DNA of 64,000 nucleotides from Lachnospiraceae bacterium (GTDB taxonomy: Bacteria > Bacillota > Clostridia > Lachnospirales > Lachnospiraceae), in contig JAFZRY010000027.1 of the NCBI GenBank assembly GCA_017619615.1, forward strand, positions 1 to 64,000, written 5' to 3'. Each line of letters starts with the position of its first letter. Positions within the stretch are counted from its first letter, which is position 1. Positions 1-64,000 of the stretch are shown here, in pieces. A program made the translations under genes and the position numbers. The notes under the pieces were generated by a model. That model was not told the DNA's origin. It saw nothing but the letters and a program-made list of their open reading frames with translations, and did no database searches.

Positions 1-665
1 GGGCCCATGGGGTGGTTGGCGCCCAGTTTCATGGCTTTGTCGATATCCTCGACGGAGGCGACGCCGGTTTCCACCAGACCGATGGCTTCGTTGATCTCGG
101 GGATCAGGACACGGTTCACGACGAAGCCGGGAGCTTCCGCGACTTCGATCGGATCCTTGCCGATTTCTTTGCTCAGGTCATAGATGAAGTTGAAGGTCTC
201 GTCGGTGGTGTTCGCGCCGCGGATGACCTCGATCAGCTTCATGCTGGGCACAGGGTTGAAGAAGTGCATGCCGATCACCGGGTGCTTCAGGCCAAGGCCC
301 ATCTCGGTTACGGACAGAGAGGAGGTGTTGGTCGCGAAGATGGTGCTTTCCTTGCACATTTCATCCAGCTCGTTCAGCAGTTCGCGCTTGGTAGCCATTT
401 CTTCCTTCACGCATTCGATTACCAGGTCGGCGTCGGCAGCGGCGGATTTCTCTTCCACGAGGACATTGGCCATCAGGGCGTCCTTGGCTTCCTGAGTCAT
501 TTTGCCCTTGTCCACACGCTTCTGCAGGGAGGCGTCCAGTTTGTCTTTGTGACGCTGTGCGGAAGCTACGCTGGAAGCGTACATCAGAGCGATATGTCCC
601 TTGGCGGCGAATACCTGTGCGATACCGCTGCCCATCGTGCCGGCGCCGAAAATAGCGACTTTCAT
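1..665 (-). CDS. hbd: 3-hydroxybutyryl-CoA dehydrogenase (C-terminal end outside window)
   Basis: NAD(P)-dependent oxidation or reduction between 3-hydroxybutyryl-CoA and acetoacetyl-CoA in the cytoplasm. About 221 codons are present. The start ATG (663-665) follows TTAGGAGGAAC. The N-terminus shows the Rossmann motif GAGTMGSGIAQ. Further on come FATNTSSLSVTEMG, the catalytic-His motif GMHFFNPVPSMKL, EAPGFVVNRVL and, at the window edge, GANHPMGP, all typical of the Hbd/PaaH family. It lies 27 bp downstream of crt on the same strand, so the two form an operon that handles the crotonyl-CoA made by the divergent gct/gcd/hgd genes. The reading frame runs off the left edge, so the C-terminal domain is not seen. 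Confidence 0.95.
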   Translation of the reverse strand, partial: MKVAIFGAGTMGSGIAQVFAAKGHIALMYASSVASAQRHKDKLDASLQKRVDKGKMTQEAKDALMANVLVEEKSAAADADLVIECVKEEMATKRELLNELDEMCKESTIFATNTSSLSVTEMGLGLKHPVIGMHFFNPVPSMKLIEVIRGANTTDETFNFIYDLSKEIGKDPIEVAEAPGFVVNRVLIPEINEAIGLVETGVASVEDIDKAMKLGANHPMG

Positions 666-692
666 AATAAAGTTCCTCCTAAAAATTATTTT

Positions 693-1469
693 TTATTTGT
701 TGATAAACCCGGTGGGTTTTCTCTTCTCCAGGAAGGCGCCCATGCCTTCTTTCTGGTCCGCGGTGGCGAAGCAGGAGCCGAAGGCTTTTTCTTCCTTAAC
801 GACCGCCTGGTCGATGGGAAGGGAGATGCCTTCGTTCATGGCGCGCTTGGCGGCCTGGACGGCGATGGGGGCGTTGTTCGCGATGCGGTTCGCAAGCTTC
901 AGGGCCTGCTCCATAAGTTCTTCCTGCGCGTACACGCTGTTGACCAGGCCGATGCGGTGGGCTTCCGCCGCCTTGATGTTGCGGGCGGAGAAGACCAGTT
1001 CCTTGGCCATGCCGGTGCCCACGATGCGGGCCAGGCGCTGGGTGCCGCCGAAGCCGGGCGTGATGCCCAGGCCGACTTCCGGCTGTCCGAACATGGCGTT
1101 TTCGCTGCAGATGCGGATGTCGCAGGACATGGCCAGTTCGCAGCCGCCGCCCAGCGCGAAGCCGTTCACGGCCGCGATGGTGGGCAGGGGGAACGCTTCC
1201 AGCTTCAGAAAAACGTCATTGCCTTTTTTGCCGAACGCTTCGCCTTCTTCCTTGCTCAGCGTGCTCATTTCGGAAATATCCGCGCCCGCCACGAAGGACT
1301 TTTCACCGGCGCCGGTCACGACCAGGGCACGCAGCTTCTGCGTGTCGATGCCGTCCAGCACTTCGTTCAGTTCTTCCAGGACCTGGGAGCAGAGGGCATT
1401 CAGAACTTTGGGCCGGTTGATGGTGATGATGCCCACCTGACCGCGCTCTTCGAACAGAACCATTTCCAT
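693..1469 (-). CDS. crt: Crotonase / 3-hydroxybutyryl-CoA dehydratase (enoyl-CoA hydratase family)
   Basis: Reversible hydration of crotonyl-CoA to 3-hydroxybutyryl-CoA. The 258-residue length is normal for the family. Visible motifs are the CoA/oxyanion segment FVAGADISEM, the second oxyanion segment GFALGGGCELAMSCDI with the first catalytic Glu, and the second catalytic Glu in PEVGLGITPGFGGTQR. The start ATG (1467-1469) follows AGGAGGTTTCCC. A second ATG two codons later is further from the ribosome site. It is the first gene of a leftward operon with hbd, reading away from gctA. It connects glutaconyl-CoA decarboxylation (product crotonyl-CoA) to butyrate or acetate formation. Confidence 0.95.
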   Translation of the reverse strand: MEMVLFEERGQVGIITINRPKVLNALCSQVLEELNEVLDGIDTQKLRALVVTGAGEKSFVAGADISEMSTLSKEEGEAFGKKGNDVFLKLEAFPLPTIAAVNGFALGGGCELAMSCDIRICSENAMFGQPEVGLGITPGFGGTQRLARIVGTGMAKELVFSARNIKAAEAHRIGLVNSVYAQEELMEQALKLANRIANNAPIAVQAAKRAMNEGISLPIDQAVVKEEKAFGSCFATADQKEGMGAFLEKRKPTGFINK

Positions 1470-1548
1470 GGGAAACCTCCTAAAACAGAGATGGGATCCT
1501 CCGGCAGGAAAAAAGCACGCTCATTGCCGCAGGACATTTTTCAGTTTG

Positions 1549-1578
1549 ATTTTACAAAGAAAGGCAAGGGTCTGTCAA
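1549..1578 (-). promoter_or_regulatory. Probable sigma-A promoter for crt-hbd
   Basis: On the minus strand, TTGACA (1573-1578) and TAAAAT (1549-1554) are separated by 18 bp, about 80 bp upstream of the crt start. No operator was recognised. Assigned by consensus match only. Confidence 0.6.
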
Positions 1579-1690
1579 GGCCAAAAGACTATTTTTCCTT
1601 TCGAATTGCGAAAGAGGCCGGCCGGCCCATATAAAAAAAAGAATAAGAAAAATTTTACCTTTCAAATCGTCAATAAACGGAAGGTTTTAT

Positions 1691-1719
1691 TTGACACCGT
1701 GTGCTTGCCTTGCTAAAAT
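1691..1719 (+). promoter_or_regulatory. Probable sigma-A promoter for the gct-gcd-hgd genes
   Basis: TTGACA (1691-1696), a 17-bp spacer and TAAAAT (1714-1719) lie about 50 bp upstream of the gctA start, which has its own AAAGGAG ribosome site. This is one of the best consensus matches in the window. With the crt promoter it forms a divergent control region of about 300 bp (1470-1767) that contains no other gene. Confidence 0.75.
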
Positions 1720-1767
1720 ATAACATGAAAAACCATGATAACCTAACCGAAAGGAGACTCATTTATC

Positions 1768-2865
1768 ATGAACAAAGTGTGCACCTTGTCAGAAGCCGTT
1801 GAAAAGTACGTGCAGAACGGCGACACGATCTGTTTCGGCGGTTTTACGACCAACCGGAAACCCTATGCTGTGGCGTACGAGATCCTGCGCCAGGGGAAGA
1901 CGGACTTCACTGTGTGGGCCGGTCCTGCCGGCGGCGACTGGGATATGCTGATCGGGGAAGGGCGCGTGAAGGTATACATCAACTGCTATACCGCCAACTC
2001 CGGTTACACCAACGTGTCCCGCCGCTTCCGCGCCGCGATCGAAAAGGGCGAAATGATCTATGAAGACTACAGCCAGGACGTGTTGATGCTGCAGCTTCAT
2101 GCCGCCTCCCTGGGCCTTCCCTTCCTGCCGGTGCGCCTGATGATGGGCTCCGGTCTGTGCGAGTACTGGGGCATCACCGAAGAGGTCCGCAAGACGCTGC
2201 CCAGCGTGGACGACTTAAAGCTGGCTTACGTCGACAACCCTTTCAACCCCGGTGAAAAGGTCGTGGCCGTTCCCGTCCCGAAGCTGGACTGCGCGGTCAT
2301 CCATGTGCAGCAGGCCTCCCCGGACGGCACCTGCATCCTGATGGGCGATGAGTTCCACGACGTGGATATCGCCATCGCCGCGAAGCGCACCATCGTGACC
2401 TGCGAAGAGATCGTCAGCGACGAATACATCCGCCGCGATCCCGCCGCCACCAAGATCTTCGGCGAGTGCGTGGATGCCGTGGTCCGTGCCCCTTACGGCG
2501 CCTGGCCCAGCCAGTGCTACGGCTACTATGACAACGACGACAAGGCCCTGAAGGAATACGACAAGGCTTCGAACTATGTGGACGCCGCGGACGCCGCCGC
2601 GAAACTCGCGAAGGCCGCCGCGAAGGCCCGCAAGGCCGCGGATGCCAAGCCCGGCGACGCCAAGCTGGAAGCCGCCGCCGTCAAGGCGGAAGAAGCCGCG
2701 AAGGCCTGCGCCGACGGCACCAAGGTCCCCGAGACCTTCAAGGATTATGTGGACAAGTGGGTCTACAGCGTCAAGACGCATGAGGAACTGCTGGACAAGA
2801 TCGGCGGCAACCGCCTGATGAACCTGAAGATCGAGCCGCATCTGGGCTATTCCACGAGACACTGA
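1768..2865 (+). CDS. gctA: Glutaconate CoA-transferase subunit A
   Basis: With GctB it moves CoA from acetyl-CoA or glutaconyl-CoA to (R)-2-hydroxyglutarate, activating it for dehydration. The protein has 365 residues; Acidaminococcus GctA has about 320. The N-terminal part is a normal family I CoA-transferase alpha subunit (GDTICFGGFTTNRKP near residue 18; RLMMGSGLCEYWG near 125). The extra length is an Ala/Lys/Glu-rich stretch of about 45 residues starting near residue 270, before the conserved tail (YVDKWVYSVKTHEELLDKIG). The insert looks like a charged helix of low complexity. Start ATG after AAAGGAG; gctB follows 18 bp downstream. First gene of the glutamate fermentation operon. Confidence 0.93.
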   Translation: MNKVCTLSEAVEKYVQNGDTICFGGFTTNRKPYAVAYEILRQGKTDFTVWAGPAGGDWDMLIGEGRVKVYINCYTANSGYTNVSRRFRAAIEKGEMIYEDYSQDVLMLQLHAASLGLPFLPVRLMMGSGLCEYWGITEEVRKTLPSVDDLKLAYVDNPFNPGEKVVAVPVPKLDCAVIHVQQASPDGTCILMGDEFHDVDIAIAAKRTIVTCEEIVSDEYIRRDPAATKIFGECVDAVVRAPYGAWPSQCYGYYDNDDKALKEYDKASNYVDAADAAAKLAKAAAKARKAADAKPGDAKLEAAAVKAEEAAKACADGTKVPETFKDYVDKWVYSVKTHEELLDKIGGNRLMNLKIEPHLGYSTRH

Positions 2866-2883
2866 GGCAGGAGGCATAGAGCA

Positions 2884-3699
2884 ATGTTTGATTACAAGAA
2901 AGTCGGATATACGATGTCCGAAATGCAGGCGTACGCCATTGCGAAGAACATCAAAGAGAACCAGATCGTCATCGTCGGCACGGGCCTGCCGCTGATCGGC
3001 GCGTCCCTGGCCAAGGCGGTGGTCTGCCCCAGCTGCCATCCCATCGTGGAGAGCGGCCTGATGGACTGCTCCCCCGTGGAAGTGCCCCGCTCCGTCGGCG
3101 ACCTGCGCTTCATGGCGCACTGCGCGGTGCAGTGGCCCAACATCCGCTTCGTGGGCTTCGAAGCCAACGAGTGGCTGCATGACACCGACCGTCTGATTGC
3201 TTTCATCGGCGGCGCCCAGATCGACCCGTACGGCAACGTGAACTCCACCTGCATCTACGGCAAGGGCGACTACATCAAGCCCCAGGTGCGCTTCACCGGT
3301 TCCGGCGGCGCCAACGGCATCGCGGGCTTCTGCAACACCATCATCATGATCAAGCTGGACAAGACCAAATTCGTGAACAAGGTCGACTACATCACCTCCT
3401 GCGGGTGGATGGACGGCCCCGGCGGCCGCGAAAGAGTCGGCCTGCCCGGCAACCGCGGCCCTCAGATGGTCGTGACCGACATGGGCATCATGAAGTTCGA
3501 CGAAGAGACCAAGCGCATGTATCTGGCTTATTACTATCCTTACACCACGCCCGAAGAGATCAAGGCGGCCATTCCGGACTTCCCGCTGATCGTGGACGAA
3601 CGGGCGCAGCTGATGGAAGGTCCCAGCCCCGAGATCATCCGCACCATCCGCGAGGATATCGACCCCGGCCAGGCTTTCATCAAGGTCCCGAAGGAATAA
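2884..3699 (+). CDS. gctB: Glutaconate CoA-transferase subunit B
   Basis: Catalytic partner of GctA. The 271-residue length matches the family. The CoA-transferase active-site glutamate is visible as Glu56 in HPIVESGLMD, corresponding to Glu54 of the Acidaminococcus enzyme. Glycine-rich segments such as VGTGLPLIGASLA (near residue 31) and GSGGANGIAGFCN fit the family I CoA-transferase fold. A ribosome site (GGCAGGAGG) precedes ATG 2884. It lies 18 bp after gctA and 18 bp before gcdA, clearly in one operon. Confidence 0.95.
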   Translation: MFDYKKVGYTMSEMQAYAIAKNIKENQIVIVGTGLPLIGASLAKAVVCPSCHPIVESGLMDCSPVEVPRSVGDLRFMAHCAVQWPNIRFVGFEANEWLHDTDRLIAFIGGAQIDPYGNVNSTCIYGKGDYIKPQVRFTGSGGANGIAGFCNTIIMIKLDKTKFVNKVDYITSCGWMDGPGGRERVGLPGNRGPQMVVTDMGIMKFDEETKRMYLAYYYPYTTPEEIKAAIPDFPLIVDERAQLMEGPSPEIIRTIREDIDPGQAFIKVPKE

Positions 3700-3717
3700 T
3701 TAAGGAGGAGATATACC

Positions 3718-5484
3718 ATGGGTTTCTATTCCATGCCCGGCTATTTTCAGGCGATGCCCCAGGTGGGCAAACCTTTAAAGGCCCGGAACGAACAAAACGA
3801 GCAGGCCATCCTGGCCATTGAGAACGAACTGCATCAGGCTGCCTACAACGCCATCCAGGCCGGCAAGGCCGACGAAGCCGTGAACAAGAGCGGTGAGATG
3901 ACTGCCATGCAGCGTCTGGAGTACCTGGTCGATCCCGGTACCTGGTGCCCGCTGAACAGCCTGTACAACCCGCAGCACAACTCCCACGGCTCCACCGGCA
4001 TCGTGAAGGGCCTGGGCCGCATCAGCGGCCACTGGGCGCTGATCGTCGCTTCCGACAACAAGAAGCTGGCCGGCGCCTGGATCCCCGGCCAGGCGGACAA
4101 CCTGCTGCGCGCTTCCGACACCGCGAAGTGCCTGCACATCCCGCTGGTCTACGTGCTGAACTGCTCGGGCGTCAAGCTGGACGAGCAGGAGAAGGTGTAT
4201 CCGAACCGCCGCGGCGGCGGCACGCCTTTCTACCGCAACGTGGAACTGGAGCAGATGGGCATCCCGGTCATCGTCGGCATCTTCGGGACCAACCCGGCCG
4301 GCGGCGGCTACCACTCCATCAGCCCGACCATCCTGATCGCGCACCAGAAGGCCAACATGGCCGTCGGCGGCGCCGGCATCGTGGGCGGCATGAACCCGAA
4401 GGGCTATGTGGATGAAGAGGCTGCCATGGCGCTGATCGAGGCCGGCAAGGGCCTGGTCGCGACGCCTCCCGGATCCGTCCCGATCCACTACGGCGAGACC
4501 GGTTTCTTCCGCGAAGTGTACGCGGACGACTACGGCGTACTGGACGGCATCAAGAAGTACATGTCCTTCCTGCCCGCCTACAATCCGGAATTCTTCCGCG
4601 TGGACGATCCCGCTCTGCCCGCGCTGGATCCCAACGACCTGTACAGCCTGGTCCCGATGGACAAGAAGCGCACCTACGACATTTATGACGTCATCGGCCG
4701 CATCTTCGACAAGTCCCAGTTCCTGGAATACAAGAAGGGCTACGGTCCGGAGATCGTCGCCGGTCTGGCAAAGGCGGAAGGCCTGCTGGTCGGCGTCATC
4801 GCCAACGTCCAGGGCCTGCTGATGCACTATCCGGAATACAAGCTGGGCCAGAACCCCAACTCCGTGGGTATCGGCGGCAAGCTGTACCGTCAGGGCCTGA
4901 TCAAGATGAACGAGTTCGTGACGCTGTGCGCGCGTGACAAACTGCCCATCGTCTGGATCCAGGATACCACCGGCATCGACGTCGGCGACGACGCCGAGAA
5001 GGCCGAACTGCTGGGCCTGGGCCAGTCCCTGATCTACTCCATCCAGAACAGCCACGTGCCGCAGCTGGAGATCACGCTCCGCAAGGGCACCGCCGCGGCG
5101 CACTACGTCATGGGCGGCCCGCAGGGCAACGACACCAACGCCTTCTCCCTGGGCACCGCCGCCACCGAGATCTACGTCATGCACGGCGAGACCGCCGCGG
5201 CCGCCATGTATTCCCGCCGTCTGGCGAAGGAATACAAGGCCGGCGAATCCCTGGAAGGCACCATCGCGAAGATGAACGAGATCATCCAGGATTACGCCGC
5301 CAAATCCCGTCCGTTCGCCTGCGGCGAACTCGGCCTGGTCGATGAGATCGTGAACATGAACATGATGCGCAACTACGTCGTGGCGTTCGCGTATTCCGTA
5401 TACCAGAACCCGACTCAGATCTGCCCGTTCCATCAGATGCTGAGCCCGCGCACCATGCGTGATTTCGTCACCTACAAGAAATAA
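3718..5484 (+). CDS. gcdA: Glutaconyl-CoA decarboxylase alpha subunit (carboxyltransferase)
   Basis: Transfers the carboxyl group of glutaconyl-CoA to biotin on the GcdC carrier, giving crotonyl-CoA. In the complete complex, membrane subunit GcdB then couples decarboxylation to sodium export. The 588 residues match the Acidaminococcus subunit (587). Both halves of the carboxyltransferase fold are seen: AGGGYHSISPTILIAHQKAN and GGAGIVGGMNPKGY in the N-terminal half, and IVWIQDTTGIDVGDDAEKAE and AAHYVMGGPQGNDTNAF in the C-terminal half. The start ATG follows AAGGAGG. Subunits B, C and D are not in this window, so the biotin carrier and sodium pump must be encoded elsewhere. Biotin for GcdC fits the bioY/birA pair at 45-47 kb. 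Confidence 0.95.
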   Translation: MGFYSMPGYFQAMPQVGKPLKARNEQNEQAILAIENELHQAAYNAIQAGKADEAVNKSGEMTAMQRLEYLVDPGTWCPLNSLYNPQHNSHGSTGIVKGLGRISGHWALIVASDNKKLAGAWIPGQADNLLRASDTAKCLHIPLVYVLNCSGVKLDEQEKVYPNRRGGGTPFYRNVELEQMGIPVIVGIFGTNPAGGGYHSISPTILIAHQKANMAVGGAGIVGGMNPKGYVDEEAAMALIEAGKGLVATPPGSVPIHYGETGFFREVYADDYGVLDGIKKYMSFLPAYNPEFFRVDDPALPALDPNDLYSLVPMDKKRTYDIYDVIGRIFDKSQFLEYKKGYGPEIVAGLAKAEGLLVGVIANVQGLLMHYPEYKLGQNPNSVGIGGKLYRQGLIKMNEFVTLCARDKLPIVWIQDTTGIDVGDDAEKAELLGLGQSLIYSIQNSHVPQLEITLRKGTAAAHYVMGGPQGNDTNAFSLGTAATEIYVMHGETAAAAMYSRRLAKEYKAGESLEGTIAKMNEIIQDYAAKSRPFACGELGLVDEIVNMNMMRNYVVAFAYSVYQNPTQICPFHQMLSPRTMRDFVTYKK

Positions 5485-5499
5485 TCGGTATGAACGAGG

Positions 5500-5529
5500 G
5501 GGCGGACAGTGCATGCTGTCCGCCCTTTT
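5500..5529 (+). terminator. Hairpin with short T run between gcdA and hgdC
   Basis: A perfect 10-bp stem (5500-5509 with 5516-5525) and a 6-nt loop are followed by TTTT. It sits just after gcdA and before the hgdC ribosome site. It may act as a partial terminator or transcript stabiliser that lowers hgdC expression relative to gctA-gctB-gcdA. The dehydratase genes must be reached by read-through or by a further promoter. Confidence 0.65.
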
Positions 5530-5541
5530 GAGGGGAAAAGA

Positions 5542-6333
5542 ATGAGCATTTATACCTTAGGCATCGACGTGGGCTCCACGGCGTCCAAATGCATCATGCT
5601 GCAGGACGGCCGGGAGATCGTCAGCAAGTCCCTGATCGACGTGGGCGCCGGCACCAGCGGCCCCGCCCGGGCCATCGAAGCGGTGCTGGCGGGCGCCGGC
5701 ATGACGCGCGAAGACATGACCTTCACCCTCGCGACCGGCTACGGCCGGAATTCCCTGGAGGGGATCGCGGACGCGCAGATGAGCGAGCTGTCCTGCCATG
5801 CCAAGGGGGCTGCTTTCCTGTATCCGGACGTGCGCACGGTCATCGACATCGGCGGCCAGGACGTGAAGGCCATGCATATCGAAAACGGCGCGATGGTCAA
5901 CTTCCAGATGAACGACAAATGCGCCGCCGGCACGGGCCGGTTCCTGGACGTGATGGCGCGCGTGCTGGAAGTGCGGACGGATGAACTGGGCACGCTGGCG
6001 GCCCAGTCCACGAAGCGGGTGGCCATCAGCTCCACCTGCACGGTGTTCGCGGAAAGCGAAGTGATCTCCCAGCTGGCCCAGGGAACGGACAAGCGGGACA
6101 TCATCAAAGGCATCCATTATTCCGTGGCCAACCGGGTCTCCGGCCTGGTCAACCGGATCGGCGTGCAGGACCGGGTCGTCATGACCGGCGGCGTCGCGCA
6201 GAACAAGGGCATCGTCTCCGCGCTGGAGGAGAGTCTGGGGCACATCATCTACACCAGCCCCCTGACCCAGTACGTGGGCGCCCTGGGCGCGGCCCTGTTC
6301 GCGTATCAGAAAGCACTTAAGATGAAGCAATAA
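5542..6333 (+). CDS. hgdC: 2-hydroxyglutaryl-CoA dehydratase activator (component A, archerase)
   Basis: ATP-driven one-electron donor to the HgdAB dehydratase. It is a homodimer of the ASKHA ATPase fold bridged by one [4Fe-4S] cluster. With the start at ATG 5542 (after AGGGGAAAAGA) the protein has 263 residues, and the two cluster cysteines fall at Cys127 (NDKCAAGTG) and Cys166 (ISSTCTVFAESEV), the same numbers as in Acidaminococcus HgdC. This supports the chosen start over a GTG/ATG 33 bp upstream inside the hairpin. ATPase motifs: IDVGSTASKC at the N-terminus, DIGGQDVKA near 102 and MTGGVAQNKG near 215. The family is oxygen sensitive, which implies an anaerobe. Confidence 0.96.
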   Translation: MSIYTLGIDVGSTASKCIMLQDGREIVSKSLIDVGAGTSGPARAIEAVLAGAGMTREDMTFTLATGYGRNSLEGIADAQMSELSCHAKGAAFLYPDVRTVIDIGGQDVKAMHIENGAMVNFQMNDKCAAGTGRFLDVMARVLEVRTDELGTLAAQSTKRVAISSTCTVFAESEVISQLAQGTDKRDIIKGIHYSVANRVSGLVNRIGVQDRVVMTGGVAQNKGIVSALEESLGHIIYTSPLTQYVGALGAALFAYQKALKMKQ

Positions 6334-6340
6334 TATACAG

Positions 6341-6360
6341 AGGCCGGGCTGCGCCGGCCT
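6341..6360 (+). other. Stem-loop between hgdC and hgdA
   Basis: A 7-bp GC-only stem apart from its closing A-T pair (6341-6347 with 6354-6360) lies right before the hgdA ribosome site CAGGAGGAG. There is no T run, so it is more likely an mRNA processing or stability element than a terminator. Confidence 0.4.
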
Positions 6361-6379
6361 GTGAATCAGGAGGAGAAAT

Positions 6380-7816
6380 ATGGCAAAACAAGTGAGCCCC
6401 GGCGTTCTGGCGTTGCGCAAAGTGGTGGACGACGTCTACGCGGATGCCCGGAAGGCCAAGGCGGAAGGCAAATTGGTAGGCTGGTCCTCGTCCAAGTTCC
6501 CCTGCGAACTGGCGGAGGCGTTTGACCTCAACGTCATGTACCCGGAAAACCAGGCCGCCGGCATCGCCGCCAACCGTGACGGCGAGATCATGTGCCAGGC
6601 CGCGGAAGACCTGGGCTTCGACAACGATATCTGCGGTTACGCCCGCATTTCGCTGGCCTATGCCGCCGGCAAGCGCGCCGCCCGCAAGATCGACTGGAGT
6701 AAGGAAGACGGCTACGTCATCAACCCCGCCACCGGCAAGCCCTTAAAGGACGAAAACGGCAACGTGGTGCTGGATGAAAACGGCAAGCCGAAGAAGGACC
6801 CCAAGACCCAGACCCCGTTCATCGTTCTGGAAGACATCCATGAGATCGAAGCCCTGCCTGAAGGCCGTGAAAAGGAACGCCGCCGCGAATCCATCCAGCC
6901 TTACCGCCAGATGCGCATGCCTCAGCCCGATTTCGTGCTGTGCTGCAACAACATCTGCAACTGCATGACCAAGTGGTATGAGAACATCGCCCGTATGTGC
7001 AACATCCCGCTGATCATGATCGACATCCCTTACAACAACACCATGGATCCGAATCCGGAGAACGTCCGTTATATCCGCGCCCAGTTCGACAACGCCATCA
7101 GGCAGCTGGAAGAACTGACCGGCAAGAAGTTCGACGAGAAGAAGTTCGAGCACGCCTGCGCCCAGGCCAACCGCACCGCCCAGAACTGGCTGAAGGTCTG
7201 CGATTACCTGCAGTACAAGCCCGCCCCCATGAGCGGCTTCGACCTGTTCAACCACATGGCGGACGTCGTGACCGCCCGCGGCAAGAAGGAAGCCGCCGAC
7301 GCGTTCGAACTCCTGGCCGTGGACCTGGAGCAGAATATCAAGGACGGCACCTCCACTCTGCCGTTCCCGGAACAGTACCGCGTGATGTTCGAAGGCATCC
7401 CGTGCTGGCCGAAACTGCCGAACCTGTTCAAGCCGCTGAAGGCCAACGGCGTGAACGTGACCGCCGTCGTGTACGCCCCCGCTTTCGGCTTCGTGTACAA
7501 CAACATGGACGAAATGGTCAGCGCGTACTGCAAGGCCCCGAACTCCGTCTCCATCGAGAAGGGCGTGGAATGGCGCGAAGGCATCTGCCGCGCGAACAAG
7601 GTGGAAGGCGTTCTGGTCCACTACAACCGTTCCTGCAAGCCGTGGTCCGGCTATATGGCTGAAATGCAGCGCCGCTTCACCGCGGACCTGGGCATCCCCT
7701 GCGTAGGCTTTGACGGCGACCAGGCCGACCCGCGCAACTTCAATGAAGCCCAGTATGAGACGCGTGTGCAGGGCCTGGTAGAGGCCATGCAGATCCGCAA
7801 GGAAACCATGGAATAA
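6380..7816 (+). CDS. hgdA: 2-hydroxyglutaryl-CoA dehydratase subunit A (component D alpha)
   Basis: Alpha subunit of the radical dehydratase that converts (R)-2-hydroxyglutaryl-CoA to glutaconyl-CoA via a ketyl radical. It has 478 residues; the Acidaminococcus subunit has 477. The cysteine-rich segment near residue 190 (VLCCNNICNCMTKWYENIA) supplies ligands for the [4Fe-4S] cluster, followed by PLIMIDIPYNN. A lysine/aspartate-rich loop (about residues 115-145) precedes it. Start ATG after AGGAGGAG. hgdB follows after 11 bp. The enzyme needs activation by HgdC encoded just upstream. Confidence 0.96.
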   Translation: MAKQVSPGVLALRKVVDDVYADARKAKAEGKLVGWSSSKFPCELAEAFDLNVMYPENQAAGIAANRDGEIMCQAAEDLGFDNDICGYARISLAYAAGKRAARKIDWSKEDGYVINPATGKPLKDENGNVVLDENGKPKKDPKTQTPFIVLEDIHEIEALPEGREKERRRESIQPYRQMRMPQPDFVLCCNNICNCMTKWYENIARMCNIPLIMIDIPYNNTMDPNPENVRYIRAQFDNAIRQLEELTGKKFDEKKFEHACAQANRTAQNWLKVCDYLQYKPAPMSGFDLFNHMADVVTARGKKEAADAFELLAVDLEQNIKDGTSTLPFPEQYRVMFEGIPCWPKLPNLFKPLKANGVNVTAVVYAPAFGFVYNNMDEMVSAYCKAPNSVSIEKGVEWREGICRANKVEGVLVHYNRSCKPWSGYMAEMQRRFTADLGIPCVGFDGDQADPRNFNEAQYETRVQGLVEAMQIRKETME

Positions 7817-7827
7817 GGAGGCCGGAA

Positions 7828-8976
7828 ATGAGCTTAGAGAATACCTTTAAAGAATTTCAGGCTGTAGCTTACAACCCCAAGAAGTGCCTGAACGAATACA
7901 AGGCGGCCGGCAAGAAGGTCATCGGCGTCCTGCCTTACTACGCCCCCGAAGAACTCGTCTATGCCGCCGGCATGGTGCCCATGGGCATGTGGGGCAGCAA
8001 CAACAAGAACATCGGTCTGGCCAAGGAATACTGCGCCACCTTCTACTGCACCATCGCGCAGCTGGCGCTGGAAATGCTGCTGGACGGCACCATGGACCAG
8101 CTGGACGGCATCATCACCCCCACCATCTGCGACACGCTGCGCCCCATGAGCCAGAACTTCCGCGTCGCCATGGCGAAGCTTCACAAGATGCCCACTATCT
8201 TCCTGGCGCATCCGCAGTACCGCCGCCCGGCGTTCGGCCTGCAGTTCACGGTCGACCAGTACAACAACGTGCGTCATGAACTGGAAGCCATCTGCGGCCA
8301 CGAGATCGGCGAAGAAGCGATCCGCGACGCCATCAAGGTCTACAACAAGTACCGCCAGGCGCGCCGCGAATTCGTGAAGCTGGCCGGCGAGCATCCGGAA
8401 GCCGTTTCCGCCGTCAACCGCAGCGCGGTCCTGAAGGCCGGCTATTTCATGGAGAAGCCCGCTTACACCGAAAAGCTGGAAGCCCTGAACAAGGAACTGG
8501 CCGCCCTGCCCGCCTCCGACTGGAACGGTGTGAAGATCGTCACCAGCGGCATCATCTGCGACAATCCCGTGCTGCTGAAGATCCTGGACGACAACAACAT
8601 CGCCATCGCGACCGACGACGTCGCCCACGAGAGCCGCTGCATCCGCGTGGACGCGGACGAGACCGGCGACCCGATGATGGCACTGGCGAAGCAGTTCGCG
8701 GACGAAGACTACGACGTCCTGCTGTACGATGAAGCCTCCAATCAGAACCGCCGCGGCGAATTCGTCGCCAACCTGGTCAAGGAGAGCGGCGCGAAGGGCC
8801 TGGTGCTCTTCATGCAGCAGTTCTGCGACCCCGAGGAAATGGAGTATCCTTACCTGAAGAAGGCCCTGGATGCCGCCCAGATCCCTCACATCAAACTGGG
8901 CATCGACCAGCAGATGCGCGACTTCGGCCAGGCCGCCACGGCCCTCCAGGCCTTCGCGGACGTGCTGAGCCTGTAA
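7828..8976 (+). CDS. hgdB: 2-hydroxyglutaryl-CoA dehydratase subunit B (component D beta)
   Basis: Beta subunit of the dehydratase; 382 residues, close to the family length of about 380. Family features seen: VIGVLPYYAPEELVYAAGM near residue 30, the cysteine-containing TPTICDTLRPMSQNF, and the C-terminal LVLFMQQFCDPEEMEYPYLK and IPHIKLGIDQQM. Start ATG after AAGGAGGCC, 11 bp after hgdA. It is the last gene of the operon and is followed by two hairpins, the second a strong terminator. Confidence 0.95.
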   Translation: MSLENTFKEFQAVAYNPKKCLNEYKAAGKKVIGVLPYYAPEELVYAAGMVPMGMWGSNNKNIGLAKEYCATFYCTIAQLALEMLLDGTMDQLDGIITPTICDTLRPMSQNFRVAMAKLHKMPTIFLAHPQYRRPAFGLQFTVDQYNNVRHELEAICGHEIGEEAIRDAIKVYNKYRQARREFVKLAGEHPEAVSAVNRSAVLKAGYFMEKPAYTEKLEALNKELAALPASDWNGVKIVTSGIICDNPVLLKILDDNNIAIATDDVAHESRCIRVDADETGDPMMALAKQFADEDYDVLLYDEASNQNRRGEFVANLVKESGAKGLVLFMQQFCDPEEMEYPYLKKALDAAQIPHIKLGIDQQMRDFGQAATALQAFADVLSL

Positions 8977-8985
8977 AACGGAAAA

Positions 8986-9052
8986 GGCGGACCGGAAGGC
9001 CCGCCCTGCCGCTGCTCTGAAAGGGGCGGACCGGAAGGTCCGCCCTGTTTTT
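8986..9052 (+). terminator. Tandem hairpins ending the hgd operon
   Basis: Two related hairpins. The first (8986-9005) has an 8-bp stem with one A-C mismatch and loop GGAA. The second (9024-9045) has a perfect 9-bp stem with the same GGAA loop and is followed by TGTTTTTATT. The two share nearly the same sequence, as if duplicated. The second also lies at the end of the converging lysR fragment. Confidence 0.85.
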
Positions 9053-9712
9053 ATTCTTCTGAGAAATGCAGCGAATCCTTATAGACCCGGAAGACTTCGC
9101 CGGCGATATCGATAAAATCCCGGGCATAGCGCGGCATCGGGTCGTCCCGGCGGTAGACCAGGGACAAAGCGCTTTTCCGCAGCGTATGGCTGACCGGGAA
9201 GGAGATCATCTGCCCCGCTGCCTGCCGGTTATGATACAGGACAGCAGGAGAGAGGACGGCCAGCCCCATGCCCCGGCGGGCCAGTTCAAACAGCAGGGGC
9301 TGCGAATTGGCCTCAAAACAGATGAAGGGCCGCACGCCGCCTTCCATATAGTACTGGTCCAGTTGGCGCCGGATCCGGTTGGAGGGCAGGGTGACCAGCA
9401 GCGGCAGATCCGGCAGCGAGCGGATGTCGGGCCGGCTGCCGGGGTAATCCCGCTCCGTCTTTTCCGAAAACACGTCCGGGCGGAAAGTCCGGGAAACGCA
9501 GGCCCAGATCTCTTCCTCCACCAGAGGAATCCGGATCTCATTCGGTCCGGGCTCCACGTTGACTCCGAAATACATGTCCACCTTCTTTTCCGATAAAAGC
9601 TGTTGAAAGACATCCGTGGTGCCGTCCTGTAGCTCAACGGCCACGTGCGGGTACATTTCCCGGTACTGCTCCAGGATCCCGGGGATCATCGCGTCAGCAC
9701 GCAGGCGGGGCA
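9051..9712 (-). pseudogene. LysR-family regulator fragment: substrate-binding domain only
   Basis: The minus-strand frame encodes a LysR-type effector-binding domain: IPGILEQYREMYPHVAVELQ, then VDMYFGVN, PLLVTLPSNRIRRQLD and a GMGLAVLSPAV segment near the end. The N-terminal winged helix-turn-helix (about 85 residues) is absent. Homology stops near 9705-9712, where the sequence becomes the antisense of an aldolase gene on the other strand. The frame stays open to 9788 only by chance. It probably once regulated the genes now represented by the aldolase fragment and the dehydrogenase to its right. A deletion, or a mis-joined assembly, is the likely cause. Confidence 0.8.
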
Positions 9713-9714
9713 AG

Positions 9715-10179
9715 ATGAAAGCCGCCGTGCAGATCCCCGTGGCCTTCCACTGCCACAACAACCTGTACCTGTCCGCCGGCAACGCCATCGCGGCTTATGA
9801 GAACGGCGCGGACGTCCTGGACTGCGGCCTGATGGGCATGGCCCGCAGCGCCGGCAACCTGCCGACCGAAGCCTGCGCGGCCCTGATGCGCCGCTACGGC
9901 GAGATGCAGGATATCGACCTGTACGGCCTGCTGTCCTTTGTCGAAAAGCGCCTGATGCCGGCCATGGAGCCCTTCGGCTATCACAATCCTGTGGCTCCCA
10001 TCGACCTGGTCTTCGGCCTGTGCGGCTGCCACTCCAGCTTCCTGAAACGCTATCAGGCCATCGCGGAAGAGACCGGCGTCAATCTGTTCCGTCTGATCGT
10101 GGAAACGTCCGCCATCGACCGCCGCAGCCCTTCGGACGAACTGATCCGCAGCGTGGCGGCCAAACTCCCGAAGGCCTGA
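9715..10179 (+). pseudogene. DRE-TIM aldolase fragment (4-hydroxy-2-oxovalerate aldolase / HMG-CoA lyase type)
   Basis: About 154 residues from ATG 9715 correspond to the C-terminal half of a metal-dependent DRE-TIM aldolase: IPVAFHCHNNLYLSAGNAIA has the HxHNN metal-binding motif, then DCGLMGMARSAGNLPTEA and a C-terminal helical part. The N-terminal strands, including the catalytic DRE-type motif and first metal ligand, are missing. Homology begins at about 9718, directly abutting the truncated lysR on the opposite strand. It lies 22 bp before the 2-hydroxyacid dehydrogenase gene, so the two were probably co-transcribed. Not expected to be active. Confidence 0.8.
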
Positions 10180-10201
10180 CATACTGACCGGAGGTGCCCC
10201 C

Positions 10202-11170
10202 ATGACGAAAGTGATTCTGGCCGGAGAAAATCCCGCGCATACCTTCGAAAAACTGAGCGGCCTGCTGGCCGGCCTGCCGGTCGAACTGAAGGCGGTGGAC
10301 ACGCCGGAAGCGTACGAAGCTATGACGGATGCGGAGATCCTGATCCTGCGCATCTTCAAGGCGCCGGAAGCGGTCATTGCCCGCAACCCCGGCCTGAAAA
10401 TGATTATGCGCTGGGGCGCCGGCTTCGACTCCGTGGACATCGAAGCGGCCGGCAAGCGCGGCATCTGCGTCACCAATACCCCCGGCGCCAACGCGGACGC
10501 GGTCTCCGAACTGGCCGTCCTGCTCATGCTGGCCGTTTCCCGGAAACTGCTCTGCCACAGCGTATGTTTACGCCGCAGCGACTGGAGCAAGAACGAATTC
10601 CTCAACAACTCGTTCACACTGGTGAACAAGACTGTGGGCATCCTGGGCGCCGGCAACATCGGCCGCAAGGTGGCCCGCAAGGCGCAGGCCTTCGGCGCGA
10701 AGACCATCTACTACGATCCGTTCCGTCTTTCGGAAGAGCGGGAAAAAGAGTTCTCCCTGACGTATTATCCGCTGGATGAACTGCTTCCCCTCTGCGACAT
10801 CATCACGCTGCATCTGCCGCTGATGGAAGAGACGAAACACCTGATCGATGCGGACGCCATCGCCCGGATGAAAGACGGCGCCATCCTGATCAACACCGCC
10901 CGCGGCGGCCTGGTGGACGATCACGCCCTGTTCGAGGCGGTGCAAAGCGGCAAGCTCCTGGGCGCCGGCCTGGACGGCGTGGAGCGCGAGCCCCTGCAGC
11001 CGGACGACGAGTTCTTCCGGAACGACAACATCATCGTGGCGCCTCACGTCGGCGGCGGCACGGCGGATATCGGTGAAGCCATCATGCCCATGCTGGCGGA
11101 CGATATCAAACGCTTCCTGGCCGGGGAAGCGCCCCGCTTTATCGTAAACAAGCAATTCCTTCCGCAGTGA
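10202..11170 (+). CDS. D-isomer-specific 2-hydroxyacid dehydrogenase (phosphoglycerate dehydrogenase-like)
   Basis: NAD(H)-dependent interconversion of a 2-hydroxy acid and a 2-oxo acid; substrate unknown. It has 322 residues. The nucleotide-binding motif is GILGAGNIGRKVARKA near residue 145. The catalytic Arg is in LINTARGGLVDDHALF, the Glu in LDGVEREPLQPDD and the His in IVAPHVGGG. Start ATG 10202 follows GGAGGTGCCCC. It is downstream of the aldolase fragment, which hints at an old catabolic operon. A role as the (R)-2-hydroxyglutarate dehydrogenase feeding the hgd pathway is possible from position, but the sequence looks closer to the SerA/GyaR branch, so this is only a suggestion. Confidence 0.88.
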   Translation: MTKVILAGENPAHTFEKLSGLLAGLPVELKAVDTPEAYEAMTDAEILILRIFKAPEAVIARNPGLKMIMRWGAGFDSVDIEAAGKRGICVTNTPGANADAVSELAVLLMLAVSRKLLCHSVCLRRSDWSKNEFLNNSFTLVNKTVGILGAGNIGRKVARKAQAFGAKTIYYDPFRLSEEREKEFSLTYYPLDELLPLCDIITLHLPLMEETKHLIDADAIARMKDGAILINTARGGLVDDHALFEAVQSGKLLGAGLDGVEREPLQPDDEFFRNDNIIVAPHVGGGTADIGEAIMPMLADDIKRFLAGEAPRFIVNKQFLPQ

Positions 11171-11204
11171 CCGGCGATCCTGCATCAGAAGGGGTGACAT
11201 AAGG

Positions 11205-11250
11205 GCAGGCCTTTGTCATGTCAGCAGTATGGCAAAGGTCCTGCTTTTTT
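11205..11250 (+). terminator. Terminator after the 2-hydroxyacid dehydrogenase
   Basis: A long imperfect stem (11205-11219 with 11229-11244, one bulge and one wobble) is followed by six T residues (11245-11250). Confidence 0.8.
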
Positions 11251-11263
11251 GTTCCTCTTTATA

Positions 11264-11292
11264 TTGTTGTCCGCCTCCGTATCGGTTATAAT
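11264..11292 (+). promoter_or_regulatory. Promoter of the MGMT-family gene
   Basis: TTGTTG (11264-11269), 17 bp, TATAAT (11287-11292), 38 bp before the start codon. It lies between a terminator and a gene, so it is well placed. Confidence 0.75.
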
Positions 11293-11329
11293 TGGGGCAC
11301 CGGAAACCGTCCGGAAAAGGAGGCCAGAG

Positions 11330-11668
11330 ATGGATCGGCCGGCCGCAACTTTTACATCCCGGGTCTATGAGATCGTCCGCCGTATCCCGGCGGGCCGCGT
11401 GGCTACGTATGCCCAGATCGCGCGCCTGGCGGGGCATCCCGGCGCCGCCCGCGCCGTCGGCAACGCCCTGCACCGCAACCCGTATAACGACCCGCAGGAG
11501 ATCCCCTGCTACCGCGTGGTGAACAGTCAGGGCTTTCTCTCCGGCGCCTACGCTTTCGGCGGCCCGTGTATCCAGCGGGACCTGCTGCGGGCAGACGGTG
11601 TGGAAGTGCTGAATCTCCGGGTGGATCTGGAACGGTATCAGTGGAAAAATGTTGACTGCGGTCCATAA
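11330..11668 (+). CDS. MGMT-family DNA-binding protein (alkyltransferase C-domain only)
   Basis: 112 residues from ATG 11330 (after AAGGAGG). The reading frame is open further upstream, but that part would overlap the promoter and terminator. The protein contains only the C-terminal DNA-binding/active-site domain of O6-alkylguanine-DNA alkyltransferases: VYEIVRRIPAGRVATYAQIA, the arginine-finger-like segment GAARAVGNALHRNP and the active-site region EIPCYRVVNSQG. The usual PCHR motif is PCYR here, so the acceptor cysteine is kept but the histidine that activates it is a tyrosine. It could be an alkyltransferase-like damage sensor rather than a full repair enzyme. Confidence 0.85.
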   Translation: MDRPAATFTSRVYEIVRRIPAGRVATYAQIARLAGHPGAARAVGNALHRNPYNDPQEIPCYRVVNSQGFLSGAYAFGGPCIQRDLLRADGVEVLNLRVDLERYQWKNVDCGP

Positions 11669-11680
11669 TTCCAGTACAAT
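11652..11680 (+). promoter_or_regulatory. Promoter for the lipoprotein / TIR cluster
   Basis: TTGACT (11652-11657), 17 bp, TACAAT (11675-11680). The -35 box lies inside the last codons of the preceding gene. About 100 bp of leader precede the lipoprotein start. It could drive the lipoprotein, Mrr-like, TIR-TPR and membrane genes as one unit. Confidence 0.7.
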
Positions 11681-11788
11681 CTAAAACAGAACCGCTGCCG
11701 TTGATCTCAAAACACTTTCTCACCGAAAACACCGTTTTGCGTACCTGTTCCGACAGGCTGAACAATACATCAAAAAGGGGAACTGACC

Positions 11789-12109
11789 ATGAACAAAAAG
11801 AAACTGATGTGCAAGATGACCGCCTGCCTCCTGATCCTGGTCCTGATCCTGTCCCTGACCGCCTGCGGAGGCGGCAAGCCGAGCGGGACCTATGTGTCCA
11901 AGGGGCTGATCACCCAGTCCTACACCTTCAGCGGGGACAGCGTCACCATCTCGGCCTTCGGCATCAATGCCACCGGGACCTACACCATCAAGGACGGCAA
12001 ACTGAACATCACTTATTCGCTGCTCGGCCTGGAACAGACCATCAGCTACAGTTACGAGAAAAAAGGCAACTCGATATTCATCGACGGGACAGAGTTTATC
12101 AAACAATGA
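11789..12109 (+). CDS. Small secreted lipoprotein with a beta-rich domain (DUF5640-like)
   Basis: 106 residues. A positively charged N-terminus and a hydrophobic stretch end in the lipobox LSLTAC, so the mature protein would be lipid-anchored on the outer face of the membrane at Cys27. The remainder is a short beta-sandwich-like repeat pattern (YTFSGDSVTISAFG, GTYTIKDGKLNITY, SYEKKGNSIFIDGTEF) found in many small Firmicutes lipoproteins that read like fragments of larger surface proteins. Start ATG after AAAGGGG. First gene after a good promoter. Its link to the downstream Mrr-like and TIR genes is only by position (34-bp gap). Confidence 0.8.
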   Translation: MNKKKLMCKMTACLLILVLILSLTACGGGKPSGTYVSKGLITQSYTFSGDSVTISAFGINATGTYTIKDGKLNITYSLLGLEQTISYSYEKKGNSIFIDGTEFIKQ

Positions 12110-12142
12110 TCCGCCCGGTTCGGACACACAAGGGGGACTGTA

Positions 12143-12967
12143 ATGGAGAACAAGCAGAATCTGCCGACTTATACGCAGTTTATTGAAGCGGCCTTTACCG
12201 CGCTGAAAAGCCTGAAGGCACCGGTGACGACTGAGGCGGCATCCGCCCAGATCCGGAAGAACCTGAAACTGAAAGAGCCGCTGCTGGAGATCCCGCACGA
12301 CTCCCGGACAGGCATGACGGAGGCGGACTACCGGATCGGCTGCGCGCTGTCTTTCCTGCGCTCCCGGGGCGTGGCGGCCAAAACAAAGGAAGGGATCTGG
12401 ACGATCACATCGCTGTTCAGCGACCGCGAGGCCATTGACGTGGACGAGGTCGAAGAGTCCTATCATCTGCGGTATCCGGACCGGTTTGGAGGCGATTCCC
12501 AGGGCCAGCTGCTGGCCTGGGAGAAGAATCTCTATGACATTCTTCAGAACCTGTCCGCTTCCCGTTTTGTCAGGATGATCGTAAAATTCCTGGCGGCAGA
12601 AGAATTCAAAGATATCGTCGTGATCGACTTTTCCGACAACGGCAGCTGCTACGGTACGGCGCTGGCGCATGGGGATAAGACGAAAAGAACGGCATTTTGC
12701 GCCAAACGTTTCCAGGAAGTGACGGAGATCCGGGAGATCCGGGAATTGCGGGGTGCCTTTTCGAACACCATCAAACGGGGGATCTACATCACCCTGGGAG
12801 GATTCTCGGAGGATGCGCGCGCAGAAGCCAAGGACCCCCGGAAGATCCCGCTGGAACTGATCGACGGGATGGACCTGGTCCGGAAGATGGCGGAAAAAGG
12901 CATCGGGGTAAGCGCGTTCAAGGATTACCGCATTGATCAGGATTTCTTTGAGAGCCTGGACAGCTGA
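12143..12967 (+). CDS. Mrr-like protein: winged-helix N-domain plus degenerate restriction-endonuclease fold
   Basis: 274 residues. Residues about 8-92 fit the Mrr N-terminal winged-helix domain (ADYRIGCALSFLRSRGV, EGIWTITS). Residues about 125-250 fit the Mrr catalytic fold: RFVRMIVKFLAAEEF, then a core strand with AFCAKRF (family QAKR), GAFSNTIKRGIYITLGGFS and a closing LELIDGMDLVRKM. The catalytic Lys of the QxK motif is kept (Lys188). The family DGGIDG region reads DNGSCYG here, so the second Asp is replaced by Cys. It may be inactive as a nuclease or have changed chemistry. It is 22 bp upstream of the TIR-TPR gene, which suggests a shared, possibly defensive, role. Confidence 0.75.
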   Translation: MENKQNLPTYTQFIEAAFTALKSLKAPVTTEAASAQIRKNLKLKEPLLEIPHDSRTGMTEADYRIGCALSFLRSRGVAAKTKEGIWTITSLFSDREAIDVDEVEESYHLRYPDRFGGDSQGQLLAWEKNLYDILQNLSASRFVRMIVKFLAAEEFKDIVVIDFSDNGSCYGTALAHGDKTKRTAFCAKRFQEVTEIREIRELRGAFSNTIKRGIYITLGGFSEDARAEAKDPRKIPLELIDGMDLVRKMAEKGIGVSAFKDYRIDQDFFESLDS

Positions 12968-12989
12968 GGCGTGAAGGGATAAACGATCC

Positions 12990-15449
12990 ATGACCGAACT
13001 GCTTGTTCGCACAAAAGGCAATATCAGTCCGGAGGGCAGGTCCCGGGTCTGTTTTACCTGCCATCCGGCGGACCTTGCGCGCACGTTCGACAGGATCTGC
13101 CATGACATTTTTCTGACCCATGACCCGGCTGTCTATTACAGGGAAAATATGGCAGAACCGCTGGAAGAGGAAAACCGGGAGACAGACCTGGCTCGCATGA
13201 ACCTGTTTGTCGTCCCGGTCACTTTTCGTCTGCTCACGGAGCCCTGTCCGGCCATGGATGAGGACATTGCCTTTGCCTTAAAACAAAACATCCCGATCCT
13301 TCCGGTCCTCTGGGAGACCGGCCTGGAAGAACTGTATCAGATCAAATTCGGGGACAGACAGTATTTATTCCCCTTCAGTCAGGATCCGACAGAGATCCGT
13401 TACGAGGAAAAACTGAAGAACTACCTGGACTCTGTCCTGCTGAGCGAGGAAATGGCCAAACGCGTCCGCGCCGCTTTCGATGCCTACATTTTCCTGAGTT
13501 ACCGGAAAAAGGACCGCCGCTACGCGAACGAACTGATCCGCATGATCCACGCGGATCCGGTTTGCCGCGACATTGCCGTCTGGTTTGACGAATTCCTGAT
13601 CCCGGGCGAAAGTTTCAAGGAAAATATCGCCCATATCCTGCAGGACAGCCGGCTGCTGGCCCTGCTGGTGACGCCGAGCCTGCTGGAAACGCCGAACTTC
13701 GTCATGGATCAGGAATACCCGGCGGCCAGGGCTTCCGGGATCCCGATCCTTCCCGTGGAAATGAAAAAGACGGGACGCTGGCAGCTGAAGCGCAAGTACC
13801 GCGCCATCCCGCGCTGCCTGGACATGAACCGGCCGGACGCCAGACAGCGCTTTCTGGAGAGTATCCGCCGTTACGCGCTGCAGGACAGCAAAGACGAACC
13901 CGCGCACAACTACCTGATGGGTCTGGCTTACCTGAACGGGATCGACGTGCAGACAGACGCGGAACAGGCCGTAAAACTGATCACGTCCGCCGCGGAAAAG
14001 GGCCTGCCGGAAGCAATGGAAAAACTGTGGAACATGTACTTCTACGGGACATCGGTAAAAACGGATTATCAGACCTCCTTGTATTGGATGAAAAAATATG
14101 CGGAATACTGTGAAAAGCAGTACGGAGAGGACGATCCGGAGACACTGAGAGTTTATCATAATATTGCAGCGACATACAATTTTATGGAAGAACACGGTAC
14201 TGCACTAGAGATCCAGCAGCGCATCTATGATATGTCTGCCCGCAGAGTGGGAGAAAACGATATGGCGACGCTGTTGATGCTTTCCAATTTGGGAAAGACA
14301 TGTCTGACTCTGGGACGGTATCAGGAAGCCCTGAAAAAGTGTACGGCTGCGTATTACGGCCTGAAGAAACTTCTGGGGAAAAATGATCCGCATGTGATCT
14401 TTGCATTTCAAAACCTGGCACGGTGCTATGACGAAATGGGAGACTGGACACAGGCAGCTGCCTTGTATGAGGCGCAGTATAAACAGTGCTGTGACGCGCA
14501 GGGAGAAGCATCTGACGATGCTTTTTCGGCCTTATCTTCGCTGGCGGCCTGTTACAGAAAACAGGGAAACTATGATAAAAGTATTGCTTTGGGAGAAAAG
14601 TACATTCGGGATTCAGAACAGTACTGCGGAAAAGATCATCAGAGAACGCTGACGGCCAGGCATGATCTGGCTCTTGTTCTGGCTGAAAAGGGAGAAAAAG
14701 AAAAAGCCCTGACAATACTCAGGGAAGTTTACAGCACCAGGTGTGAACTGCAGGGAGAGGACCATCCGGAAACGATACTGGCACTAAGCAATCTGTCCCA
14801 AACAGCATTTGAATTGGGTGATAAGGAGAACGCTGCAAAAGCATTTTCCCGCATATACAAGTGGAGAGAAGAAAGATTCGGGGAAGATGACCCCCGTACT
14901 GTAAGGACGCTGATCACATTGGGGGTCATGCTTTTCAGTACAACGGATAAATCACAGGCAATAAAGATAAGCCGGGAGGCATACGAGAAAGCAGTCCGGT
15001 GTTTTGGCGCAGAGAATCCCGAAACTCTCCGGGCTCAATATAATTTGGCATTCACACTGCTGGACCTCCAATTATATGAAGAGGCGATTCCTCTTTTGGA
15101 GGATTCTTTGGAAAAGGCGGAACGCAAACTGGGAATGCAAAATCCTAAGTATTTCCTTATCCTTCAAGAACTGTTAAGAGCGGACTGGATGTCCGGAAAG
15201 CAGCAGAAAGCGAAGGACCTTCTGGAACGGCATTATGAACATGGTGTGAAAGATAAAATGGCTGCTCCCGAAACGGCGGTCTGGATCATCACGAACCTGG
15301 CCGTGCTCCGCCGCGCCGGCGGGAACCTGTCCGGGGCAGCTGCTCTTTGCCGTGAACTGGACAGCTATGACCCCAAGTTGTACGAACATTTCTTAAAAGA
15401 CAGGGAGGCGATCCTGCGGGAAAGCGGGAACAGCGGATCTCCTGCATGA
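12990..15449 (+). CDS. Double-TIR, Sel1 and kinesin-light-chain-type TPR protein
   Basis: 819 residues, no signal peptide or membrane segment. TIR-like domain 1 spans about 18-150 (SRVCFTCHPADL, then NLFVVPVTFRLL and IPILPVLWE). TIR domain 2 spans about 163-290 (AYIFLSYRKKD, VWFDEFLIPGESF, LLALLVTPSLL, IPILPVEM). Glutamates at the position of the TIR NADase glutamate are seen in both (Glu91, Glu242). Residues about 303-372 are Sel1-like repeats (AHNYLMGLAYLNG, AAEKGLPEAMEKLW). From about 375 to 790 there are tetratricopeptide repeats with the kinesin-light-chain signature (GEDDPETLRVYHNIA, GEDHPETILALSNLS). There is no nucleotide-binding domain. This is the plan of a sensor-effector: TPRs recognise, TIRs act. 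The 3' half is AT-richer than its neighbours. Confidence 0.85.
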   Translation: MTELLVRTKGNISPEGRSRVCFTCHPADLARTFDRICHDIFLTHDPAVYYRENMAEPLEEENRETDLARMNLFVVPVTFRLLTEPCPAMDEDIAFALKQNIPILPVLWETGLEELYQIKFGDRQYLFPFSQDPTEIRYEEKLKNYLDSVLLSEEMAKRVRAAFDAYIFLSYRKKDRRYANELIRMIHADPVCRDIAVWFDEFLIPGESFKENIAHILQDSRLLALLVTPSLLETPNFVMDQEYPAARASGIPILPVEMKKTGRWQLKRKYRAIPRCLDMNRPDARQRFLESIRRYALQDSKDEPAHNYLMGLAYLNGIDVQTDAEQAVKLITSAAEKGLPEAMEKLWNMYFYGTSVKTDYQTSLYWMKKYAEYCEKQYGEDDPETLRVYHNIAATYNFMEEHGTALEIQQRIYDMSARRVGENDMATLLMLSNLGKTCLTLGRYQEALKKCTAAYYGLKKLLGKNDPHVIFAFQNLARCYDEMGDWTQAAALYEAQYKQCCDAQGEASDDAFSALSSLAACYRKQGNYDKSIALGEKYIRDSEQYCGKDHQRTLTARHDLALVLAEKGEKEKALTILREVYSTRCELQGEDHPETILALSNLSQTAFELGDKENAAKAFSRIYKWREERFGEDDPRTVRTLITLGVMLFSTTDKSQAIKISREAYEKAVRCFGAENPETLRAQYNLAFTLLDLQLYEEAIPLLEDSLEKAERKLGMQNPKYFLILQELLRADWMSGKQQKAKDLLERHYEHGVKDKMAAPETAVWIITNLAVLRRAGGNLSGAAALCRELDSYDPKLYEHFLKDREAILRESGNSGSPA

Positions 15450-15480
15450 TAGAATAATAATGGAAACCGGAGGAGGAACC

Positions 15481-16059
15481 ATGCAAGTACTGATCGATCT
15501 GTTCAAGACTATCGTTGAGGAAGGGACAAAGTTTTTTTCATCCCATATCTGGGCGCTGGTAGTCGCGGGAGTGATCGCGCTGGTGGTGGCTGTGTTTACC
15601 AGCATAGAACTGTCAAAAGCAGCAGACATTGTGAAGCGCCCTTCTGCAAAAGGCCTGTTGGTGATTATTTTCCCTGTCAGCCTGGCCGCCTGGATGCTGG
15701 TGATGGCAACTTTCTTTGTGGGTGTGGATATTTATAAAGCGCATCCCGGCTATTTCGGCAAAACGTTTCTCATCGCCGTGATCGCGGTGACCGTGCTGGA
15801 TATGGTGCGATACCTGATCGTTATGAAAACATTGGAAGGGAAAAACTGGTTTCCTGAAATACTGATGATAGGACTTTGCGTGGCGTTTCTGCTGACTGAT
15901 TTCATGAATACGGTTTTCCATTGGCACTTCATCACTCTTTTCGGGATCACGGCAGGAGAGTATCTGATAGCCCTGTTTTTTGCTTACGGGGTCAGGAATA
16001 TAGTAAGGTTCGTGATCTCTTTGCTGAGTCTGCCTTTCGTCATCAGAAAACACAGATAA
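15481..16059 (+). CDS. Five-helix membrane protein of unknown function
   Basis: 192 residues from ATG 15481, which follows GGAGGAGGAACC; an upstream ATG at 15460 lies before that ribosome site and is rejected. Hydrophobic segments are near residues 22-43, 58-82, 93-114, 127-144 and 151-180, followed by a basic C-terminus (RKHR). The short N-terminal amphipathic helix (VLIDLFKTIVEEG) precedes the first membrane span. I recognise no family. It begins 31 bp after the TIR-TPR gene and is probably co-transcribed. A small membrane protein at the end of a TIR cluster could be an effector or anchor, but this rests on position only. Confidence 0.7.
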   Translation: MQVLIDLFKTIVEEGTKFFSSHIWALVVAGVIALVVAVFTSIELSKAADIVKRPSAKGLLVIIFPVSLAAWMLVMATFFVGVDIYKAHPGYFGKTFLIAVIAVTVLDMVRYLIVMKTLEGKNWFPEILMIGLCVAFLLTDFMNTVFHWHFITLFGITAGEYLIALFFAYGVRNIVRFVISLLSLPFVIRKHR

Positions 16060-16115
16060 CAAAAAAGCGGGCCGGCTGATATGTACCCAGAATCCTGGAC
16101 ACATGGAATAATGGC

Positions 16116-17003
16116 TTAACTGTAACACATGGATGCTTCCCGGTATCTTGCCGGGGGCATCCATTTTGTTTTTGCCTGGATCCGGTCGTTGTTATAGTAC
16201 CGTATGTATTCTTCGACCGCCTTGCTGAATGCCTCAAATGAAGGATACGATTTTTCCTGTCCGTAGTACATCTCATTTTTCATCCGCCCGAAGAAGGTTT
16301 CCATGATGCAGTTATCATAGCAATTGCCCTTCCTAGACATCGATTGAATGATCCCTCGCTTCTTCAGCTCTTTTCTATAGTACGGATGTTGATACTGCCA
16401 GCCCTGGTCTGAGTGAAAGATCAGCCCCTCTACAGAGGGAAACTTCTCAAAGGCCCTTTTCAGCATCCGGGTGACCTGATCAAAGGTCGGATGCATGGAA
16501 AGATCGTACGAGATGATTTCGTTGGTGTTCATGTCCAGGATCGGCGAAAGAAAGCATTTCCCCCAGTTGAAGGAAAACTGTGAGACATCAGTTGTCCATT
16601 TCTGGAGAGGGGCTGTCGCGCTGAAATCCCGGTTTATTACATTCCCGGAAAGCTTTCCGACTTCACCCTTGTAAGAGTGGTATTTCTCCCTTGGTCGTTT
16701 TCCCTTGAGCTGCATGACATGCATCAGCCGCTACACGCGCTTGTGATTCACCTGATAGCCACGGTTTACTAATTCCTGGAAGACTCTTCTGACGCCGTAT
16801 CTGCCCTTGTTTTGCTGAAAAATGGCTGCGATCTCATCCTTTAGTTCTTTATTGCGGAGATCCACCTTATCTGTTTTTCTTATTTCGAAGTAGTAGGTCG
16901 ATCTCGCCAGCCTCATTGCGTCAAGAAGATATTTCAGTTCATATCCTTCCTTTCGGAGTTCCCGGACGATCGCTGCTTTTTCGCCTTGAGTTGCGCAGCC
17001 CAT
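16116..17003 (-). pseudogene. IS3-family transposase OrfB, interrupted by an amber codon
   Basis: The orfB frame runs from 17003 to 16116 with a single in-frame TAG at 16731-16733. The context reads VNHKRV-stop-RLMHVMQ, where relatives have a tyrosine (KRVYRLM), so one base change explains it. The N-terminal part has the HTH_21-like segment GRYGVRRVFQELVNRGY. The C-terminal part has the complete DDE set: Asp in WTTDVSQF, Asp in FHSDQGWQYQ and Glu in NCIMETFFGRMKNE. It would be expressed as an OrfAB fusion by frameshifting; a suppressor or recoding would be needed for activity. Confidence 0.88.
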
Positions 17004-17500
17004 TTTTCTTCTCTCAAGGCGATCTCTTTTTTTATGACTTCATTCTCCGCCCTTATGCGGGCCACTTCAGCGCGGAGCCGGATCAATTCTTCCCGCTCGC
17101 TTTCCGTGAGCGGCAATGGTTCTTTCTTCTTTCTATCCATGGCGGGCTCCTTTGGATGCTTTCCCCTCTTTTGGGGAAGCAGTCCTTCATACCCATACAT
17201 CATATATCTTCGAACCCACGAATACAATGTCCCGTCATTGATTCCAGCTGAAACAGCAACGGATTTGTTTGATTCACCGGCAAGAACCCGCGAAATCAAT
17301 TCCAGTTTCTCTTCCGGAGACCGATCTTTGTTGTGGCTGGGATGTTTTAGTGCTTCGGGTCCCAACGTTTCTTCTATTCGGACCCAGAGACGTACTGTGT
17401 CATGAAATTTCCTTGGCTTAATCCCTTCCGGCGTATCCGGCCATTTGCCTTGCCGATATAGATCGACCGCGTTTCTTTTGAATTCGTAACTGTAACGCAT
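16934..17500 (-). CDS. IS3-family transposase OrfA
   Basis: 188 residues. Two helix-turn-helix units (residues about 5-50, YSYEFKRNAVDLYRQGK; and about 60-110, LELISRVLAGESNKSVAVSA with TLYSWVRRYMMYG) are followed by a basic linker and a coiled coil (EREELIRLRAEVARIRAENE). This is the binding and multimerisation half of an IS150-type transposase. Its 3' end overlaps orfB, with a GAAAAAG heptamer for -1 frameshifting. Confidence 0.9.
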   Translation of the reverse strand: MRYSYEFKRNAVDLYRQGKWPDTPEGIKPRKFHDTVRLWVRIEETLGPEALKHPSHNKDRSPEEKLELISRVLAGESNKSVAVSAGINDGTLYSWVRRYMMYGYEGLLPQKRGKHPKEPAMDRKKKEPLPLTESEREELIRLRAEVARIRAENEVIKKEIALREEKWAAQLKAKKQRSSGNSERKDMN

Positions 17501-17576
17501 AAAGATACCCCCTTTGCTGGTGTTGTCCAGTAAAGGGGGTACATATCATTGCAGCCCGCTTTTGGTTTGCTTTTTC

Positions 17577-19526
17577 TCAGGCACAGAACCCGATCGGATT
17601 CCGCTTCTTCTTGTCCGAACCTTCCTCCGGATCTTCAAAATCCTCGGCCGTCAGGACAAAGCTGACCGGTTCCGGGGCAGCTGCATCCGGCGTCCCGCGT
17701 TCCCCGCTCCCGTATACGCGGGAGGCGAAACTCAGGATCGCGTTCTCCACCAGGTTCCGGCAGAAGCGGCCGTTGCCGAAATCCGGCCGGGCGGCGGCAC
17801 GTCCGCAGATCTCTTCCGCTTTGCGGACGGCTTCGTCTGTAAGGGCAAAACCTTTCCGCTTTGCTTCCAGCCGGACGATGCCGGCCAGGTCCTCGGGAGA
17901 GTAGTCCTCGAAGCGGATCGTGAAGGGGATCCGTGAGCTCAGGCCCGGGTTGCGGGCGATAAATTCCTCCATCTCCCGGGGATAGCCGGCAAAGACTACC
18001 ACGGTCCCGTCCCGGCGGTTCTCCATCTCCTGGACGATCGTGGTGATGGCTTCATCGCCGAAACCGGACCTATAGTAGTCGATCAGTGAGTAAGCTTCGT
18101 CGATGAACAGCAGCTTCCCGCCGGCTTCCCGGAATACTGCCTTCACCTTGTCAGCGGTTTGGCCGACGTATTTGGCGACCAGGTCGGCCCGGCCGGTCTC
18201 GACCGGCTGCGGAGAGGAGAGGATCCCGATCTCGTACAGGATCCCGGCCAGAATGCGGGCGACGGTGGTCTTTGCCGTACCCGGATTGCCCAGGAAGGCC
18301 ATGTTCAGAGCCAGGGGGAGCGTGCTGATGCCCCGGCTTTCCATATCCTTCTTCATCCTGGCATAGGCTTCGATTCGCTTGACCTGGGCTTTGACGGACT
18401 CCAGACCGATCAGTTCGTCCAGACCGGCCCGGTAATCGACGGACTCCGGGGAAGGCGGCAGGAATTCCAGAAAACGGGCCAGCTTCGTCTGGATCTCATC
18501 CCATTGCCGGACGCTCAGCGGCCGGATTTTCCGGAACTGAGTGTCCGACAGGTTCCGCAGCTCACCCACGGTGCGGATGCCGGCCCGCCGGAGACACATA
18601 AAGGAACGGGGGGTCAGGTCCAGATCCTCCAGCGGGGCGGAGTTGGGGTCGCTGTTTTTCGGGGGCTTTTCAGGATCCTTGTTCTCCGCTTCATCCGGCT
18701 TGGCCGGAACAGGATAGAAGTCGTCGTCCTCGAAGTCATCGATGATCGGCGGATCGTCACGCCGTTCCTTTGCTTTCATGAGGCCGGCCAGGATGCGGCC
18801 GAGGACGTATTCCAGGGAGAAAGAGGGAAGAGGGCGGAAGCAATCCGCCGGGATCGTTCCCCCGCGGACCTCCGTGATCTGGCCAAAGGGGAAAATGCCG
18901 GCGAGGACAGCCCTGGTGCGGTGTGAAATCTCCTCCGGGAAGACCAGCAGGCAGACGGGCCGGCTCCAGTCGTCCGCTTCGCTGCCGGAACAGAGAAGGC
19001 GAAAGACGCCGCCGGTCTCCTTCAGCGTGTCCAGAAAATCGTCGGCACGCTGATCCATGAGGCTGTTGCGGCCGCGTTCGGACACGACATCGGCAAAGGC
19101 CTCCACGGCTTTGTCATCAAAACGGAGGGCGTAGATACGGCCTTGTTCCCGGATGACAGCTTCGGCCTCTTCCGATCCGGCAGCCGTGTGCTGCGATTCC
19201 CGGAAGAGCCAGACCAGGTCGCGTTCTTTGACTGGACAGGCGGGGCCGGCCGGAGCCATCGTTTCCCGGAAGATCCAGGCCAGGTCGTCGTCCGGGACAG
19301 GGCAGGCGTGATCGGTCAGAGCAAACAGGACAGGCTCACCGTTTTCACGGATCGCCAGCTGCCAGCCGAGCCGGCCGGCAGGGAGAAGGGTCTGGGACAC
19401 GAGGAAAAAACTGTCCCAGGTCGTTCGGACCAGATCGTCCGGATAAGAAGATCCGGAAGGCTTTAAGGAAAGGGCGGTCAGATGAATGGGAGAGTCGGAA
19501 AAAACAGGGAGATCAGTTTCTGTCAA
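17577..19526 (-). CDS. CbxX/CfqX-type AAA+ ATPase with RNA-polymerase alpha-CTD-like domain
   Basis: 649 residues. Residues 1-250 form an unrecognised domain. Residues about 255-297 are an acidic/proline linker (DDFEDDDF, NKDPEKPPKNSDP). Residues about 298-355 match the helix-hairpin-helix C-terminal domain of RNA polymerase alpha (LEDLDLTPRSFMCLRRAGI, TVGELRNLSDTQFRKI). From about 366 there is a CbxX/CfqX AAA+ module related to SpoVK and EccA: Walker A GNPGTAKTT, Walker B LLFIDEAYSL, an aromatic pore region, and sensor residues in LSSRIPFTIRF. The start is TTG 19526, after AGAGAGG. It converges on the IS element. Possible roles are remodelling of a protein complex or a transcription-linked machine; the substrate is unknown. 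Confidence 0.85.
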   Translation of the reverse strand: MTETDLPVFSDSPIHLTALSLKPSGSSYPDDLVRTTWDSFFLVSQTLLPAGRLGWQLAIRENGEPVLFALTDHACPVPDDDLAWIFRETMAPAGPACPVKERDLVWLFRESQHTAAGSEEAEAVIREQGRIYALRFDDKAVEAFADVVSERGRNSLMDQRADDFLDTLKETGGVFRLLCSGSEADDWSRPVCLLVFPEEISHRTRAVLAGIFPFGQITEVRGGTIPADCFRPLPSFSLEYVLGRILAGLMKAKERRDDPPIIDDFEDDDFYPVPAKPDEAENKDPEKPPKNSDPNSAPLEDLDLTPRSFMCLRRAGIRTVGELRNLSDTQFRKIRPLSVRQWDEIQTKLARFLEFLPPSPESVDYRAGLDELIGLESVKAQVKRIEAYARMKKDMESRGISTLPLALNMAFLGNPGTAKTTVARILAGILYEIGILSSPQPVETGRADLVAKYVGQTADKVKAVFREAGGKLLFIDEAYSLIDYYRSGFGDEAITTIVQEMENRRDGTVVVFAGYPREMEEFIARNPGLSSRIPFTIRFEDYSPEDLAGIVRLEAKRKGFALTDEAVRKAEEICGRAAARPDFGNGRFCRNLVENAILSFASRVYGSGERGTPDAAAPEPVSFVLTAEDFEDPEEGSDKKKRNPIGFCA

Positions 19527-19816
19527 CTAAATACCTCTCTTTCATATAACGGCTTGCCTAATGGGGAAACATGTGGTCTGTCCGGCGCTCCGTTGGCAGG
19601 CTCGTCTCATCGCCTGCTTCCCCCGGTCCCGCGTCGGGCAGTTCTTCCTTCAGTTGTCAAGGTGCGGGTCTTTGACGTTTGGGGGGACAAAAAAACGATG
19701 TCCCAACGTCTTCGGGAAGACAAAATATCCCCTTGGGATACTCAAAACTCCGTTAGTGTCATGACATCTTGGAAATCAAAAGAGTGAAAGGGTAAAAACT
19801 GAAAAACACGCTATAT
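19527..19816 (-). other. Long untranslated leader of the AAA+ gene; no gene seen
   Basis: About 290 nt lie between the probable promoter and the TTG start. On the minus strand it contains a perfect GTCTTC/GAAGAC hairpin (CC centre) and a GGGACA/TGTCCC pair enclosing a T7 run, and nearer the start a GCAGGC/GCCTGC hairpin. No conserved riboswitch core was recognised. The remaining part to 20038 holds the promoter and the terminator of the isomerase gene. Confidence 0.4.
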
Positions 19817-19846
19817 ATAATACCATATTCCGGGGTCGCCTGTCAA
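19817..19846 (-). promoter_or_regulatory. Probable promoter of the AAA+ gene
   Basis: Minus strand TTGACA (19841-19846), 18 bp, TATTAT (19817-19822) in an AT-rich tract. No coding sequence lies between it and the AAA+ gene. Confidence 0.65.
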
Positions 19847-19937
19847 AGACTTTTTCTTATTTCTCTCAAAAACCGCAGTGGCTCCGGATAAGGGAAGAGG
19901 ATTGGGAGGGGTAAGGCCGTAAGGGAACAAAAAGACC

Positions 19938-19970
19938 CAAAAACATGGGTCACAGGAAACGTGCCCATGT
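19938..19970 (-). terminator. Terminator of the polA-isomerase operon
   Basis: On the minus strand ACATGGG (19970-19964) pairs with CCCATGT (19949-19943), extended by CAC/GTG with one bulged A, and is followed by five T residues. A competing short stem using the adjacent GGGTC/GACCC is also possible. Confidence 0.75.
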
Positions 19971-20038
19971 ATTGAATCGGAAGAACCGCGGGAAAGTTAC
20001 AGCGGTTTTGAAATTTTTTGAGCCTGTGCGGATGTTTT

Positions 20039-20827
20039 TTACTTCAGCAGTTCCCGGATATCTTCTTCCAGTTCCGCCCCGGCCAGCGCCGGGCTCACAT
20101 ATTCTATGATCAGATCCGCTTCGGGCGTGACCCGGCGGATCTTTTCGGTTACGGCGTCGAAGTCCAGGGTGCCGTCGTGCAGGCGGCGGTGCTGGTCGCG
20201 GAGGCCGTCGTTGTTGTGGAGGTGGTAGGCGCGGATCTGCGGCTGCAGGTCGTCGATCAGGCGCGGGAGGTCCCAGCCGTTGGCGTTGGCGTGGCCGATG
20301 TCGATGAGGACTTCGAAGCGGTTGTCGCGGCACACGTCCGTGAATTCCGCCTGGTCCAGCAGCATGTTGCCCTGGACGCGCGTGCCGGTGTTTTCCACGA
20401 AGATGCGGCAGCCGAACGGCTCGAACAGGCCGCGCAGTTCTTCGTAATTCTCCAGCGCGTTCTGCAGCATTTCGTCCTTTTTGCGGGGCAGGACGAGGCA
20501 GTTGTTCAGGTGCATGGTGAAGTGGCGGCTGTGCAGGAGGCGGGCGTATTCCAGGGTCTTGCGGACGTGGAACATGGTGCGCTCGTAAGCTTCGGTGCCG
20601 CGCGGGGCGGAGTGTTCGCATTCGTAGACCGGGCCGTGGAAGGAGACAGGGCAGGAGGCGAGAGCGTCCAGCTGCCGCCGCAGGGCCGGCTCGAAATCAG
20701 GCAGGTCGAACATGGACAGGATCTCGAAGCCGAGGCGGCCGGAATAGCGGCCCAACAGTTCGGGGATACGCTCCATCTTAGAAGTGCCGAAGACGCAGGT
20801 ATTGATGTAGATCGGAGCGATGCCCAT
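20039..20827 (-). CDS. TIM-barrel sugar phosphate isomerase/epimerase-like protein (AP endonuclease family 2 fold)
   Basis: 262 residues. Metal-binding segments typical of the xylose-isomerase-like TIM-barrel superfamily are present: FTMHLNNC, CRIFVENTG (Glu ligand), VLIDIGHANANG (Asp and His), RAYHLHNND (His ligands) and LIIEYVSP near the C-terminus. The substrate cannot be told: members include sugar epimerases, hydroxypyruvate isomerases and endonuclease IV. It starts one base after the polA stop, so it is translationally linked to polA, which leaves open a DNA-repair as well as a sugar role. The start ATG lies within a GGCACTGATATGG context near the end of polA with no clear ribosome site, consistent with coupling. 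Confidence 0.8.
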   Translation of the reverse strand: MGIAPIYINTCVFGTSKMERIPELLGRYSGRLGFEILSMFDLPDFEPALRRQLDALASCPVSFHGPVYECEHSAPRGTEAYERTMFHVRKTLEYARLLHSRHFTMHLNNCLVLPRKKDEMLQNALENYEELRGLFEPFGCRIFVENTGTRVQGNMLLDQAEFTDVCRDNRFEVLIDIGHANANGWDLPRLIDDLQPQIRAYHLHNNDGLRDQHRRLHDGTLDFDAVTEKIRRVTPEADLIIEYVSPALAGAELEEDIRELLK

Positions 20828-20828
20828 A

Positions 20829-23357
20829 TCAGTGCGCCTCCAGCCAGGTGCGGCCCTGCTGCACGTCGGTAGTGAGCGGGACGGAATAGGTGACGCAGCC
20901 TTCCATTTCCTCGCGCAGGAGGCGGGCCGCGGCCGCGGCTTCGTCTTCGGGCGCCTCGATGATCAGTTCGTCGTGCACGGTCAGGATCAGGCGGCTCTGC
21001 AGGCCCTCTCGGCGGATGCGCTCCCAGACGCGGACCATGGCCAGCTTGATGACGTCGGCGGCCGTACCCTGGATCGGGGTGTTGCGCGCCATGCGCTCGC
21101 CGGCGCTGCGGAGCTGGAAATTGCTGCTCTTGAGCTCCGGCAAAGCCCGGCGGCGGCCGAACAGCGTGGTGGTATAGCCCTTTTCGCGGGCGTCTTCGAT
21201 GATGCTCTGCATGTAGCGGTCCACGGACGGGAATGCGGCCAGGTAGCTTTCCAGGAAGGCTTTGCCTTTATACAGCGGTACGCCCAGGTCCTTCGCCAGG
21301 GAGAAGGCGCCTTTGCCGTACATAATACCGAAGTTGATGGCTTTGGCAGCGGAGCGCTGGGCCGGGGTGACCAGGATCTCCGGGATATTGTAGATGCGGG
21401 CGGCGGTGGCGCGGTGGATGTCCGCGCCTTCGCGGAACGCGGCCTGCATGTTTTTGTCGCCGCTGGCGTGGGCCAGGATGCGCAGTTCGATCTGGCTGTA
21501 GTCCGCGTCCACCAGCACATGGCCGGGCGCCGCGATGAAATAGGCGCGCAGCTGGCTCCCCAGTTCCGTGCGGATGGGGATGTTCTGCAGGTTCGGCTCG
21601 TCGCTGGAGAGGCGGCCGGTGCGCGCCTCGGTCTGGTTGAAGCGGCCGTGGATGCGGCCGTCCGGGCCGATGGCCTTGAGCAGGCCCTCGACATAGGTGG
21701 ATTTCAGCTTCTGATAAGTGCGGTAGTTCAGGATATCTTCGATGATCGGCGCTTCGTCCTTCAGTTCCTCCAGCGTGGCGGCGTCCGTGGACCAGCCGGT
21801 CTTGGTCTTTTTGCCGTGGCGAAGGCCCATTTTTTCAAACAGGATCTCGCCCAGTTGCTTCGGACTGTTGGGGTTGAAGCGCTCGCCGGCCTTTTCGTAG
21901 ATGCGCGCTTCGGCTTCCTGCGCCAGCGCGGTGATCTTTTCGCCGAAGGCTTCGATGCCGGCGCGGTCCACCAGGACGCCGATGCGGGTCATGTCCGCCA
22001 GCACGCGCGCCAGCGGGAATTCGATGGTATCGTATAATTCTTCCTGCTCCTCGTCCCGCAGCGCCTGCTTCATGCGGGCGAACAGGTCCGCGAGTCGGCC
22101 GGCCTCCGGGAATGATTCGCAGGTGAAGGCGGCTTCCGCCTGATAGCGGTCCGCCAGGCGGGGCAGTTCATAGCGGCTGGCACCGGCGTCCAGCAGGTAG
22201 GCGGCCAGTTTGCCGTCCCAGAAGATGGCGCGGCCTTCGCCGCCGCGTGCCATGGCCAGCGCATAGAGCGGAGCGCTGTCAAAGACTTCCCAGCGCAGGG
22301 CGGGGGAGTCCAGGAGCGGGATCAGTTCCTCCTCCGTGAGCGGGCATACGGTGTTCCCCTGCACGGCGAAGCGGCCGCCCGGCGCTTCCGCCAGCAGCCA
22401 CGTCCCGGAGGCGTCCGCCGGAAAAGGAGAGGGGGCGATGACGGGGAGGTCCGCGGCGGGGGCATCAGCGCTTGCCGTGGCTCCTTCGGCCGCCTTGGTC
22501 CGCAGCCCGAGCCGGTCGATCATCCGGAACAGTTCCAGATCCTGCATCAGCGCCATCGCGGTCGCGGGATCGCCCCGGCCGACCGTGTAGGCCCCGGCCT
22601 CCGTCGCCACCGGCGCGTCCTTCCGGATCGTGCCCAGCACGCGGCTGAGCTCCGCGTCGGCCCGGTAAGCCAGCAGGTTTTCGCGCTGTTTGGGCTTGAT
22701 GAACGGGTCGTCGATATGTTCGTAAACGCCGGCCAGCGAGTCGAATTTCTGCACCAGGCCCAGCGCGGTCTTTTCACCGATGCCTTTCACGCCGGGGATG
22801 TTGTCGCTGCTGTCCCCCATCAGGCTCTTCACTTCGATGAGCTGCGGGGGCGTGACGCCGTACTGCTCGCGCACGGCGGCCTCGTCCATCCGCTTCGTCT
22901 CCCCGTGGCCGGCGGCCAGGAGGACCGTGGTGGCGGGGGAGATCAGCTGCAGGCTGTCGCGGTCTCCGGTAGCCAGGTAGCAGGCGTCTCCGCGCGCCTC
23001 GCAGGCGGCGGCGAGTGTGCCCAGGATGTCGTCCGCTTCCCAGCCTTCGGCGGTCACGATGCGGTAGCCGAGCAGGGCCAGCAGTTCCCTGATCACGGGC
23101 ATCTGCTGCGCCAGTTCCTCCGGCATGCCGTGGCGCGTGGCCTTGTAGCCGTCGTACATCTGATGGCGGAACGTGGGCGCCTTCAGGTCAAAGGCTACGG
23201 CGACCTCGTCCGGCTGCACGTCTTTCAGCAGGGAGAGCAGGATATTCAGAAAGCCGAATACGGCGTTCGTGTAGCGCCCGTCCCGCGTGGACAGGAGCTT
23301 GATGCCGTAATAGGCCCGGTTGGCGATACTGTTTCCGTCTAATACCAATAAGCGCAT
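20829..23357 (-). CDS. polA: DNA polymerase I
   Basis: 842 residues from ATG 23357, which follows GGAGGTGCGTT; the alternative ATG 18 bp upstream overlaps that ribosome site. Residues 1-290 are the 5'-3' flap exonuclease (LVLDGNSIANRAYYG, DDILGTLA, SDNIPGVKGIGEKTA). The middle domain (about 310-460) lacks the acidic residues of a proofreading exonuclease, as in many Firmicutes. The polymerase domain carries motif A DADYSQIELRILAHASGD, motif B RSAAKAINFGIMYGKGAF and motif C LTVHDELIIEAPE. Functions in gap filling and Okazaki-fragment processing. Followed directly by the TIM-barrel gene. Confidence 0.97.
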   Translation of the reverse strand: MRLLVLDGNSIANRAYYGIKLLSTRDGRYTNAVFGFLNILLSLLKDVQPDEVAVAFDLKAPTFRHQMYDGYKATRHGMPEELAQQMPVIRELLALLGYRIVTAEGWEADDILGTLAAACEARGDACYLATGDRDSLQLISPATTVLLAAGHGETKRMDEAAVREQYGVTPPQLIEVKSLMGDSSDNIPGVKGIGEKTALGLVQKFDSLAGVYEHIDDPFIKPKQRENLLAYRADAELSRVLGTIRKDAPVATEAGAYTVGRGDPATAMALMQDLELFRMIDRLGLRTKAAEGATASADAPAADLPVIAPSPFPADASGTWLLAEAPGGRFAVQGNTVCPLTEEELIPLLDSPALRWEVFDSAPLYALAMARGGEGRAIFWDGKLAAYLLDAGASRYELPRLADRYQAEAAFTCESFPEAGRLADLFARMKQALRDEEQEELYDTIEFPLARVLADMTRIGVLVDRAGIEAFGEKITALAQEAEARIYEKAGERFNPNSPKQLGEILFEKMGLRHGKKTKTGWSTDAATLEELKDEAPIIEDILNYRTYQKLKSTYVEGLLKAIGPDGRIHGRFNQTEARTGRLSSDEPNLQNIPIRTELGSQLRAYFIAAPGHVLVDADYSQIELRILAHASGDKNMQAAFREGADIHRATAARIYNIPEILVTPAQRSAAKAINFGIMYGKGAFSLAKDLGVPLYKGKAFLESYLAAFPSVDRYMQSIIEDAREKGYTTTLFGRRRALPELKSSNFQLRSAGERMARNTPIQGTAADVIKLAMVRVWERIRREGLQSRLILTVHDELIIEAPEDEAAAAARLLREEMEGCVTYSVPLTTDVQQGRTWLEAH

Positions 23358-23416
23358 AACGCACCTCCGTTTCATCCATCATACGGTTTTTCCCCCGCTT
23401 TTTCAACTTGTTTTAC

Positions 23417-23445
23417 TTGTAAATCTTAAGCAGAACCCTTATAAT
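23417..23445 (+). promoter_or_regulatory. Promoter of the ExbB/ExbD-like genes
   Basis: TTGTAA (23417-23422), 17 bp, TATAAT (23440-23445), 35 bp before ATG 23481. Divergent from polA. Confidence 0.7.
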
Positions 23446-23480
23446 TATTTCCGAAAAATAATCCGGCAAAGGAGGTCCCT

Positions 23481-23990
23481 ATGTCATTCTGGCAGGTGAT
23501 AGGCAAAAACCTTCTGGGTTTCGATCTTCTGATCTTTCTGCTGGCGGCCGGCAACGGCGTCTGCTATTATTTCGCGCGGCTCTACGCGGACCAGCTGTAT
23601 AAAAAACTGAATCTGCTGGTGTTTGTGCCTTCGCATAAGCACGACCCGGAGAAGGTGGCGCGCGCCATCCGCAACATCGACGAGGCGGAAGTGGTGGCGC
23701 TGCGCAAAAAATCGGAGGCGTTTTATTCGATCTTCGCCAACCTGACGGCTATCTTCCCGCTGATGGGGATTCTGGGGACCGTCGTGTCCCTGCTGCCCAT
23801 GGTCGCGGAACTGACCGACATGCAGCAGAATTTCTTTGCCGCCCTGACCTCCACATTCTGGGGGCTGGTCTTTGCAATCATCTTCAAACTGCTGGACGGC
23901 TTTCTGTCCGCCCGGCTGGAGGACAACGACAAGAACGTCGACCTGCTGCTGGAGCGCCGCGAACTGCTGAAGGATGAGGGGAAGCCGTGA
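23481..23990 (+). CDS. MotA/TolQ/ExbB-like proton-channel protein
   Basis: 169 residues. A first membrane helix (LLGFDLLIFLLAAGNGVCYY) is followed by a cytoplasmic segment and then a second and third helix with the family hallmark FPLMGILGTVVSLLPMV and FFAALTSTFWGLVFAIIFKLLDG. This is the three-helix ExbB/TolQ core without the long tail of MotA or ZorA. In the family, five such subunits surround two ExbD-type helices and use ion flow to drive rotation or force. Start ATG after AAAGGAGG. Its stop overlaps the next start (ATGA at 23987). An ExbB-like motor in a presumably single-membrane Firmicute has no TonB-type outer membrane partner, so its load is unknown. Confidence 0.85.
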   Translation: MSFWQVIGKNLLGFDLLIFLLAAGNGVCYYFARLYADQLYKKLNLLVFVPSHKHDPEKVARAIRNIDEAEVVALRKKSEAFYSIFANLTAIFPLMGILGTVVSLLPMVAELTDMQQNFFAALTSTFWGLVFAIIFKLLDGFLSARLEDNDKNVDLLLERRELLKDEGKP

Positions 23991-24628
23991 AAAACAAACG
24001 GACCATTTTCATAGAGCTGACTTCGCTGCTGGACGTGATCCTGATCATGATCTTCGTCCTGCTCATGCAGGCGCGCACGCAGACCGCGCAGGCCATGGAC
24101 AAGGCGGCGGAGGAGGAAAAAGCCGCGCAGGAGATCAACCGGGAACTGGATCAGGCCCGGGCGGAATACAGCGCGCTGGAAGAGGACGCCCGCACCCGGG
24201 AGGAAGGCCTGCAGGAGGAGATCGCGGGCCTGAATCAGGAGATCGGGCAGCAGCAGGAGGAGATCGACGGCCTCAAGCGCCGCATGTCCTCCCGCGAACT
24301 GGTACTGGACAACAGCCTGCTGCTGACGCTCAGCGTGACGGAGGACCGGCGGATCCGCCTGGAAACGGCCGACCGGGAGGAAGCCCTGATCCCCTACGAC
24401 TGGGCAAATGAGACTTACGCGGTCAACCGGCTGCGCAGCCTTCTGAGCGAGGGCCTCTGCGCCGCTTCCGGCCGCGCTGTTTTCCTGGTCTTCCAGTACG
24501 ACCGGGAGCAGATCTACAAGGCCGAATATGACATGATCCTGCGGCTGGTCAATGAAATGAAACTGGAGGCGAAGCAGCAGGAGATCCCTTTGAGTTTTTT
24601 GGAATTAGACATACAGGAATCGAACTGA
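23987..24628 (+). CDS. ExbD/MotB-like stator protein with coiled coil
   Basis: 213 residues. A single N-terminal membrane helix, FIELTSLLDVILIMIFVLLM, carries the aspartate (Asp17) expected for proton transfer in ExbD/TolR/MotB proteins. A coiled coil follows (about residues 38-100, repeated EEE/QEI heptads, ending LNQEIGQQQEEIDGLKRR), then a small outer domain (about 105-213, LVLDNSLLLTLSVTEDRRI). The long coiled coil between helix and domain is unusual for ExbD. Overlaps the upstream gene by 4 bp, so a one-to-one functional pair is likely. Not a MotB: no peptidoglycan-binding OmpA motif seen. Confidence 0.8.
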   Translation: MKNKRTIFIELTSLLDVILIMIFVLLMQARTQTAQAMDKAAEEEKAAQEINRELDQARAEYSALEEDARTREEGLQEEIAGLNQEIGQQQEEIDGLKRRMSSRELVLDNSLLLTLSVTEDRRIRLETADREEALIPYDWANETYAVNRLRSLLSEGLCAASGRAVFLVFQYDREQIYKAEYDMILRLVNEMKLEAKQQEIPLSFLELDIQESN

Positions 24629-24643
24629 TACAGGAGGTGCGTG

Positions 24644-25327
24644 ATGGAAGAACGGGGAAAACCGAAATTCGGGATCCATGAAGCGGTCGGAGAATCCATA
24701 GAGAAAATGCTGAGCGGCAGCGGGGCGGCTCCGAAGAAGGGCGGGAATCCGCCGGTGCCGGAGACTCCGCTGCAGGAAAAAATGGCCCCGCAGGGGCCGG
24801 CGCTGGAAAACGCAGCCCCGCAGGGGAATGCTCCGCAGCCCCCGGCTTCGGGCGGCGGGAATCAGAAGCACGATGAGAAGGAATCTCCTAAAAAGAGCAG
24901 CCATACAACTGGCAAGGCGGCCGGCGCGGTACTTCTGCTGGCCCTGCTGGGCGGCGGTCTCGGCTTTGGCCTGGGCGGCCGGTCCAACGGCGGGCAGGGA
25001 GGATCGGAGACCACCCCTCCCGCGGTGACGCAGGAAGCCACAGGCCAGCCGACGGAAGCACCGACGGAGATCCCGGATACCCCGGCTCCCACGCAGGAAA
25101 CGACGGCAGCCGAGGAAGGCGTTCTGACAGTCACCGTCAGGGAAAACGGGATCGAATACAACGGCCGCACACTGACCGTGGCGGAACTGGAGCAGGCGCT
25201 GCTGACGGATTACAAGGAAGGCGACAAGATCCGCCTGATGGATGACCATGCCATCAAGGCCGTGTACGATGAAGTGACGGCGCTGCTGGATAAACTGAAA
25301 ATGCCGGTGGAAACGGCAATTCCGTAA
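24644..25327 (+). CDS. Membrane protein with an ExbD-like extracytoplasmic domain
   Basis: 227 residues from ATG 24644 after AGGAGGTGC. A Pro/Gly/Gln-rich cytoplasmic segment (about 25-85) is followed by one membrane helix (GAVLLLALLGGGLGFGLGG), a Thr/Pro/Glu-rich outer linker (TQEATGQPTEAPTEIPDTPA) and a folded C-terminal part: LTVTVRENGIEYNGRTLTVA, then KIRLMDDHAIKAVYDEVTAL. This order of strands and helices resembles the periplasmic domain of ExbD/TolR. It may be the force-receiving part of the motor encoded by the two preceding genes. The linker composition suggests a cell-wall-spanning stalk. Third gene of the trio. Confidence 0.7.
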   Translation: MEERGKPKFGIHEAVGESIEKMLSGSGAAPKKGGNPPVPETPLQEKMAPQGPALENAAPQGNAPQPPASGGGNQKHDEKESPKKSSHTTGKAAGAVLLLALLGGGLGFGLGGRSNGGQGGSETTPPAVTQEATGQPTEAPTEIPDTPAPTQETTAAEEGVLTVTVRENGIEYNGRTLTVAELEQALLTDYKEGDKIRLMDDHAIKAVYDEVTALLDKLKMPVETAIP

Positions 25328-25346
25328 AAGAATCAGAAAGGATCGA

Positions 25347-26288
25347 ATGAATATCAGACGAGCCGGCGCCGGGGACGTGGAAGCGGTCATGGAATTGATC
25401 CGCCGACAGACCCGGCGTCCGAATGAACAAAGAGCGGAACATGGCGCGGCGCAAAACGGTATCGATATCGGTGTCGCCCGGTATTTCCGGGAGAATATCA
25501 ACTCGTTCCTGCTGGCGGAGCAGGACGGCCGCCTGACCGGTGCGCTGGCGGTATTTGATCAGGATTCCGCCTGGAAAGACCACGCCGCGGCCTGCTATCT
25601 GCAGCACCTGGTGTCCGACGCGGAGCATCCGGAGAGCAAGGCCGCACTGCTGCATTTTGCGGAAAAAATGGCATCCCTCCGGGGATGCTCTTTGTCGCGG
25701 ATCGTGCTGCCCCTGAAGGACCATGTGCGGGCGGATCTGCTGGAATCGATGGGATACCGCGCCACCGGCATTTTCCCGCTGGGCAGATCCTGGCTGGTGA
25801 AACGCGAGAAGGATCTGCGGCGCGAGGCGCCTCCTTACGACGCAGGCGGCTTTTTCGATTCGGAAGGCCTGCAGGACGGGGAGATCCGACTGGTGCTGGA
25901 GAAAACGTCTCCGGCGGATCCGGAGCGGGGCCGCGTGCCCGCGTATCATTTTGCGATCTGCGGGGAAGGCGGAGAACGCATGGGCTGGTGCAGTCTGCGG
26001 ATCGGCCACTGCGAGGCGCTGTATTACGCGGGCCATATCGGCTACGGGGTGGACGAGCCTTATCGGGGCCGCCATCTGGCGGTGCGCGCCTGCAGATTAT
26101 TGTTCCGCCTCGCGGACAAACACGGCCTGGGCTACGTCCTCATCACCTGCGACCCGGACAATCCGGCCTCCCGCCGCACCGCGGAACTTGCGGGCTGCGA
26201 ATACCTGGAGACCGCCCCGCTGCCTGAGTGGCACGATCTGGCGAAGGAAGGGTTCCGGGAAGTGTGCGTGTACGGGAAAAAATTGTAG
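25347..26288 (+). CDS. Tandem GNAT-family N-acetyltransferase
   Basis: 313 residues. The N-terminal half (1-150) starts as a GNAT domain (MNIRRAGAGDVEAVMELI, then SFLLAEQDGRLTGALAVFDQ), and the C-terminal half (about 150-313) carries a second domain with an acetyl-CoA loop at GYGVDEPYRGRHLAVRACRL and the closing CDPDNPASRRTAELAGCEYL. The second domain looks catalytically complete; the first has a weaker CoA loop. Substrate unknown. It lies 19 bp after the ExbD-like membrane gene and may belong to the same transcript. The ATG follows GAAAGGATCGA. Confidence 0.85.
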   Translation: MNIRRAGAGDVEAVMELIRRQTRRPNEQRAEHGAAQNGIDIGVARYFRENINSFLLAEQDGRLTGALAVFDQDSAWKDHAAACYLQHLVSDAEHPESKAALLHFAEKMASLRGCSLSRIVLPLKDHVRADLLESMGYRATGIFPLGRSWLVKREKDLRREAPPYDAGGFFDSEGLQDGEIRLVLEKTSPADPERGRVPAYHFAICGEGGERMGWCSLRIGHCEALYYAGHIGYGVDEPYRGRHLAVRACRLLFRLADKHGLGYVLITCDPDNPASRRTAELAGCEYLETAPLPEWHDLAKEGFREVCVYGKKL

Positions 26289-26370
26289 AAATCAGGAACT
26301 GCTTGTCCGAAAGTCTCTCTTCTCAAACGTTATTGTAATGAGACGGCGGGACAGGAGGGCAGTTTTCCGG

Positions 26371-26404
26371 GACAGGGGGGACGAAAAGGACCGTTCCCCC
26401 TGTC
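26371..26404. repeat. GACAGGGGG hairpin, family-B repeat and probable terminator
   Basis: A perfect 9-bp stem (26371-26379 with 26396-26404) encloses GACGAAAAGGACCGTT. The minus strand reads AACGGTCC, related to the GGACGGTT core seen again at 33.57, 41.30 and 47.64 kb. It lies between the GNAT gene and the ABC exporter. Confidence 0.6.
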
Positions 26405-26430
26405 TCTTTCCGGAAAGGGAAAAAAAACGG

Positions 26431-26459
26431 TTGACTTATCGGTCTATTTATGATAGACT
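26431..26459 (+). promoter_or_regulatory. Promoter of the ABC exporter cluster
   Basis: TTGACT (26431-26436), 17 bp, TAGACT (26454-26459), about 50 bp before the first permease gene. The -10 box is weak. Confidence 0.5.
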
Positions 26460-26507
26460 TCGCAGTAACAAGAAGTGTTCATCGGATAAACGAACGGAGG
26501 AAAGTAT

Positions 26508-28577
26508 ATGAATATACGCATCCGTTTATTGCGAAAACCGCTGACCACGTTTCTGTGGCTGCTCCTCACCGCGCTGATGAGCGCGTTCCTTTTAGTGGGC
26601 TTTTCTCTCTGGTTCTCCACCTCCCGCCTCGCAGAAAACCTGGATAAAAACACGATCGCCGTCGCGGTCCGTTCGGATCAGGCCCTGCTTTCGCGGGGCA
26701 AGGCCATCGTTCCGGAAGAACGGTATTTCACCCAAAAGGACAAAGCGTATCTGGAAAGTCTGAACAGCGTCAAAGCCGTGCGGAGCCACACGCTGAGCGG
26801 CGCCGTGATCCCGCAGCTGACGCCGGTACTGGAGATGAACCGGTATAAGAGCTATGAAGCCGCCGGAAATCCGCTGCCGTACTGCAATGCGGTGATCGTG
26901 GGGACTTATGTTCAGAAGGTGCATGCCACACCGGGCTATCCCATCCAAATGACATTTGAGGTGAAGGATATCCTGCTGATCGGAGAAGAATATGAGCGAT
27001 GCCGGGCGGCTGAACGTCTGAAAGAAACCGGAGCCGTTACTGTCGTGACGCTCGCGCCTTATGACGATGACGGAATCGTCACCTGGGAAACAGATCCGGA
27101 CATAGGCTTTGGCTTTGGCTTTGACTTCGGATGGGTCACGTGGTTTGAAGAAGGCCGGACATATGTGTTGGCGGGATATTATGACCCGGGCTTCCATCTG
27201 ATCAATGCAGCAGGGGAGCTGATGCAGATGTCCGGAAACAGCCAGGTCCTGTACATGAACGAACTGCAGGTCCGGGATGGTATGCTGTGGGGCTTTAACC
27301 GCCGGAAGATCCCGGCAGAGACCTGGATCCAGGAACAGAGCGGCGCACAGATGACCGGGACTTTCTCGGGATCTTATATGATTGAGGCGGCAGAGGATTA
27401 CGCTCTGCCGGCCGCGGAACTCTGGGAAGACGATCCGCAGCGCTTCTTCGAGGAAACGCCTCACGACGCCTGGCGCACTTACCGGGACGTGTGGGAGAAG
27501 CAGCAGCACAGCCTGCCCGTGATCGGAACGGAGCATCTGGAATCCATGTACGCCTTCATGGCGGACCGGGCGAAGATCAGGGAGGGTCGCAGCTTTACCG
27601 AAGAAGAGTATGAGAGCGGCGCGAAAGTGCTGATCCTCTCTCAAATGCTGGCGGATCAGTGCGGCGTAAAAGTGGGAGACAAACTCTCTCTGACCCAGTA
27701 CCTGAGTTATTTCGGCGATTACGGCGAGATATCGGACAGGACTGTAGGCATGAGGGCCGGGCAGTATTATAACGATCCTTCCGTGGACATCATGAACCTG
27801 AATCAGGACTACGGCGCGCCGGAGGAGGAATTTACCGTCGTGGGGACGTATGAACTGCTGAGCGCCTGGACCTACGGACCGTATGATTTCGGCCCCAATA
27901 CATTGTTTATCCCGAAAAAAGCCCAGATCGGCGGGGCGTTCGGCGAGATCCCGGAAACGGAGGAGGGAACGGACATTTACGGCCTGCTTCTTTCCGTGGA
28001 ACTGGTGAACGGCCGGATGGATGAGTTCATGACACAGATCGAGGGCAGCGATTATGAGCAGCAGTTTTTCGCGTTTGACCAGGGCGTCGAAGGCGCGCTG
28101 AAGAATATCAAAGACATGACCTCCTCCATGGAGCGTCTGTTCTATATGTCGGCTTTCGGCTGGCTCCTGTTCCTGCTGCTGTACCTGCTGATGTTCCAGG
28201 GGGCTGAGCGGCAGACGCTGGGCTCCATGCGCAGCCTGGGTGAGCCGGTGAAGCGTACGGCCGGATATCTGTTCGGCGGCGGCTTCCTGGTGGCGCTGGG
28301 CGGCGTGTTCCTCGGAACGGCGGCCGGCGCGCTGGTGCTCCGGACCGTCCAGCAGGGGATCCTGCGCGATGCCCTGGCCGGACTGGATCAGGCTATGGAG
28401 GCGGAAGCGCTGGCGGCCGCGGAGGAAAAACTGATAACGATGCATGCGTCCAGCAATCTGACGCCTATGCAGCTGCTCCTGTTGGCGGCCGGACAATTAC
28501 TGATCCTGACGATCGCCCTGCTCCTGCACGCGGCGGTCCTGTCCCGCCGGCATCCCCGGCACCTGATGGAGGGCTGA
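26508..28577 (+). CDS. ABC transporter permease, FtsX/MacB type (first of pair 1)
   Basis: 689 residues. One N-terminal membrane helix (FLWLLLTALMSAFLLVGFSL), a large extracytoplasmic domain (about 45-525), then three C-terminal helices (LFYMSAFGWLLFLLLYLLMF, GYLFGGGFLVALGGVFLGTA and a last span near 645-670). This is the FtsX/MacB architecture used for export or for mechanotransmission across the envelope. Strikingly similar to the permease at 30436: both share RLLRKP at the N-terminus, AVRSHTLS, GNPLPYC, KQQHSLPVIGT and LFLLLYLLMFQGAER. Start ATG after AACGGAGGAAAG. Four bases separate it from the next permease. Confidence 0.88.
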   Translation: MNIRIRLLRKPLTTFLWLLLTALMSAFLLVGFSLWFSTSRLAENLDKNTIAVAVRSDQALLSRGKAIVPEERYFTQKDKAYLESLNSVKAVRSHTLSGAVIPQLTPVLEMNRYKSYEAAGNPLPYCNAVIVGTYVQKVHATPGYPIQMTFEVKDILLIGEEYERCRAAERLKETGAVTVVTLAPYDDDGIVTWETDPDIGFGFGFDFGWVTWFEEGRTYVLAGYYDPGFHLINAAGELMQMSGNSQVLYMNELQVRDGMLWGFNRRKIPAETWIQEQSGAQMTGTFSGSYMIEAAEDYALPAAELWEDDPQRFFEETPHDAWRTYRDVWEKQQHSLPVIGTEHLESMYAFMADRAKIREGRSFTEEEYESGAKVLILSQMLADQCGVKVGDKLSLTQYLSYFGDYGEISDRTVGMRAGQYYNDPSVDIMNLNQDYGAPEEEFTVVGTYELLSAWTYGPYDFGPNTLFIPKKAQIGGAFGEIPETEEGTDIYGLLLSVELVNGRMDEFMTQIEGSDYEQQFFAFDQGVEGALKNIKDMTSSMERLFYMSAFGWLLFLLLYLLMFQGAERQTLGSMRSLGEPVKRTAGYLFGGGFLVALGGVFLGTAAGALVLRTVQQGILRDALAGLDQAMEAEALAAAEEKLITMHASSNLTPMQLLLLAAGQLLILTIALLLHAAVLSRRHPRHLMEG

Positions 28578-28580
28578 GCC

Positions 28581-29723
28581 ATGATGTCTACGGTATTCAA
28601 ACGCATGCTCCGCCGCCCCTGGCTTTCCCTGGCCGGCCTGATCCTGGCCGCCGCCCTCTGCTTCGTTCTCTGCTTCCTGGTGCGCTACCGGAACGCGCAG
28701 GCCGCGCAGCTGGAAGAGATCCGGAACAGTTACGTGGTCCGCGGCGTCGTGACGGACGCGCGGGGCACGAAATCCAACAACCTGTGCCTGAACCGGATGT
28801 GGCTCGAATTTATCCAGGACGAGGAAAAAGGCCTGGGCTCTTATATCACGGACGTGCGGCTGATCAAAAACCTGGAGTCGAAGTCGGAACTGGGGACGGC
28901 GCTGGCCGTCGGCGTGAGCAGTCCGCAGACGGACAAACGGCTGGACGCCGCGCTGGACGGCGGATACTATTCGGAACGGGAAGATTTCTTCGAAACCAAG
29001 GATTTCTGCTGCCTGGTCCCGGAATTCGTTTATGAACGATACGCGGGGCAGCAGCTGGCCTGCGTCCTGACCAATCCCTACACCTCCGCCGGCCTGGGCA
29101 GCGTGGGCGACAATAACGGGACGGAATTCAAACTGGACGTCGTGGGCTGGTACAAGGGCGACGGCGAGGATATCATCCTGCCTTTCCCGGCGGCGCAGCG
29201 CCTGGGCGGACGCCTCACCAATACCGTGAGCGTGGACGCCATCAGTTTCGCCCTGAAGGACAACAGCCAGGCGGACCTGGTGCGGGAGATCGCGTCAAAA
29301 GAATTCATCCAGCCGGATCCCTCCTCCCTGTCCTTCCGCCCGGGCCTGACCGTGCAGGACCGTCAGTACCGCGCCGCCCTGACCGAGATGGAGCAGAACG
29401 TCCGCCGCACCGAACGCCTGCTGCCGGTCAGCGCCTTCCTGAGCCTGGCCGCCGGCTTTTTCCTGGGCTTCCTGTCCGTGCGCGGCGAAACGCGGACCTA
29501 CGCGCTGATGCGCACGCTGGGCGTCGGGGCCGGCCGCCTGACCGGTATGGTATTGTTGGAGCAGCTGCTGCTCCCGGCCGTTGGTGCACTGGCCGTCGGC
29601 CTCATCATGGGACAGCCGCTGCCCGCCTTAGTCTATTTCGCCTGCCACGCGGTGGGCTGCCTGCTGGCGGTGCTCCGTCCGGCACTGGCGGCGCCGACAA
29701 AGCTTTTGCGCGTACAGGAATGA
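28581..29723 (+). CDS. ABC transporter permease, FtsX type (second of pair 1)
   Basis: 380 residues. N-terminal helix (WLSLAGLILAAALCFVLCFL), outer domain, and a C-terminal group of helices starting SAFLSLAAGFFLGFLSVRGE and ending ALVYFACHAVGCLLAVLRPA. Closely related to the permease at 32392 (shared MLRRPWLSLAGL-type N-terminus, LTVQDRQY, RGETRTYALMRTLGV, LAAPTKLLRVQE end). Either of two adjacent ATGs (28581, 28584) could start it. Forms a heterodimer partner for the upstream 689-residue permease by analogy with other split FtsX-type exporters. Confidence 0.87.
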   Translation: MMSTVFKRMLRRPWLSLAGLILAAALCFVLCFLVRYRNAQAAQLEEIRNSYVVRGVVTDARGTKSNNLCLNRMWLEFIQDEEKGLGSYITDVRLIKNLESKSELGTALAVGVSSPQTDKRLDAALDGGYYSEREDFFETKDFCCLVPEFVYERYAGQQLACVLTNPYTSAGLGSVGDNNGTEFKLDVVGWYKGDGEDIILPFPAAQRLGGRLTNTVSVDAISFALKDNSQADLVREIASKEFIQPDPSSLSFRPGLTVQDRQYRAALTEMEQNVRRTERLLPVSAFLSLAAGFFLGFLSVRGETRTYALMRTLGVGAGRLTGMVLLEQLLLPAVGALAVGLIMGQPLPALVYFACHAVGCLLAVLRPALAAPTKLLRVQE

Positions 29724-29762
29724 CGTGCTATAATCACCCAAGGACATAACAGGAGAAAAACC

Positions 29763-30446
29763 ATGGAAAACGTATTGACCGTACAGAATGTGAGCTTTTC
29801 TTACCGCAACAAATATCAGACCGTGAACGCCGTGAAGCGGGCGGACTGCTCGTTCGAGCGCGGCAAAGCCTACGCCATCGTGGGCAAGAGCGGCAGCGGC
29901 AAGACTACGCTGCTGTCCCTGCTGGCCGGCCTGGAACTACCCGGCGGCGGGACGATCCTCTTTGACGGCAAAAGCACGCAGGAGATGGACCGCGACGCTT
30001 ACCGGCGCGACAACGCGGCCGTGATCTACCAGAACTACAATCTTTTTCCGCTGCTCACGGTCATGGAAAACGTGCTGTATTCCATGAAACTGAAGGGCGT
30101 TCCGAACAAAGAGGCGAAGGAGCGCGCGGAGAAAGAACTGGCGGCCGTGGGCATCACTCCGGACCAGTTCAAGCGCTTCCCGCCGCAGCTGTCCGGCGGC
30201 GAGCAGCAGCGCGTCGCCATCGCGCGGGCCCTGGCGGCCGGCAACGAGATCATCCTCGCGGACGAGCCCACCGGCAACCTGGACGAGGGCAATTCCGAGC
30301 AGGTCGTGGACATCCTGCTGCGCCTGGCCCATGAAGAGAACCGCTGCGTCATCATCATCACCCACGATGCCGAGATCGCCGCCCGGATGGACGCCATCTA
30401 CACCATGCGCGACGGCGTGCTGGAGGGAGAGGAGCATGAACAGTAA
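29763..30446 (+). CDS. ABC transporter ATP-binding protein (LolD/MacB type)
   Basis: 227 residues. Walker A GKSGSGKTTLLSLLAG, Q-loop VIYQNYNLFPLL, signature LSGGEQQRVAIARAL, Walker B IILADEPTGNLDEGN and H-loop IIITHD are all intact. This is the only ATPase among four permeases, so it must serve both pairs. Start ATG after AACAGGAG. Its end overlaps the next permease start by 11 bp. Confidence 0.95.
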   Translation: MENVLTVQNVSFSYRNKYQTVNAVKRADCSFERGKAYAIVGKSGSGKTTLLSLLAGLELPGGGTILFDGKSTQEMDRDAYRRDNAAVIYQNYNLFPLLTVMENVLYSMKLKGVPNKEAKERAEKELAAVGITPDQFKRFPPQLSGGEQQRVAIARALAAGNEIILADEPTGNLDEGNSEQVVDILLRLAHEENRCVIIITHDAEIAARMDAIYTMRDGVLEGEEHEQ

Positions 30447-32388
30447 GATCCGCCTGCTGCGGAAACCGGTCACCACATCCCTGTGGCTCATCTTATGCGC
30501 TGCGGTCAGCGCATTTCTTTTGATGGGCATATCGCTGTGGTATTCCACCGGACAGCTGTCGCGGACGCTCAGCGAGAGCCACACGGCCGTCGCAGTGCGG
30601 ACGGATCAGTCCATGGTGGGGGAGCCGCGGTATTTCACGCAGGAAGACAAAGCCTGGTTCGAAAGCCTGGATTCGGTGAAGGCGGTGCGCAGCCATACGC
30701 TGAGCGCGGCGGTGTCGCCGTCGTTTTCGCCGCTGGTGGAGATCAGCCGGTTCAACAGTTACCGGAGCATGGGCAACCCGCTGCCGTACTGCCACACGGT
30801 GCTGCTGGGGGAGGTGTATCAGAAAGAAGTCAGCCAGGGCATCCTGTACGTGAAGTTCTGGCTGGGCGATATCCTGCTGCTGGGCGATGAGTACGTGCGT
30901 GGCGAGATCGAGCAGGTATTGCATTATCAGCGGCAGTTTTCCGTGGCGGTCAATCTGGCGGCGGATGAAACCGCCGGAGATTTTTTTGAGAAGGGCAATG
31001 CCTACATCGTCTGCGGGTATCTGGATCCCGAAACGCATTTTTCGCGGACCCGTGATTACCTCGTGACGGACAGCCGCGCGCCCGGCCACATGCTGCTGTA
31101 TACGGGCTTTGCCGTCCGCGAAGGAGAGATCCTGCGCGGCTACGTGCCGTCTTTCAAGGAGGAAGCGGACGGGAGTCAGAGCCTTTATGAGACCTATTCC
31201 TTCCCGGCGGCCCAGTGCCTGGGCCCTGCGGAGGAGTTTATCGGGGGCTGGGAGCCGGGCGACGACGTGATGGATCCCGGTATCTGGGGCGATTTCCGCG
31301 CCGCCTGGGAGAAGCAGCAGCACAGCCTGCCCGTGATCGGCACGGACCGGCTGGAGTCGCTGTACGCTTTCCTGACCGGCCGCTGCAGCATCCTGGAAGG
31401 CCGCAGTTTTACGCAGGAAGAATACGAACAGGGCGCCAAAGTCCTGATCTTATCCGAAAAAGAAGCCTCCATGCAGGGCCTGAAGGTGGGCGACACGGTC
31501 AGACTTTCGCAGTACGTGCTCGCCTATGAGGAGCCCGGCGGCATAGGCTCGGCGCTGGTGAAGCAGCGGGCCGGGTACCCGCGGAACAACCCGGTCATCG
31601 ACATGCTGAATACGGAACAGACCTACGGGGCGGAAGAAGAGTTCACCCTGGTGGGGATCTATTCGATGCTGGGCGAGTGGTCGCGCGGGACGTACGATTT
31701 CACGCCCAATACCGTGTTTATCCCGCGGAAGGCGCAGACCGCCGGCGCGGTCGGGGAGATCCCGGCGGAAGCGGGCGGCGACGACATTTACGGGATGCAG
31801 CTGTCCATCGAACTGGTAAACGGCCGCGTGAACGAATTCATGCTGGAGCTGGATAAGAGCCCGTACAAGGGACAGTTCTATCCGTTCGACCAGGGCTACG
31901 AGGACGTGCAGAAGAGCATCAACGACATGGCGGCGTCCATGACGCGCCTGCTGGTGATGTCCGTGCTGGCGTTCCTGCTGTTCCTGGTCCTGTACCTGCT
32001 GATGTTCCAGGGCGCGGAGCGGAAGACGCTGGGGACCATGCGCTCGCTGGGCGTGACGCCCCGGTCCGCGGCGGCGTATCTGTTCGGCAGCGGGTTCGCG
32101 GTCGCGGCGCTCGGCACGGTGCTGGGGACGGCGGCCGGCGGGCTGATCACGCGGATCGCGCAGGACCGGATCCTGGCGGAGGCGCTGGCGAATATCGACC
32201 GCACGGTGCGCACGCGCGGGCAGGTGATCACGGAGGAAGCGCTGACGAAAATGGTGCAGGACAGCGGGCTGTCCGTTGGCAGACTGGCACTGCTGGGGCT
32301 GGCGGAACTGCTGCTGATCAGCGTGCTGCTGTTCGCGCAGGCGCGGGTCCTGGCGCGCCGGGATCCCCGGAAACTGACGGAGGGCTGA
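30436..32388 (+). CDS. ABC transporter permease, FtsX/MacB type (first of pair 2)
   Basis: 650 residues from ATG 30436, which follows GGAGAGGAGC and overlaps the ATPase end. The upstream-open frame is antisense-like and rejected. Same architecture as the 689-residue permease: one N-terminal helix (SLWLILCAAVSAFLLMGISL), a large outer domain, then three helices (LVMSVLAFLLFLVLYLLMFQ onwards). It keeps the same blocks in the same order but is shorter in the outer domain, so the two arose by duplication and then diverged. Four bases separate it from the next gene. Confidence 0.88.
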   Translation: MNSKIRLLRKPVTTSLWLILCAAVSAFLLMGISLWYSTGQLSRTLSESHTAVAVRTDQSMVGEPRYFTQEDKAWFESLDSVKAVRSHTLSAAVSPSFSPLVEISRFNSYRSMGNPLPYCHTVLLGEVYQKEVSQGILYVKFWLGDILLLGDEYVRGEIEQVLHYQRQFSVAVNLAADETAGDFFEKGNAYIVCGYLDPETHFSRTRDYLVTDSRAPGHMLLYTGFAVREGEILRGYVPSFKEEADGSQSLYETYSFPAAQCLGPAEEFIGGWEPGDDVMDPGIWGDFRAAWEKQQHSLPVIGTDRLESLYAFLTGRCSILEGRSFTQEEYEQGAKVLILSEKEASMQGLKVGDTVRLSQYVLAYEEPGGIGSALVKQRAGYPRNNPVIDMLNTEQTYGAEEEFTLVGIYSMLGEWSRGTYDFTPNTVFIPRKAQTAGAVGEIPAEAGGDDIYGMQLSIELVNGRVNEFMLELDKSPYKGQFYPFDQGYEDVQKSINDMAASMTRLLVMSVLAFLLFLVLYLLMFQGAERKTLGTMRSLGVTPRSAAAYLFGSGFAVAALGTVLGTAAGGLITRIAQDRILAEALANIDRTVRTRGQVITEEALTKMVQDSGLSVGRLALLGLAELLLISVLLFAQARVLARRDPRKLTEG

Positions 32389-32391
32389 GCG

Positions 32392-33513
32392 ATGCTGAAC
32401 TATGTGATCAAACGGATCCTGCGGCGCCCCTGGCTCTCCCTGGCCGGGCTCGTGATCGCGGCGGTGTTCTGCACGCTGCTGTGCTATCTGGTGAATTACC
32501 GGAACGGCCTGGAGGCCCGCCTGCAGGAGGTGCAGGAGAGCTACGAAGTCCTTTGCGTGGTGACCGACAGCCGCGGCGTCCGCTCGGATAAACTGAATCT
32601 GAGCCCGCGCTTCGTTCAGTTCGTGCGGGATAAGGAAGACGGCCTGGGAAATTACGTCAAGACGATCCGCATGACGATGGAATTCAAAGTACGCTCCTCC
32701 CTGGGGAGCGGTACGCTGTTCGGCGTGACGGATGAGAAGGCGCTGGACCGCCTGGACCCGTCCATGGGCGGCAGCTGCGATTACACCGTGCCGGAGTTTT
32801 TCAATACGCGGGAGAACATCTGCCTCGTGTCCGAGGACGTGTACGAGTCGGTCGCGGGCGAGACGCTTCCGGTCAAGGTGACGGTCCCGGGCATCGGCGG
32901 GGTCGAGGAGGTCTATGAGGCCGAATACAAGGTCGTGGGCCGCTATCGCGGAACCGGCGCGGACCTGGTAGTGCCGTTCGATACCGCCTCCCGCCTGTCC
33001 AGCTCCGCCGGTGACGCCCGCACGGACAGCCTTTCCTTCGTCCTCGCGGACAATTCCAAGGCAGATGAGATGATGGAGAAGGCGATGGAAGTCTTCACGA
33101 CGGTCGATCCCGCTTCCTACTCCAGCCGACCGGCCCTGACCGTGCAGGACCGCCAGTACAAAGCCACGCTGGCGGAACTGGAGCAGAACATCGCCCGCAC
33201 CAACTATCTGCTGCCCGTGAGCGCGCTGCTCAGCTTGGCCGCCGGCTTTATGATAGGATTTGTCTCCGTGCGAGGCGAAACCCGCACTTATGCGCTGATG
33301 CGCACGCTGGGCGTCAGCGGCCCGAAACTTGTGCTGCAAGTGCTGGGCGAGCAGGTCCTCCTCCCGGCGATTGGTATCTTCCTGGTGGGCCTGCTGATGA
33401 AGCAGCCTGCCGCCGCGCTGATTTACTTCGCCTGCCACCTCGTCGGCTGCACGCTGGCGGTCCTGCGGCCTGCGCTGGCGGCGCCGACGAAACTGCTGCG
33501 GGTCCAGGAATAA
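32392..33513 (+). CDS. ABC transporter permease, FtsX type (second of pair 2)
   Basis: 373 residues. N-terminal helix (PWLSLAGLVIAAVFCTLLCY), outer domain, then C-terminal helices beginning LLPVSALLSLAAGFMIGFVS and ending LIYFACHLVGCTLAVLRPAL. Paralogue of the permease at 28581, with the same C-terminal LAAPTKLLRVQE. Last gene of the exporter cluster, followed five bases later by a 27-bp palindromic repeat and then a strong bidirectional terminator. Confidence 0.87.
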   Translation: MLNYVIKRILRRPWLSLAGLVIAAVFCTLLCYLVNYRNGLEARLQEVQESYEVLCVVTDSRGVRSDKLNLSPRFVQFVRDKEDGLGNYVKTIRMTMEFKVRSSLGSGTLFGVTDEKALDRLDPSMGGSCDYTVPEFFNTRENICLVSEDVYESVAGETLPVKVTVPGIGGVEEVYEAEYKVVGRYRGTGADLVVPFDTASRLSSSAGDARTDSLSFVLADNSKADEMMEKAMEVFTTVDPASYSSRPALTVQDRQYKATLAELEQNIARTNYLLPVSALLSLAAGFMIGFVSVRGETRTYALMRTLGVSGPKLVLQVLGEQVLLPAIGIFLVGLLMKQPAAALIYFACHLVGCTLAVLRPALAAPTKLLRVQE

Positions 33514-33517
33514 AAAC

Positions 33518-33544
33518 CGTAGGGGCCGATGTTTCATCGGCCCG
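33518..33544 (+). repeat. 27-bp palindromic repeat, copy 1
   Basis: Reads CGTAGGGGCCGATG, TTT, CATCGGCCCG: a 9-bp hairpin with an asymmetric CGTAG lead. Forms the left end of a composite element whose right end (33601-33627) is an inverted copy. Confidence 0.8.
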
Positions 33545-33553
33545 ATATAACAG

Positions 33554-33590
33554 AAAAACTGACAAAGGGACGGTTCCTTTGTCAGTTTTT
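33554..33590. terminator. Bidirectional terminator, 15-bp perfect stem
   Basis: AAAAACTGACAAAGG (33554-33568) pairs exactly with 33576-33590, loop GACGGTT, with A and T runs at either end. It separates the rightward exporter cluster from leftward surE and also carries the family-B core GGGACGGTTC. Confidence 0.9.
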
Positions 33591-33600
33591 TATCATGGGA

Positions 33601-33627
33601 CGGGCCGTTGAAACAACGGCCCCTACG
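33601..33627 (-). repeat. 27-bp palindromic repeat, copy 2 (inverted)
   Basis: The minus strand reads CGTAGGGGCCGTTG, TTT, CAACGGCCCG. Compared with copy 1, one stem pair is changed on both sides (A-T to T-A), which keeps the hairpin. It abuts the surE stop codon. Confidence 0.8.
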
Positions 33628-34350
33628 TTATTGTACTACATTCAGCATTTTCCGGAACGCCTCCCGGTCCGTGCGGTCGACGGAGAGGGGCGTGACGGAG
33701 ATGCAGCCGTTGAAGACGGCGTCGTAGTCGATCTGCGGGTCGAAGGACCCGTCGTAGACGGAGAAGCCGCGGGCTTTGATGGTGCGGTCTTCCTGCTCGT
33801 CGTAGGTGTCGCGGAAGTAGGTGCCGCCCTGGCGGGTGATGAGAATGCCGCCGCCTTCGGGCGGGATGTTGACGTTGAGGAGGGGGCAGATGTCCAGCAG
33901 GCTGTGCTGCTCGATGAAGGCCCAGATCCGGTCCAGATGGCGGCCGGCGGCTTCACAGCTGTCCGGCCAGGTCGAAAAGGCGACGGCGCGCCAGCCGGCG
34001 TAAGCCGCTTCGGAGATGGCGGCGCAGGTGCCGGAGTAGGCGATGTCGGAGCCCATGTTGTAGCCGCGGTTGATGCCGGCCAGCACCAGGTCGTACTGCC
34101 CGCGCAGGTAGCGCTCCGCCACGCGCACGCAGTCCGCCGGCGTGGAATCCACGCTGACCGCCTTCACCCCGGGCAGCCAGTCCACGGACTCGACCCGGAA
34201 CGCGGTCTGGATGTTGATGCTGTGGCTCTTCGCGCTCTGCTGCGTCCGCGGCGCCACGACCGTCACATCCCCCAGTTTCCGGGCCCAGCCCGCCAGCACG
34301 CGGATGCCGGCGGCTTCGATCCCGTCGTCGTTAACCACCAGAATATTCAT
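33628..34350 (-). CDS. surE: 5'/3'-nucleotidase SurE
   Basis: 240 residues. Metal-dependent nucleoside monophosphate phosphatase. The N-terminal metal motif MNILVVNDDGIEAAGI, the Ser in QQSAKSHSI, DSTPADCV and the conserved block INRGYNMGSDIAYSGTCAAI are all present. Its start overlaps the stop of nrnA (ATGA, 34347-34350), so it is translated after nrnA. The grouping of two nucleotide-processing hydrolases with the CCA-adding enzyme suggests an RNA turnover operon. Confidence 0.96.
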   Translation of the reverse strand: MNILVVNDDGIEAAGIRVLAGWARKLGDVTVVAPRTQQSAKSHSINIQTAFRVESVDWLPGVKAVSVDSTPADCVRVAERYLRGQYDLVLAGINRGYNMGSDIAYSGTCAAISEAAYAGWRAVAFSTWPDSCEAAGRHLDRIWAFIEQHSLLDICPLLNVNIPPEGGGILITRQGGTYFRDTYDEQEDRTIKARGFSVYDGSFDPQIDYDAVFNGCISVTPLSVDRTDREAFRKMLNVVQ

Positions 34351-35327
34351 AGCCAGCCCCTGTTTTCAGCCTTGAAAGCGGCCAGCCCGGCGTCCGCTTC
34401 CGCGATGAGCTGTTCCGCTTCCTCCCAGGAATACACCGTGGCGCCGCTCGCCCGGTCATGCCCGCCGCCCCGCCAGCGCGACGCCAGCGGCCGCACCTCC
34501 GTGAAGCGCGAGCGCAGCCGCACGCGGATGACGCCGTCCGGGTTTTCGATGAACGCCAGCCAGATCAGCGCGCCCTTGATGGAATCCATCAGATCCACCG
34601 TATTCGACGCGGCCTCGCGGTCCAGCCCGAACAGTTTCTGCATTTCCTGCGTCACGAACAGGTACGCGACGCCGTGCTCCGTCATCTGCAGGTGCTCGTA
34701 AACGTAGGCTTTGTACTTGAAATAACCGTAATCCTCCAGATACAGGTGCGCGAACAGCGTTTCCGTGTCGATCCCCTGCTCCAGCAGCACGGCGGCCAGC
34801 CGCAGCGTGTCGCCGCTTGTGGAAGGCCAGCGGAAACGGTTGGAATCCGTGATGATCCCGGTGTACAGAGCGCGCGCGGCGTCCGGGGTCAGAACCAGTT
34901 CGTCCCGGTGGAAGACGTAGAATTCGGTGATCATCTCGCAGACGGAAGAACGGTGCGGCTCGACCCAGCGGATATCGCCCCAGGGCTCCTCCGGGATATG
35001 GTGGTCGATGACGATGATCTCCCGGGCCAGGCCGATCTTCGGGTTGGCCACGCGGTCCTGCGTCCCGGAATCCACGACGATGGCCAGCGCGTCCGCATAG
35101 AAATCATCCGCCGGCGCGGGGTCTTCCGGCCCCAGAAAGGCCAGGAAGTCCGAACTGTCCTCGTTTACCACGCGGACGTCCTTATGCGGCCAGGTGCTGC
35201 GGATCAGGGCCGCCAGGCCGAGCGTGGCGCCCACGGCGTCGCCGTCCGGCCGGACGTGGCGGGAGAGGACGATCTTATCGTAAGCCCTGATGGTGCTCAG
35301 GATCTGCTGTTTCACGGTTTCGTTCAT
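34347..35327 (-). CDS. nrnA: DHH-family phosphoesterase (nanoRNase/pAp phosphatase type)
   Basis: 326 residues. Degrades short oligoribonucleotides and/or 3'-phosphoadenosine 5'-phosphate. Motif I is SRHVRPDGDAVG, motif II IVVDSGTQDR, motif III VIDHHIPE, and the DHHA1 domain ends with SRWRGGGHDRASGATV. The start ATG at 35327 follows GTAAGGAGCACTC. The first 95 residues align without gaps to the C-terminal extension of the neighbouring cca product (see that entry). Confidence 0.93.
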   Translation of the reverse strand: MNETVKQQILSTIRAYDKIVLSRHVRPDGDAVGATLGLAALIRSTWPHKDVRVVNEDSSDFLAFLGPEDPAPADDFYADALAIVVDSGTQDRVANPKIGLAREIIVIDHHIPEEPWGDIRWVEPHRSSVCEMITEFYVFHRDELVLTPDAARALYTGIITDSNRFRWPSTSGDTLRLAAVLLEQGIDTETLFAHLYLEDYGYFKYKAYVYEHLQMTEHGVAYLFVTQEMQKLFGLDREAASNTVDLMDSIKGALIWLAFIENPDGVIRVRLRSRFTEVRPLASRWRGGGHDRASGATVYSWEEAEQLIAEADAGLAAFKAENRGWL

Positions 35328-35372
35328 GAGTGCTCCTTACGGGTCTTGCTTAGTATAAAACGGCGTTTATGT

Positions 35373-37124
35373 TTACGGCGTTTCTTCTTTCCAGCCGCAG
35401 AACGCGGCAAATTCTTTGATCTGCGTCAGGCCGCTGAAACGCGCCGTGGCTGCCGCCGTCCGCCAGCGCGGGTCGGAAGAAGCCTCCGGCCTGCTGCCCG
35501 CGAACAGGCACAGGGCCTGCGGGAAGAGGGCGTCCGCCAGTGTGACGGCCGGGGACGGGGTGAACGCCCGGAACCGCTCCGCCGGCATGCCCGGGGCGTA
35601 GACGGATTTCTCCGGGGTGTGGGTCCGCAGCAGGCGGCGCAGCCGTTCGTGCGCGCGGAACGCGTCCTCGTCCGGCTCCGCGCTGTACGGGAGGATGATC
35701 ACGTCGGAGGCGCGGATCAGGTCCAGCGTCCGCTGATACGCGGCGAGGGACTGCGCGGGGATGGCGCCGAGCGCGGGATCCGCCGGCGCGGCGGGGCCGT
35801 ACGTCTGCAGCAGGTATTCCTTCGTGTTGTGCGACGGTTCGTGCTGCACGTCGTCCAGCATGCGTTTCAGGACTTCGCCCATCGCCGGGCCGGGCTTTGC
35901 GCCGGCGGCGATCAGGTCGGCTCCTTTGACGGCCAGTTCCCCGACTGTGACCGGGTCGCCAGCCCGCAGGATCCGGCGGTATGCCGCCTCCGTTTTTTCG
36001 TACTGCGGCATGAATTTGTCGCGGGAGACAGGCGATTTTCCCTGCACGTCCGCGAGCGAGAAGGCCAGATAGTCCGGGAACAGGTCCCGGCCGATCCGCC
36101 CCAGCAGGCGCCGCACGTTCGGCAGCGTCGGAGGGATGCGGACGTCGTGGACGCGGATCAGGCGCAGCACATAGTCCGCGGTTTTATTGTCGTAGCGGAA
36201 TTCCTTCAGGAATTGCTCCGCGTAGACGGCGCTCAGGACCTGATGGCCCTTGAAGTGATCCCCGCCGGCCGTATCCAGCGTCCGGGCCGGGACTTTGCCG
36301 GTGTCGTGCAGCAGCGCGCAGAGGCGCAGCGGGAGTTCCGGCGGCGCGGCTTTCATGACTTTCAGCGTGTGATGAGCCACGTCGTACAGGTGGAATTTCG
36401 AAAACTGGGGCGTAGCCATCATTTCGTCAAAGCGGGGCATGATCACGGCGGTGATGCCGCACTCCGCGAGTTTTTCAAAATAGTCCGGATGGTCGGAGAG
36501 CAGCAGCTTGTTGATCTCGTCCCGGATGCGCTCCCGGCTGACCATGTCCAGGCGGGGCGATAAGGGACGGATGGCTTCGAAAGTCTGCTCCTCAATATCG
36601 AAGCCCAGCTGGGCGGAGAAGCGCACGGCGCGCAGCATGCGCAGGGCGTCTTCCGTGAAACGCTCCGCGGGATCGCCCACCGCGCGGATCAGGCGGCGCT
36701 CCAGGTCGTCCAGGCCGCCGAACAGATCCACGACACCGGTCTCCGGTGCGTAGGCCATCGCGTTGATGGTGAAATCCCGGCGCGCGAGGTCCTCGGCCAG
36801 GGAGGAGACGAAGCGCACGGAATCCGGATGGCGGCCGTCGCTGTACGCGCCGTCCGTGCGGTAGGTGGTGACCTCGTAGGCCTCTTTCCCCTGCATGACC
36901 GTCACGGTGCCGTGCTGCAGCCCGGTATCCACGGTCCGCCGGAACAGGCGCTTGACCTCTTCCGGGCGTGCGGACGTGGTGATGTCCCAGTCTCCCGGCG
37001 TGCGGCCGATCAGGGAATCGCGGACGCAGCCTCCGACGACGAAGGCCTCAAATCCGGCTTCCCGCAGGGTATTCAGGATGGCGGCCGCCCGCGGCGGCAG
37101 GGTGATCGGCTGAGTGGGCTGCAT
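35373..37124 (-). CDS. cca: CCA tRNA nucleotidyltransferase with HD domain and a C-terminal DHH remnant
   Basis: 583 residues; the usual length is 400-450. Residues 1-140 are the class II nucleotidyltransferase head (FVVGGCVRDSLIGRTPGDWD, RRDFTINAMAY), then the RNA-binding neck (DALRMLRAVRFSAQLGF), then an HD domain (HHTLKVM, LLHDTGKVP) to about 450. Residues about 467-544 align without gaps to residues about 10-86 of the adjacent NrnA (IRASDVIILPYSAEPDEDA against IRAYDKIVLSRHVRPDGDA), about 26 identities in 77. The DHH metal residues are mostly lost (His to Ser; VVDS to FAGS). Neither tRNA in this window encodes its CCA tail, so the enzyme is essential here. Confidence 0.93.
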   Translation of the reverse strand: MQPTQPITLPPRAAAILNTLREAGFEAFVVGGCVRDSLIGRTPGDWDITTSARPEEVKRLFRRTVDTGLQHGTVTVMQGKEAYEVTTYRTDGAYSDGRHPDSVRFVSSLAEDLARRDFTINAMAYAPETGVVDLFGGLDDLERRLIRAVGDPAERFTEDALRMLRAVRFSAQLGFDIEEQTFEAIRPLSPRLDMVSRERIRDEINKLLLSDHPDYFEKLAECGITAVIMPRFDEMMATPQFSKFHLYDVAHHTLKVMKAAPPELPLRLCALLHDTGKVPARTLDTAGGDHFKGHQVLSAVYAEQFLKEFRYDNKTADYVLRLIRVHDVRIPPTLPNVRRLLGRIGRDLFPDYLAFSLADVQGKSPVSRDKFMPQYEKTEAAYRRILRAGDPVTVGELAVKGADLIAAGAKPGPAMGEVLKRMLDDVQHEPSHNTKEYLLQTYGPAAPADPALGAIPAQSLAAYQRTLDLIRASDVIILPYSAEPDEDAFRAHERLRRLLRTHTPEKSVYAPGMPAERFRAFTPSPAVTLADALFPQALCLFAGSRPEASSDPRWRTAAATARFSGLTQIKEFAAFCGWKEETP

Positions 37125-37212
37125 GGTAAAATCTCCTTATGGAGGCAGTATAACATATTTTTTCAAAAAGTGCTTGCATTTTCTGAAGACTGTGGTAGAA
37201 TAGCAAACGTTC

Positions 37213-37285
37213 GGGGCATTAGCGCAGCTGGGAGCGCGCCACACTGGCAGTGTGGAGGTCAGGGGTTCAAGTCCCCTATGCTCCA
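37213..37285 (+). tRNA. tRNA-Ala (GGC anticodon)
   Basis: 73 nt. Acceptor stem GGGGCAT/ATGCTCC with the G3-U70 pair that marks alanine, D arm GCGC/GCGC, anticodon stem CCACA/TGTGG with loop CTGGCAG (anticodon GGC), T arm AGGGG-TTCAAGT-CCCCT and discriminator A. CCA is not encoded. Confidence 0.97.
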
Positions 37286-37329
37286 TGAAAAGGGGCGGTT
37301 CGTATCGTAAGATGGAACGCCCCTTTTCA
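37286..37329 (+). terminator. Terminator after tRNA-Ala
   Basis: A perfect 12-bp stem TGAAAAGGGGCG (37286-37297) with 37318-37329, extended by TTC/GAA inside. The T run is inside the 3' arm (CCCCTTTTCA). Confidence 0.8.
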
Positions 37330-37482
37330 ATGAAATTCGCTCCTGGCAGAGCGAGTGAAAGGCTGCTACGCAGCATGAAATGGGCATTGCCCATGAAATG
37401 CCGACGCATGGATAAGAGCGAATTTCATTTCATATCGAGCGAAGCGAGATATTTCATTCTTCATCATTCATCATTCATCCCA
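37330..37482. repeat. Cluster of short palindromes separated by ATGAAAT-like words
   Basis: Includes GCTC/GAGC, GCTGC-TAC-GCAGC, GGGCATTGCCC and ATCGAGCGAAGCGAGAT, joined by repeated TGAAAT/ATTTCA words, with TTCGCTC near the start and GAGCGAA near the end forming an outer pair. It then passes into CATTCTTCATCATTCATCATTCATCC. No coding frame. It directly precedes the four-helix-bundle gene and may be part of the same unit. Confidence 0.5.
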
Positions 37483-37496
37483 ATTAAAGGAGCATT

Positions 37497-37854
37497 ATGA
37501 AGGAAAACAAACTGCGGGAGATGTCCCTGGAGTTTTCTGTTGGAATAATCCAATTATGCGAATCCGTTAAAGGCCATGCGTCTCTGGTCAATCAGCTGGA
37601 GCGGTCGGGCACGTCTGTCGCGGCCAATATCCATGAGGCAAATCATGCTCACAGCAGGGCGGATTTTATTGCGAAACTTCAGATAGCCCTTTCAGATAGC
37701 CCTGAAAGAATGCTTTGAAACGGAATACTGGCTGGAGTTGTTCCAATTGACGCAGATCGGAAACCCGGACAGAGAAAAAGAATTACTTCATCAGTGCGGG
37801 ACTATCCGCCGTCTCTTCATCGCCTCCCTGAACACCGCCAAGGGCCGCAAATAA
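37497..37854 (+). pseudogene. Four-helix-bundle protein (23S rRNA intervening-sequence protein type), frameshifted
   Basis: The frame starts at ATG 37497 after AAAGGAG and reads MSLEFSVGIIQLCESVKG and RSGTSVAANIHEANHA, the signature of the small four-helix-bundle family related to IVS-encoded proteins and Avd. A perfect 13-bp tandem duplication (37678-37703) shifts the frame. Removing one copy restores IALKECFETEYWLELFQL and an open frame to the stop at 37852-37854, giving 114 residues, a normal length. The lesion is very recent because both repeat copies are identical. It could be reversible by slippage. Confidence 0.9.
37678..37703 (+). repeat. Perfect 13-bp tandem duplication causing a frameshift
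   Basis: TTCAGATAGCCCT occurs twice without any spacer (37678-37690 and 37691-37703) inside the four-helix-bundle gene. Confidence 0.95.
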
Positions 37855-37889
37855 ATCTACACCCCCTTTCTTTCTGCATAAAATTACGC

Positions 37890-37918
37890 TTGCCATACTC
37901 GCCGCTTTGCTTTATAAT
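37890..37918 (+). promoter_or_regulatory. Promoter of the aminotransferase gene
   Basis: TTGCCA (37890-37895), 17 bp, TATAAT (37913-37918), about 60 bp before ATG 37980. Confidence 0.7.
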
Positions 37919-37979
37919 GTCAGAAAATGTTTTTCCTGTTTTTATTAATCAAACTGTAAACGTACGGGGAGGTACCTGC

Positions 37980-39188
37980 ATGATCGCCTGTTCTGACAGA
38001 CTTGAATACGTCCATTCGGACATCCGCGGCCCTTTATATCAGGAGGCTCTCCGCATGGAAGCGGAGGGGACGCCCGTTTTAAAACTCAATACCGGGAATC
38101 CGGCGCGGTTCGGGTTCAAATTGCCGGTGTCGGTAAGGCGCGCGCTGACGCAGCATATCGATGAGGCGGTGCCGTACTGCGACGTAAGGGGCATGCAGGC
38201 GGCGCGGGACGTGATCTGCACGTACCATATCGGGAAGGGGCTCAAGGGGGTCCGGCCGGACGACATTTTCATCGGCAACGGCGTCAGCGAGATGGCGTCC
38301 ATGCTGATGGAGGCGCTGATCGGGACGGGCGATGAGATCCTGCTGCCGTCGCCGTGCTATTCGCTGTGGAGCAACAATACGTACCTGTGCGGCGGCGTAC
38401 CGGTGTTTTACCGCTGCAATCCGGCGTATCACTGGAATCCGGACCTGGCGGATATGGAGCGGAAGATCACGCCGAAGACCAAGGCCGTCCTGGTGATCAA
38501 TCCCAACAACCCGACCGGCGCGCTGTACAGCCGGGAGACGCTGCTGGGGATCGCGGAGCTGGCGCGGCGCCATCATCTGGTGATCCTGGCGGACGAGATC
38601 TACGACCGGCTGGTCATGGACGATCTGGAACACGAATCGCTGGCGGCGCTGGCGCCGGATCTGCCCTGCGTCACGTTCAACGGACTGTCCAAGAGCCATA
38701 TCATCTGCGGGTTCCGCTGCGGGTGGATGATCTTCAGCGGGCCGCAGGAGGAACTGAAGGAGGTCCGGGACGGAGTCATGAAGCTGGCGGCGATGCGGCT
38801 GTGCGGCAATGCCCTGACCCAGCTGGTCATCCCGGCGGCCCTCGCGGACAGCGCGTCCACGCAGGCGATGCTGGTGCCCGGCGGGCGGCTGTACGAACAG
38901 CGCGGCGCCACCTGCCGCGGTCTGGACCAGATCGACGGAGCGTCCTATGAAAAGAATGACGCGGCCTTCTACCTGTTCCCGGCGCTGGATCAGGAACGCT
39001 TCCGTTTCGAGAACGCAGGCGATTTCTGCATGCGCTTCCTGCACGAATGTCACGTGCTGGTGATCCCCGGCCCGGGATTTGACTGGCACGAGGACCTGCG
39101 CTTCCGCATCGTGATGCTGCCGGAGCCGGCGGCGCTCGCGGAGGCCATGGCGAAAATGGGCGAGTTCGTGCAGCGGTACAGAAGGTAA
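37980..39188 (+). CDS. Class I/II PLP-dependent aminotransferase (AlaA-like)
   Basis: 402 residues from ATG 37980, after GGGGAGGTACCTGC; the frame is open upstream across the promoter and the pseudogene, so the long form is rejected. Family blocks: LNTGNPARFGFKLPVSV, IFIGNGVSEMASMLMEALI, VLVINPNNPTGALYS, ILADEIYDRLVMD, the PLP-lysine segment FNGLSKSHIICGFRCGW and, near the end, a substrate-carboxylate Arg in LRFRIVMLPEP. It resembles the AlaA group of alanine/glutamate transaminases, so it could connect pyruvate with the glutamate fermented by the left-hand operon. Single gene with its own promoter. Confidence 0.9.
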   Translation: MIACSDRLEYVHSDIRGPLYQEALRMEAEGTPVLKLNTGNPARFGFKLPVSVRRALTQHIDEAVPYCDVRGMQAARDVICTYHIGKGLKGVRPDDIFIGNGVSEMASMLMEALIGTGDEILLPSPCYSLWSNNTYLCGGVPVFYRCNPAYHWNPDLADMERKITPKTKAVLVINPNNPTGALYSRETLLGIAELARRHHLVILADEIYDRLVMDDLEHESLAALAPDLPCVTFNGLSKSHIICGFRCGWMIFSGPQEELKEVRDGVMKLAAMRLCGNALTQLVIPAALADSASTQAMLVPGGRLYEQRGATCRGLDQIDGASYEKNDAAFYLFPALDQERFRFENAGDFCMRFLHECHVLVIPGPGFDWHEDLRFRIVMLPEPAALAEAMAKMGEFVQRYRR

Positions 39189-39205
39189 GTTTTTTCGGAA
39201 AATTA

Positions 39206-39234
39206 TAGACAATTCTGCGGCAATATCGTACAAT
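39206..39234 (+). promoter_or_regulatory. Promoter of the 194-residue unknown gene
   Basis: TAGACA (39206-39211), 17 bp, TACAAT (39229-39234), followed by AAAGGAGG and ATG 39256. This might also be the promoter nearest to the reverse-transcriptase region. Confidence 0.6.
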
Positions 39235-39255
39235 CACGGAAAAGGAGGTGCTACT

Positions 39256-39840
39256 ATGGGCCTTTTATCGAAATTTTTAAAGAAAGTGGCGAATGAAACG
39301 GCGGAGGATCTGTCCTCCAAGGAAGCTAAGAAGATCGGCAGCTTCTTCTCGGAGAAAATCTCCGAGATCGTGGATCAGGGCAAGAAGGCGGATCAGGAAC
39401 TGGCCGCGCATCAGCAGAGCGCGTCGTCCTCCGTCTCGGAAGCTGTGCATGAAGCGGTGAATGAAGCGGCGGAAGAAGGCGAAGTGACGATCCCCGGCAA
39501 TTCCTGGGGTCCTACGATGCCGCTGGAAGAGTGCCAGTTCAACTTCCCCGGACCGTACACCGCGTACTTTGAGAAGATCCTCGGCGAAGAATTCTCCGCG
39601 TTCCGCCTGAACAAGGAAATGATCCCCAGCGGCCGCGGCGCCGTCTACACGCTGCTGGACGGGGAAAAGAGAGCGCTGGTGCTGGAAGTTCTGAACAGCA
39701 GCTCCGTGCGCAACAAACTGCGCAAGACCTGCCGGATGAGCGGCACGCCTTACGTGCGCCTGTATCACGATCACGACGGCTGGTGGAACACCCGCGCCTA
39801 CGTCGTGGAACGCTGCAGGAAGGCGATGGCGGGCGAATAA
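39256..39840 (+). CDS. Unknown protein with a conserved C-terminal domain
   Basis: 194 residues, predicted soluble. Residues 1-75 are helical and charged, with an Ala/Ser/Glu-rich middle (VHEAVNEAAEEGEV). Residues about 85-194 form a compact domain (FPGPYTAYFEKILGEEFSAF, VYTLLDGEKRALVLEVLNSS, TPYVRLYHDHDGWWNTRAYV). The pattern of a hydrophobic strand with Glu followed by a basic helix recalls small endonuclease-like folds, but no catalytic set can be assigned. I do not recognise a named family. Very strong ribosome site (AAAGGAGG). Followed by a terminator and then the candidate RNA and reverse transcriptase. Confidence 0.75.
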   Translation: MGLLSKFLKKVANETAEDLSSKEAKKIGSFFSEKISEIVDQGKKADQELAAHQQSASSSVSEAVHEAVNEAAEEGEVTIPGNSWGPTMPLEECQFNFPGPYTAYFEKILGEEFSAFRLNKEMIPSGRGAVYTLLDGEKRALVLEVLNSSSVRNKLRKTCRMSGTPYVRLYHDHDGWWNTRAYVVERCRKAMAGE

Positions 39841-39870
39841 TCCGCCCGTCCCGATCCCTTTATCAAAAAC

Positions 39871-39906
39871 GGAGACAGGGGAAGCCCCGCTTCCCCGCTC
39901 CTTTTT
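39871..39906 (+). terminator. Terminator before the reverse-transcriptase region
   Basis: Stem GGGGAAG (39878-39884) with CTTCCCC (39890-39896), extended outside by GGAG/CTCC, followed by TTTTT (39902-39906). Confidence 0.85.
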
Positions 39907-40042
39907 GGCGGAAAGAGAACGCCTGGCGCCTGGGGCGGACCCGGCCCGGACCATCCTTACGGCTTCTCAGGCAGCCGGTCCCGGTACGGTCCCGTACATC
40001 CAAGAATTTTCTTGGATTTAATGATTTCTCTTTCCGCTTTTT
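39907..40042 (+). ncRNA. Candidate structured RNA upstream of the reverse transcriptase
   Basis: GCGGAAAGAGAA (39908-39919) is the exact complement of TTCTCTTTCCGC (40026-40037), with a further G-U pair outside. This 12-13 bp stem closes about 106 nt that contain GTACGGTCCCGTAC (39984-39997), an ATCCAAGAA/TTCTTGGAT palindrome (39999-40018) and several GC-rich pairings. TTTTT follows the right arm. The region has no coding frame, sits between a terminator and the reverse-transcriptase start (15 nt later), and has the inverted-repeat closure seen in RNA partners of bacterial reverse transcriptases. Inferred from sequence only; no known RNA family recognised. Confidence 0.5.
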
Positions 40043-40056
40043 CTGTGATTTAGCCT

Positions 40057-41262
40057 ATGTCTCTGCTGGACCGCCTCCCGGACCCTTCGGCCTGGGAGAG
40101 ATTTTACGCATACAAGACGTCGCTGGCCTGCCCGAAGGATTTCGCGAAAGAACTGCGGACCTTCATCGATGAGCAGGCTTATCTTTCTGTCTGCGAAAGC
40201 ATCCGCGCCGGCGAAGCATTCCCGCTGCCGCGCAAGGCGGTCATCAGTAAGCAGTATTCGCAGAAAAAACGTACTGTCTACATCTATCCCCGCCGCGAAA
40301 ACATCGTCCTGAAACTCCTGACCTACCTGCTGCTGCGGAATTACGACCACATCTTCAGCCGCGGTCTGTATTCGTTCCGTCCGGGCCGCTCCGCCAAGGA
40401 TGCGGTGCGCATGCTGCAGCGGAAACTGCGCGGCCGCCGCTGGTATGCCTACAAAGCGGATATCAGCGATTATTTCAACTCCCTGCCCGTGGACCGTTTT
40501 CTGCCCGTGCTGAAAGAAGCGGTGGGAGAGGATGAGGCGCTGTACGCGTTCCTGAGCCGCCTGCTGGCCGAGCCGCGGGTGCGCGACGGGCGCGACGTCA
40601 TCGAAGAACAGAAGGGGATTATGGCGGGCACGCCGCTGGCCTCATTCTATGCGAACCTGTACCTGAAAGACCTGGACGCGCACTTTGCCGCCACGGACAT
40701 CCCGTACGCGCGCTATTCCGACGACATCATCCTGTTCACGGAGACCCGGGAGGAGGCGGAGGCGCAGGCGGCGTACGTGCGCGGTTTTCTGGCAGAAAAG
40801 GGCCTGCGCATCAATCCGAAGAAGGAGACGTTCTTCAGCCCGGACGACGGCTGGATCTTCCTGGGCGTCTGCTCCCGCGGCGGCGTCACGGACATCGCCC
40901 CGGTCTCCCTGCAGAAAATGAAGGCCAAGATGCGCCGCAAGACGCGGGCCCTGAAACGCTGGCAGGAGCGCAACGGCCTGGAAGAAGAAAAAGCCGCCAA
41001 GGCCTTTATCCGCGTCTTCAACCGCAAACTTTTCGAAAGCCCCGGCGACAACGAACTCAGCTGGAGCCACTGGTTCTTCCCCGTGATCGATACCGCGGAG
41101 AGCCTGCAGATCATCGACCGCTACGCCCAGGACTGCCTCCGCTACCTCCTGAGCGGCAAGCGCACGAAGGCGCGCTTTAACGTGCGGTACGAGGACCTGA
41201 AAAGGCTGGGATACCGCAGTCTGGTGCACGAGTTTTACAAGAGGGAAGAGGAGAAACAATAA
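40057..41262 (+). CDS. Stand-alone reverse transcriptase of unassigned class
   Basis: 401 residues. RT blocks seen: RTVYIYPRRENIVLKLLTYL and FSRGLYSFRPGRSAKDAV (RT1-2), WYAYKADISDYFNSLPVD with the first catalytic Asp (RT3), GIMAGTPLASFYANLYLKDL (RT4), YARYSDDIILFTETREEAE with the catalytic pair as YSDD (RT5), GLRINPKKETFFSP (RT6) and WIFLGV (RT7), then a basic helical thumb (KMKAKMRRKTRALKRWQERN) and a C-terminal tail of about 100 residues. There is no maturase, endonuclease or Cas1 domain, no retron VTG motif and no DGR-type SQ motif. ATG 40057 is preceded by an in-frame TAG and no ribosome site, so translation may be low or controlled. Follows a candidate ncRNA. Confidence 0.88.
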   Translation: MSLLDRLPDPSAWERFYAYKTSLACPKDFAKELRTFIDEQAYLSVCESIRAGEAFPLPRKAVISKQYSQKKRTVYIYPRRENIVLKLLTYLLLRNYDHIFSRGLYSFRPGRSAKDAVRMLQRKLRGRRWYAYKADISDYFNSLPVDRFLPVLKEAVGEDEALYAFLSRLLAEPRVRDGRDVIEEQKGIMAGTPLASFYANLYLKDLDAHFAATDIPYARYSDDIILFTETREEAEAQAAYVRGFLAEKGLRINPKKETFFSPDDGWIFLGVCSRGGVTDIAPVSLQKMKAKMRRKTRALKRWQERNGLEEEKAAKAFIRVFNRKLFESPGDNELSWSHWFFPVIDTAESLQIIDRYAQDCLRYLLSGKRTKARFNVRYEDLKRLGYRSLVHEFYKREEEKQ

Positions 41263-41322
41263 GGGCGGACGCTTTCGTCCGCCCGAAACGGGAAACGGGG
41301 ACGGTTCTAACCGTCCTGTTTT
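41263..41322 (+). terminator. Two hairpins after the reverse transcriptase
   Basis: First: GGGCGGACG (41263-41271) with 41276-41284. Second: GGACGGTT (41299-41306) with AACCGTCC (41309-41316), followed by TGTTTTATTT; the minus-strand lipase gene ends shortly after, so it may serve both. The second contains the family-B core GGGGACGGTTC. Confidence 0.75.
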
Positions 41323-41335
41323 ATTTGTCTGCCTG

Positions 41336-43213
41336 TCAGTCTGCGGGGGCGATATCGAAGCGGTATCCCTCCGCCGTTTGCGTGAACGAAAGAGCCTGCT
41401 CCGTGCTTTCGACGCGGCCCGGGTCCTCCAGCGTCAGCGAGACGTTTTGGTCAGTCGAAACGGTAACCTGATATGTTTCATGCGCGGGCAGCACGATCCG
41501 GATCATACCCGCCCACAGGCCGTTCGGGATCCGGTATCCGGTCTCCGCGGGCAGGTCCTCCTCCACGGCGGCGATCAGCTCCGACCCCTGCCGCACCGTG
41601 ACTTTCGTCCCTGGGAACGCCGTCAGCACGTAATACCGGCCGTCCAGCGGGACGCTGACGGGCTCGGATACGTAATGCGGATCCATCGCGCGCATGTACG
41701 CGAGGCAAAGCTCCGGGTAGTGCGCGCTGGAAACGGCCTTCAGGTTATCGAAGGACAGCAGCGTGGGGAACAGGTAGAAACGGTCGAGCAGGGTGGAAAA
41801 CAGGGCGTTCACCAGGTCGACCACCGTTTTTTCGATCGCGCCCAGTTCCGTGTCCAGGCCCATCCGCAGGAGGGCGCGGTGGATGATGGGGGCGGCGTCC
41901 TGCTTCAGGCGGCTGCGGTTGTGCATCAGGTCGTCGGTCAGGACGGAGACTTCGTCGGTCAGGAGCAGCTCCCGCGCGAACTGCAGGGCGATGTCTTTCA
42001 GCGAGGCGGAGGTGTTTTTGCGCGCGTAGGCGAGGTGGAACAGATCCCGCATCCCGCTCTGCAGCGTTGCGGCGTAGTCATCCCGGCTCCCGATGACTTC
42101 CGCAAAGGCGGTCAGCAGCTCGTCGAGATACTGCGCCTGCGTCCAGTTCCGGACGGAGCCGCTGGCGGTAAGAGAGATCTTGAAGCCGCTGAACTTCCCG
42201 GAATCATAGACGGAGAAGTCGGAGATCCGGTAGATGCCCCAGTCGCCGAAGGAGCGGAGCCGGCTGAACTGTTCCCGGACGGTCTCCAGCGACTGTTCGA
42301 AATGCAGGTCGCTCAGCTCCGTGGGGAGCAGGATCTCGCGGCCGAAGCGGGTGAAGCCCATCGCCGTCATCGGCACTTTGGGCACCGGGTCGTTGGGGTT
42401 GATGATGCAGAAGATGTTGCTGAACGTGTCGCTTTTCGCGGTGCGCTCCTCATCGAGCGGCGCGCCCTGCGGCGCTTCGAAGCAGTAGCTGTAGAGGTCT
42501 TCTTTGGCCAGCTGCACGGCGTCGCCCAGGAAAGGCACGCCGTCCCGGATGTATTCATCCAGGCGGCCGCTGGCGACGTTGCAGGCCGCGCCGGCGCGGG
42601 AATAGCCGCTGATCCAGATCTTGATCCGGCCCTGCAGCCCGTTGCTGGTCACGTAATTCTTCAGTTCTTCCAGAATGATCCCGCTGGCCTCATAGAATCC
42701 CTTGTGGTATCCGTTCGCGTCCGTTTCCGTCCCGATCGTGAAATTCGAGGCCCATTCGCTCTCGTAATTGGCGCCCCGCAGGCCCACGGCCAGCAGCGTG
42801 GCGCCGTCCAGGTCCTTCCGCCCGATCATCACGCCGAACGAGTCCGTCCCCGGCTTTTCATGGAAAAACGCGTTGGCCGCGATATCCCGGAAGCCCAGCT
42901 TCTTCAGCAGTTCCTCGCCGTTGACGTAGCGGTGGTCGTAGCGGTAATCCTCGATCGAGGCGAAACTGGCCATGGCAAAGGAGAGGGACGCGGTGGCCAG
43001 CGACGCGTCGTATTCCGTGGAAGGGTGACGGAAGAAGTCGTCCGTGTAATACATGAAGCTGTCTTCGTCCATCGTCCCGCTCTGGTAGGTGAACGCGGCC
43101 CGGGTGAGCGCGGAAGGCGCGCAGGACGTGAAAAGCAGGGCGCAGGCCAGCAGCAGGCAGAGCAGCCCGGTCAGCAGTTTTTTATTGCGGGAGGTACGGT
43201 CAGTCTTTTTCAT
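41336..43213 (-). CDS. Lipase-like surface lipoprotein (class 3 alpha/beta-hydrolase)
   Basis: 625 residues from ATG 43213, whose ATGA overlaps the stop of the upstream gene. The N-terminus KKLLTGLLCLLLACALLFTS ends in a lipobox-like FTSC, so it is a lipoprotein. An alpha/beta-hydrolase domain follows: LLAVGLRGANYESEW, then the nucleophile elbow IWISGYSRAGAACNVAS (GYSRAG), and later NPNDPVPKVPMTAMGFTRFG with a plausible Asp. The last part (about 530-625) is beta-rich (RYYVLTAFPGTKVTVRQGSE, VSTDQNVSLTLED) and may be a wall-side binding domain. Substrate unknown. Third gene of a leftward operon after birA and an HTH membrane protein. Confidence 0.8.
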   Translation of the reverse strand: MKKTDRTSRNKKLLTGLLCLLLACALLFTSCAPSALTRAAFTYQSGTMDEDSFMYYTDDFFRHPSTEYDASLATASLSFAMASFASIEDYRYDHRYVNGEELLKKLGFRDIAANAFFHEKPGTDSFGVMIGRKDLDGATLLAVGLRGANYESEWASNFTIGTETDANGYHKGFYEASGIILEELKNYVTSNGLQGRIKIWISGYSRAGAACNVASGRLDEYIRDGVPFLGDAVQLAKEDLYSYCFEAPQGAPLDEERTAKSDTFSNIFCIINPNDPVPKVPMTAMGFTRFGREILLPTELSDLHFEQSLETVREQFSRLRSFGDWGIYRISDFSVYDSGKFSGFKISLTASGSVRNWTQAQYLDELLTAFAEVIGSRDDYAATLQSGMRDLFHLAYARKNTSASLKDIALQFARELLLTDEVSVLTDDLMHNRSRLKQDAAPIIHRALLRMGLDTELGAIEKTVVDLVNALFSTLLDRFYLFPTLLSFDNLKAVSSAHYPELCLAYMRAMDPHYVSEPVSVPLDGRYYVLTAFPGTKVTVRQGSELIAAVEEDLPAETGYRIPNGLWAGMIRIVLPAHETYQVTVSTDQNVSLTLEDPGRVESTEQALSFTQTAEGYRFDIAPAD

Positions 43214-45336
43214 CACAGACCTCCTGCCAGAACGACGGCGGCGGCCAGAAGGTAGCCGAAACACAGGGCGAACAGGTAATAAGCCATGGTGAGCGCGTCC
43301 ACGGCGCGGTTCCACGGCCCCTTGTGCGGGTGGTAGAACAGGATGAGGGGAATCAGCAGGAGCAGGTCCGTGGTCTGGCCCCAGCCGAAATCGACGGCGC
43401 GCGCGTTGCGCCCCATCAGCAGGTTGACTACGACGATCAGCACGATCAGCCCGCAGGTCAGGCCGTTCTTGACCCAGATGAACCGGTTCCCGTTGAAGAT
43501 CCGGCGGGCGTTCTCCGTCCCGTAGCGGTGCTCATAGAACAGGCGCAGGAAGAAGAGCATGAACAGATAGCCGACGCACAGCACGGAGAACGCGATTTTT
43601 TCTTCATTCAGCAGAAGCCGCAGCATGAGCGGGAGCTCGTGCCCGAAAAACTGCACCGACCCCTTGGCGATCACGTGCGCGCCGAAGATCACCGCCACCG
43701 GGATCAGCGAACAGAGCCGGTACGCGAGCAGGCGCTTCCGCGTGTGCACGAAGCGGGGCGTGAAGAACAGGAAAAGCATGATCACGAAATACAGGCAGAT
43801 CGTTCCGAACATGTTGGGCGGCGTGAAGCCCGCGGCCATCTGGTAGAGCGGCGAACTGCTTTCGGACAGATAGGACAGGATGCTGTACTCCAGCGCGAAC
43901 AGGCCCAGGTACAGGAGCAGGTACATAAAGATCTTGCCCATGACGCGCATGTCGTCCAGGAACGTGTCGAAATCCAGGAAATACAGCAGGAACATGCCCA
44001 GGTAGAAGTAATTCATGAACTGGGTGTTGAGCGTGCCGGCGGTGGTCAGGTCCAGATCCCCGGCCCCGATAAAGACGAACGCGTAGGTCACGATCCGCAT
44101 GGAAGACTGCAGCAGGATCGTGCTGCCGACCAGGGAGAGCAGCGTGTCCGGCAGGAACGGCGTCAGGCGCAGGTCGGTCTTCGGCTCCGCGCGCCTGGCG
44201 TAGCGGACCAGGTTGTAGTTGGTCATCGGGGTCCGGCGGACGCCGTTTTTCGTCCCGTAGATCAGCGAATAGATCAGACAGAACAGGACAATCAGGGCGA
44301 GGCAGCCGCCGCCGATCATGAAGATGAGGGAGCGGAGGAAGCGGGTGTTGTACGCCTGGTATGCGGCAATGCCGTCGCGGCTCAGGTTGTCAAAACCGAG
44401 AGTCATCCCCAGGCGGGAATCGATCAGCGCTTCGATGTCGGAGTCAAAGGTATCGATCCGGCTCAGCATGACGGTGCTCAGTTTTCCGGTCAGCGCCGGG
44501 TCGACGACGGTGCTGATGCGGCTGCGCAGGTCCTTCACGACGGGCACCGGCCCGTTCCGGTCGATGACCGCTTCGTAGGTCTGGTTGGTGGCATAATCGG
44601 AATAGCCTGCGGAAACGGTGCCGGGCTCATTCCCGTCCAGGGAGATGAGATAGGAGAGGCGGCCTTCATCCGTCCAGTGGTGGACCGTGAAATCGATGTT
44701 ATAGGGGAAGGAATCGTCCGGGTCCGCCTTGACGGAGACCATCTTGCTGTTCCCTTCCACGCTGTAGATCTCATGGCGCGCGATGGTCCCGCTCGGCGAC
44801 AGCGTGAAACTGCCTTCTTCGCGCACGCCTTTCAGGACCTCTTTCAGCACGATGGACGCGTCCGCCATCGGCTCTTCCCGGCAGCGGCCGTACTCCCGGA
44901 TCCCGTAGGACAGGCAGCCGAGCAGGGCGAAGATAAGCAGGCAGAGGAAGACGCGGAAAGGCGCGGCGCCCAGCATGTTGAAGAAAATGACGCTGATCTT
45001 CAGCCGCTCCTTTTCGGGCAGGTCTTCCGGATAAGAGGAGATGCCCTCGCAGTACGGCTGGTAATCTTCACCGAGATACGCGGAGACCTTGGCTTTGGTC
45101 CGTCTGCCGGGCTTGAGGTAGCCGGATTCCATCAGGCGGTAGTGGAGCGGGAGGATCTTCAGCGAGCGCGCGAATTTCCGGCGGCTCAGGCCGCTTTTCA
45201 TCCGCGCTTCATACAGGACGATGTTGTAGGAGGCGCGGGTGACCGCGCGGCGGTAGCTTTTGATGCGCCGGGTGCGGGAGCGGGACTTGTTGGATTTGGC
45301 GGATTTGCCGGCTTTGCCGGCTTTGCTGCGTCCCAT
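43213..45336 (-). CDS. HTH-containing polytopic membrane protein
   Basis: 707 residues. A very basic start (GRSKAGKAGKSAKSNKSRSR) precedes a helix-turn-helix-like segment (about 35-90, RMKSGLSRRKFARSLKILP, LMESGYLKPGRRTKAKV). A membrane helix (FRVFLCLLIFALLGCLSYGI) is near residue 130, then an outer domain (about 150-325, VHHWTDEGRLSYLISLDG), then about nine further membrane helices from residue 330 to the end (LTTAGTLNTQFMNYFYLGMF, YSILSYLSESSSPLYQMAAG). I recognise no family. It starts 2 bp after the birA stop and overlaps the lipase start by one base, so the three are co-translated. A DNA-binding head on a membrane sensor is one reading. Confidence 0.7.
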   Translation of the reverse strand: MGRSKAGKAGKSAKSNKSRSRTRRIKSYRRAVTRASYNIVLYEARMKSGLSRRKFARSLKILPLHYRLMESGYLKPGRRTKAKVSAYLGEDYQPYCEGISSYPEDLPEKERLKISVIFFNMLGAAPFRVFLCLLIFALLGCLSYGIREYGRCREEPMADASIVLKEVLKGVREEGSFTLSPSGTIARHEIYSVEGNSKMVSVKADPDDSFPYNIDFTVHHWTDEGRLSYLISLDGNEPGTVSAGYSDYATNQTYEAVIDRNGPVPVVKDLRSRISTVVDPALTGKLSTVMLSRIDTFDSDIEALIDSRLGMTLGFDNLSRDGIAAYQAYNTRFLRSLIFMIGGGCLALIVLFCLIYSLIYGTKNGVRRTPMTNYNLVRYARRAEPKTDLRLTPFLPDTLLSLVGSTILLQSSMRIVTYAFVFIGAGDLDLTTAGTLNTQFMNYFYLGMFLLYFLDFDTFLDDMRVMGKIFMYLLLYLGLFALEYSILSYLSESSSPLYQMAAGFTPPNMFGTICLYFVIMLFLFFTPRFVHTRKRLLAYRLCSLIPVAVIFGAHVIAKGSVQFFGHELPLMLRLLLNEEKIAFSVLCVGYLFMLFFLRLFYEHRYGTENARRIFNGNRFIWVKNGLTCGLIVLIVVVNLLMGRNARAVDFGWGQTTDLLLLIPLILFYHPHKGPWNRAVDALTMAYYLFALCFGYLLAAAVVLAGGL

Positions 45337-45338
45337 GG

Positions 45339-46319
45339 TCAGACCTCCCGGGCGCGCAGGGAGACTTCCCCGGCGTAGACGGTCTCGCGGCGGCCGTCTT
45401 CGTAACGGACGGTGAGGCCGAAATCATCGGACAGGGATTCGGCGAAGGCAGGGGTGACCTGATCGCCGGTGAGGATATTGACGGCGTGGCCCAGCGTGGC
45501 GCAGCGGGCTTGATAGTAGGCGAGGAAGGCGGGATCCTCCGACAGGAAGCCCGCGTAGGCGTCGTCCAGCGCGTTGATCAGGGCGGCGCAGAGCGTGTCG
45601 CGGCGGGGCGCCGTGCCCGTGGCCATCTTCAGGCTGGCGGCGATGTCCCGGATGTCCTCCGGGAAATCCTCCGGGGCCTGGCCGGTGTTGATCCCCATGC
45701 CGGTGAGCATGTACTGGATGGCGCCGCTTTCGCTTTCCAGCGCCATTTCGGTCAGGATGCCGCAGAGTTTTCTGCCTTCCCACAGGATGTCGTTAGGCCA
45801 TTTGATGACGGGCGCGAAGCCGCAGACCTCCTCGACGGCGCGGCAGACCGCCACCGCGGCGTAGGCGGTGAAGCGGGAGGCGCGGAGCGGGGAGATGTCC
45901 GGGAAATAGAGGCCGGTCAGGTACAGACCCAGGCCGGCGGGCGAGTAGAAACTGCGGCCGCGGCGGCCCCGGCCCCCGGTCTGTTCCTCCGCCGCCAGAT
46001 AGTAATTCTGACTGCGGTCAGGCACGGCCAGCGTCTTGGCGCGGTCGTTGGTGGAGGTGATGGTGGGGAAGCAGAGCAGGCTGTCGCGGTGGTCGTTTTG
46101 GAGGCGCGGCAGGATGCTGCCCGGGGTCAGGCGGTCCGGGGCGGCGGTCAGGCGGTAGCCCCGGCGCGGCGCGGCTTCAATCTCGAAGCCGTCCTTCTGC
46201 AGCGCCTGCACGGCCTTCCATACGGCCGCCCGGGTCACGCCGAGCTGCCGGCTGACGGAAGCGCCGGATATGTATTCCCCGATATGCTGCGTGAGCAGGG
46301 CCAATAACTGTTCTTTCAT
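45339..46319 (-). CDS. birA: Bifunctional biotin ligase and repressor
   Basis: 326 residues. Attaches biotin to carrier proteins and represses biotin genes. The N-terminal winged helix is complete (GEYISGASVSRQLGVTRAAV, KDGFEIEAAPRRGYRL), so it can bind DNA. The ligase domain shows TSTNDRAKTLA, the biotinyl-AMP loop GGRGRRGRSFYSPAGLG, KWPNDILW and GILTEM. Its own probable promoter overlaps a BirA half site, and only a few bases lie between the predicted start of transcription and ATG, with no ribosome site, so the message may be leaderless. The biotin carrier of glutaconyl-CoA decarboxylase is an expected client. Confidence 0.96.
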   Translation of the reverse strand: MKEQLLALLTQHIGEYISGASVSRQLGVTRAAVWKAVQALQKDGFEIEAAPRRGYRLTAAPDRLTPGSILPRLQNDHRDSLLCFPTITSTNDRAKTLAVPDRSQNYYLAAEEQTGGRGRRGRSFYSPAGLGLYLTGLYFPDISPLRASRFTAYAAVAVCRAVEEVCGFAPVIKWPNDILWEGRKLCGILTEMALESESGAIQYMLTGMGINTGQAPEDFPEDIRDIAASLKMATGTAPRRDTLCAALINALDDAYAGFLSEDPAFLAYYQARCATLGHAVNILTGDQVTPAFAESLSDDFGLTVRYEDGRRETVYAGEVSLRAREV

Positions 46320-46328
46320 GATAAGTGG

Positions 46329-46358
46329 ATTTTACCACAATCAGCGCAGGATTGTAAA
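46329..46358 (-). promoter_or_regulatory. Probable birA promoter
   Basis: Minus strand TTTACA (46353-46358), 18 bp, TAAAAT (46329-46334). The predicted start of transcription is only a few bases before the birA ATG (46319). The -35 box is inside the left half of operator 1. Confidence 0.6.
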
Positions 46359-46383
46359 CGGAATATTGACAGGGGTTGACAAA
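46351..46383. promoter_or_regulatory. BirA operator 1 (degenerate copy)
   Basis: ATTGTAAACG (46351-46360), 13 bp, GGTTGACAAA (46374-46383); 8 of 10 bases of the right half match operator 2. Covers the bioY -35 box and the birA -35 box, so it could control both directions. Confidence 0.6.
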
Positions 46384-46404
46384 AAACGGGAAAGGGATTA
46401 TTGT
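46376..46404 (+). promoter_or_regulatory. bioY promoter
   Basis: TTGACA (46376-46381), 17 bp, TATTGT (46399-46404). The -10 box overlaps the left half of operator 2. Confidence 0.75.
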
Positions 46405-46432
46405 AAACCTTGTGAAGAAAATGGTTTACAAT
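46400..46432. promoter_or_regulatory. BirA operator 2 (perfect)
   Basis: ATTGTAAACC (46400-46409), 13 bp, GGTTTACAAT (46423-46432): a perfect 10-bp inverted repeat of the BirA-box type known in Firmicutes, overlapping the bioY -10 and 17 bp before its start. Confidence 0.85.
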
Positions 46433-46448
46433 CAACCGGAGGAGACCC

Positions 46449-47003
46449 GTGAAAAAAACCAACGTCTATCAGATGGTCCTGACCGCCCTGTTCGTCGCCC
46501 TGACCGCCGTCGGGGCGTTCATCCGCATCCCGACCCCCACGGTGCCGTTCACGCTGCAGATCCTGTTCGTTTTCCTGGCCGGGATCCTGCTGGGCCCGGG
46601 CCGCGGCGCGCTGTCCCAGCTGATCTACGTGCTGCTGGGGCTGGTCGGCGTACCGATCTTCACGGGCGGCGGCGGGTTCGGGTACGTGTTCCAGCCCAGT
46701 TTCGGATTCCTGTTGGGGTACATCGGCGGCGCGGCCGTGACCGGATGGATCGCGCGGGCGGGGAAACCGTCGCTGCTGCGGACCGTGCTGGCCTGCGTCG
46801 CGGGCCTGGCCGCCATTTACGCGGCCGGCCTGCCGTACATGGCCTGGGTGCTGAACGTACATCTGGAAAAAAAACTGCCCGCGTCCTATATCATCACCAA
46901 CGGCATGCTGGTCTTCCTGCCCTGGGACGCCGTCAAGGTGGCGGCCGCTGCCGCGCTGGCAAAAATCCTGCAGCCCGTGATGAACCGGATGGGCAACGGG
47001 TAA
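46449..47003 (+). CDS. bioY: Biotin transporter substrate-binding protein (ECF S component)
   Basis: 184 residues; GTG start at 46449 after GGAGGAG. Six membrane helices and the BioY signatures: TPTVPFTLQILFVFLAGILL, GPGRGALSQLIYVLLGLVG and FTGGGGFGYVFQPSFGFLLG, with a C-terminal FLPWDAVKVAAAAALA segment. Biotin uptake, alone or with the shared ECF energising module (not in the window). Controlled by two BirA operators. No biotin synthesis genes are seen here, so the cell may depend on imported biotin. Confidence 0.96.
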   Translation: MKKTNVYQMVLTALFVALTAVGAFIRIPTPTVPFTLQILFVFLAGILLGPGRGALSQLIYVLLGLVGVPIFTGGGGFGYVFQPSFGFLLGYIGGAAVTGWIARAGKPSLLRTVLACVAGLAAIYAAGLPYMAWVLNVHLEKKLPASYIITNGMLVFLPWDAVKVAAAAALAKILQPVMNRMGNG

Positions 47004-47043
47004 CTTTCCGGTTGAAAAAACAGAAGATTTCGGCTACAATAAG

Positions 47044-47070
47044 AAGCGTGCTCCGGATGCATGCTTTTTT
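47044..47070 (+). terminator. Terminator after bioY
   Basis: Stem AAGCGTGC (47044-47051) with GCATGCTT (47059-47066), one G-T wobble, then a run of Ts to 47070. A promoter-like TTGAAA-17-TACAAT (47012-47040) just before it would start transcripts inside the hairpin, so the terminator reading is preferred. Confidence 0.6.
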
Positions 47071-47094
47071 GCTGTGGGAGAGAAAGAGGACAGG

Positions 47095-47631
47095 ATGAAG
47101 ATCGGCGTATTTTTATCGTCCCGGATGGGAAAAACCGGCGCGTACCGCAGACTGACCGAGGAACTGGGCCGCTGGCTGGTGAAAAACGGCCACGAACTGG
47201 TCTATGGCGGCGAAAATTACGGCCTGATGGCCGTGCTGGCGGATACCGTGCTGGCCGAAGGAGGCCGCGCCGCCGGCGTGATCCCGAACCTCTCGCCCAT
47301 GAAGGAAAACGCGCATCCCGGCCTGCAGGAATACCATTATGTCCTGAGCATGGCGGAGCGCAAATCTCTGATGATCAAACTCGCGGACGGCTTCATCGCG
47401 CTTCCCGGCGGCATCGGCACCCTGGACGAATTCTCCGAAGTCCTCTGCCTCAACGCCATCGGCGCCCTGGACAAACCGCTGGTCCTCCTCGGCACCGGCG
47501 GGTATTACGAGCCCTTCCGGGCGGTGCAGGAGAAGATCCTCGAGGAACGGATGGCGGACGAATCGTCGTTCGAGCGCTTCCTGATCACGGAAGACCTTGA
47601 CGAAGCGGGGAAGTTTTTGGCCCGGAAATAA
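47095..47631 (+). CDS. LOG-family nucleoside monophosphate phosphoribohydrolase
   Basis: 178 residues from ATG 47095 (after AGAGGACAGG; the GTG 21 bp upstream lies before it). A Rossmann-like protein with the hallmark PGGIGTLDEFSEVL and the preceding ELVYGGENYGLMAVLADTVL. Members cleave the N-glycosidic bond of AMP-type nucleotides (cytokinin-activating LOG enzymes, and bacterial PpnN-like relatives). In bacteria the physiological role is often nucleotide salvage or unclear. Stands alone between bioY and the peptide transporter. Confidence 0.9.
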   Translation: MKIGVFLSSRMGKTGAYRRLTEELGRWLVKNGHELVYGGENYGLMAVLADTVLAEGGRAAGVIPNLSPMKENAHPGLQEYHYVLSMAERKSLMIKLADGFIALPGGIGTLDEFSEVLCLNAIGALDKPLVLLGTGGYYEPFRAVQEKILEERMADESSFERFLITEDLDEAGKFLARK

Positions 47632-47632
47632 A

Positions 47633-47749
47633 AATCTGACAGGGGGACGGTTCTTTTGTCAGATTATCGGGCCGCCCGGCCGGCGGCCCGTGTGAAAACG
47701 CGTGTCATCCCGAACGAAGGCGGCGGAGCCGCCGGAGCCGAGGGATCTC
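47633..47749. repeat. Cluster of three intergenic hairpin elements
   Basis: A family-B hairpin AATCTGACA/TGTCAGATT (47633-47665, with GGGGGACGGTTC inside), a perfect 9-bp CGGGCCGCC/GGCGGCCCG hairpin (47668-47690), and a third element (47702-47749) starting GTGTCATCCCGAACGAAGG and ending GAGGGATCTC, with inner GGCGGC/GCCGCC. The third type resembles a dispersed repeat common in bacterial intergenic regions. No gene in this stretch. Confidence 0.65.
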
Positions 47750-47790
47750 ATATAAAAAACCATATTTTAGGAGAATTGGGGGATCACAGC

Positions 47791-49587
47791 ATGAAACGTA
47801 CCCGACTTCTGCTTCTGGCCTGGGCGCTCGTCCTGGGCCTGTCAGCCTGCGGCAAGGCTCCGTCCGGAACCACGACCACTGCCGCATCAGAGCCCGCCTC
47901 CACGGAGGCGCCGGCCCCCGCCGCGAAGCATCTGCGGATGCCCGACGGGGAGTGTCAGACATTCAATCCCTATCTGGCCAACACACAGGATGAAATGATG
48001 AATGACTTTGCGCAGGCAAGGTTATACCGCCGTTTCGCCAAAGAAGACCGCAAGACGCTCTACATGCGTCCGGAACTGGCCGCCGAGGAGCCGAAACAGA
48101 TGGACGCCGAAGGCAAAGTCTGGCAGATCAGGATCCGCCCGAACCTGTTTTTCACGGACTGTCAGGGCAATCTGACGGACAAACCCATCAACGCCGCCGT
48201 CTTCGAGCACTCGTTCAAAATGGCCCTGGACCCGGTCCTGAAACAGCGCGCCGGCGACAATATGTCCATCTACATCACCATCGTAAACGCGAAGGAATAC
48301 TTCCAGCAGACGCCGGAAGCCCCGGTGAAATGGGAGGACGTGGGCATCAAAACCGTGGATGAGCTGACCCTGGAACTCACCCTTGCCGCGCCGTCCACGC
48401 AGATGAACGTGATGCAGGCCTTTACCGGCTACGGCACCGTCCCGACGGACCCTGACCTCTTCACCTCCCTGATGGAGAACGGCGCGACCGCCTACGGCAC
48501 GGACCACACCAAGACCCTGTACTGCGGCGCCTTCTACGTGACCGACTGGGTCAAATCCTCCGCCATCACGCTGAAAAAGAACCCGCATTACGTGTTCGCG
48601 GACGAGATCAAACTCACGGACGCGACGCTGTATTACGTGGAGAATTACCAGACGCAGCTCGAAATGTACCTGAAGGGCGACCTGGATTCCACGGCGCTGG
48701 ACGCGGAGATCGCGCCGCGCTACGCGGAGCGTGAGGACTACCTGAGCTACCCCGCCCGCTATCTGATGCAGATCGAGATCAACCGCGGCAATACCGAAAA
48801 ACCCATCCTGGACAACATGAATTTCAAGAACGCGCTGTGGTACGCGGTGGACCGCGTCGCCCTCGCGAAGTTGGAAGCGGCCACGCCGGCCAACTACATC
48901 ATCCCGGATACCTCGCTGGCAAATTCTGAGACCGGCCTGCTGTTCAAGGACACGGACACCGCGAAGAGCTACCGCGAGGACATCAACGCGAGTTATGACC
49001 CGGCCAAGGCCAAAGAGTATTTCGACAAGGCGATGGAAGAGGAGAAGGTGAAGGGCAAGCTGACGCTGGAACTGATCATTTCTCCGGCCACGCCGGAGCA
49101 GAGCCTCTGCGCGCAGTTCCTGCAGCAGCACCTGGCGGAGATCTTCGGAGAAGACCGCTTCGAACTGAAGATCACGGAGAACCAGGACCGCGCCAACCTA
49201 ATGAAGACCTGGCGCGACAACCCCAACGCCTACGAGCTCTGCCTGTCCAACTGGAGCCGCGCCGTGACCGACGACAGCCCGTTCAACGTGTTCGACAAAT
49301 ACAGCGAAATCTATGATATGAAGGTGAACGCCCCGTACGGCAACGCGTTCATCAACGAGACCATTTTCCTGCAGACCACGGATCCGCGGGTCAAGACCGA
49401 CCAGGCCTACAACGTGGAACTGGCCGGGCAGATGGAGAAGGAAGCCCTGGAGAACCGCCTGGTGATCCCGATGTTCGAGCGCAATTTCCAGTACCTGGTC
49501 AGCCCGAAGCTGCTGCTGCCGCTGGAGGTCCCGCAGCCGTCGATGGGGTTCACGATGCGGCCGTGGCTGGCGGATCTGCTGCCGTAA
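47791..49587 (+). CDS. Peptide-type ABC transporter substrate-binding lipoprotein (family 5)
   Basis: 598 residues from ATG 47791; the frame is open through the upstream repeats but only this ATG begins a lipoprotein signal (RLLLLAWALVLGLSACGKAP, lipobox LSAC) and follows AGGAGAATTGG. An unstructured Thr/Ala/Pro linker precedes the OppA-type fold: PDGECQTFNPYLANTQDEMM, MRPELAAEEPKQMDAEGKVW, ALWYAVDRVALAKLE and a C-terminal half ending LEVPQPSMGFTMRPW. Captures peptides or related solutes outside the cell and delivers them to the two permeases that follow. Substrate not predictable. Confidence 0.9.
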   Translation: MKRTRLLLLAWALVLGLSACGKAPSGTTTTAASEPASTEAPAPAAKHLRMPDGECQTFNPYLANTQDEMMNDFAQARLYRRFAKEDRKTLYMRPELAAEEPKQMDAEGKVWQIRIRPNLFFTDCQGNLTDKPINAAVFEHSFKMALDPVLKQRAGDNMSIYITIVNAKEYFQQTPEAPVKWEDVGIKTVDELTLELTLAAPSTQMNVMQAFTGYGTVPTDPDLFTSLMENGATAYGTDHTKTLYCGAFYVTDWVKSSAITLKKNPHYVFADEIKLTDATLYYVENYQTQLEMYLKGDLDSTALDAEIAPRYAEREDYLSYPARYLMQIEINRGNTEKPILDNMNFKNALWYAVDRVALAKLEAATPANYIIPDTSLANSETGLLFKDTDTAKSYREDINASYDPAKAKEYFDKAMEEEKVKGKLTLELIISPATPEQSLCAQFLQQHLAEIFGEDRFELKITENQDRANLMKTWRDNPNAYELCLSNWSRAVTDDSPFNVFDKYSEIYDMKVNAPYGNAFINETIFLQTTDPRVKTDQAYNVELAGQMEKEALENRLVIPMFERNFQYLVSPKLLLPLEVPQPSMGFTMRPWLADLLP

Positions 49588-49602
49588 TGGTTTTTGCTGA
49601 CG

Positions 49603-49629
49603 CGGGCCGTTGAGACAACGACCCCTACG
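49603..49629 (-). repeat. 27-bp palindromic repeat, copy 3
   Basis: The minus strand reads CGTAGGGGTCGTTG, TCT, CAACGGCCCG; one stem pair is a T-G wobble. Lies between the substrate-binding protein and permease genes of one transporter, so it is probably transcribed. Confidence 0.8.
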
Positions 49630-49667
49630 TATTATTATCGGCCATTGACAATCCGGCCGTATCGAAT

Positions 49668-50621
49668 ATGGGACGCTATCTTTTCAAACGTTTCGGCATG
49701 ATGCTCCTGACGCTCTTTGTCATCCTGACACTGGGCTTTCTTGTGATCCGCTTAATGCCGGGCAGTCCCTTCGACGATCCGAACTATTCCGCGGAAATGA
49801 CGCGGATGCTGGAGGAGAAGCACCACCTGCATGAACCGATTATCGTGCAGTACTACTATTACCTGAAAGACATCATCACGGGCGGCTACTGGGGCGTTTC
49901 CCTGAACCTGGAGCCGATGACGCCGGTGTGGACGGTGATCGGCCGCCGTATCCCGGTGACGCTGACCGTCAACTTCCTGTCCCTGCTCATCGCGCTGCCG
50001 CTGGGCATCCTGGCGGGCACCTGGGCCGCGCTGTACCGCAACAAATGGCCGGACCACGTGATCAGCCTGCTCACGGTCCTTTTCATCTCCGTGCCGTCCT
50101 TCGTGATGGCGTCCCTGCTGCAATACTTCCTGGGGTACAAAGCCGGGCTGTTCCCGCTGATCTATGACGCGACCGGGACGGAGGCCGTCCGCCTGACTTC
50201 GCTGGTGATGCCGGTGCTGGCCCTGAGTTTCCACCCGATCGCCATGATCTGCCGCCACCTGCGCGGCGAACTGGCGGAGAACATGCGCGCGGAGTACATG
50301 ATCACCGCGCAGGCCAAGGGCCTGAGCCTGCGGCAGGCCGTGTTCCGCCACGCGTTCCGCAACTCGCTGATCCCGGTGATGAACATCATCGTCCCGCTGT
50401 TCACGAACATCCTGGCGGGTTCGCTGGTCATCGAGCGGATCTTCGGGATCCCGGGCGTGGGCGGCCTGATGACGCGCTCCATCAACGCCAAGGATCACTG
50501 GCTCACCATCACCGTCCTGTTTTTCTACGCGATGATCCACCTGGTCACCGTGCTGGTCACGGACATCTCCTACGGGCTGATCGATCCCCGCATCCGGCTG
50601 GGAGGTGACCGCGATGATTAA
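49668..50621 (+). CDS. Peptide-type ABC transporter permease (OppB-like)
   Basis: 317 residues. Typical OppB/DppB layout: N-terminal helix (FGMMLLTLFVILTLGFLVIR, then MPGSPF), five further helices and the EAA loop RAEYMITAQAKGLSLRQAVF that contacts the ATPase, then LIERIFGIPGVGGLM-like motif (VIERIFGIPGVGGLMTRSIN) near the end. The start ATG at 49668 has no strong ribosome site nearby. Overlaps the next permease by 8 bp. Confidence 0.92.
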   Translation: MGRYLFKRFGMMLLTLFVILTLGFLVIRLMPGSPFDDPNYSAEMTRMLEEKHHLHEPIIVQYYYYLKDIITGGYWGVSLNLEPMTPVWTVIGRRIPVTLTVNFLSLLIALPLGILAGTWAALYRNKWPDHVISLLTVLFISVPSFVMASLLQYFLGYKAGLFPLIYDATGTEAVRLTSLVMPVLALSFHPIAMICRHLRGELAENMRAEYMITAQAKGLSLRQAVFRHAFRNSLIPVMNIIVPLFTNILAGSLVIERIFGIPGVGGLMTRSINAKDHWLTITVLFFYAMIHLVTVLVTDISYGLIDPRIRLGGDRDD

Positions 50622-51657
50622 GCGTTTTTGGCAAAACAAAGCCGCCGCGGCCGCCTTCTTCGTCCTGGCCTTCCTGGTCCTGATGGCGGTCTTTGCGCCG
50701 TCATTCACACCCTACAGTTACCGAGAACAGGTCAAAAACGCGGACGGCGAGATCCTCAGCAACATGCCGCCGAAGATCCCCGCGCTCCGCTTCCTGGGCA
50801 TCGCGCAGGGCACGGCGGTGCTGCAGGACCGGCAGACGGCGTTCCTGGACGACCCCGCGCGCTACCCGGAGGGCTGCATCCTGGAGGTCCGCAACCGCCG
50901 CGTGACGGAGCGGGGCACCGAATACTGCGACGTCCTGGTGGATTACTACAAGTACATGAAAGCGGGAGAGGAGACCGCCTTCTGGTTCGGCACGGACCAG
51001 CTGGGGCGCGATATCTGGACCCGGCTGTGGCGCGGCACGCGCGTCTCGCTGGTGATCGCGCTGTTCGCGGTAGCCATCGACCTGGTGATCGGCGTGAGCT
51101 GGGGCGCGGTCTGCGGCTATTACGGCGGGAAGACGGACCTGATCGGCATGCGCGTGTGCGAAGTTATCCACGCGATCCCGAACGTGATCCTCTGCACGAT
51201 GTTCATCCTGCTACTGGGCCGCGGCATCGGCACCATGATCCTGGCCCTCGCGGTGCGGAACTGGGTGGAGACCGCGCGTCTCGCCCGCGCCCAGTTCCTG
51301 CGCTACAAGGAACGCGAATTCGTCGTCTCCGCGCGCGCGATGGGCGTCCGTGACCGCCGCCTGATCTTCCGGCACATCCTCCCCAACGCGATGGGCCCGC
51401 TCATCATCAGCGCCACACTGGCCGTCCCCGGCGCCATTTTCATGGAATCCTTCCTGTCCTTCATCGGCCTCGGGATCCCCGCCCCGGAGCCCTCCGTCGG
51501 CACCATGCTCTCGGACGCCCAGTCGCTGCTGCAGACCTACCCGCACCAGGTGCTGCTGCCCGCCGCCGTCATCGCGCTTCTCATGATCGCCTTCCACCTG
51601 CTTTCCAACGGCCTGCGCGACGCGTTCGATCCGAAGGAAGAGGACAGTGAGGAATGA
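50614..51657 (+). CDS. Peptide-type ABC transporter permease (OppC-like)
   Basis: 347 residues from ATG 50614 after GGAGGTGACC; a GTG at 50605 lies inside the ribosome site. OppC N-terminal helix (AAFFVLAFLVLMAVFAPSFT), then an extracytoplasmic insert of about 70 residues (YSYREQVKNADGEILSN to ETAFWFGTDQLGRDIW), then the EAA loop (YKEREFVVSARAMGVRDRRL) and FLSFIGLGIPAPEPSVGTML. No oppD/oppF ATPase genes follow; the next gene is unrelated, so the ATPases must be encoded elsewhere or shared. Confidence 0.92.
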   Translation: MIKRFWQNKAAAAAFFVLAFLVLMAVFAPSFTPYSYREQVKNADGEILSNMPPKIPALRFLGIAQGTAVLQDRQTAFLDDPARYPEGCILEVRNRRVTERGTEYCDVLVDYYKYMKAGEETAFWFGTDQLGRDIWTRLWRGTRVSLVIALFAVAIDLVIGVSWGAVCGYYGGKTDLIGMRVCEVIHAIPNVILCTMFILLLGRGIGTMILALAVRNWVETARLARAQFLRYKEREFVVSARAMGVRDRRLIFRHILPNAMGPLIISATLAVPGAIFMESFLSFIGLGIPAPEPSVGTMLSDAQSLLQTYPHQVLLPAAVIALLMIAFHLLSNGLRDAFDPKEEDSEE

Positions 51658-51735
51658 CATGGCCTGCCGCCCTCGCCGGTGGATGATTCGACCGCTTCCG
51701 TATGATAAACGACACAATCGATTAAATTGACGATT

Positions 51736-51768
51736 TGACGGGCTTGCATTTAATGCCCGTCATTTTTA
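51736..51768 (+). terminator. Terminator after the peptide transporter
   Basis: TGACGGGC (51736-51743) pairs with GCCCGTCA (51755-51762), followed by TTTTTATA. Confidence 0.9.
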
Positions 51769-51814
51769 TAATTATCAACGATTTAACAACCATCTGTCTA
51801 CGGGAGAGTTCTCG

Positions 51815-52186
51815 ATGAATGATAAAGACCTGCGTGTGATCAATCCCGGGAGCATGCCTGACTCGGGAAGCATGCCCGACATGAGCAGCTTTAACCCCGG
51901 CAGCATGCCCGATATGGGCAGTTTCAACCCCGGCAGCGGGCCCGACACGGAAAATCCGGATTCCGGAAAGACGCCGGACGTTCCGGGGACGGAAGATGCG
52001 GCGTCTGTTCCGTCGGAGCCGGCGGATGCTTCCCAGGGACAAAACAAAAGGCCGTCCTCCTTCTCCGGCAGGACCGGACAGAGTTCAGCCAAAACCAATA
52101 ATATCATCACGCTGAGCGTGTGTCTGGGGATCATGCTCATCGCGCTGGCCGCAGTCAGCGGCCTGAGGCGCAGAAGAAAGAAATGA
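51815..52186 (+). CDS. Small tail-anchored protein with NPGSMPD repeats
   Basis: 123 residues. No N-terminal signal. The first 45 residues repeat a 7-12-residue unit (INPGSMPDSGSMPDMSS, FNPGSMPDMGS, FNPGSGPDTEN). A Pro/Ser/Glu-rich disordered segment follows, then one membrane helix near the C-terminus (IITLSVCLGIMLIALAAVSG) and a basic end (RRRRKK). The order disordered-helix-basic would place the repeats outside if the tail stays inside, as in sortase-like or tail-anchored proteins, but no LPXTG motif is present. Ribosome site GGGAGAG is modest. Function unknown. It converges on the flippase-like gene 12 bp away. Confidence 0.65.
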   Translation: MNDKDLRVINPGSMPDSGSMPDMSSFNPGSMPDMGSFNPGSGPDTENPDSGKTPDVPGTEDAASVPSEPADASQGQNKRPSSFSGRTGQSSAKTNNIITLSVCLGIMLIALAAVSGLRRRRKK

Positions 52187-52198
52187 TAAAAGAAAGAG

Positions 52199-53263
52199 TT
52201 ATTTCCGCTTCCGCCTTGCCATCCGCCGCGCCTTGATCTTTTCCTGCGCATATTCTGTCGCGGTCAGCACGATCCCGCCCAGGATGAAGATGTAGTCGCT
52301 GAAGAAGCGCCAGACCAGCATGGCCCAGAAGACCAGGCCGGAGTCCGGCAGCTCTGCGAAGACCAGATAGAAGGACGCCTCCGCCGCGCCGGCGCCGCCC
52401 GGCGTGGGGATGATGGTGATGGCAGCGTAGATGAAGAAGGTGGAGACCATGACCACCGCCCAGTCAACGTTGCCGCCGAAGGCCTGCAGGATAAAAAACG
52501 GCAGGCTGGCACGGCCCAGGTGATACAGGACGGAGAGCAGGAACATCTCCAGCGTCAGGCTACGGTGGCGGTTGATGTAGTTGATCGCCCGGCTGTATTC
52601 CTGCAGCTGCTGCAGGACCTTCGCGCCTTTGCCTTCCGGGTCCTTGATCAGCCGGATCGCTGCCAGGCCGCGCAGCACGCCCATGACGATCTTGCCCATT
52701 CCCTTCGGGAACGCCGCAGAAAGGATGATCAGGATAGGGACGAGCGAATAGCAGCCCAGCCCGATATACGCGGTGACCTTCAGCGCGCCGACCGTGAACA
52801 GATGCCCCAGGAAAATGAAGCACAGCGCCGCGGTCAGCACGAAACTGAGCTGCTGCAGGAGGAACGCGTAGACCGGAATGGCCAGGGATGCGCCGTCAGA
52901 GAGCCCTCGCCGCTTCAGGTACAGGATCTGGAACGGCTGGCCGCCGGCCCCGGAGGGCGTGATGTTGTCGTAGTACCGGCCGTAGATGGTGACCTTGACG
53001 GAGGTGGCCCAGTCCTTCTTGTTCGTCAGCTGGCGGATCAGCGAGTAATATTTGCCGCTTTCGGCGAACACCGTTATCAGAAAACACAAAAAGGAGAGCA
53101 CGAAAAAGATCCAGCGGATCTCCACGTCCTCCAGGTCGGCCGCCCCGGAATTCTTCCGGTTCAGCTCCGAGATCCCGGTCCAGAGCAGGATGCCGATGTT
53201 CATCAGGATGAACAGCAGCGTCCAGATCCAGGATCTCTTCTTTTTTTGCGTGTTCTGTATCAT
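52199..53263 (-). CDS. Flippase-like membrane protein (lysylphosphatidylglycerol synthase TM family)
   Basis: 354 residues with about eight membrane helices. It matches the UPF0104/AglD-MprF membrane-domain family: near residue 105 SGAGGQPFQILYLKRRGLSD, and near the C-terminus IIPTPGGAGAAEASFYLVF, the two conserved glycine-rich signatures. There is no soluble lysyl-transferase domain. Relatives act in lipid translocation or glycolipid processing; the substrate here is unknown. The start ATG at 53263 follows GGAAGGAAATCC. Own promoter upstream. Confidence 0.88.
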   Translation of the reverse strand: MIQNTQKKKRSWIWTLLFILMNIGILLWTGISELNRKNSGAADLEDVEIRWIFFVLSFLCFLITVFAESGKYYSLIRQLTNKKDWATSVKVTIYGRYYDNITPSGAGGQPFQILYLKRRGLSDGASLAIPVYAFLLQQLSFVLTAALCFIFLGHLFTVGALKVTAYIGLGCYSLVPILIILSAAFPKGMGKIVMGVLRGLAAIRLIKDPEGKGAKVLQQLQEYSRAINYINRHRSLTLEMFLLSVLYHLGRASLPFFILQAFGGNVDWAVVMVSTFFIYAAITIIPTPGGAGAAEASFYLVFAELPDSGLVFWAMLVWRFFSDYIFILGGIVLTATEYAQEKIKARRMARRKRK

Positions 53264-53308
53264 GGATTTCCTTCCAGTACAAAATGACTGCGGAGCAGCC
53301 TGGCAAAT

Positions 53309-53337
53309 ATTTTATTCCTTTTCGGCGCGTTTGTCAA
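53309..53337 (-). promoter_or_regulatory. Promoter of the flippase-like gene
   Basis: Minus strand TTGACA (53332-53337), 17 bp, TAAAAT (53309-53314), 46 bp before the start codon. Confidence 0.75.
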
Positions 53338-53426
53338 ATCATAGCGCCGCTGCCGCGGAAAAAGGTGCTCCGGAGCGTTTCCGAAAGGATTTTCCGCGCT
53401 GACTTAACAGAATTTCCTCATTTTGC

Positions 53427-53456
53427 TTGACAAGTCTTATTTTTCTGTGCTATAAA
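53427..53456 (+). promoter_or_regulatory. Promoter of tRNA-Trp
   Basis: TTGACA (53427-53432), 18 bp, TATAAA (53451-53456), 18 bp before the mature tRNA. Confidence 0.75.
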
Positions 53457-53474
53457 AGTCGGGTATTCCTTTTT

Positions 53475-53545
53475 AGGGGCATAGTTCAAGGGTAGAACAG
53501 TGGTCTCCAAAACCATCGATGAGAGTTCGAATCTTTCTGCCCCTG
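53475..53545 (+). tRNA. tRNA-Trp (CCA anticodon)
   Basis: 71 nt. Acceptor AGGGGCA/TGCCCCT with A1-U72 and discriminator G73 as in Bacillus, D arm GTTC/GAAC, anticodon stem GTGGT/ACCAT with loop CTCCAAA (anticodon CCA) and T loop TTCGAAT. The 3' CCA is not encoded. Confidence 0.96.
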
Positions 53546-53548
53546 CTA

Positions 53549-53597
53549 TCAGCACTCTGCCGACATCCGCATGCGGTGGGGTGCTGACCTTTATTTT
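53549..53597 (+). terminator. Hairpin after tRNA-Trp
   Basis: TCAGCAC (53549-53555) pairs with GTGCTGA (53581-53587), with CCGCATGCGG inside, followed by CCTTTATTTT. Read-through would reach the flavin-reductase-like gene. Confidence 0.6.
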
Positions 53598-53610
53598 AGG
53601 AGAAATCGCG

Positions 53611-54177
53611 ATGAAACAGATCTGGAAACCCGGCAACCTCCTGAATCCCGCCCCGGCGGTCATGGTCAGCTGCGCGACGGAGACGGAGCGGCCCAACATC
53701 ATCACGGTCGCGTGGGCCGGCACGGTGTGCAGCGAGCCGCCGATGCTGTCGGTGTCCGTGATGAAGAAGCGGTTTTCGCACCATCTGATCGCGGAGAGCG
53801 GCGAGTTCGTCGTGAACCTGGTGTCCGCGTCGCTGGCGAAGGCGTGCGATCTGTGCGGGGTGAAGTCCGGGCGGGATATCGATAAGTTCGAGGCCGCGCA
53901 CCTGACCGCGGCTCCCGCGCCCGGGATGGCCGCCGCGCCGCTGATCGCGGAAAGCCCGGTCAGCCTGTGCTGCCAAGTGGAGCGCGTCCTGGAACTGGGG
54001 TCGCACGACATGTTCATCGGCCGCATCGTGCAGGTGGCGGTGGAAGACAGCCTGCTGGACGGCAGCGGGAAACTGGACCTGCGGAAGGCCGACCTGATCG
54101 CATATTCCCACGGGGAGTATCTGCGGCTGGGGGAGAAAGTGGGCCGCTTCGGGTTTTCGGTGAAGAAAAATAAATAA
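53611..54177 (+). CDS. Flavin-reductase-like FMN-binding protein
   Basis: 188 residues from ATG 53611 (after TTAGGAGAAATCGC); the frame open upstream runs through the tRNA and is rejected. Split-barrel flavoprotein of the flavin reductase family: PAVMVSCATETERPNIITVA near residue 15, EPPMLSVSVMKKRFSHHLI, GEFVVNLVSASLAKACDLCG and the closing GEYLRLGEKVGRFGF. In anaerobes such proteins (flavoredoxin, DIM6/NTAB type) often serve as electron carriers or flavin reductases. Single gene. Confidence 0.9.
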   Translation: MKQIWKPGNLLNPAPAVMVSCATETERPNIITVAWAGTVCSEPPMLSVSVMKKRFSHHLIAESGEFVVNLVSASLAKACDLCGVKSGRDIDKFEAAHLTAAPAPGMAAAPLIAESPVSLCCQVERVLELGSHDMFIGRIVQVAVEDSLLDGSGKLDLRKADLIAYSHGEYLRLGEKVGRFGFSVKKNK

Positions 54178-54190
54178 AACAGACCGGGGG

Positions 54191-54222
54191 ACCGGCCTTT
54201 TGCCCCTGAACGGGCCGGTTTT
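54191..54222 (+). terminator. Terminator after the flavin-reductase-like gene
   Basis: ACCGGCC (54191-54197) pairs with GGCCGGT (54213-54219), followed by TTTT. Confidence 0.75.
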
Positions 54223-54384
54223 CCCTGAAAATCTCTTTATTTCCGTCATTTTCCCTTCAAAAAACAGTGGAACTTCCGGCGATCATGTGCTAAAATAAGC
54301 CATTGACATGCGCAGTCGCTGTATTTTTGCGTGTCAGAAAGAAAAGAATGCCCGGCGGAACGGGCCCAGAGAGGAGCAGTGTCC

Positions 54385-55665
54385 ATGAGTGTCACGGTAG
54401 AAAAGTTAGAGAAGAATATGGCTAAGCTGACCATTGAGATCCCCGCGGAGGAAGTGTCTGCGGCCGAACAGCGGGTATACAACAGAAGCAAAGGCCGGAT
54501 CCAGATCCCCGGTTTCCGGAAAGGCCACGCGCCGCGCCAGATGGTGGAAAGAATGTACGGCGCGGACGTTTTCATGGAAGATGCCGTTAACGATCTGCTG
54601 CCCGGCGCTTATGAGACGGCCGTGAAGGAATCCGGCCTGGAAGTCGTCTCCCGTCCGGAGATCGATTATGTGCAGGTCGAGCACGGCAAGGCCCTGATCG
54701 TGACCGCGCTGGTCGCTGTCAAGCCGGAAGTGAAGCTGGGCGAGTACAAGGGCCTGGAACTGGGTCTCACCGCCCCCGTCGTGACGGATGAGGACATCGA
54801 AGCCGAACTGAAGAAGGAGCAGGACAAGAACTCCACCATGAAAGACGTGGAAGACCGCCCCGTTCAGGACGGCGACACCGTGAACCTGGACTATGCCGGC
54901 ACCATCGACGGCGTCGCTTTTGACGGCGGCACCGCGGAGGGCCAGGAACTGGTCATCGGCTCCGGCCGCTTCATCCCCGGTTTTGAAGAGCAGATGGTCG
55001 GCATGATCCTCGGCGAGGAAAGAGACCTGCACGTGACCTTCCCCGAAGAGTACGGCGCGAAGGAACTGGCCGGCAAGGAAGCCGTGTTCCACGTGAAGGT
55101 CAACGCCATCAGCGAAAAGGAACTGCCGGAACTGAACGACGAGTTCGCCTCCGAAGTCTCCGAATTCGAGACGCTGGACGCCTACAAGGAAAGCCTGCGC
55201 GCCAAGCTGCAGGAGAAGAAGGACAAGGACTTCCGTCAGGAGCAGGAGAACGCGGCGCTGGAAGCGGCCGTGAAGAACGCGGAGATGGAGATCCCCGCCC
55301 CCATGATCGACAGCCAGGCCGAGGACATGGTCCGCGAATTCGGCGAGCGTCTGCAGATGCAGGGCATGCGCCTGGAGCAGTACCTGCAGTTCACGGGCCT
55401 GAGCATGCCGCAGATCGTGGAGCAGTATAAGGAGCAGGCGAAGAAGCGCATCGAAGGCCGCCTGGTGCTGGAAGCCATCGTGGAAGCCGAGCACCTGGAA
55501 GTCACCGACGAAGACCGCGAAAAGGGCTACGCCGACCTGGCGGAGCGCTACGGCATGGAAGTCGACAAGGTCCGCGAGTTCTTCGACGAGGAATCCCTGG
55601 CGAGCTATGACAAGGATCTGGCCACCCAGAAGGCGCTGGATCTGCTGGTCGCCGAGGCGAAATAA
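54385..55665 (+). CDS. tig: Trigger factor
   Basis: 426 residues from ATG 54385 after GAGGAG; an in-frame upstream ATG (54331) lacks a ribosome site. Ribosome-associated chaperone. N-terminal ribosome-docking loop GFRKGHAPRQMVERMYG, central FKBP-type domain (VQDGDTVNLDYAGTIDGVAF, GSGRFIPGFEEQMVGM) and a helical C-terminal chaperone domain rich in Glu and Lys. Next to clpP-clpX, the standard Firmicutes order tig-clpP-clpX. A short hairpin (about 54304-54336) precedes it in the leader. Confidence 0.97.
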   Translation: MSVTVEKLEKNMAKLTIEIPAEEVSAAEQRVYNRSKGRIQIPGFRKGHAPRQMVERMYGADVFMEDAVNDLLPGAYETAVKESGLEVVSRPEIDYVQVEHGKALIVTALVAVKPEVKLGEYKGLELGLTAPVVTDEDIEAELKKEQDKNSTMKDVEDRPVQDGDTVNLDYAGTIDGVAFDGGTAEGQELVIGSGRFIPGFEEQMVGMILGEERDLHVTFPEEYGAKELAGKEAVFHVKVNAISEKELPELNDEFASEVSEFETLDAYKESLRAKLQEKKDKDFRQEQENAALEAAVKNAEMEIPAPMIDSQAEDMVREFGERLQMQGMRLEQYLQFTGLSMPQIVEQYKEQAKKRIEGRLVLEAIVEAEHLEVTDEDREKGYADLAERYGMEVDKVREFFDEESLASYDKDLATQKALDLLVAEAK

Positions 55666-55689
55666 GCCCGGCAAAATAAAGGAGTCATT

Positions 55690-56274
<585 letters not shown>

Positions 56275-56283
56275 GGAGCAGGC

Positions 56284-57612
56284 ATGGCAACGAAGCGTAA
56301 CGACATTCCCCGGACCTGTTCTTTCTGCGGCAAGGACCAGTCCCTCGTGAACCACCTGATCTCCAGCCCCCTGGAGGAGTGCTACATCTGCGACGAGTGC
56401 GTGGAGACCTGCTATGAGATCCTCGAAGAGGACTGGGAGCGGGAGAGCCGGAAGGGCGGACGCGAACCCGAGCCGGAGCTGTCCCTGGACACGCTCAAGC
56501 GCCCGGCGGAGATCAAGGCCTTCCTGGACGAATACGTGATCGGGCAGGAGCAGGCCAAGAAGGTGCTTTCCGTGGCGGTCTACAACCACTACAAGCGCAT
56601 CCTGCACGGCGACGTCCCGCAGGATGACGTGGAACTGCAGAAGACCAACGTGCTGATGCTGGGCCCGACCGGTTCCGGCAAGACGTACCTCGCGCAGACC
56701 ATCGCGCGCTGCCTGGACGTGCCCTTCGCCTCCTCCGACGCCACCACGCTGACGGAAGCCGGCTACGTGGGCGAGGACGTGGAGAACATCCTGCTCAAGC
56801 TGATCCAGGCCGCGGACAACGACGTCGCGCGCGCGGAACGGGGCATCATCTACATCGACGAGATCGACAAGATCACGAAGAAGTCCGAAAACGTCTCGAT
56901 CACCCGCGATGTGTCCGGCGAAGGCGTGCAGCAGGCGCTGCTCAAGATCCTGGAGGGAACGGACGCGAACGTGCCGCCGCAGGGCGGGCGGAAGCATCCG
57001 TACCAGGAGACCATCAAGATCAACACCACCGGGATCCTGTTCATCTGCGGCGGGGCGTTCGACGGGCTGGACAAGATCGTCGAGTCCCGGCTGGGCAGCG
57101 GCAGCATCGGCTTCAACGGCACCGTGGTGGAAAAGCAGGACCGCCCGCTGGGCGAGCTGTTCTCCCAGGTGGTCCCGAAGGACCTCGTGAAATTCGGCCT
57201 GATCCCGGAATTCATCGGCCGCGTGCCGGTGACCGTGGCGCTGAACGAGCTGGACGAGGAGGCGATGGTCCGCATCCTGACCGAGCCGAAGAACGCGCTG
57301 GTGAAGCAGTACGAGGCCCTGTTCGCGATGGACGACGTGAAGCTGGAGTTCACGGACGAAGCGGTGCGCGCGGTGGCGCATAAGGCCATGGAGCGCAATA
57401 TCGGCGCCCGCGGGCTGCGCGCGGTCATGGAAAACGCCATGATGGACCTGATGTTCCGCATCCCGAGCGACGAAACGGTCGGCGTCTGCACCATCACGAA
57501 AGAAGCGGTCGAAGGCACCGGCGAACCGGAGATCGTCCGCCGCGAGGACCTGCCCGCCGCCGGCGGCCACCGCAGGCGCCGCCAGATCAGCGTCAACAAC
57601 GTGCTGGGCTGA
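56284..57612 (+). CDS. clpX: ATP-dependent Clp protease ATPase subunit ClpX
   Basis: 442 residues. Unfolds substrates for ClpP. N-terminal zinc-binding domain with CSFCGKD and [14 protein letters not shown]+ motifs: Walker [18 protein letters not shown], Walker [16 protein letters not shown], substrate loop [10 protein letters not shown], the ClpP-docking IGF loop in [11 protein letters not shown], and sensor 2 in [20 protein letters not shown]. Complete and of normal length. Four bases separate it from engB. Confidence 0.98.
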
Positions 57613-57616
57613 CGCC

Positions 57617-58194
57617 ATGGTCATCCGTTCCGTCAACCTGGAAACGGTCTGCGGCATCACGAGCACGCTGCCGCATCACGACAAGCCGGAGTTCGCGTTC
57701 GCCGGCCGCTCCAATGTGGGGAAATCCTCCCTCATCAACGGCCTGATGAACCGCAAGGCCCTGGCCCGCGTGAGCAGCGCGCCCGGCAAGACCCGGACCA
57801 TCAATTATTACAACGTCAACGACGCCTTCTACTTCGTGGACCTGCCCGGCTACGGGTACGCGCAGGTCTCCCTGCAGGAAAAAGAAGCCTGGGGGAAGAT
57901 GATCGAGCGCTACTTGAAGACCAGCGGCTCCCTGAAGCGGATCTTCCTGCTGGCGGACATCCGCCACGAGCCCGGGGCGGGCGACAAGCAGATGGCCCGT
58001 TTTATCCGCGAAGGCGGCTTTGAACCCGTGGTGATCGCCACGAAACTGGACAAGATCAACCGCAGCCAGCGGCAGAAGCAGCTGAAACTCCTCCGGGAGG
58101 GGCTGGAACTGCCCGCGGACGCGGTCATCCTTCCCTGGTCGTCCCAGACCAAAGAGGGAAGGGAGGAAATATACGAGTATCTGGAGGCATGCTT

Positions 58195-58198
<4 letters not shown>
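57617..58198 (+). CDS. engB: Ribosome biogenesis GTPase EngB (YsxC)
   Basis: 193 residues. Small TRAFAC GTPase needed for late 50S assembly. G1 [18 protein letters not shown]2 [12 protein letters not shown]3 [12 protein letters not shown]4 ATKLDKINR. The stop overlaps the asnS start (ATGA 58195-58198), so translation is coupled. Confidence 0.97.
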
Positions 58199-59589
<1,391 letters not shown>

Positions 59590-59602
59590 GGACCGGTGCA
59601 TA

Positions 59603-59629
59603 TGTAGGGGCCGATGTTCCATCGGCCCT
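59603..59629 (+). repeat. 27-bp palindromic repeat, copy 4
   Basis: Reads TGTAGGGGCCGATG, TTC, CATCGGCCCT; the stem is the same as in copy 1. Between asnS and the Sir2 gene. Confidence 0.8.
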
Positions 59630-59647
59630 CCCCTGGGAGGATCTGAC

Positions 59648-60385
59648 ATGTCCGTACAAAAACTGACCGACATCCTGAACAAAACCAATAACCTCGTTTT
59701 CTTCGGCGGCGCCGGCGTTTCCACCGCCTCCGGCATCCCGGACTTCCGCAGCGCCAACGGCCTGTGGAACCAGCGCTACGGCCGGCACTTAAGCCCGGAG
59801 GAAATGGTCTCCCGCAGCTTTTTCGAGCGCGATCCGGAAGACTTCTTCGCCTTTTATAAGGATAAGCTGATCTATCCCGACGCGAAGCCCAACGGATGCC
59901 ACATCGCGCTGGCGAAGCTGGAGCAGATGGGCAAACTCAAAGCGGTCGTCACGCAGAACATCGACGGCCTGCACCAGATGGCTGGCAGCAAAACCGTATA
60001 CGAACTGCACGGCTCCGTGCTGCGGAACTACTGCACGCGCTGCCACGCGTTCTATGACGCAGATTACGTCCTGAAGGCGGACGGCGTGCCGCACTGCAAA
60101 GCCTGCGGCGCCATCGTCAAGCAGGACGTCGTCCTGTATGAAGAAATGCTGGATGAAAACGTAATTGAAAAAGCGGTGCACGCCATCGCGAAGGCCGATA
60201 CGCTGATCGTGGGCGGCACTTCCCTGATCGTTTATCCCGCCGCCGGATTCATCCGCTATTTCCGCGGCAATAACCTCGTCGTGATCAACAAGACCGAAAC
60301 GTCGGCCGACAGCCACGCGGACCTCGTGATCCACGACGACATCGCTTCCGTGATGGAGCAGGCTGTCGCAGCCATGCAGCCTTAA
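59648..60385 (+). CDS. cobB: NAD-dependent protein deacylase (sirtuin)
   Basis: 245 residues. Sir2 signatures: GGAGVSTASGIPDFRSANGL (NAD loop), VVTQNIDGLHQMAGSKTV (catalytic region), ELHGSV with the catalytic His, zinc ligands NYCTRCH and CKACG, and VGGTSLIVYPAAGFI. The Tyr/Arg pair of strong desuccinylases is not obvious, so deacetylation is the default guess. Start ATG after GGGAGG. Placed between asnS and ftsH and possibly co-transcribed with ftsH (12-bp gap). Confidence 0.95.
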   Translation: MSVQKLTDILNKTNNLVFFGGAGVSTASGIPDFRSANGLWNQRYGRHLSPEEMVSRSFFERDPEDFFAFYKDKLIYPDAKPNGCHIALAKLEQMGKLKAVVTQNIDGLHQMAGSKTVYELHGSVLRNYCTRCHAFYDADYVLKADGVPHCKACGAIVKQDVVLYEEMLDENVIEKAVHAIAKADTLIVGGTSLIVYPAAGFIRYFRGNNLVVINKTETSADSHADLVIHDDIASVMEQAVAAMQP

Positions 60386-60397
60386 AACAAGAGATCC

Positions 60398-62437
60398 ATG
60401 GATAATAAGAACAACAAAAACGACGACAACAAAAACAAGAACAACCGCTCGATGCTGACGATCCTTCTGATCAGCATGGCGGGTCTTGCGCTGTTTTCTT
60501 TCTTCTCCCGCAGCCTTCTGGCCGGCCGCACCGCGGAGACCACCTACAATGAATTCCTGGAGATCCTGAAGACGAAGGAAGTCAAGTCCGTGGTTTTCGA
60601 CGAGGTATACAACAAGGTCACGGCGGAAGTCACGGAGGAAGGCCGGACGACGGAATACACCACGGCCATCGTGGACAAGGACGCCGCCCTGGAGATCATC
60701 AAAGAGCGCGGCATCAAATACTCGGGCACGGTCGTTTCCAACGGCTCGTGGATCACCATCGCGCTATATGCGGTCTTCGCGGGCGTCATGCTGTACTGGA
60801 TGTTCAGCATGCGCAAGGGAGGCGGCATGCTGGGGAACCTGGGAAAGAGCAACGCCAAGGTCTACGTGCAGAAGAACACCGGCGTGTCCTTCAAGGATGT
60901 GGCCGGACAGGACGAGGCGATCGAGTCCCTGGAGGAGATCGTGCAGTTCCTGCATGACCCCGGCCGCTACGTGGAGATCGGCGCCAAGCTGCCGAAGGGC
61001 GCGCTGCTCGTCGGCCCGCCCGGCACCGGCAAGACCCTGCTTGCCAAGGCCGTGGCCGGCGAAGCCAAGGTCCCGTTCTTCTCGCTGGCCGGCTCGGACT
61101 TCGTGGAAATGTTCGTCGGCATGGGCGCCAGCCGCGTGCGCAATCTGTTCAAGGAAGCGCAGCAGATGGCCCCGTGCATCGTTTTCATCGATGAGATCGA
61201 CGCCATCGGCAAATCGCGCGACTCCCGCTACGGCGGCAACGACGAGCGCGAGCAGACGTTAAACGCGCTGCTGGCCGAAATGGACGGCTTCGATTCCTCC
61301 AAGGGCGTCTTCATCCTGGCCGCCACCAACCGGCCGGAGGTCCTGGACCCGGCGCTGTGCCGCCCGGGCCGTCTGGACCGCCGCATCATCGTGGACAAGC
61401 CGGACGTCAAGGGCCGTGTCGCCGTGCTCAAGGTGCACGCCAAAAACGTGAACATGGGCGACGACGTGGACTTCCAGGAGATCGCCCTGGCCACTCCCGG
61501 CGCCGTGGGCTCCGACCTGGCTAATATGATCAACGAAGCCGCCATCCTGGCCGTCAAAAAAGGCCGGAATTACGTGACGCAGGCGGACCTGCTGGAATCC
61601 GTGGAAGTCGTGATCGCGGGCAAGGAAAAGAAGGACCGAGTCATGAACGAAAAGGAAAAGCGGACCGTCGCGTACCACGAAGTGGGCCACGCGCTGGCCG
61701 CGGCCCTGCAGAAGCACGCCGAACCGGTGCAGAAGATCACCATCGTGCCCCGCACCATGGGCTCGCTGGGCTATGTGATGCAGACGCCGGAAGAAGAGCG
61801 CTACCTGATGACGCAGGTCGAACTGGAGACCGAACTGGTCACCCTGCTGGCCGGCCGCGCCAGCGAGGAACTGTTCTTCGACTCCGTCTCCACCGGCGCC
61901 GCGAACGATATCGAAAAAGCCACGTCCCTGGCCCGCTCCATGGTGACCCGCTTCGGCATGAGCGAGGAGCTCGGCCTGATGGGGCTGGAGACGATTACGG
62001 ACGAGTACTTAAACGCCCGCGCGGTCATGAACTGCTCGGATGAGACGTCCGCCCGCGTGGACCAGGTGGTCAAGCAGATGCTGGACAACGCATACGCGAA
62101 GGCAAAGGAACTGCTGGACGCCAACCGGGAAGCGCTGGAGAAGATCGCCGCGTTCCTGATCGAAAAGGAGACCATCACCGGCAAGGAGTTCATGAAGATC
62201 CTGCGGGAGATCAAGGGCGAGGATTTTGCGCCCGAGAAAGAAGCAGAAGAGAGGAAGGCCGCGCTGTTCGGAACGGCTGAAGAAACGGCTCAGGAAGAGC
62301 CGGCGGAACCCGCCCCGGAAACGGCTGAGGAGCCCGCTCCCGCAGAACCGGCGGAGGCGGCCCCCGCAGAACCGGCGGAACCCGCCCCGGAACAGGAAGA
62401 AGAGACCAAGACGGAAGACGCCCCTTCGGAGGCGTAA
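60398..62437 (+). CDS. ftsH: ATP-dependent zinc metalloprotease FtsH
   Basis: 679 residues. Two N-terminal membrane helices ([20 protein letters not shown] and [20 protein letters not shown]), a small outer domain between them, then the AAA+ module: Walker [20 protein letters not shown], Walker [16 protein letters not shown], arginine finger [12 protein letters not shown]. The zinc protease has the motif [11 protein letters not shown]. The last 50 residues are a low-complexity Glu/Pro/Ala tail ([20 protein letters not shown]). No clear ribosome site precedes ATG 60398. Membrane protein quality control. Confidence 0.97.
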
Positions 62438-62455
62438 CGCAGGCAGGAGGAGATT

Positions 62456-63298
62456 ATGTCGCACTTTATCATTACCGCGGACACCACGTTCGATCTGGCC
62501 CCGGAAACGGTGGAAAGACTGCAGATCGTCCCCATCGTGAGCTACGTCAGCCTCGGCGACGAAATGATGGACGACTACCCGGGCATCCCGGCGGAGGATC
62601 TGTTTGCCTATGTCGCGAAGACGGGCAAGCTGCCCCAGACGGCCGCCGCCAACCCCGGGGATTATGAGGCGGCCTTCCGCAAACTGCGCGAGACCGACGA
62701 CCGCCCGATCATCCACATCGCCAAGAGCAGCGGCATCTCCAGCTGCTACGAAAACGCCGTGATCGCCGCGCGCGAAGTGGAGAACGTCTACGTCGTGGAC
62801 TCCAAAAACGTGTCCGGCGGCAGCGCGCTGACCATCGTGCGGGCTGCGGAAAGCACTCTGGAGGATCCGGAGGAGCTGGTCGCGGACCTGGAAGCCTACA
62901 CGAAGCGCATCGACTGCAGTTTCATCATCGAAACGCTGGACTTCCTGTACAAGGGCGGCCGCTGCAGCGGCCTGGCCGCGTTCGGCGCCAACCTGCTGAA
63001 GCTCCGTCCGGAGATCATCATGGACGACGGCAAAATGAGCCCCGGCAAGAAATACCGCGGCCCGTACGAAAAATGCGTCCTGTCCTTCCTCGACGAAAAA
63101 CTGGAGAACATCGAACAGTTCGAGCCGGAACAGGTCTACATCAACCACACCCTGCAGGATCCGGCCATGCTGGACCGCGTCCTGGGGCACATCAAAGCCA
63201 AGAACTATTTCAAAAACTTCGTGGTGTATTCCGTGTGCGCGGCGGTGGCGACCCACTGCGGCCCGAATACGTTCGGGATCATCACGGTGAGGAAATAA
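62456..63298 (+). CDS. DegV-family fatty-acid-binding protein
   Basis: 280 residues. DegV fold that binds a fatty acid between two domains; in Firmicutes relatives (FakB) deliver fatty acids to a kinase for phospholipid synthesis. Family segments: HFIITADTTFDLAPETVERL at the start, ADTTFD replacing the usual DSTSDL, IAKSSGISSCYENAVIAARE, VVDSKNVSGGSALTIV, then TLDFLYKGGRCSG near residue 160. Start ATG after GCAGGAGGAG. Ends with a strong terminator. Confidence 0.93.
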   Translation: MSHFIITADTTFDLAPETVERLQIVPIVSYVSLGDEMMDDYPGIPAEDLFAYVAKTGKLPQTAAANPGDYEAAFRKLRETDDRPIIHIAKSSGISSCYENAVIAAREVENVYVVDSKNVSGGSALTIVRAAESTLEDPEELVADLEAYTKRIDCSFIIETLDFLYKGGRCSGLAAFGANLLKLRPEIIMDDGKMSPGKKYRGPYEKCVLSFLDEKLENIEQFEPEQVYINHTLQDPAMLDRVLGHIKAKNYFKNFVVYSVCAAVATHCGPNTFGIITVRK

Positions 63299-63320
63299 GA
63301 CAGGGAATAAGGAATGACGA

Positions 63321-63353
63321 CAGGGGGAGCGGACTGCGGCTCTCCCTGTTTTT
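63321..63353 (+). terminator. Terminator after the degV-family gene
   Basis: CAGGGGGAGC (63321-63330) pairs with GCTCTCCCTG (63339-63348), one wobble, followed by TTTTTAT. Confidence 0.85.
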
Positions 63354-63455
63354 ATAGATAGTTTTTTGAGATTTTACGGAAAATCCGCCCCGCCCGCGCA
63401 ACCGGACCCGCCGTTTTTCCGCTGTAGAGGGTGAGGAGGTAAGGAGGCCCCCGCC

Positions 63456-64000
63456 TTGGATGATGACAAGATCACAGAACTCTATCTGTCCCGGGACGAA
63501 TCCGCCATCCGCGAAACGGCGGCCAGATACGGCGCGCGCCTGCGGCAGATCGCGTACGCCATCCTGCAGGACCGCGGGGCCGCGGAGGAGTGCGAGAACG
63601 ACACGTACCGCGAGGCCTGGGAGCGCATCCCGCCGAACGAGCCGCGAGGCTATCTGTTCGAATACCTGGGACGCATCATCCGGCACCTGGCGATCGACGA
63701 GTGCCGGCGGGCCGCCGCGCAGAAGCGTCGAGCCGTATACTGCGAACTGACGCAGGAAATGGCGGAGTGCCTGCCGGGCCCGGAGGACGTAGAGAGCCGC
63801 CTGGAAGCGCAGGAGCTCCGGCGGATCCTGTCGGACTTCCTGGCCGGCTGCCCGCAGGAACAGCGGGCCGTCTTCCTGCGGCGCTACTGGTATTTCGACA
63901 GCATCGCGGAGATCAGCCGCCTCTTCGGATACCGCGAGGAAAAGGTAAAAAGCATCCTGTTCCGGATGCGGAAAGCGCTGAAAAAGCGGCTGGAGAAAGA
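63456..64000 (+). CDS. ECF-type RNA polymerase sigma factor (3' end outside window)
   Basis: TTG start at 63456, eight bases after AAGGAGG; an upstream in-frame TGA (63452-63454 region is coding; stop at 63432-63434) bounds the frame. About 181 codons are present. Region 2: ETAARYGARLRQIAYAILQD, then ECENDTYREAWERIPPNEPR and the region 2.4-like segment RIIRHLAIDECRRAAAQKR. Region 4: LAGCPQEQRAVFLRRYWYFD, then EISRLFGYREEKVKSILFRM, the helix-turn-helix. This is the extracytoplasmic-function sigma layout. Its anti-sigma partner would be expected just downstream, beyond the window. Confidence 0.9.
   Translation, partial: MDDDKITELYLSRDESAIRETAARYGARLRQIAYAILQDRGAAEECENDTYREAWERIPPNEPRGYLFEYLGRIIRHLAIDECRRAAAQKRRAVYCELTQEMAECLPGPEDVESRLEAQELRRILSDFLAGCPQEQRAVFLRRYWYFDSIAEISRLFGYREEKVKSILFRMRKALKKRLEK

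Follow-up and report, generated by a model that had tools for sequence, protein, structure and literature searches.

The question raised by this locus is what kind of system is formed by a reverse transcriptase (RT) gene and the inverted repeat that precedes it in the genome of a member of the Lachnospiraceae. The whole stretch of DNA that was analysed, referred to here as the window, is 64,000 nucleotides long, and the RT gene occupies positions 40057 to 41262 of its forward strand. The preliminary description of this DNA had regarded the enzyme as a stand-alone RT of an unassigned class, accompanied by a structured RNA. As to the identity of the parts, it is virtually certain that the locus is a three-part system of the UG26 class and DRT type, composed of a COG2852-like partner protein, a non-coding RNA (ncRNA) of the RT-5 family and the RT itself, all encoded on the forward strand.

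Components of the UG26 unit

The RT comprises 401 amino acids, with the active site RYSDD, and its residues 1-398 match the PADLOC profile RT_UG26 at 576.3 bits, well above the other classes (general RT, 127 bits; UG27, 121.4; UG4, 101; Cas1_IIIb, 97; UG17, 90.5; Drt9, 83); the enzyme also matches RVT_1. This score rules out an unassigned RT class, and the RNA is likewise a member of a named family, RF03026. All 22 aligned RT homologues match RT_UG26, and also the UG27, UG17 (DRT10) and Drt9 models. The catalytic aspartates, rightly described earlier as intact, are D135, D222 and D223, and they are present in 81/81 aligned homologues; the AF2 model of the enzyme has a mean pLDDT of 90.9. Near the C terminus, Y378 is kept in 80 of the 81 RTs, Y393 in 69 and Y394 in 68, and from this conservation Y378 is a possible priming residue for protein-primed synthesis of the kind that marks DRT9 and DRT10. 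The absence of maturase and retron features was also borne out. A group II intron maturase is rejected at 114.1 bits against the cut-off of 300 for NCBIfam group_II_RT_mat, and a retron at 47.9 bits for the best NCBIfam retron model, below its cut-off of 235; the RT also lacks VTG, the mark of retron RTs. The window has no Shine-Dalgarno sequence before the RT, as had been noted, but a Shine-Dalgarno-like string precedes 56 of 80 homologues, and its absence is therefore a local trait of the window.

The gene directly upstream (H194, positions 39256 to 39840) had been overlooked as part of the unit, as had the membership of the RNA core in a known family. Its product of 194 amino acids matches the PADLOC profile RTasCOG2852 (PDLC03793, 152.4 bits) over residues 1-191, and because this DRT-associated protein is encoded directly upstream in the window and in most relatives, the term stand-alone does not apply to the RT. 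Of 108 distinct RNAs, 61 have the partner gene immediately upstream and the other 47 lack it there, and all nine partner matches found in 200 genomes adjoin an RT-5 RNA; the sampled RT-5 genomes G004 and G009 yielded no partner match at E 1e-6. In its AF2 model the partner has a long N-terminal helix and a C-terminal domain with a PD-(D/E)xK-like order of strands and helices. Foldseek yielded no confident fold for the partner (best E 0.11), and in the PD-(D/E)xK-like part, residues 98-194, the third strand does not carry the canonical ExK lysine, the invariant E144 being followed by V/L/I-type residues in 13 aligned proteins. Pfam and PHROGs did not place the partner confidently in any family (OmpH scored 20 bits, with a cut-off of 32.4), and it matched no SLATT family in PADLOC or Pfam. 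In most of the window's genus, partner identities of 31-51% are found beside RT identities of 60-66%, which shows that the partner evolves fast. Several variants of the arrangement were observed. Locus L014 (3661-4803) encodes a partner of 381 amino acids in which the COG2852-like domain apparently occurs twice, L051 (1501-3121) has the order RNA, partner, RT in place of the usual partner, RNA, RT, and in L018 (482-2607) an ORF of 401 amino acids separates the partner gene from the RNA.

Databases already listed each of these parts, with labels that say little, and together they form a three-part system with a predicted product, repeats of ATTAAATC. Both window proteins match the candidate DRT components RT_UG26 and RTasCOG2852 over nearly their whole length, and these PADLOC models name proteins, with neither a function nor an RNA attached in the material consulted. 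The Rfam family RF03026 shares the core fold and sequence of the window RNA, and its entry gives no function. No functional description of the UG26 RT class was found in the literature searched, which did not include two likely sources, Mestre 2022 and Weinberg 2017. What this analysis contributes is the connection of the parts, the completed fold of the RNA, the arrangements in which RNA and RT are unlinked, the presence throughout a genus and the product prediction; the link between the RNA, UG26 and COG2852 may have been published before.

Fold of the RT-5 RNA and its association with the RT

The complete RNA extends over 130 nt (positions 39908 to 40037) and is bounded by the closing stem P1. 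Its 5' arm, GCGGAAAGAGAA, at 39908-39919 and the exact reverse complement at 40026-40037 are the 12-bp inverted repeat of the preliminary description, with 106 nt enclosed between them. Such a repeat is expected about 0.6 times by chance in 64 kb (a rough estimate, 64000 x 150 x 4^-12), so that the repeat alone may be a product of chance, and P1 is therefore accepted on the alignment of homologues. In the MAFFT alignment A2, which contains 31 RNA rows and was not fitted to the structure, 9 of the 12 pairs of P1 changed on both sides, one changed on one side and two are invariant, with 93.3% of the cells paired. The check for covariation in the outer stem that had been proposed for this locus thus found the repeat kept and its pairs changing together. 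Over the whole structure, A2 exhibits 169 double-change cells, compared to 48.6 +- 5.9 in shuffled alignments, where the relatedness of the rows is ignored, and to at most 37 in slid versions, over which the structure is favoured for cells paired by having been drawn on the window sequence.

Within P1, a pseudoknot of six pairs connects 39928-39933 with 39967-39972, the latter strand lying inside the P3 loop. This helix is 100% paired in A2, with two-sided changes in 4/6 pairs, and is complementary at every pair in 70/70 readable rows of A3, a 75-row alignment that was not fitted to it. The region from 39936 to 39993 holds P2 (39936-39941/39988-39993 and 39944-39952/39977-39985) and P3 (39961-39964/39973-39976), and the P4 hairpin follows at 39998-40017, with two-sided changes in four of its seven pairs. 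The minimum-energy fold of a 136-nt RNA has -60.4 kcal/mol (z -4.2); this single-sequence fold contains P1 and P4 without the consensus P2 and P3, which rest on the Rfam structure and the alignment counts. The P2-P3 loop is variable, with a length of 5-12 nt, and whole hairpins are inserted into it in L037, L043, L051 and L062.

The Rfam model RF03026 (RT-5) matches positions 39924 to 40029 at 79.7 bits, above the gathering cut-off of 45.7, which places the RNA within the family. This model leaves out the greater part of P1, and no pseudoknot appears in its structure line. An extended model that includes both, R1, matches 75 of 78 sources and scores 144.7 bits on the window, a member of its training set; such a model could directly improve RF03026. 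A sub-threshold RT-5 match of 36 bits was observed at L081, with no match to R1. The T5 run reported after the repeat was confirmed at 40038-40042, and at least five T occur within 8 nt after P1 in 56 of 75 homologues, compared to a background of 5.6%; P1 probably also ends the transcript, as judged from this U-run. The RNA is, accordingly, a conserved closed fold (P1, the pseudoknot and P2-P4), usually followed by a U-run. In the interval that separates the partner gene from the RNA, a consensus scan picked up a terminator-like hairpin (39878-39896) with a T-run, together spanning 39878 to 39906.

The association of this RNA with the RT was approached from both sides. Scanning genome contigs with the RT revealed 23 loci with RT identities of 41-97%, mostly from metagenome-assembled genomes (MAGs) of rumen or gut Clostridia and three of them archaeal, and RT-5 exceeds its cut-off at 21 of these loci. 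The other two, L012 and L020, carry the RNA elsewhere in the genome: L012 has it on another contig, whereas in L020 it shares the contig of the RT and lies about 5.7 kb upstream. In the archaeal MAG loci L022 (6240-6341) and L023 (5896-5998), the RNA lies downstream of the RT. Searches with RF03026 alone revealed it in 32/397 genomes of the family, 22/392 of the order, 15/391 of the class and 2/398 of the phylum, samples which overlap and each of which includes the window's genome. An RT homologue is present at all 29 new loci found through the RNA alone (cut by a contig end in L034 and L051, broken in L047), and a further 28 RNA-found loci have an adjacent RT in 27 cases (partial in L071), the RT of L072 being 7.3 kb away. 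Two RT-5 RNAs each were observed in genomes G175 and G039, and in G175 the partner gene lies upstream of both.

Among the 85 genomes of the genus of G1395, the RNA occurs in 52 and the UG26 RT in 51: both are present in 51, neither in 33, the RNA only in one (G1501) and the RT only in none. In 23 of the 51 the RNA lies 6-101 bp upstream of the RT, in 24 the distance upstream is 1.2-9.5 kb, with both on one contig and strand, and in four it is on another contig. In 14 of 30 loci of this genus (L102-L131, with 1.5-kb flanks) a GH43 gene of the opposite strand stands beside the RNA, which makes the gap between RNA and RT look like an ordinary insertion. In three loci of the same genus (L015, at 1035-4682, L017 and L084), opposite-strand genes (GH43, LytTR, DUF7010) lie between the RNA and the RT. 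The RNA and the RT thus co-occur yet are separable, and may even be unlinked. This concordance and the covariation in homologues uphold the earlier view of a unit of RT and ncRNA with a paired closing stem, and a conserved ncRNA accompanying the RT is also a mark of an ncRNA-templated (Class 2) DRT.

A candidate template for repeat synthesis

The reading favoured here is that of a UG26 DRT in which the loop at 40015-40027 of the RNA serves as the template for repeat DNA; taken as a whole, it stands slightly short of an even chance. Its parts differ in strength. The RNA probably serves as a template, by analogy with related systems. Position and class are the grounds for placing that template in the loop that separates P4 from the 3' arm of P1, a guess with evenly balanced chances, and the making of repeat DNA falls a little below that. 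The RT would bind the RT-5 RNA and copy a short template in this loop, the putative template A-B (GATTT-AAT) spanning 40015-40022 and the putative alignment repeat A' (GATTT) spanning 40023-40027. The first three nucleotides of A are shared with the end of P4, at which copying would stop, and the last two of A' are also the first two of the P1 3' arm; both overlaps count against the proposed site. The template would then be reset as the new 3' end anneals again to the repeat (A-B-A', GAUUU-AAU-GAUUU in the window), and the product would be a tandem-repeat single-stranded DNA with the predicted unit ATTAAATC. This product, or its loss, would act with the partner protein where one is present. 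Against the reading stand the lack of a conserved SLATT-like partner and of the COG2852-like one upstream of 47 of the 108 RNAs.

The proposal draws on several known systems. In PMC12632851, PMC13174585 and PMC12483538, DRT2, DRT3a, DRT9 and DRT10 are reported to copy part of their own RNA repeatedly. The A-B-A' element of DRT10, which resets the template, occupies about nt 107-119 of the 137 nt and follows SL5 immediately on the 3' side (positions inferred from the mutants named in PMC12632851). The candidate loop of the window occupies nt 108-120 of the 130 nt, immediately 3' of P4 and within the closing stem. The two share a three-part design, a stem-closed RNA and a proposed template 3' of the last stem-loop, at a similar distance from the ends. 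In contrast, DRT10 has a UG17 RT and the window a UG26 RT (576 versus 90 bits), the DRT10 partner is a SLATT protein whereas that of the window is COG2852-like, the UG26 RNA and RT can be far apart, and the repeats are here predicted from sequence. DRT9, with a UG28 RT and an ncRNA, has a poly-U template according to PMC12483538; the UG26 loops do not, and carry UUUAA or UUCAA with mixed flanks. Were the favoured reading right, a likeness to telomerase would follow, in that an alignment repeat resets a short template and the RNA gene is separable from the RT gene; the resemblance runs via DRT10 alone, and no DNA-end substrate is suggested. It would also add a branch in which the genes for RNA and RT have come apart to the ncRNA-templated DRTs, a group linked to the origin of telomerase.

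The pattern of the loops gives modest support to the predicted repeats. The window loop reads GATTT-AAT-GATTT, and homologues have GCTTT-AAC-GCTTT (L016), GTTTT-AAA-GTTTT (L073), CTGTT-AAATT-CTGTT (L049) and TTCTTTC-AAAG-TTCTTTC (L043). Repeats A-A' of at least 5 nt occur in 12 of 63 loops, compared to 5.0 +- 1.9 when loops are swapped (p 0.0016), and in 11 of 42 loops of the TTTAA class, compared to 4.5 +- 1.7 (p 0.0003), in tests that were run at several scan lengths and with loop shuffles that ignore relatedness. The mean repeat length is also in excess within the TTTAA class (p 0.0085). Over all loops it is 3.11 in both the real and the swapped sets, and the count of repeats of at least 4 nt shows no excess over swapped loops; many loops repeat merely 2-3 nt. 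The swap test left out five of 121 rows that have no readable anchor (L023, L040, L043, L124 and L129), among them the longest repeat, that of L043. The loop of L124 (1501-1640) lacks the conserved AA, yet it has a short direct repeat, ATTT-G-ATTT. Joint change at one A/A' position was also tested by parsimony on the RT tree, whose backbone is poorly resolved, with 59 TTTAA-class loops of 81 RTs after 10 duplicate or partial RT names were dropped. The outcome was negative, with three shared branches (p 0.36), none of them to the same base. Across the genus of the window, the base that precedes TTT and its A' counterpart are A/A in five genomes, C/C in ten and A/C in one; the five with A/A are those that share the window's neighbourhood, and may reflect a single change.

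Other roles of the RNA have to be weighed against this. The copied part may lie elsewhere in the RNA, in the P2-P3 loop or the P4 loop, or the template may yield one defined cDNA instead of repeats. This alternative is unlikely. In its favour, a column scan found direct-repeat peaks elsewhere in the RNA that are as high or higher, with those of the P4 loop (columns 212-213) equalling or exceeding the signal at the proposed site, and the P2-P3 loop varies strongly in sequence and length, like the template loop of DRT10. The whole hairpins inserted in the P2-P3 loop would be odd for a template, however, and its position differs from that of the DRT10 template. Less likely still is an RNA that templates nothing and acts as a scaffold or regulator, either of the partner or of an RT whose DNA is made without a template or from another one. 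The partner gene of L085, which remains next to the RNA and not next to the RT, would fit such a role. Against it, UG17 (DRT10) and Drt9 are among the named UG classes closest by profile, and both are reported to copy their RNA (PMC12632851, PMC12483538). That the RNA is a cis-acting leader of the RT gene, an attenuator or a riboswitch, is highly improbable. The window RNA does stop 19 nt short of the RT start, and its closing stem resembles a terminator, as in a leader, but the distant, unlinked and downstream arrangements described above (L012, L022, L023 and the genus of G1395) refute this as a general account.

Defence or a core cellular role

By analogy with its class alone, anti-phage defence is the likeliest purpose of the unit, and a probable one. 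A domesticated core cellular function in place of phage defence is rather improbable, although part of the distribution speaks for it. The RNA is present in 16/16 genomes of the window's genus, in one copy each, within a genome collection that holds one genome per species, which is unexpected for a patchy defence gene and raises the question of whether such RTs do more than phage defence. The named neighbours are housekeeping genes (SurE, NrnA-like, CCA transferase and BirA), and a scan of viral contigs found no relative of the UG26 RT. Phage (21) and plasmid (922) records matched the RT at less than 60% identity only, and among the matches listed most are group II, retron-type or CRISPR-linked RTs; UG26 is, for its part, listed among the RTs of viruses in PMC10504277. 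Against a core function stand the patchy occurrence elsewhere (32/397 in the family and 52/85 in the genus of G1395), the unrelated neighbourhoods, two or more, that the unit occupies in the window's genus, and the fast evolution of the partner relative to the RT.

A bolder combination of these views would see in UG26 a telomerase-like, repeat-adding RT with a separate and sometimes unlinked gene for its template RNA, a core single-copy element in at least one rumen genus of the Lachnospiraceae and not a patchy defence gene, whose nuclease-fold partner would read or restrain the repeat DNA. This combination is unlikely, and defence remains the probable purpose.

Two further elements were observed upstream of the unit. 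A Gut-1 RNA (RF01706, 62.6 bits), an sRNA family of Rfam, lies at 37328-37404 beside a tRNA-Ala (37213-37285) and is also found in L002. An ORF of 73 amino acids at 37497-37718 partially matches the 23S rRNA-intervening-sequence protein family PF05635, and lies away from any rRNA gene found.
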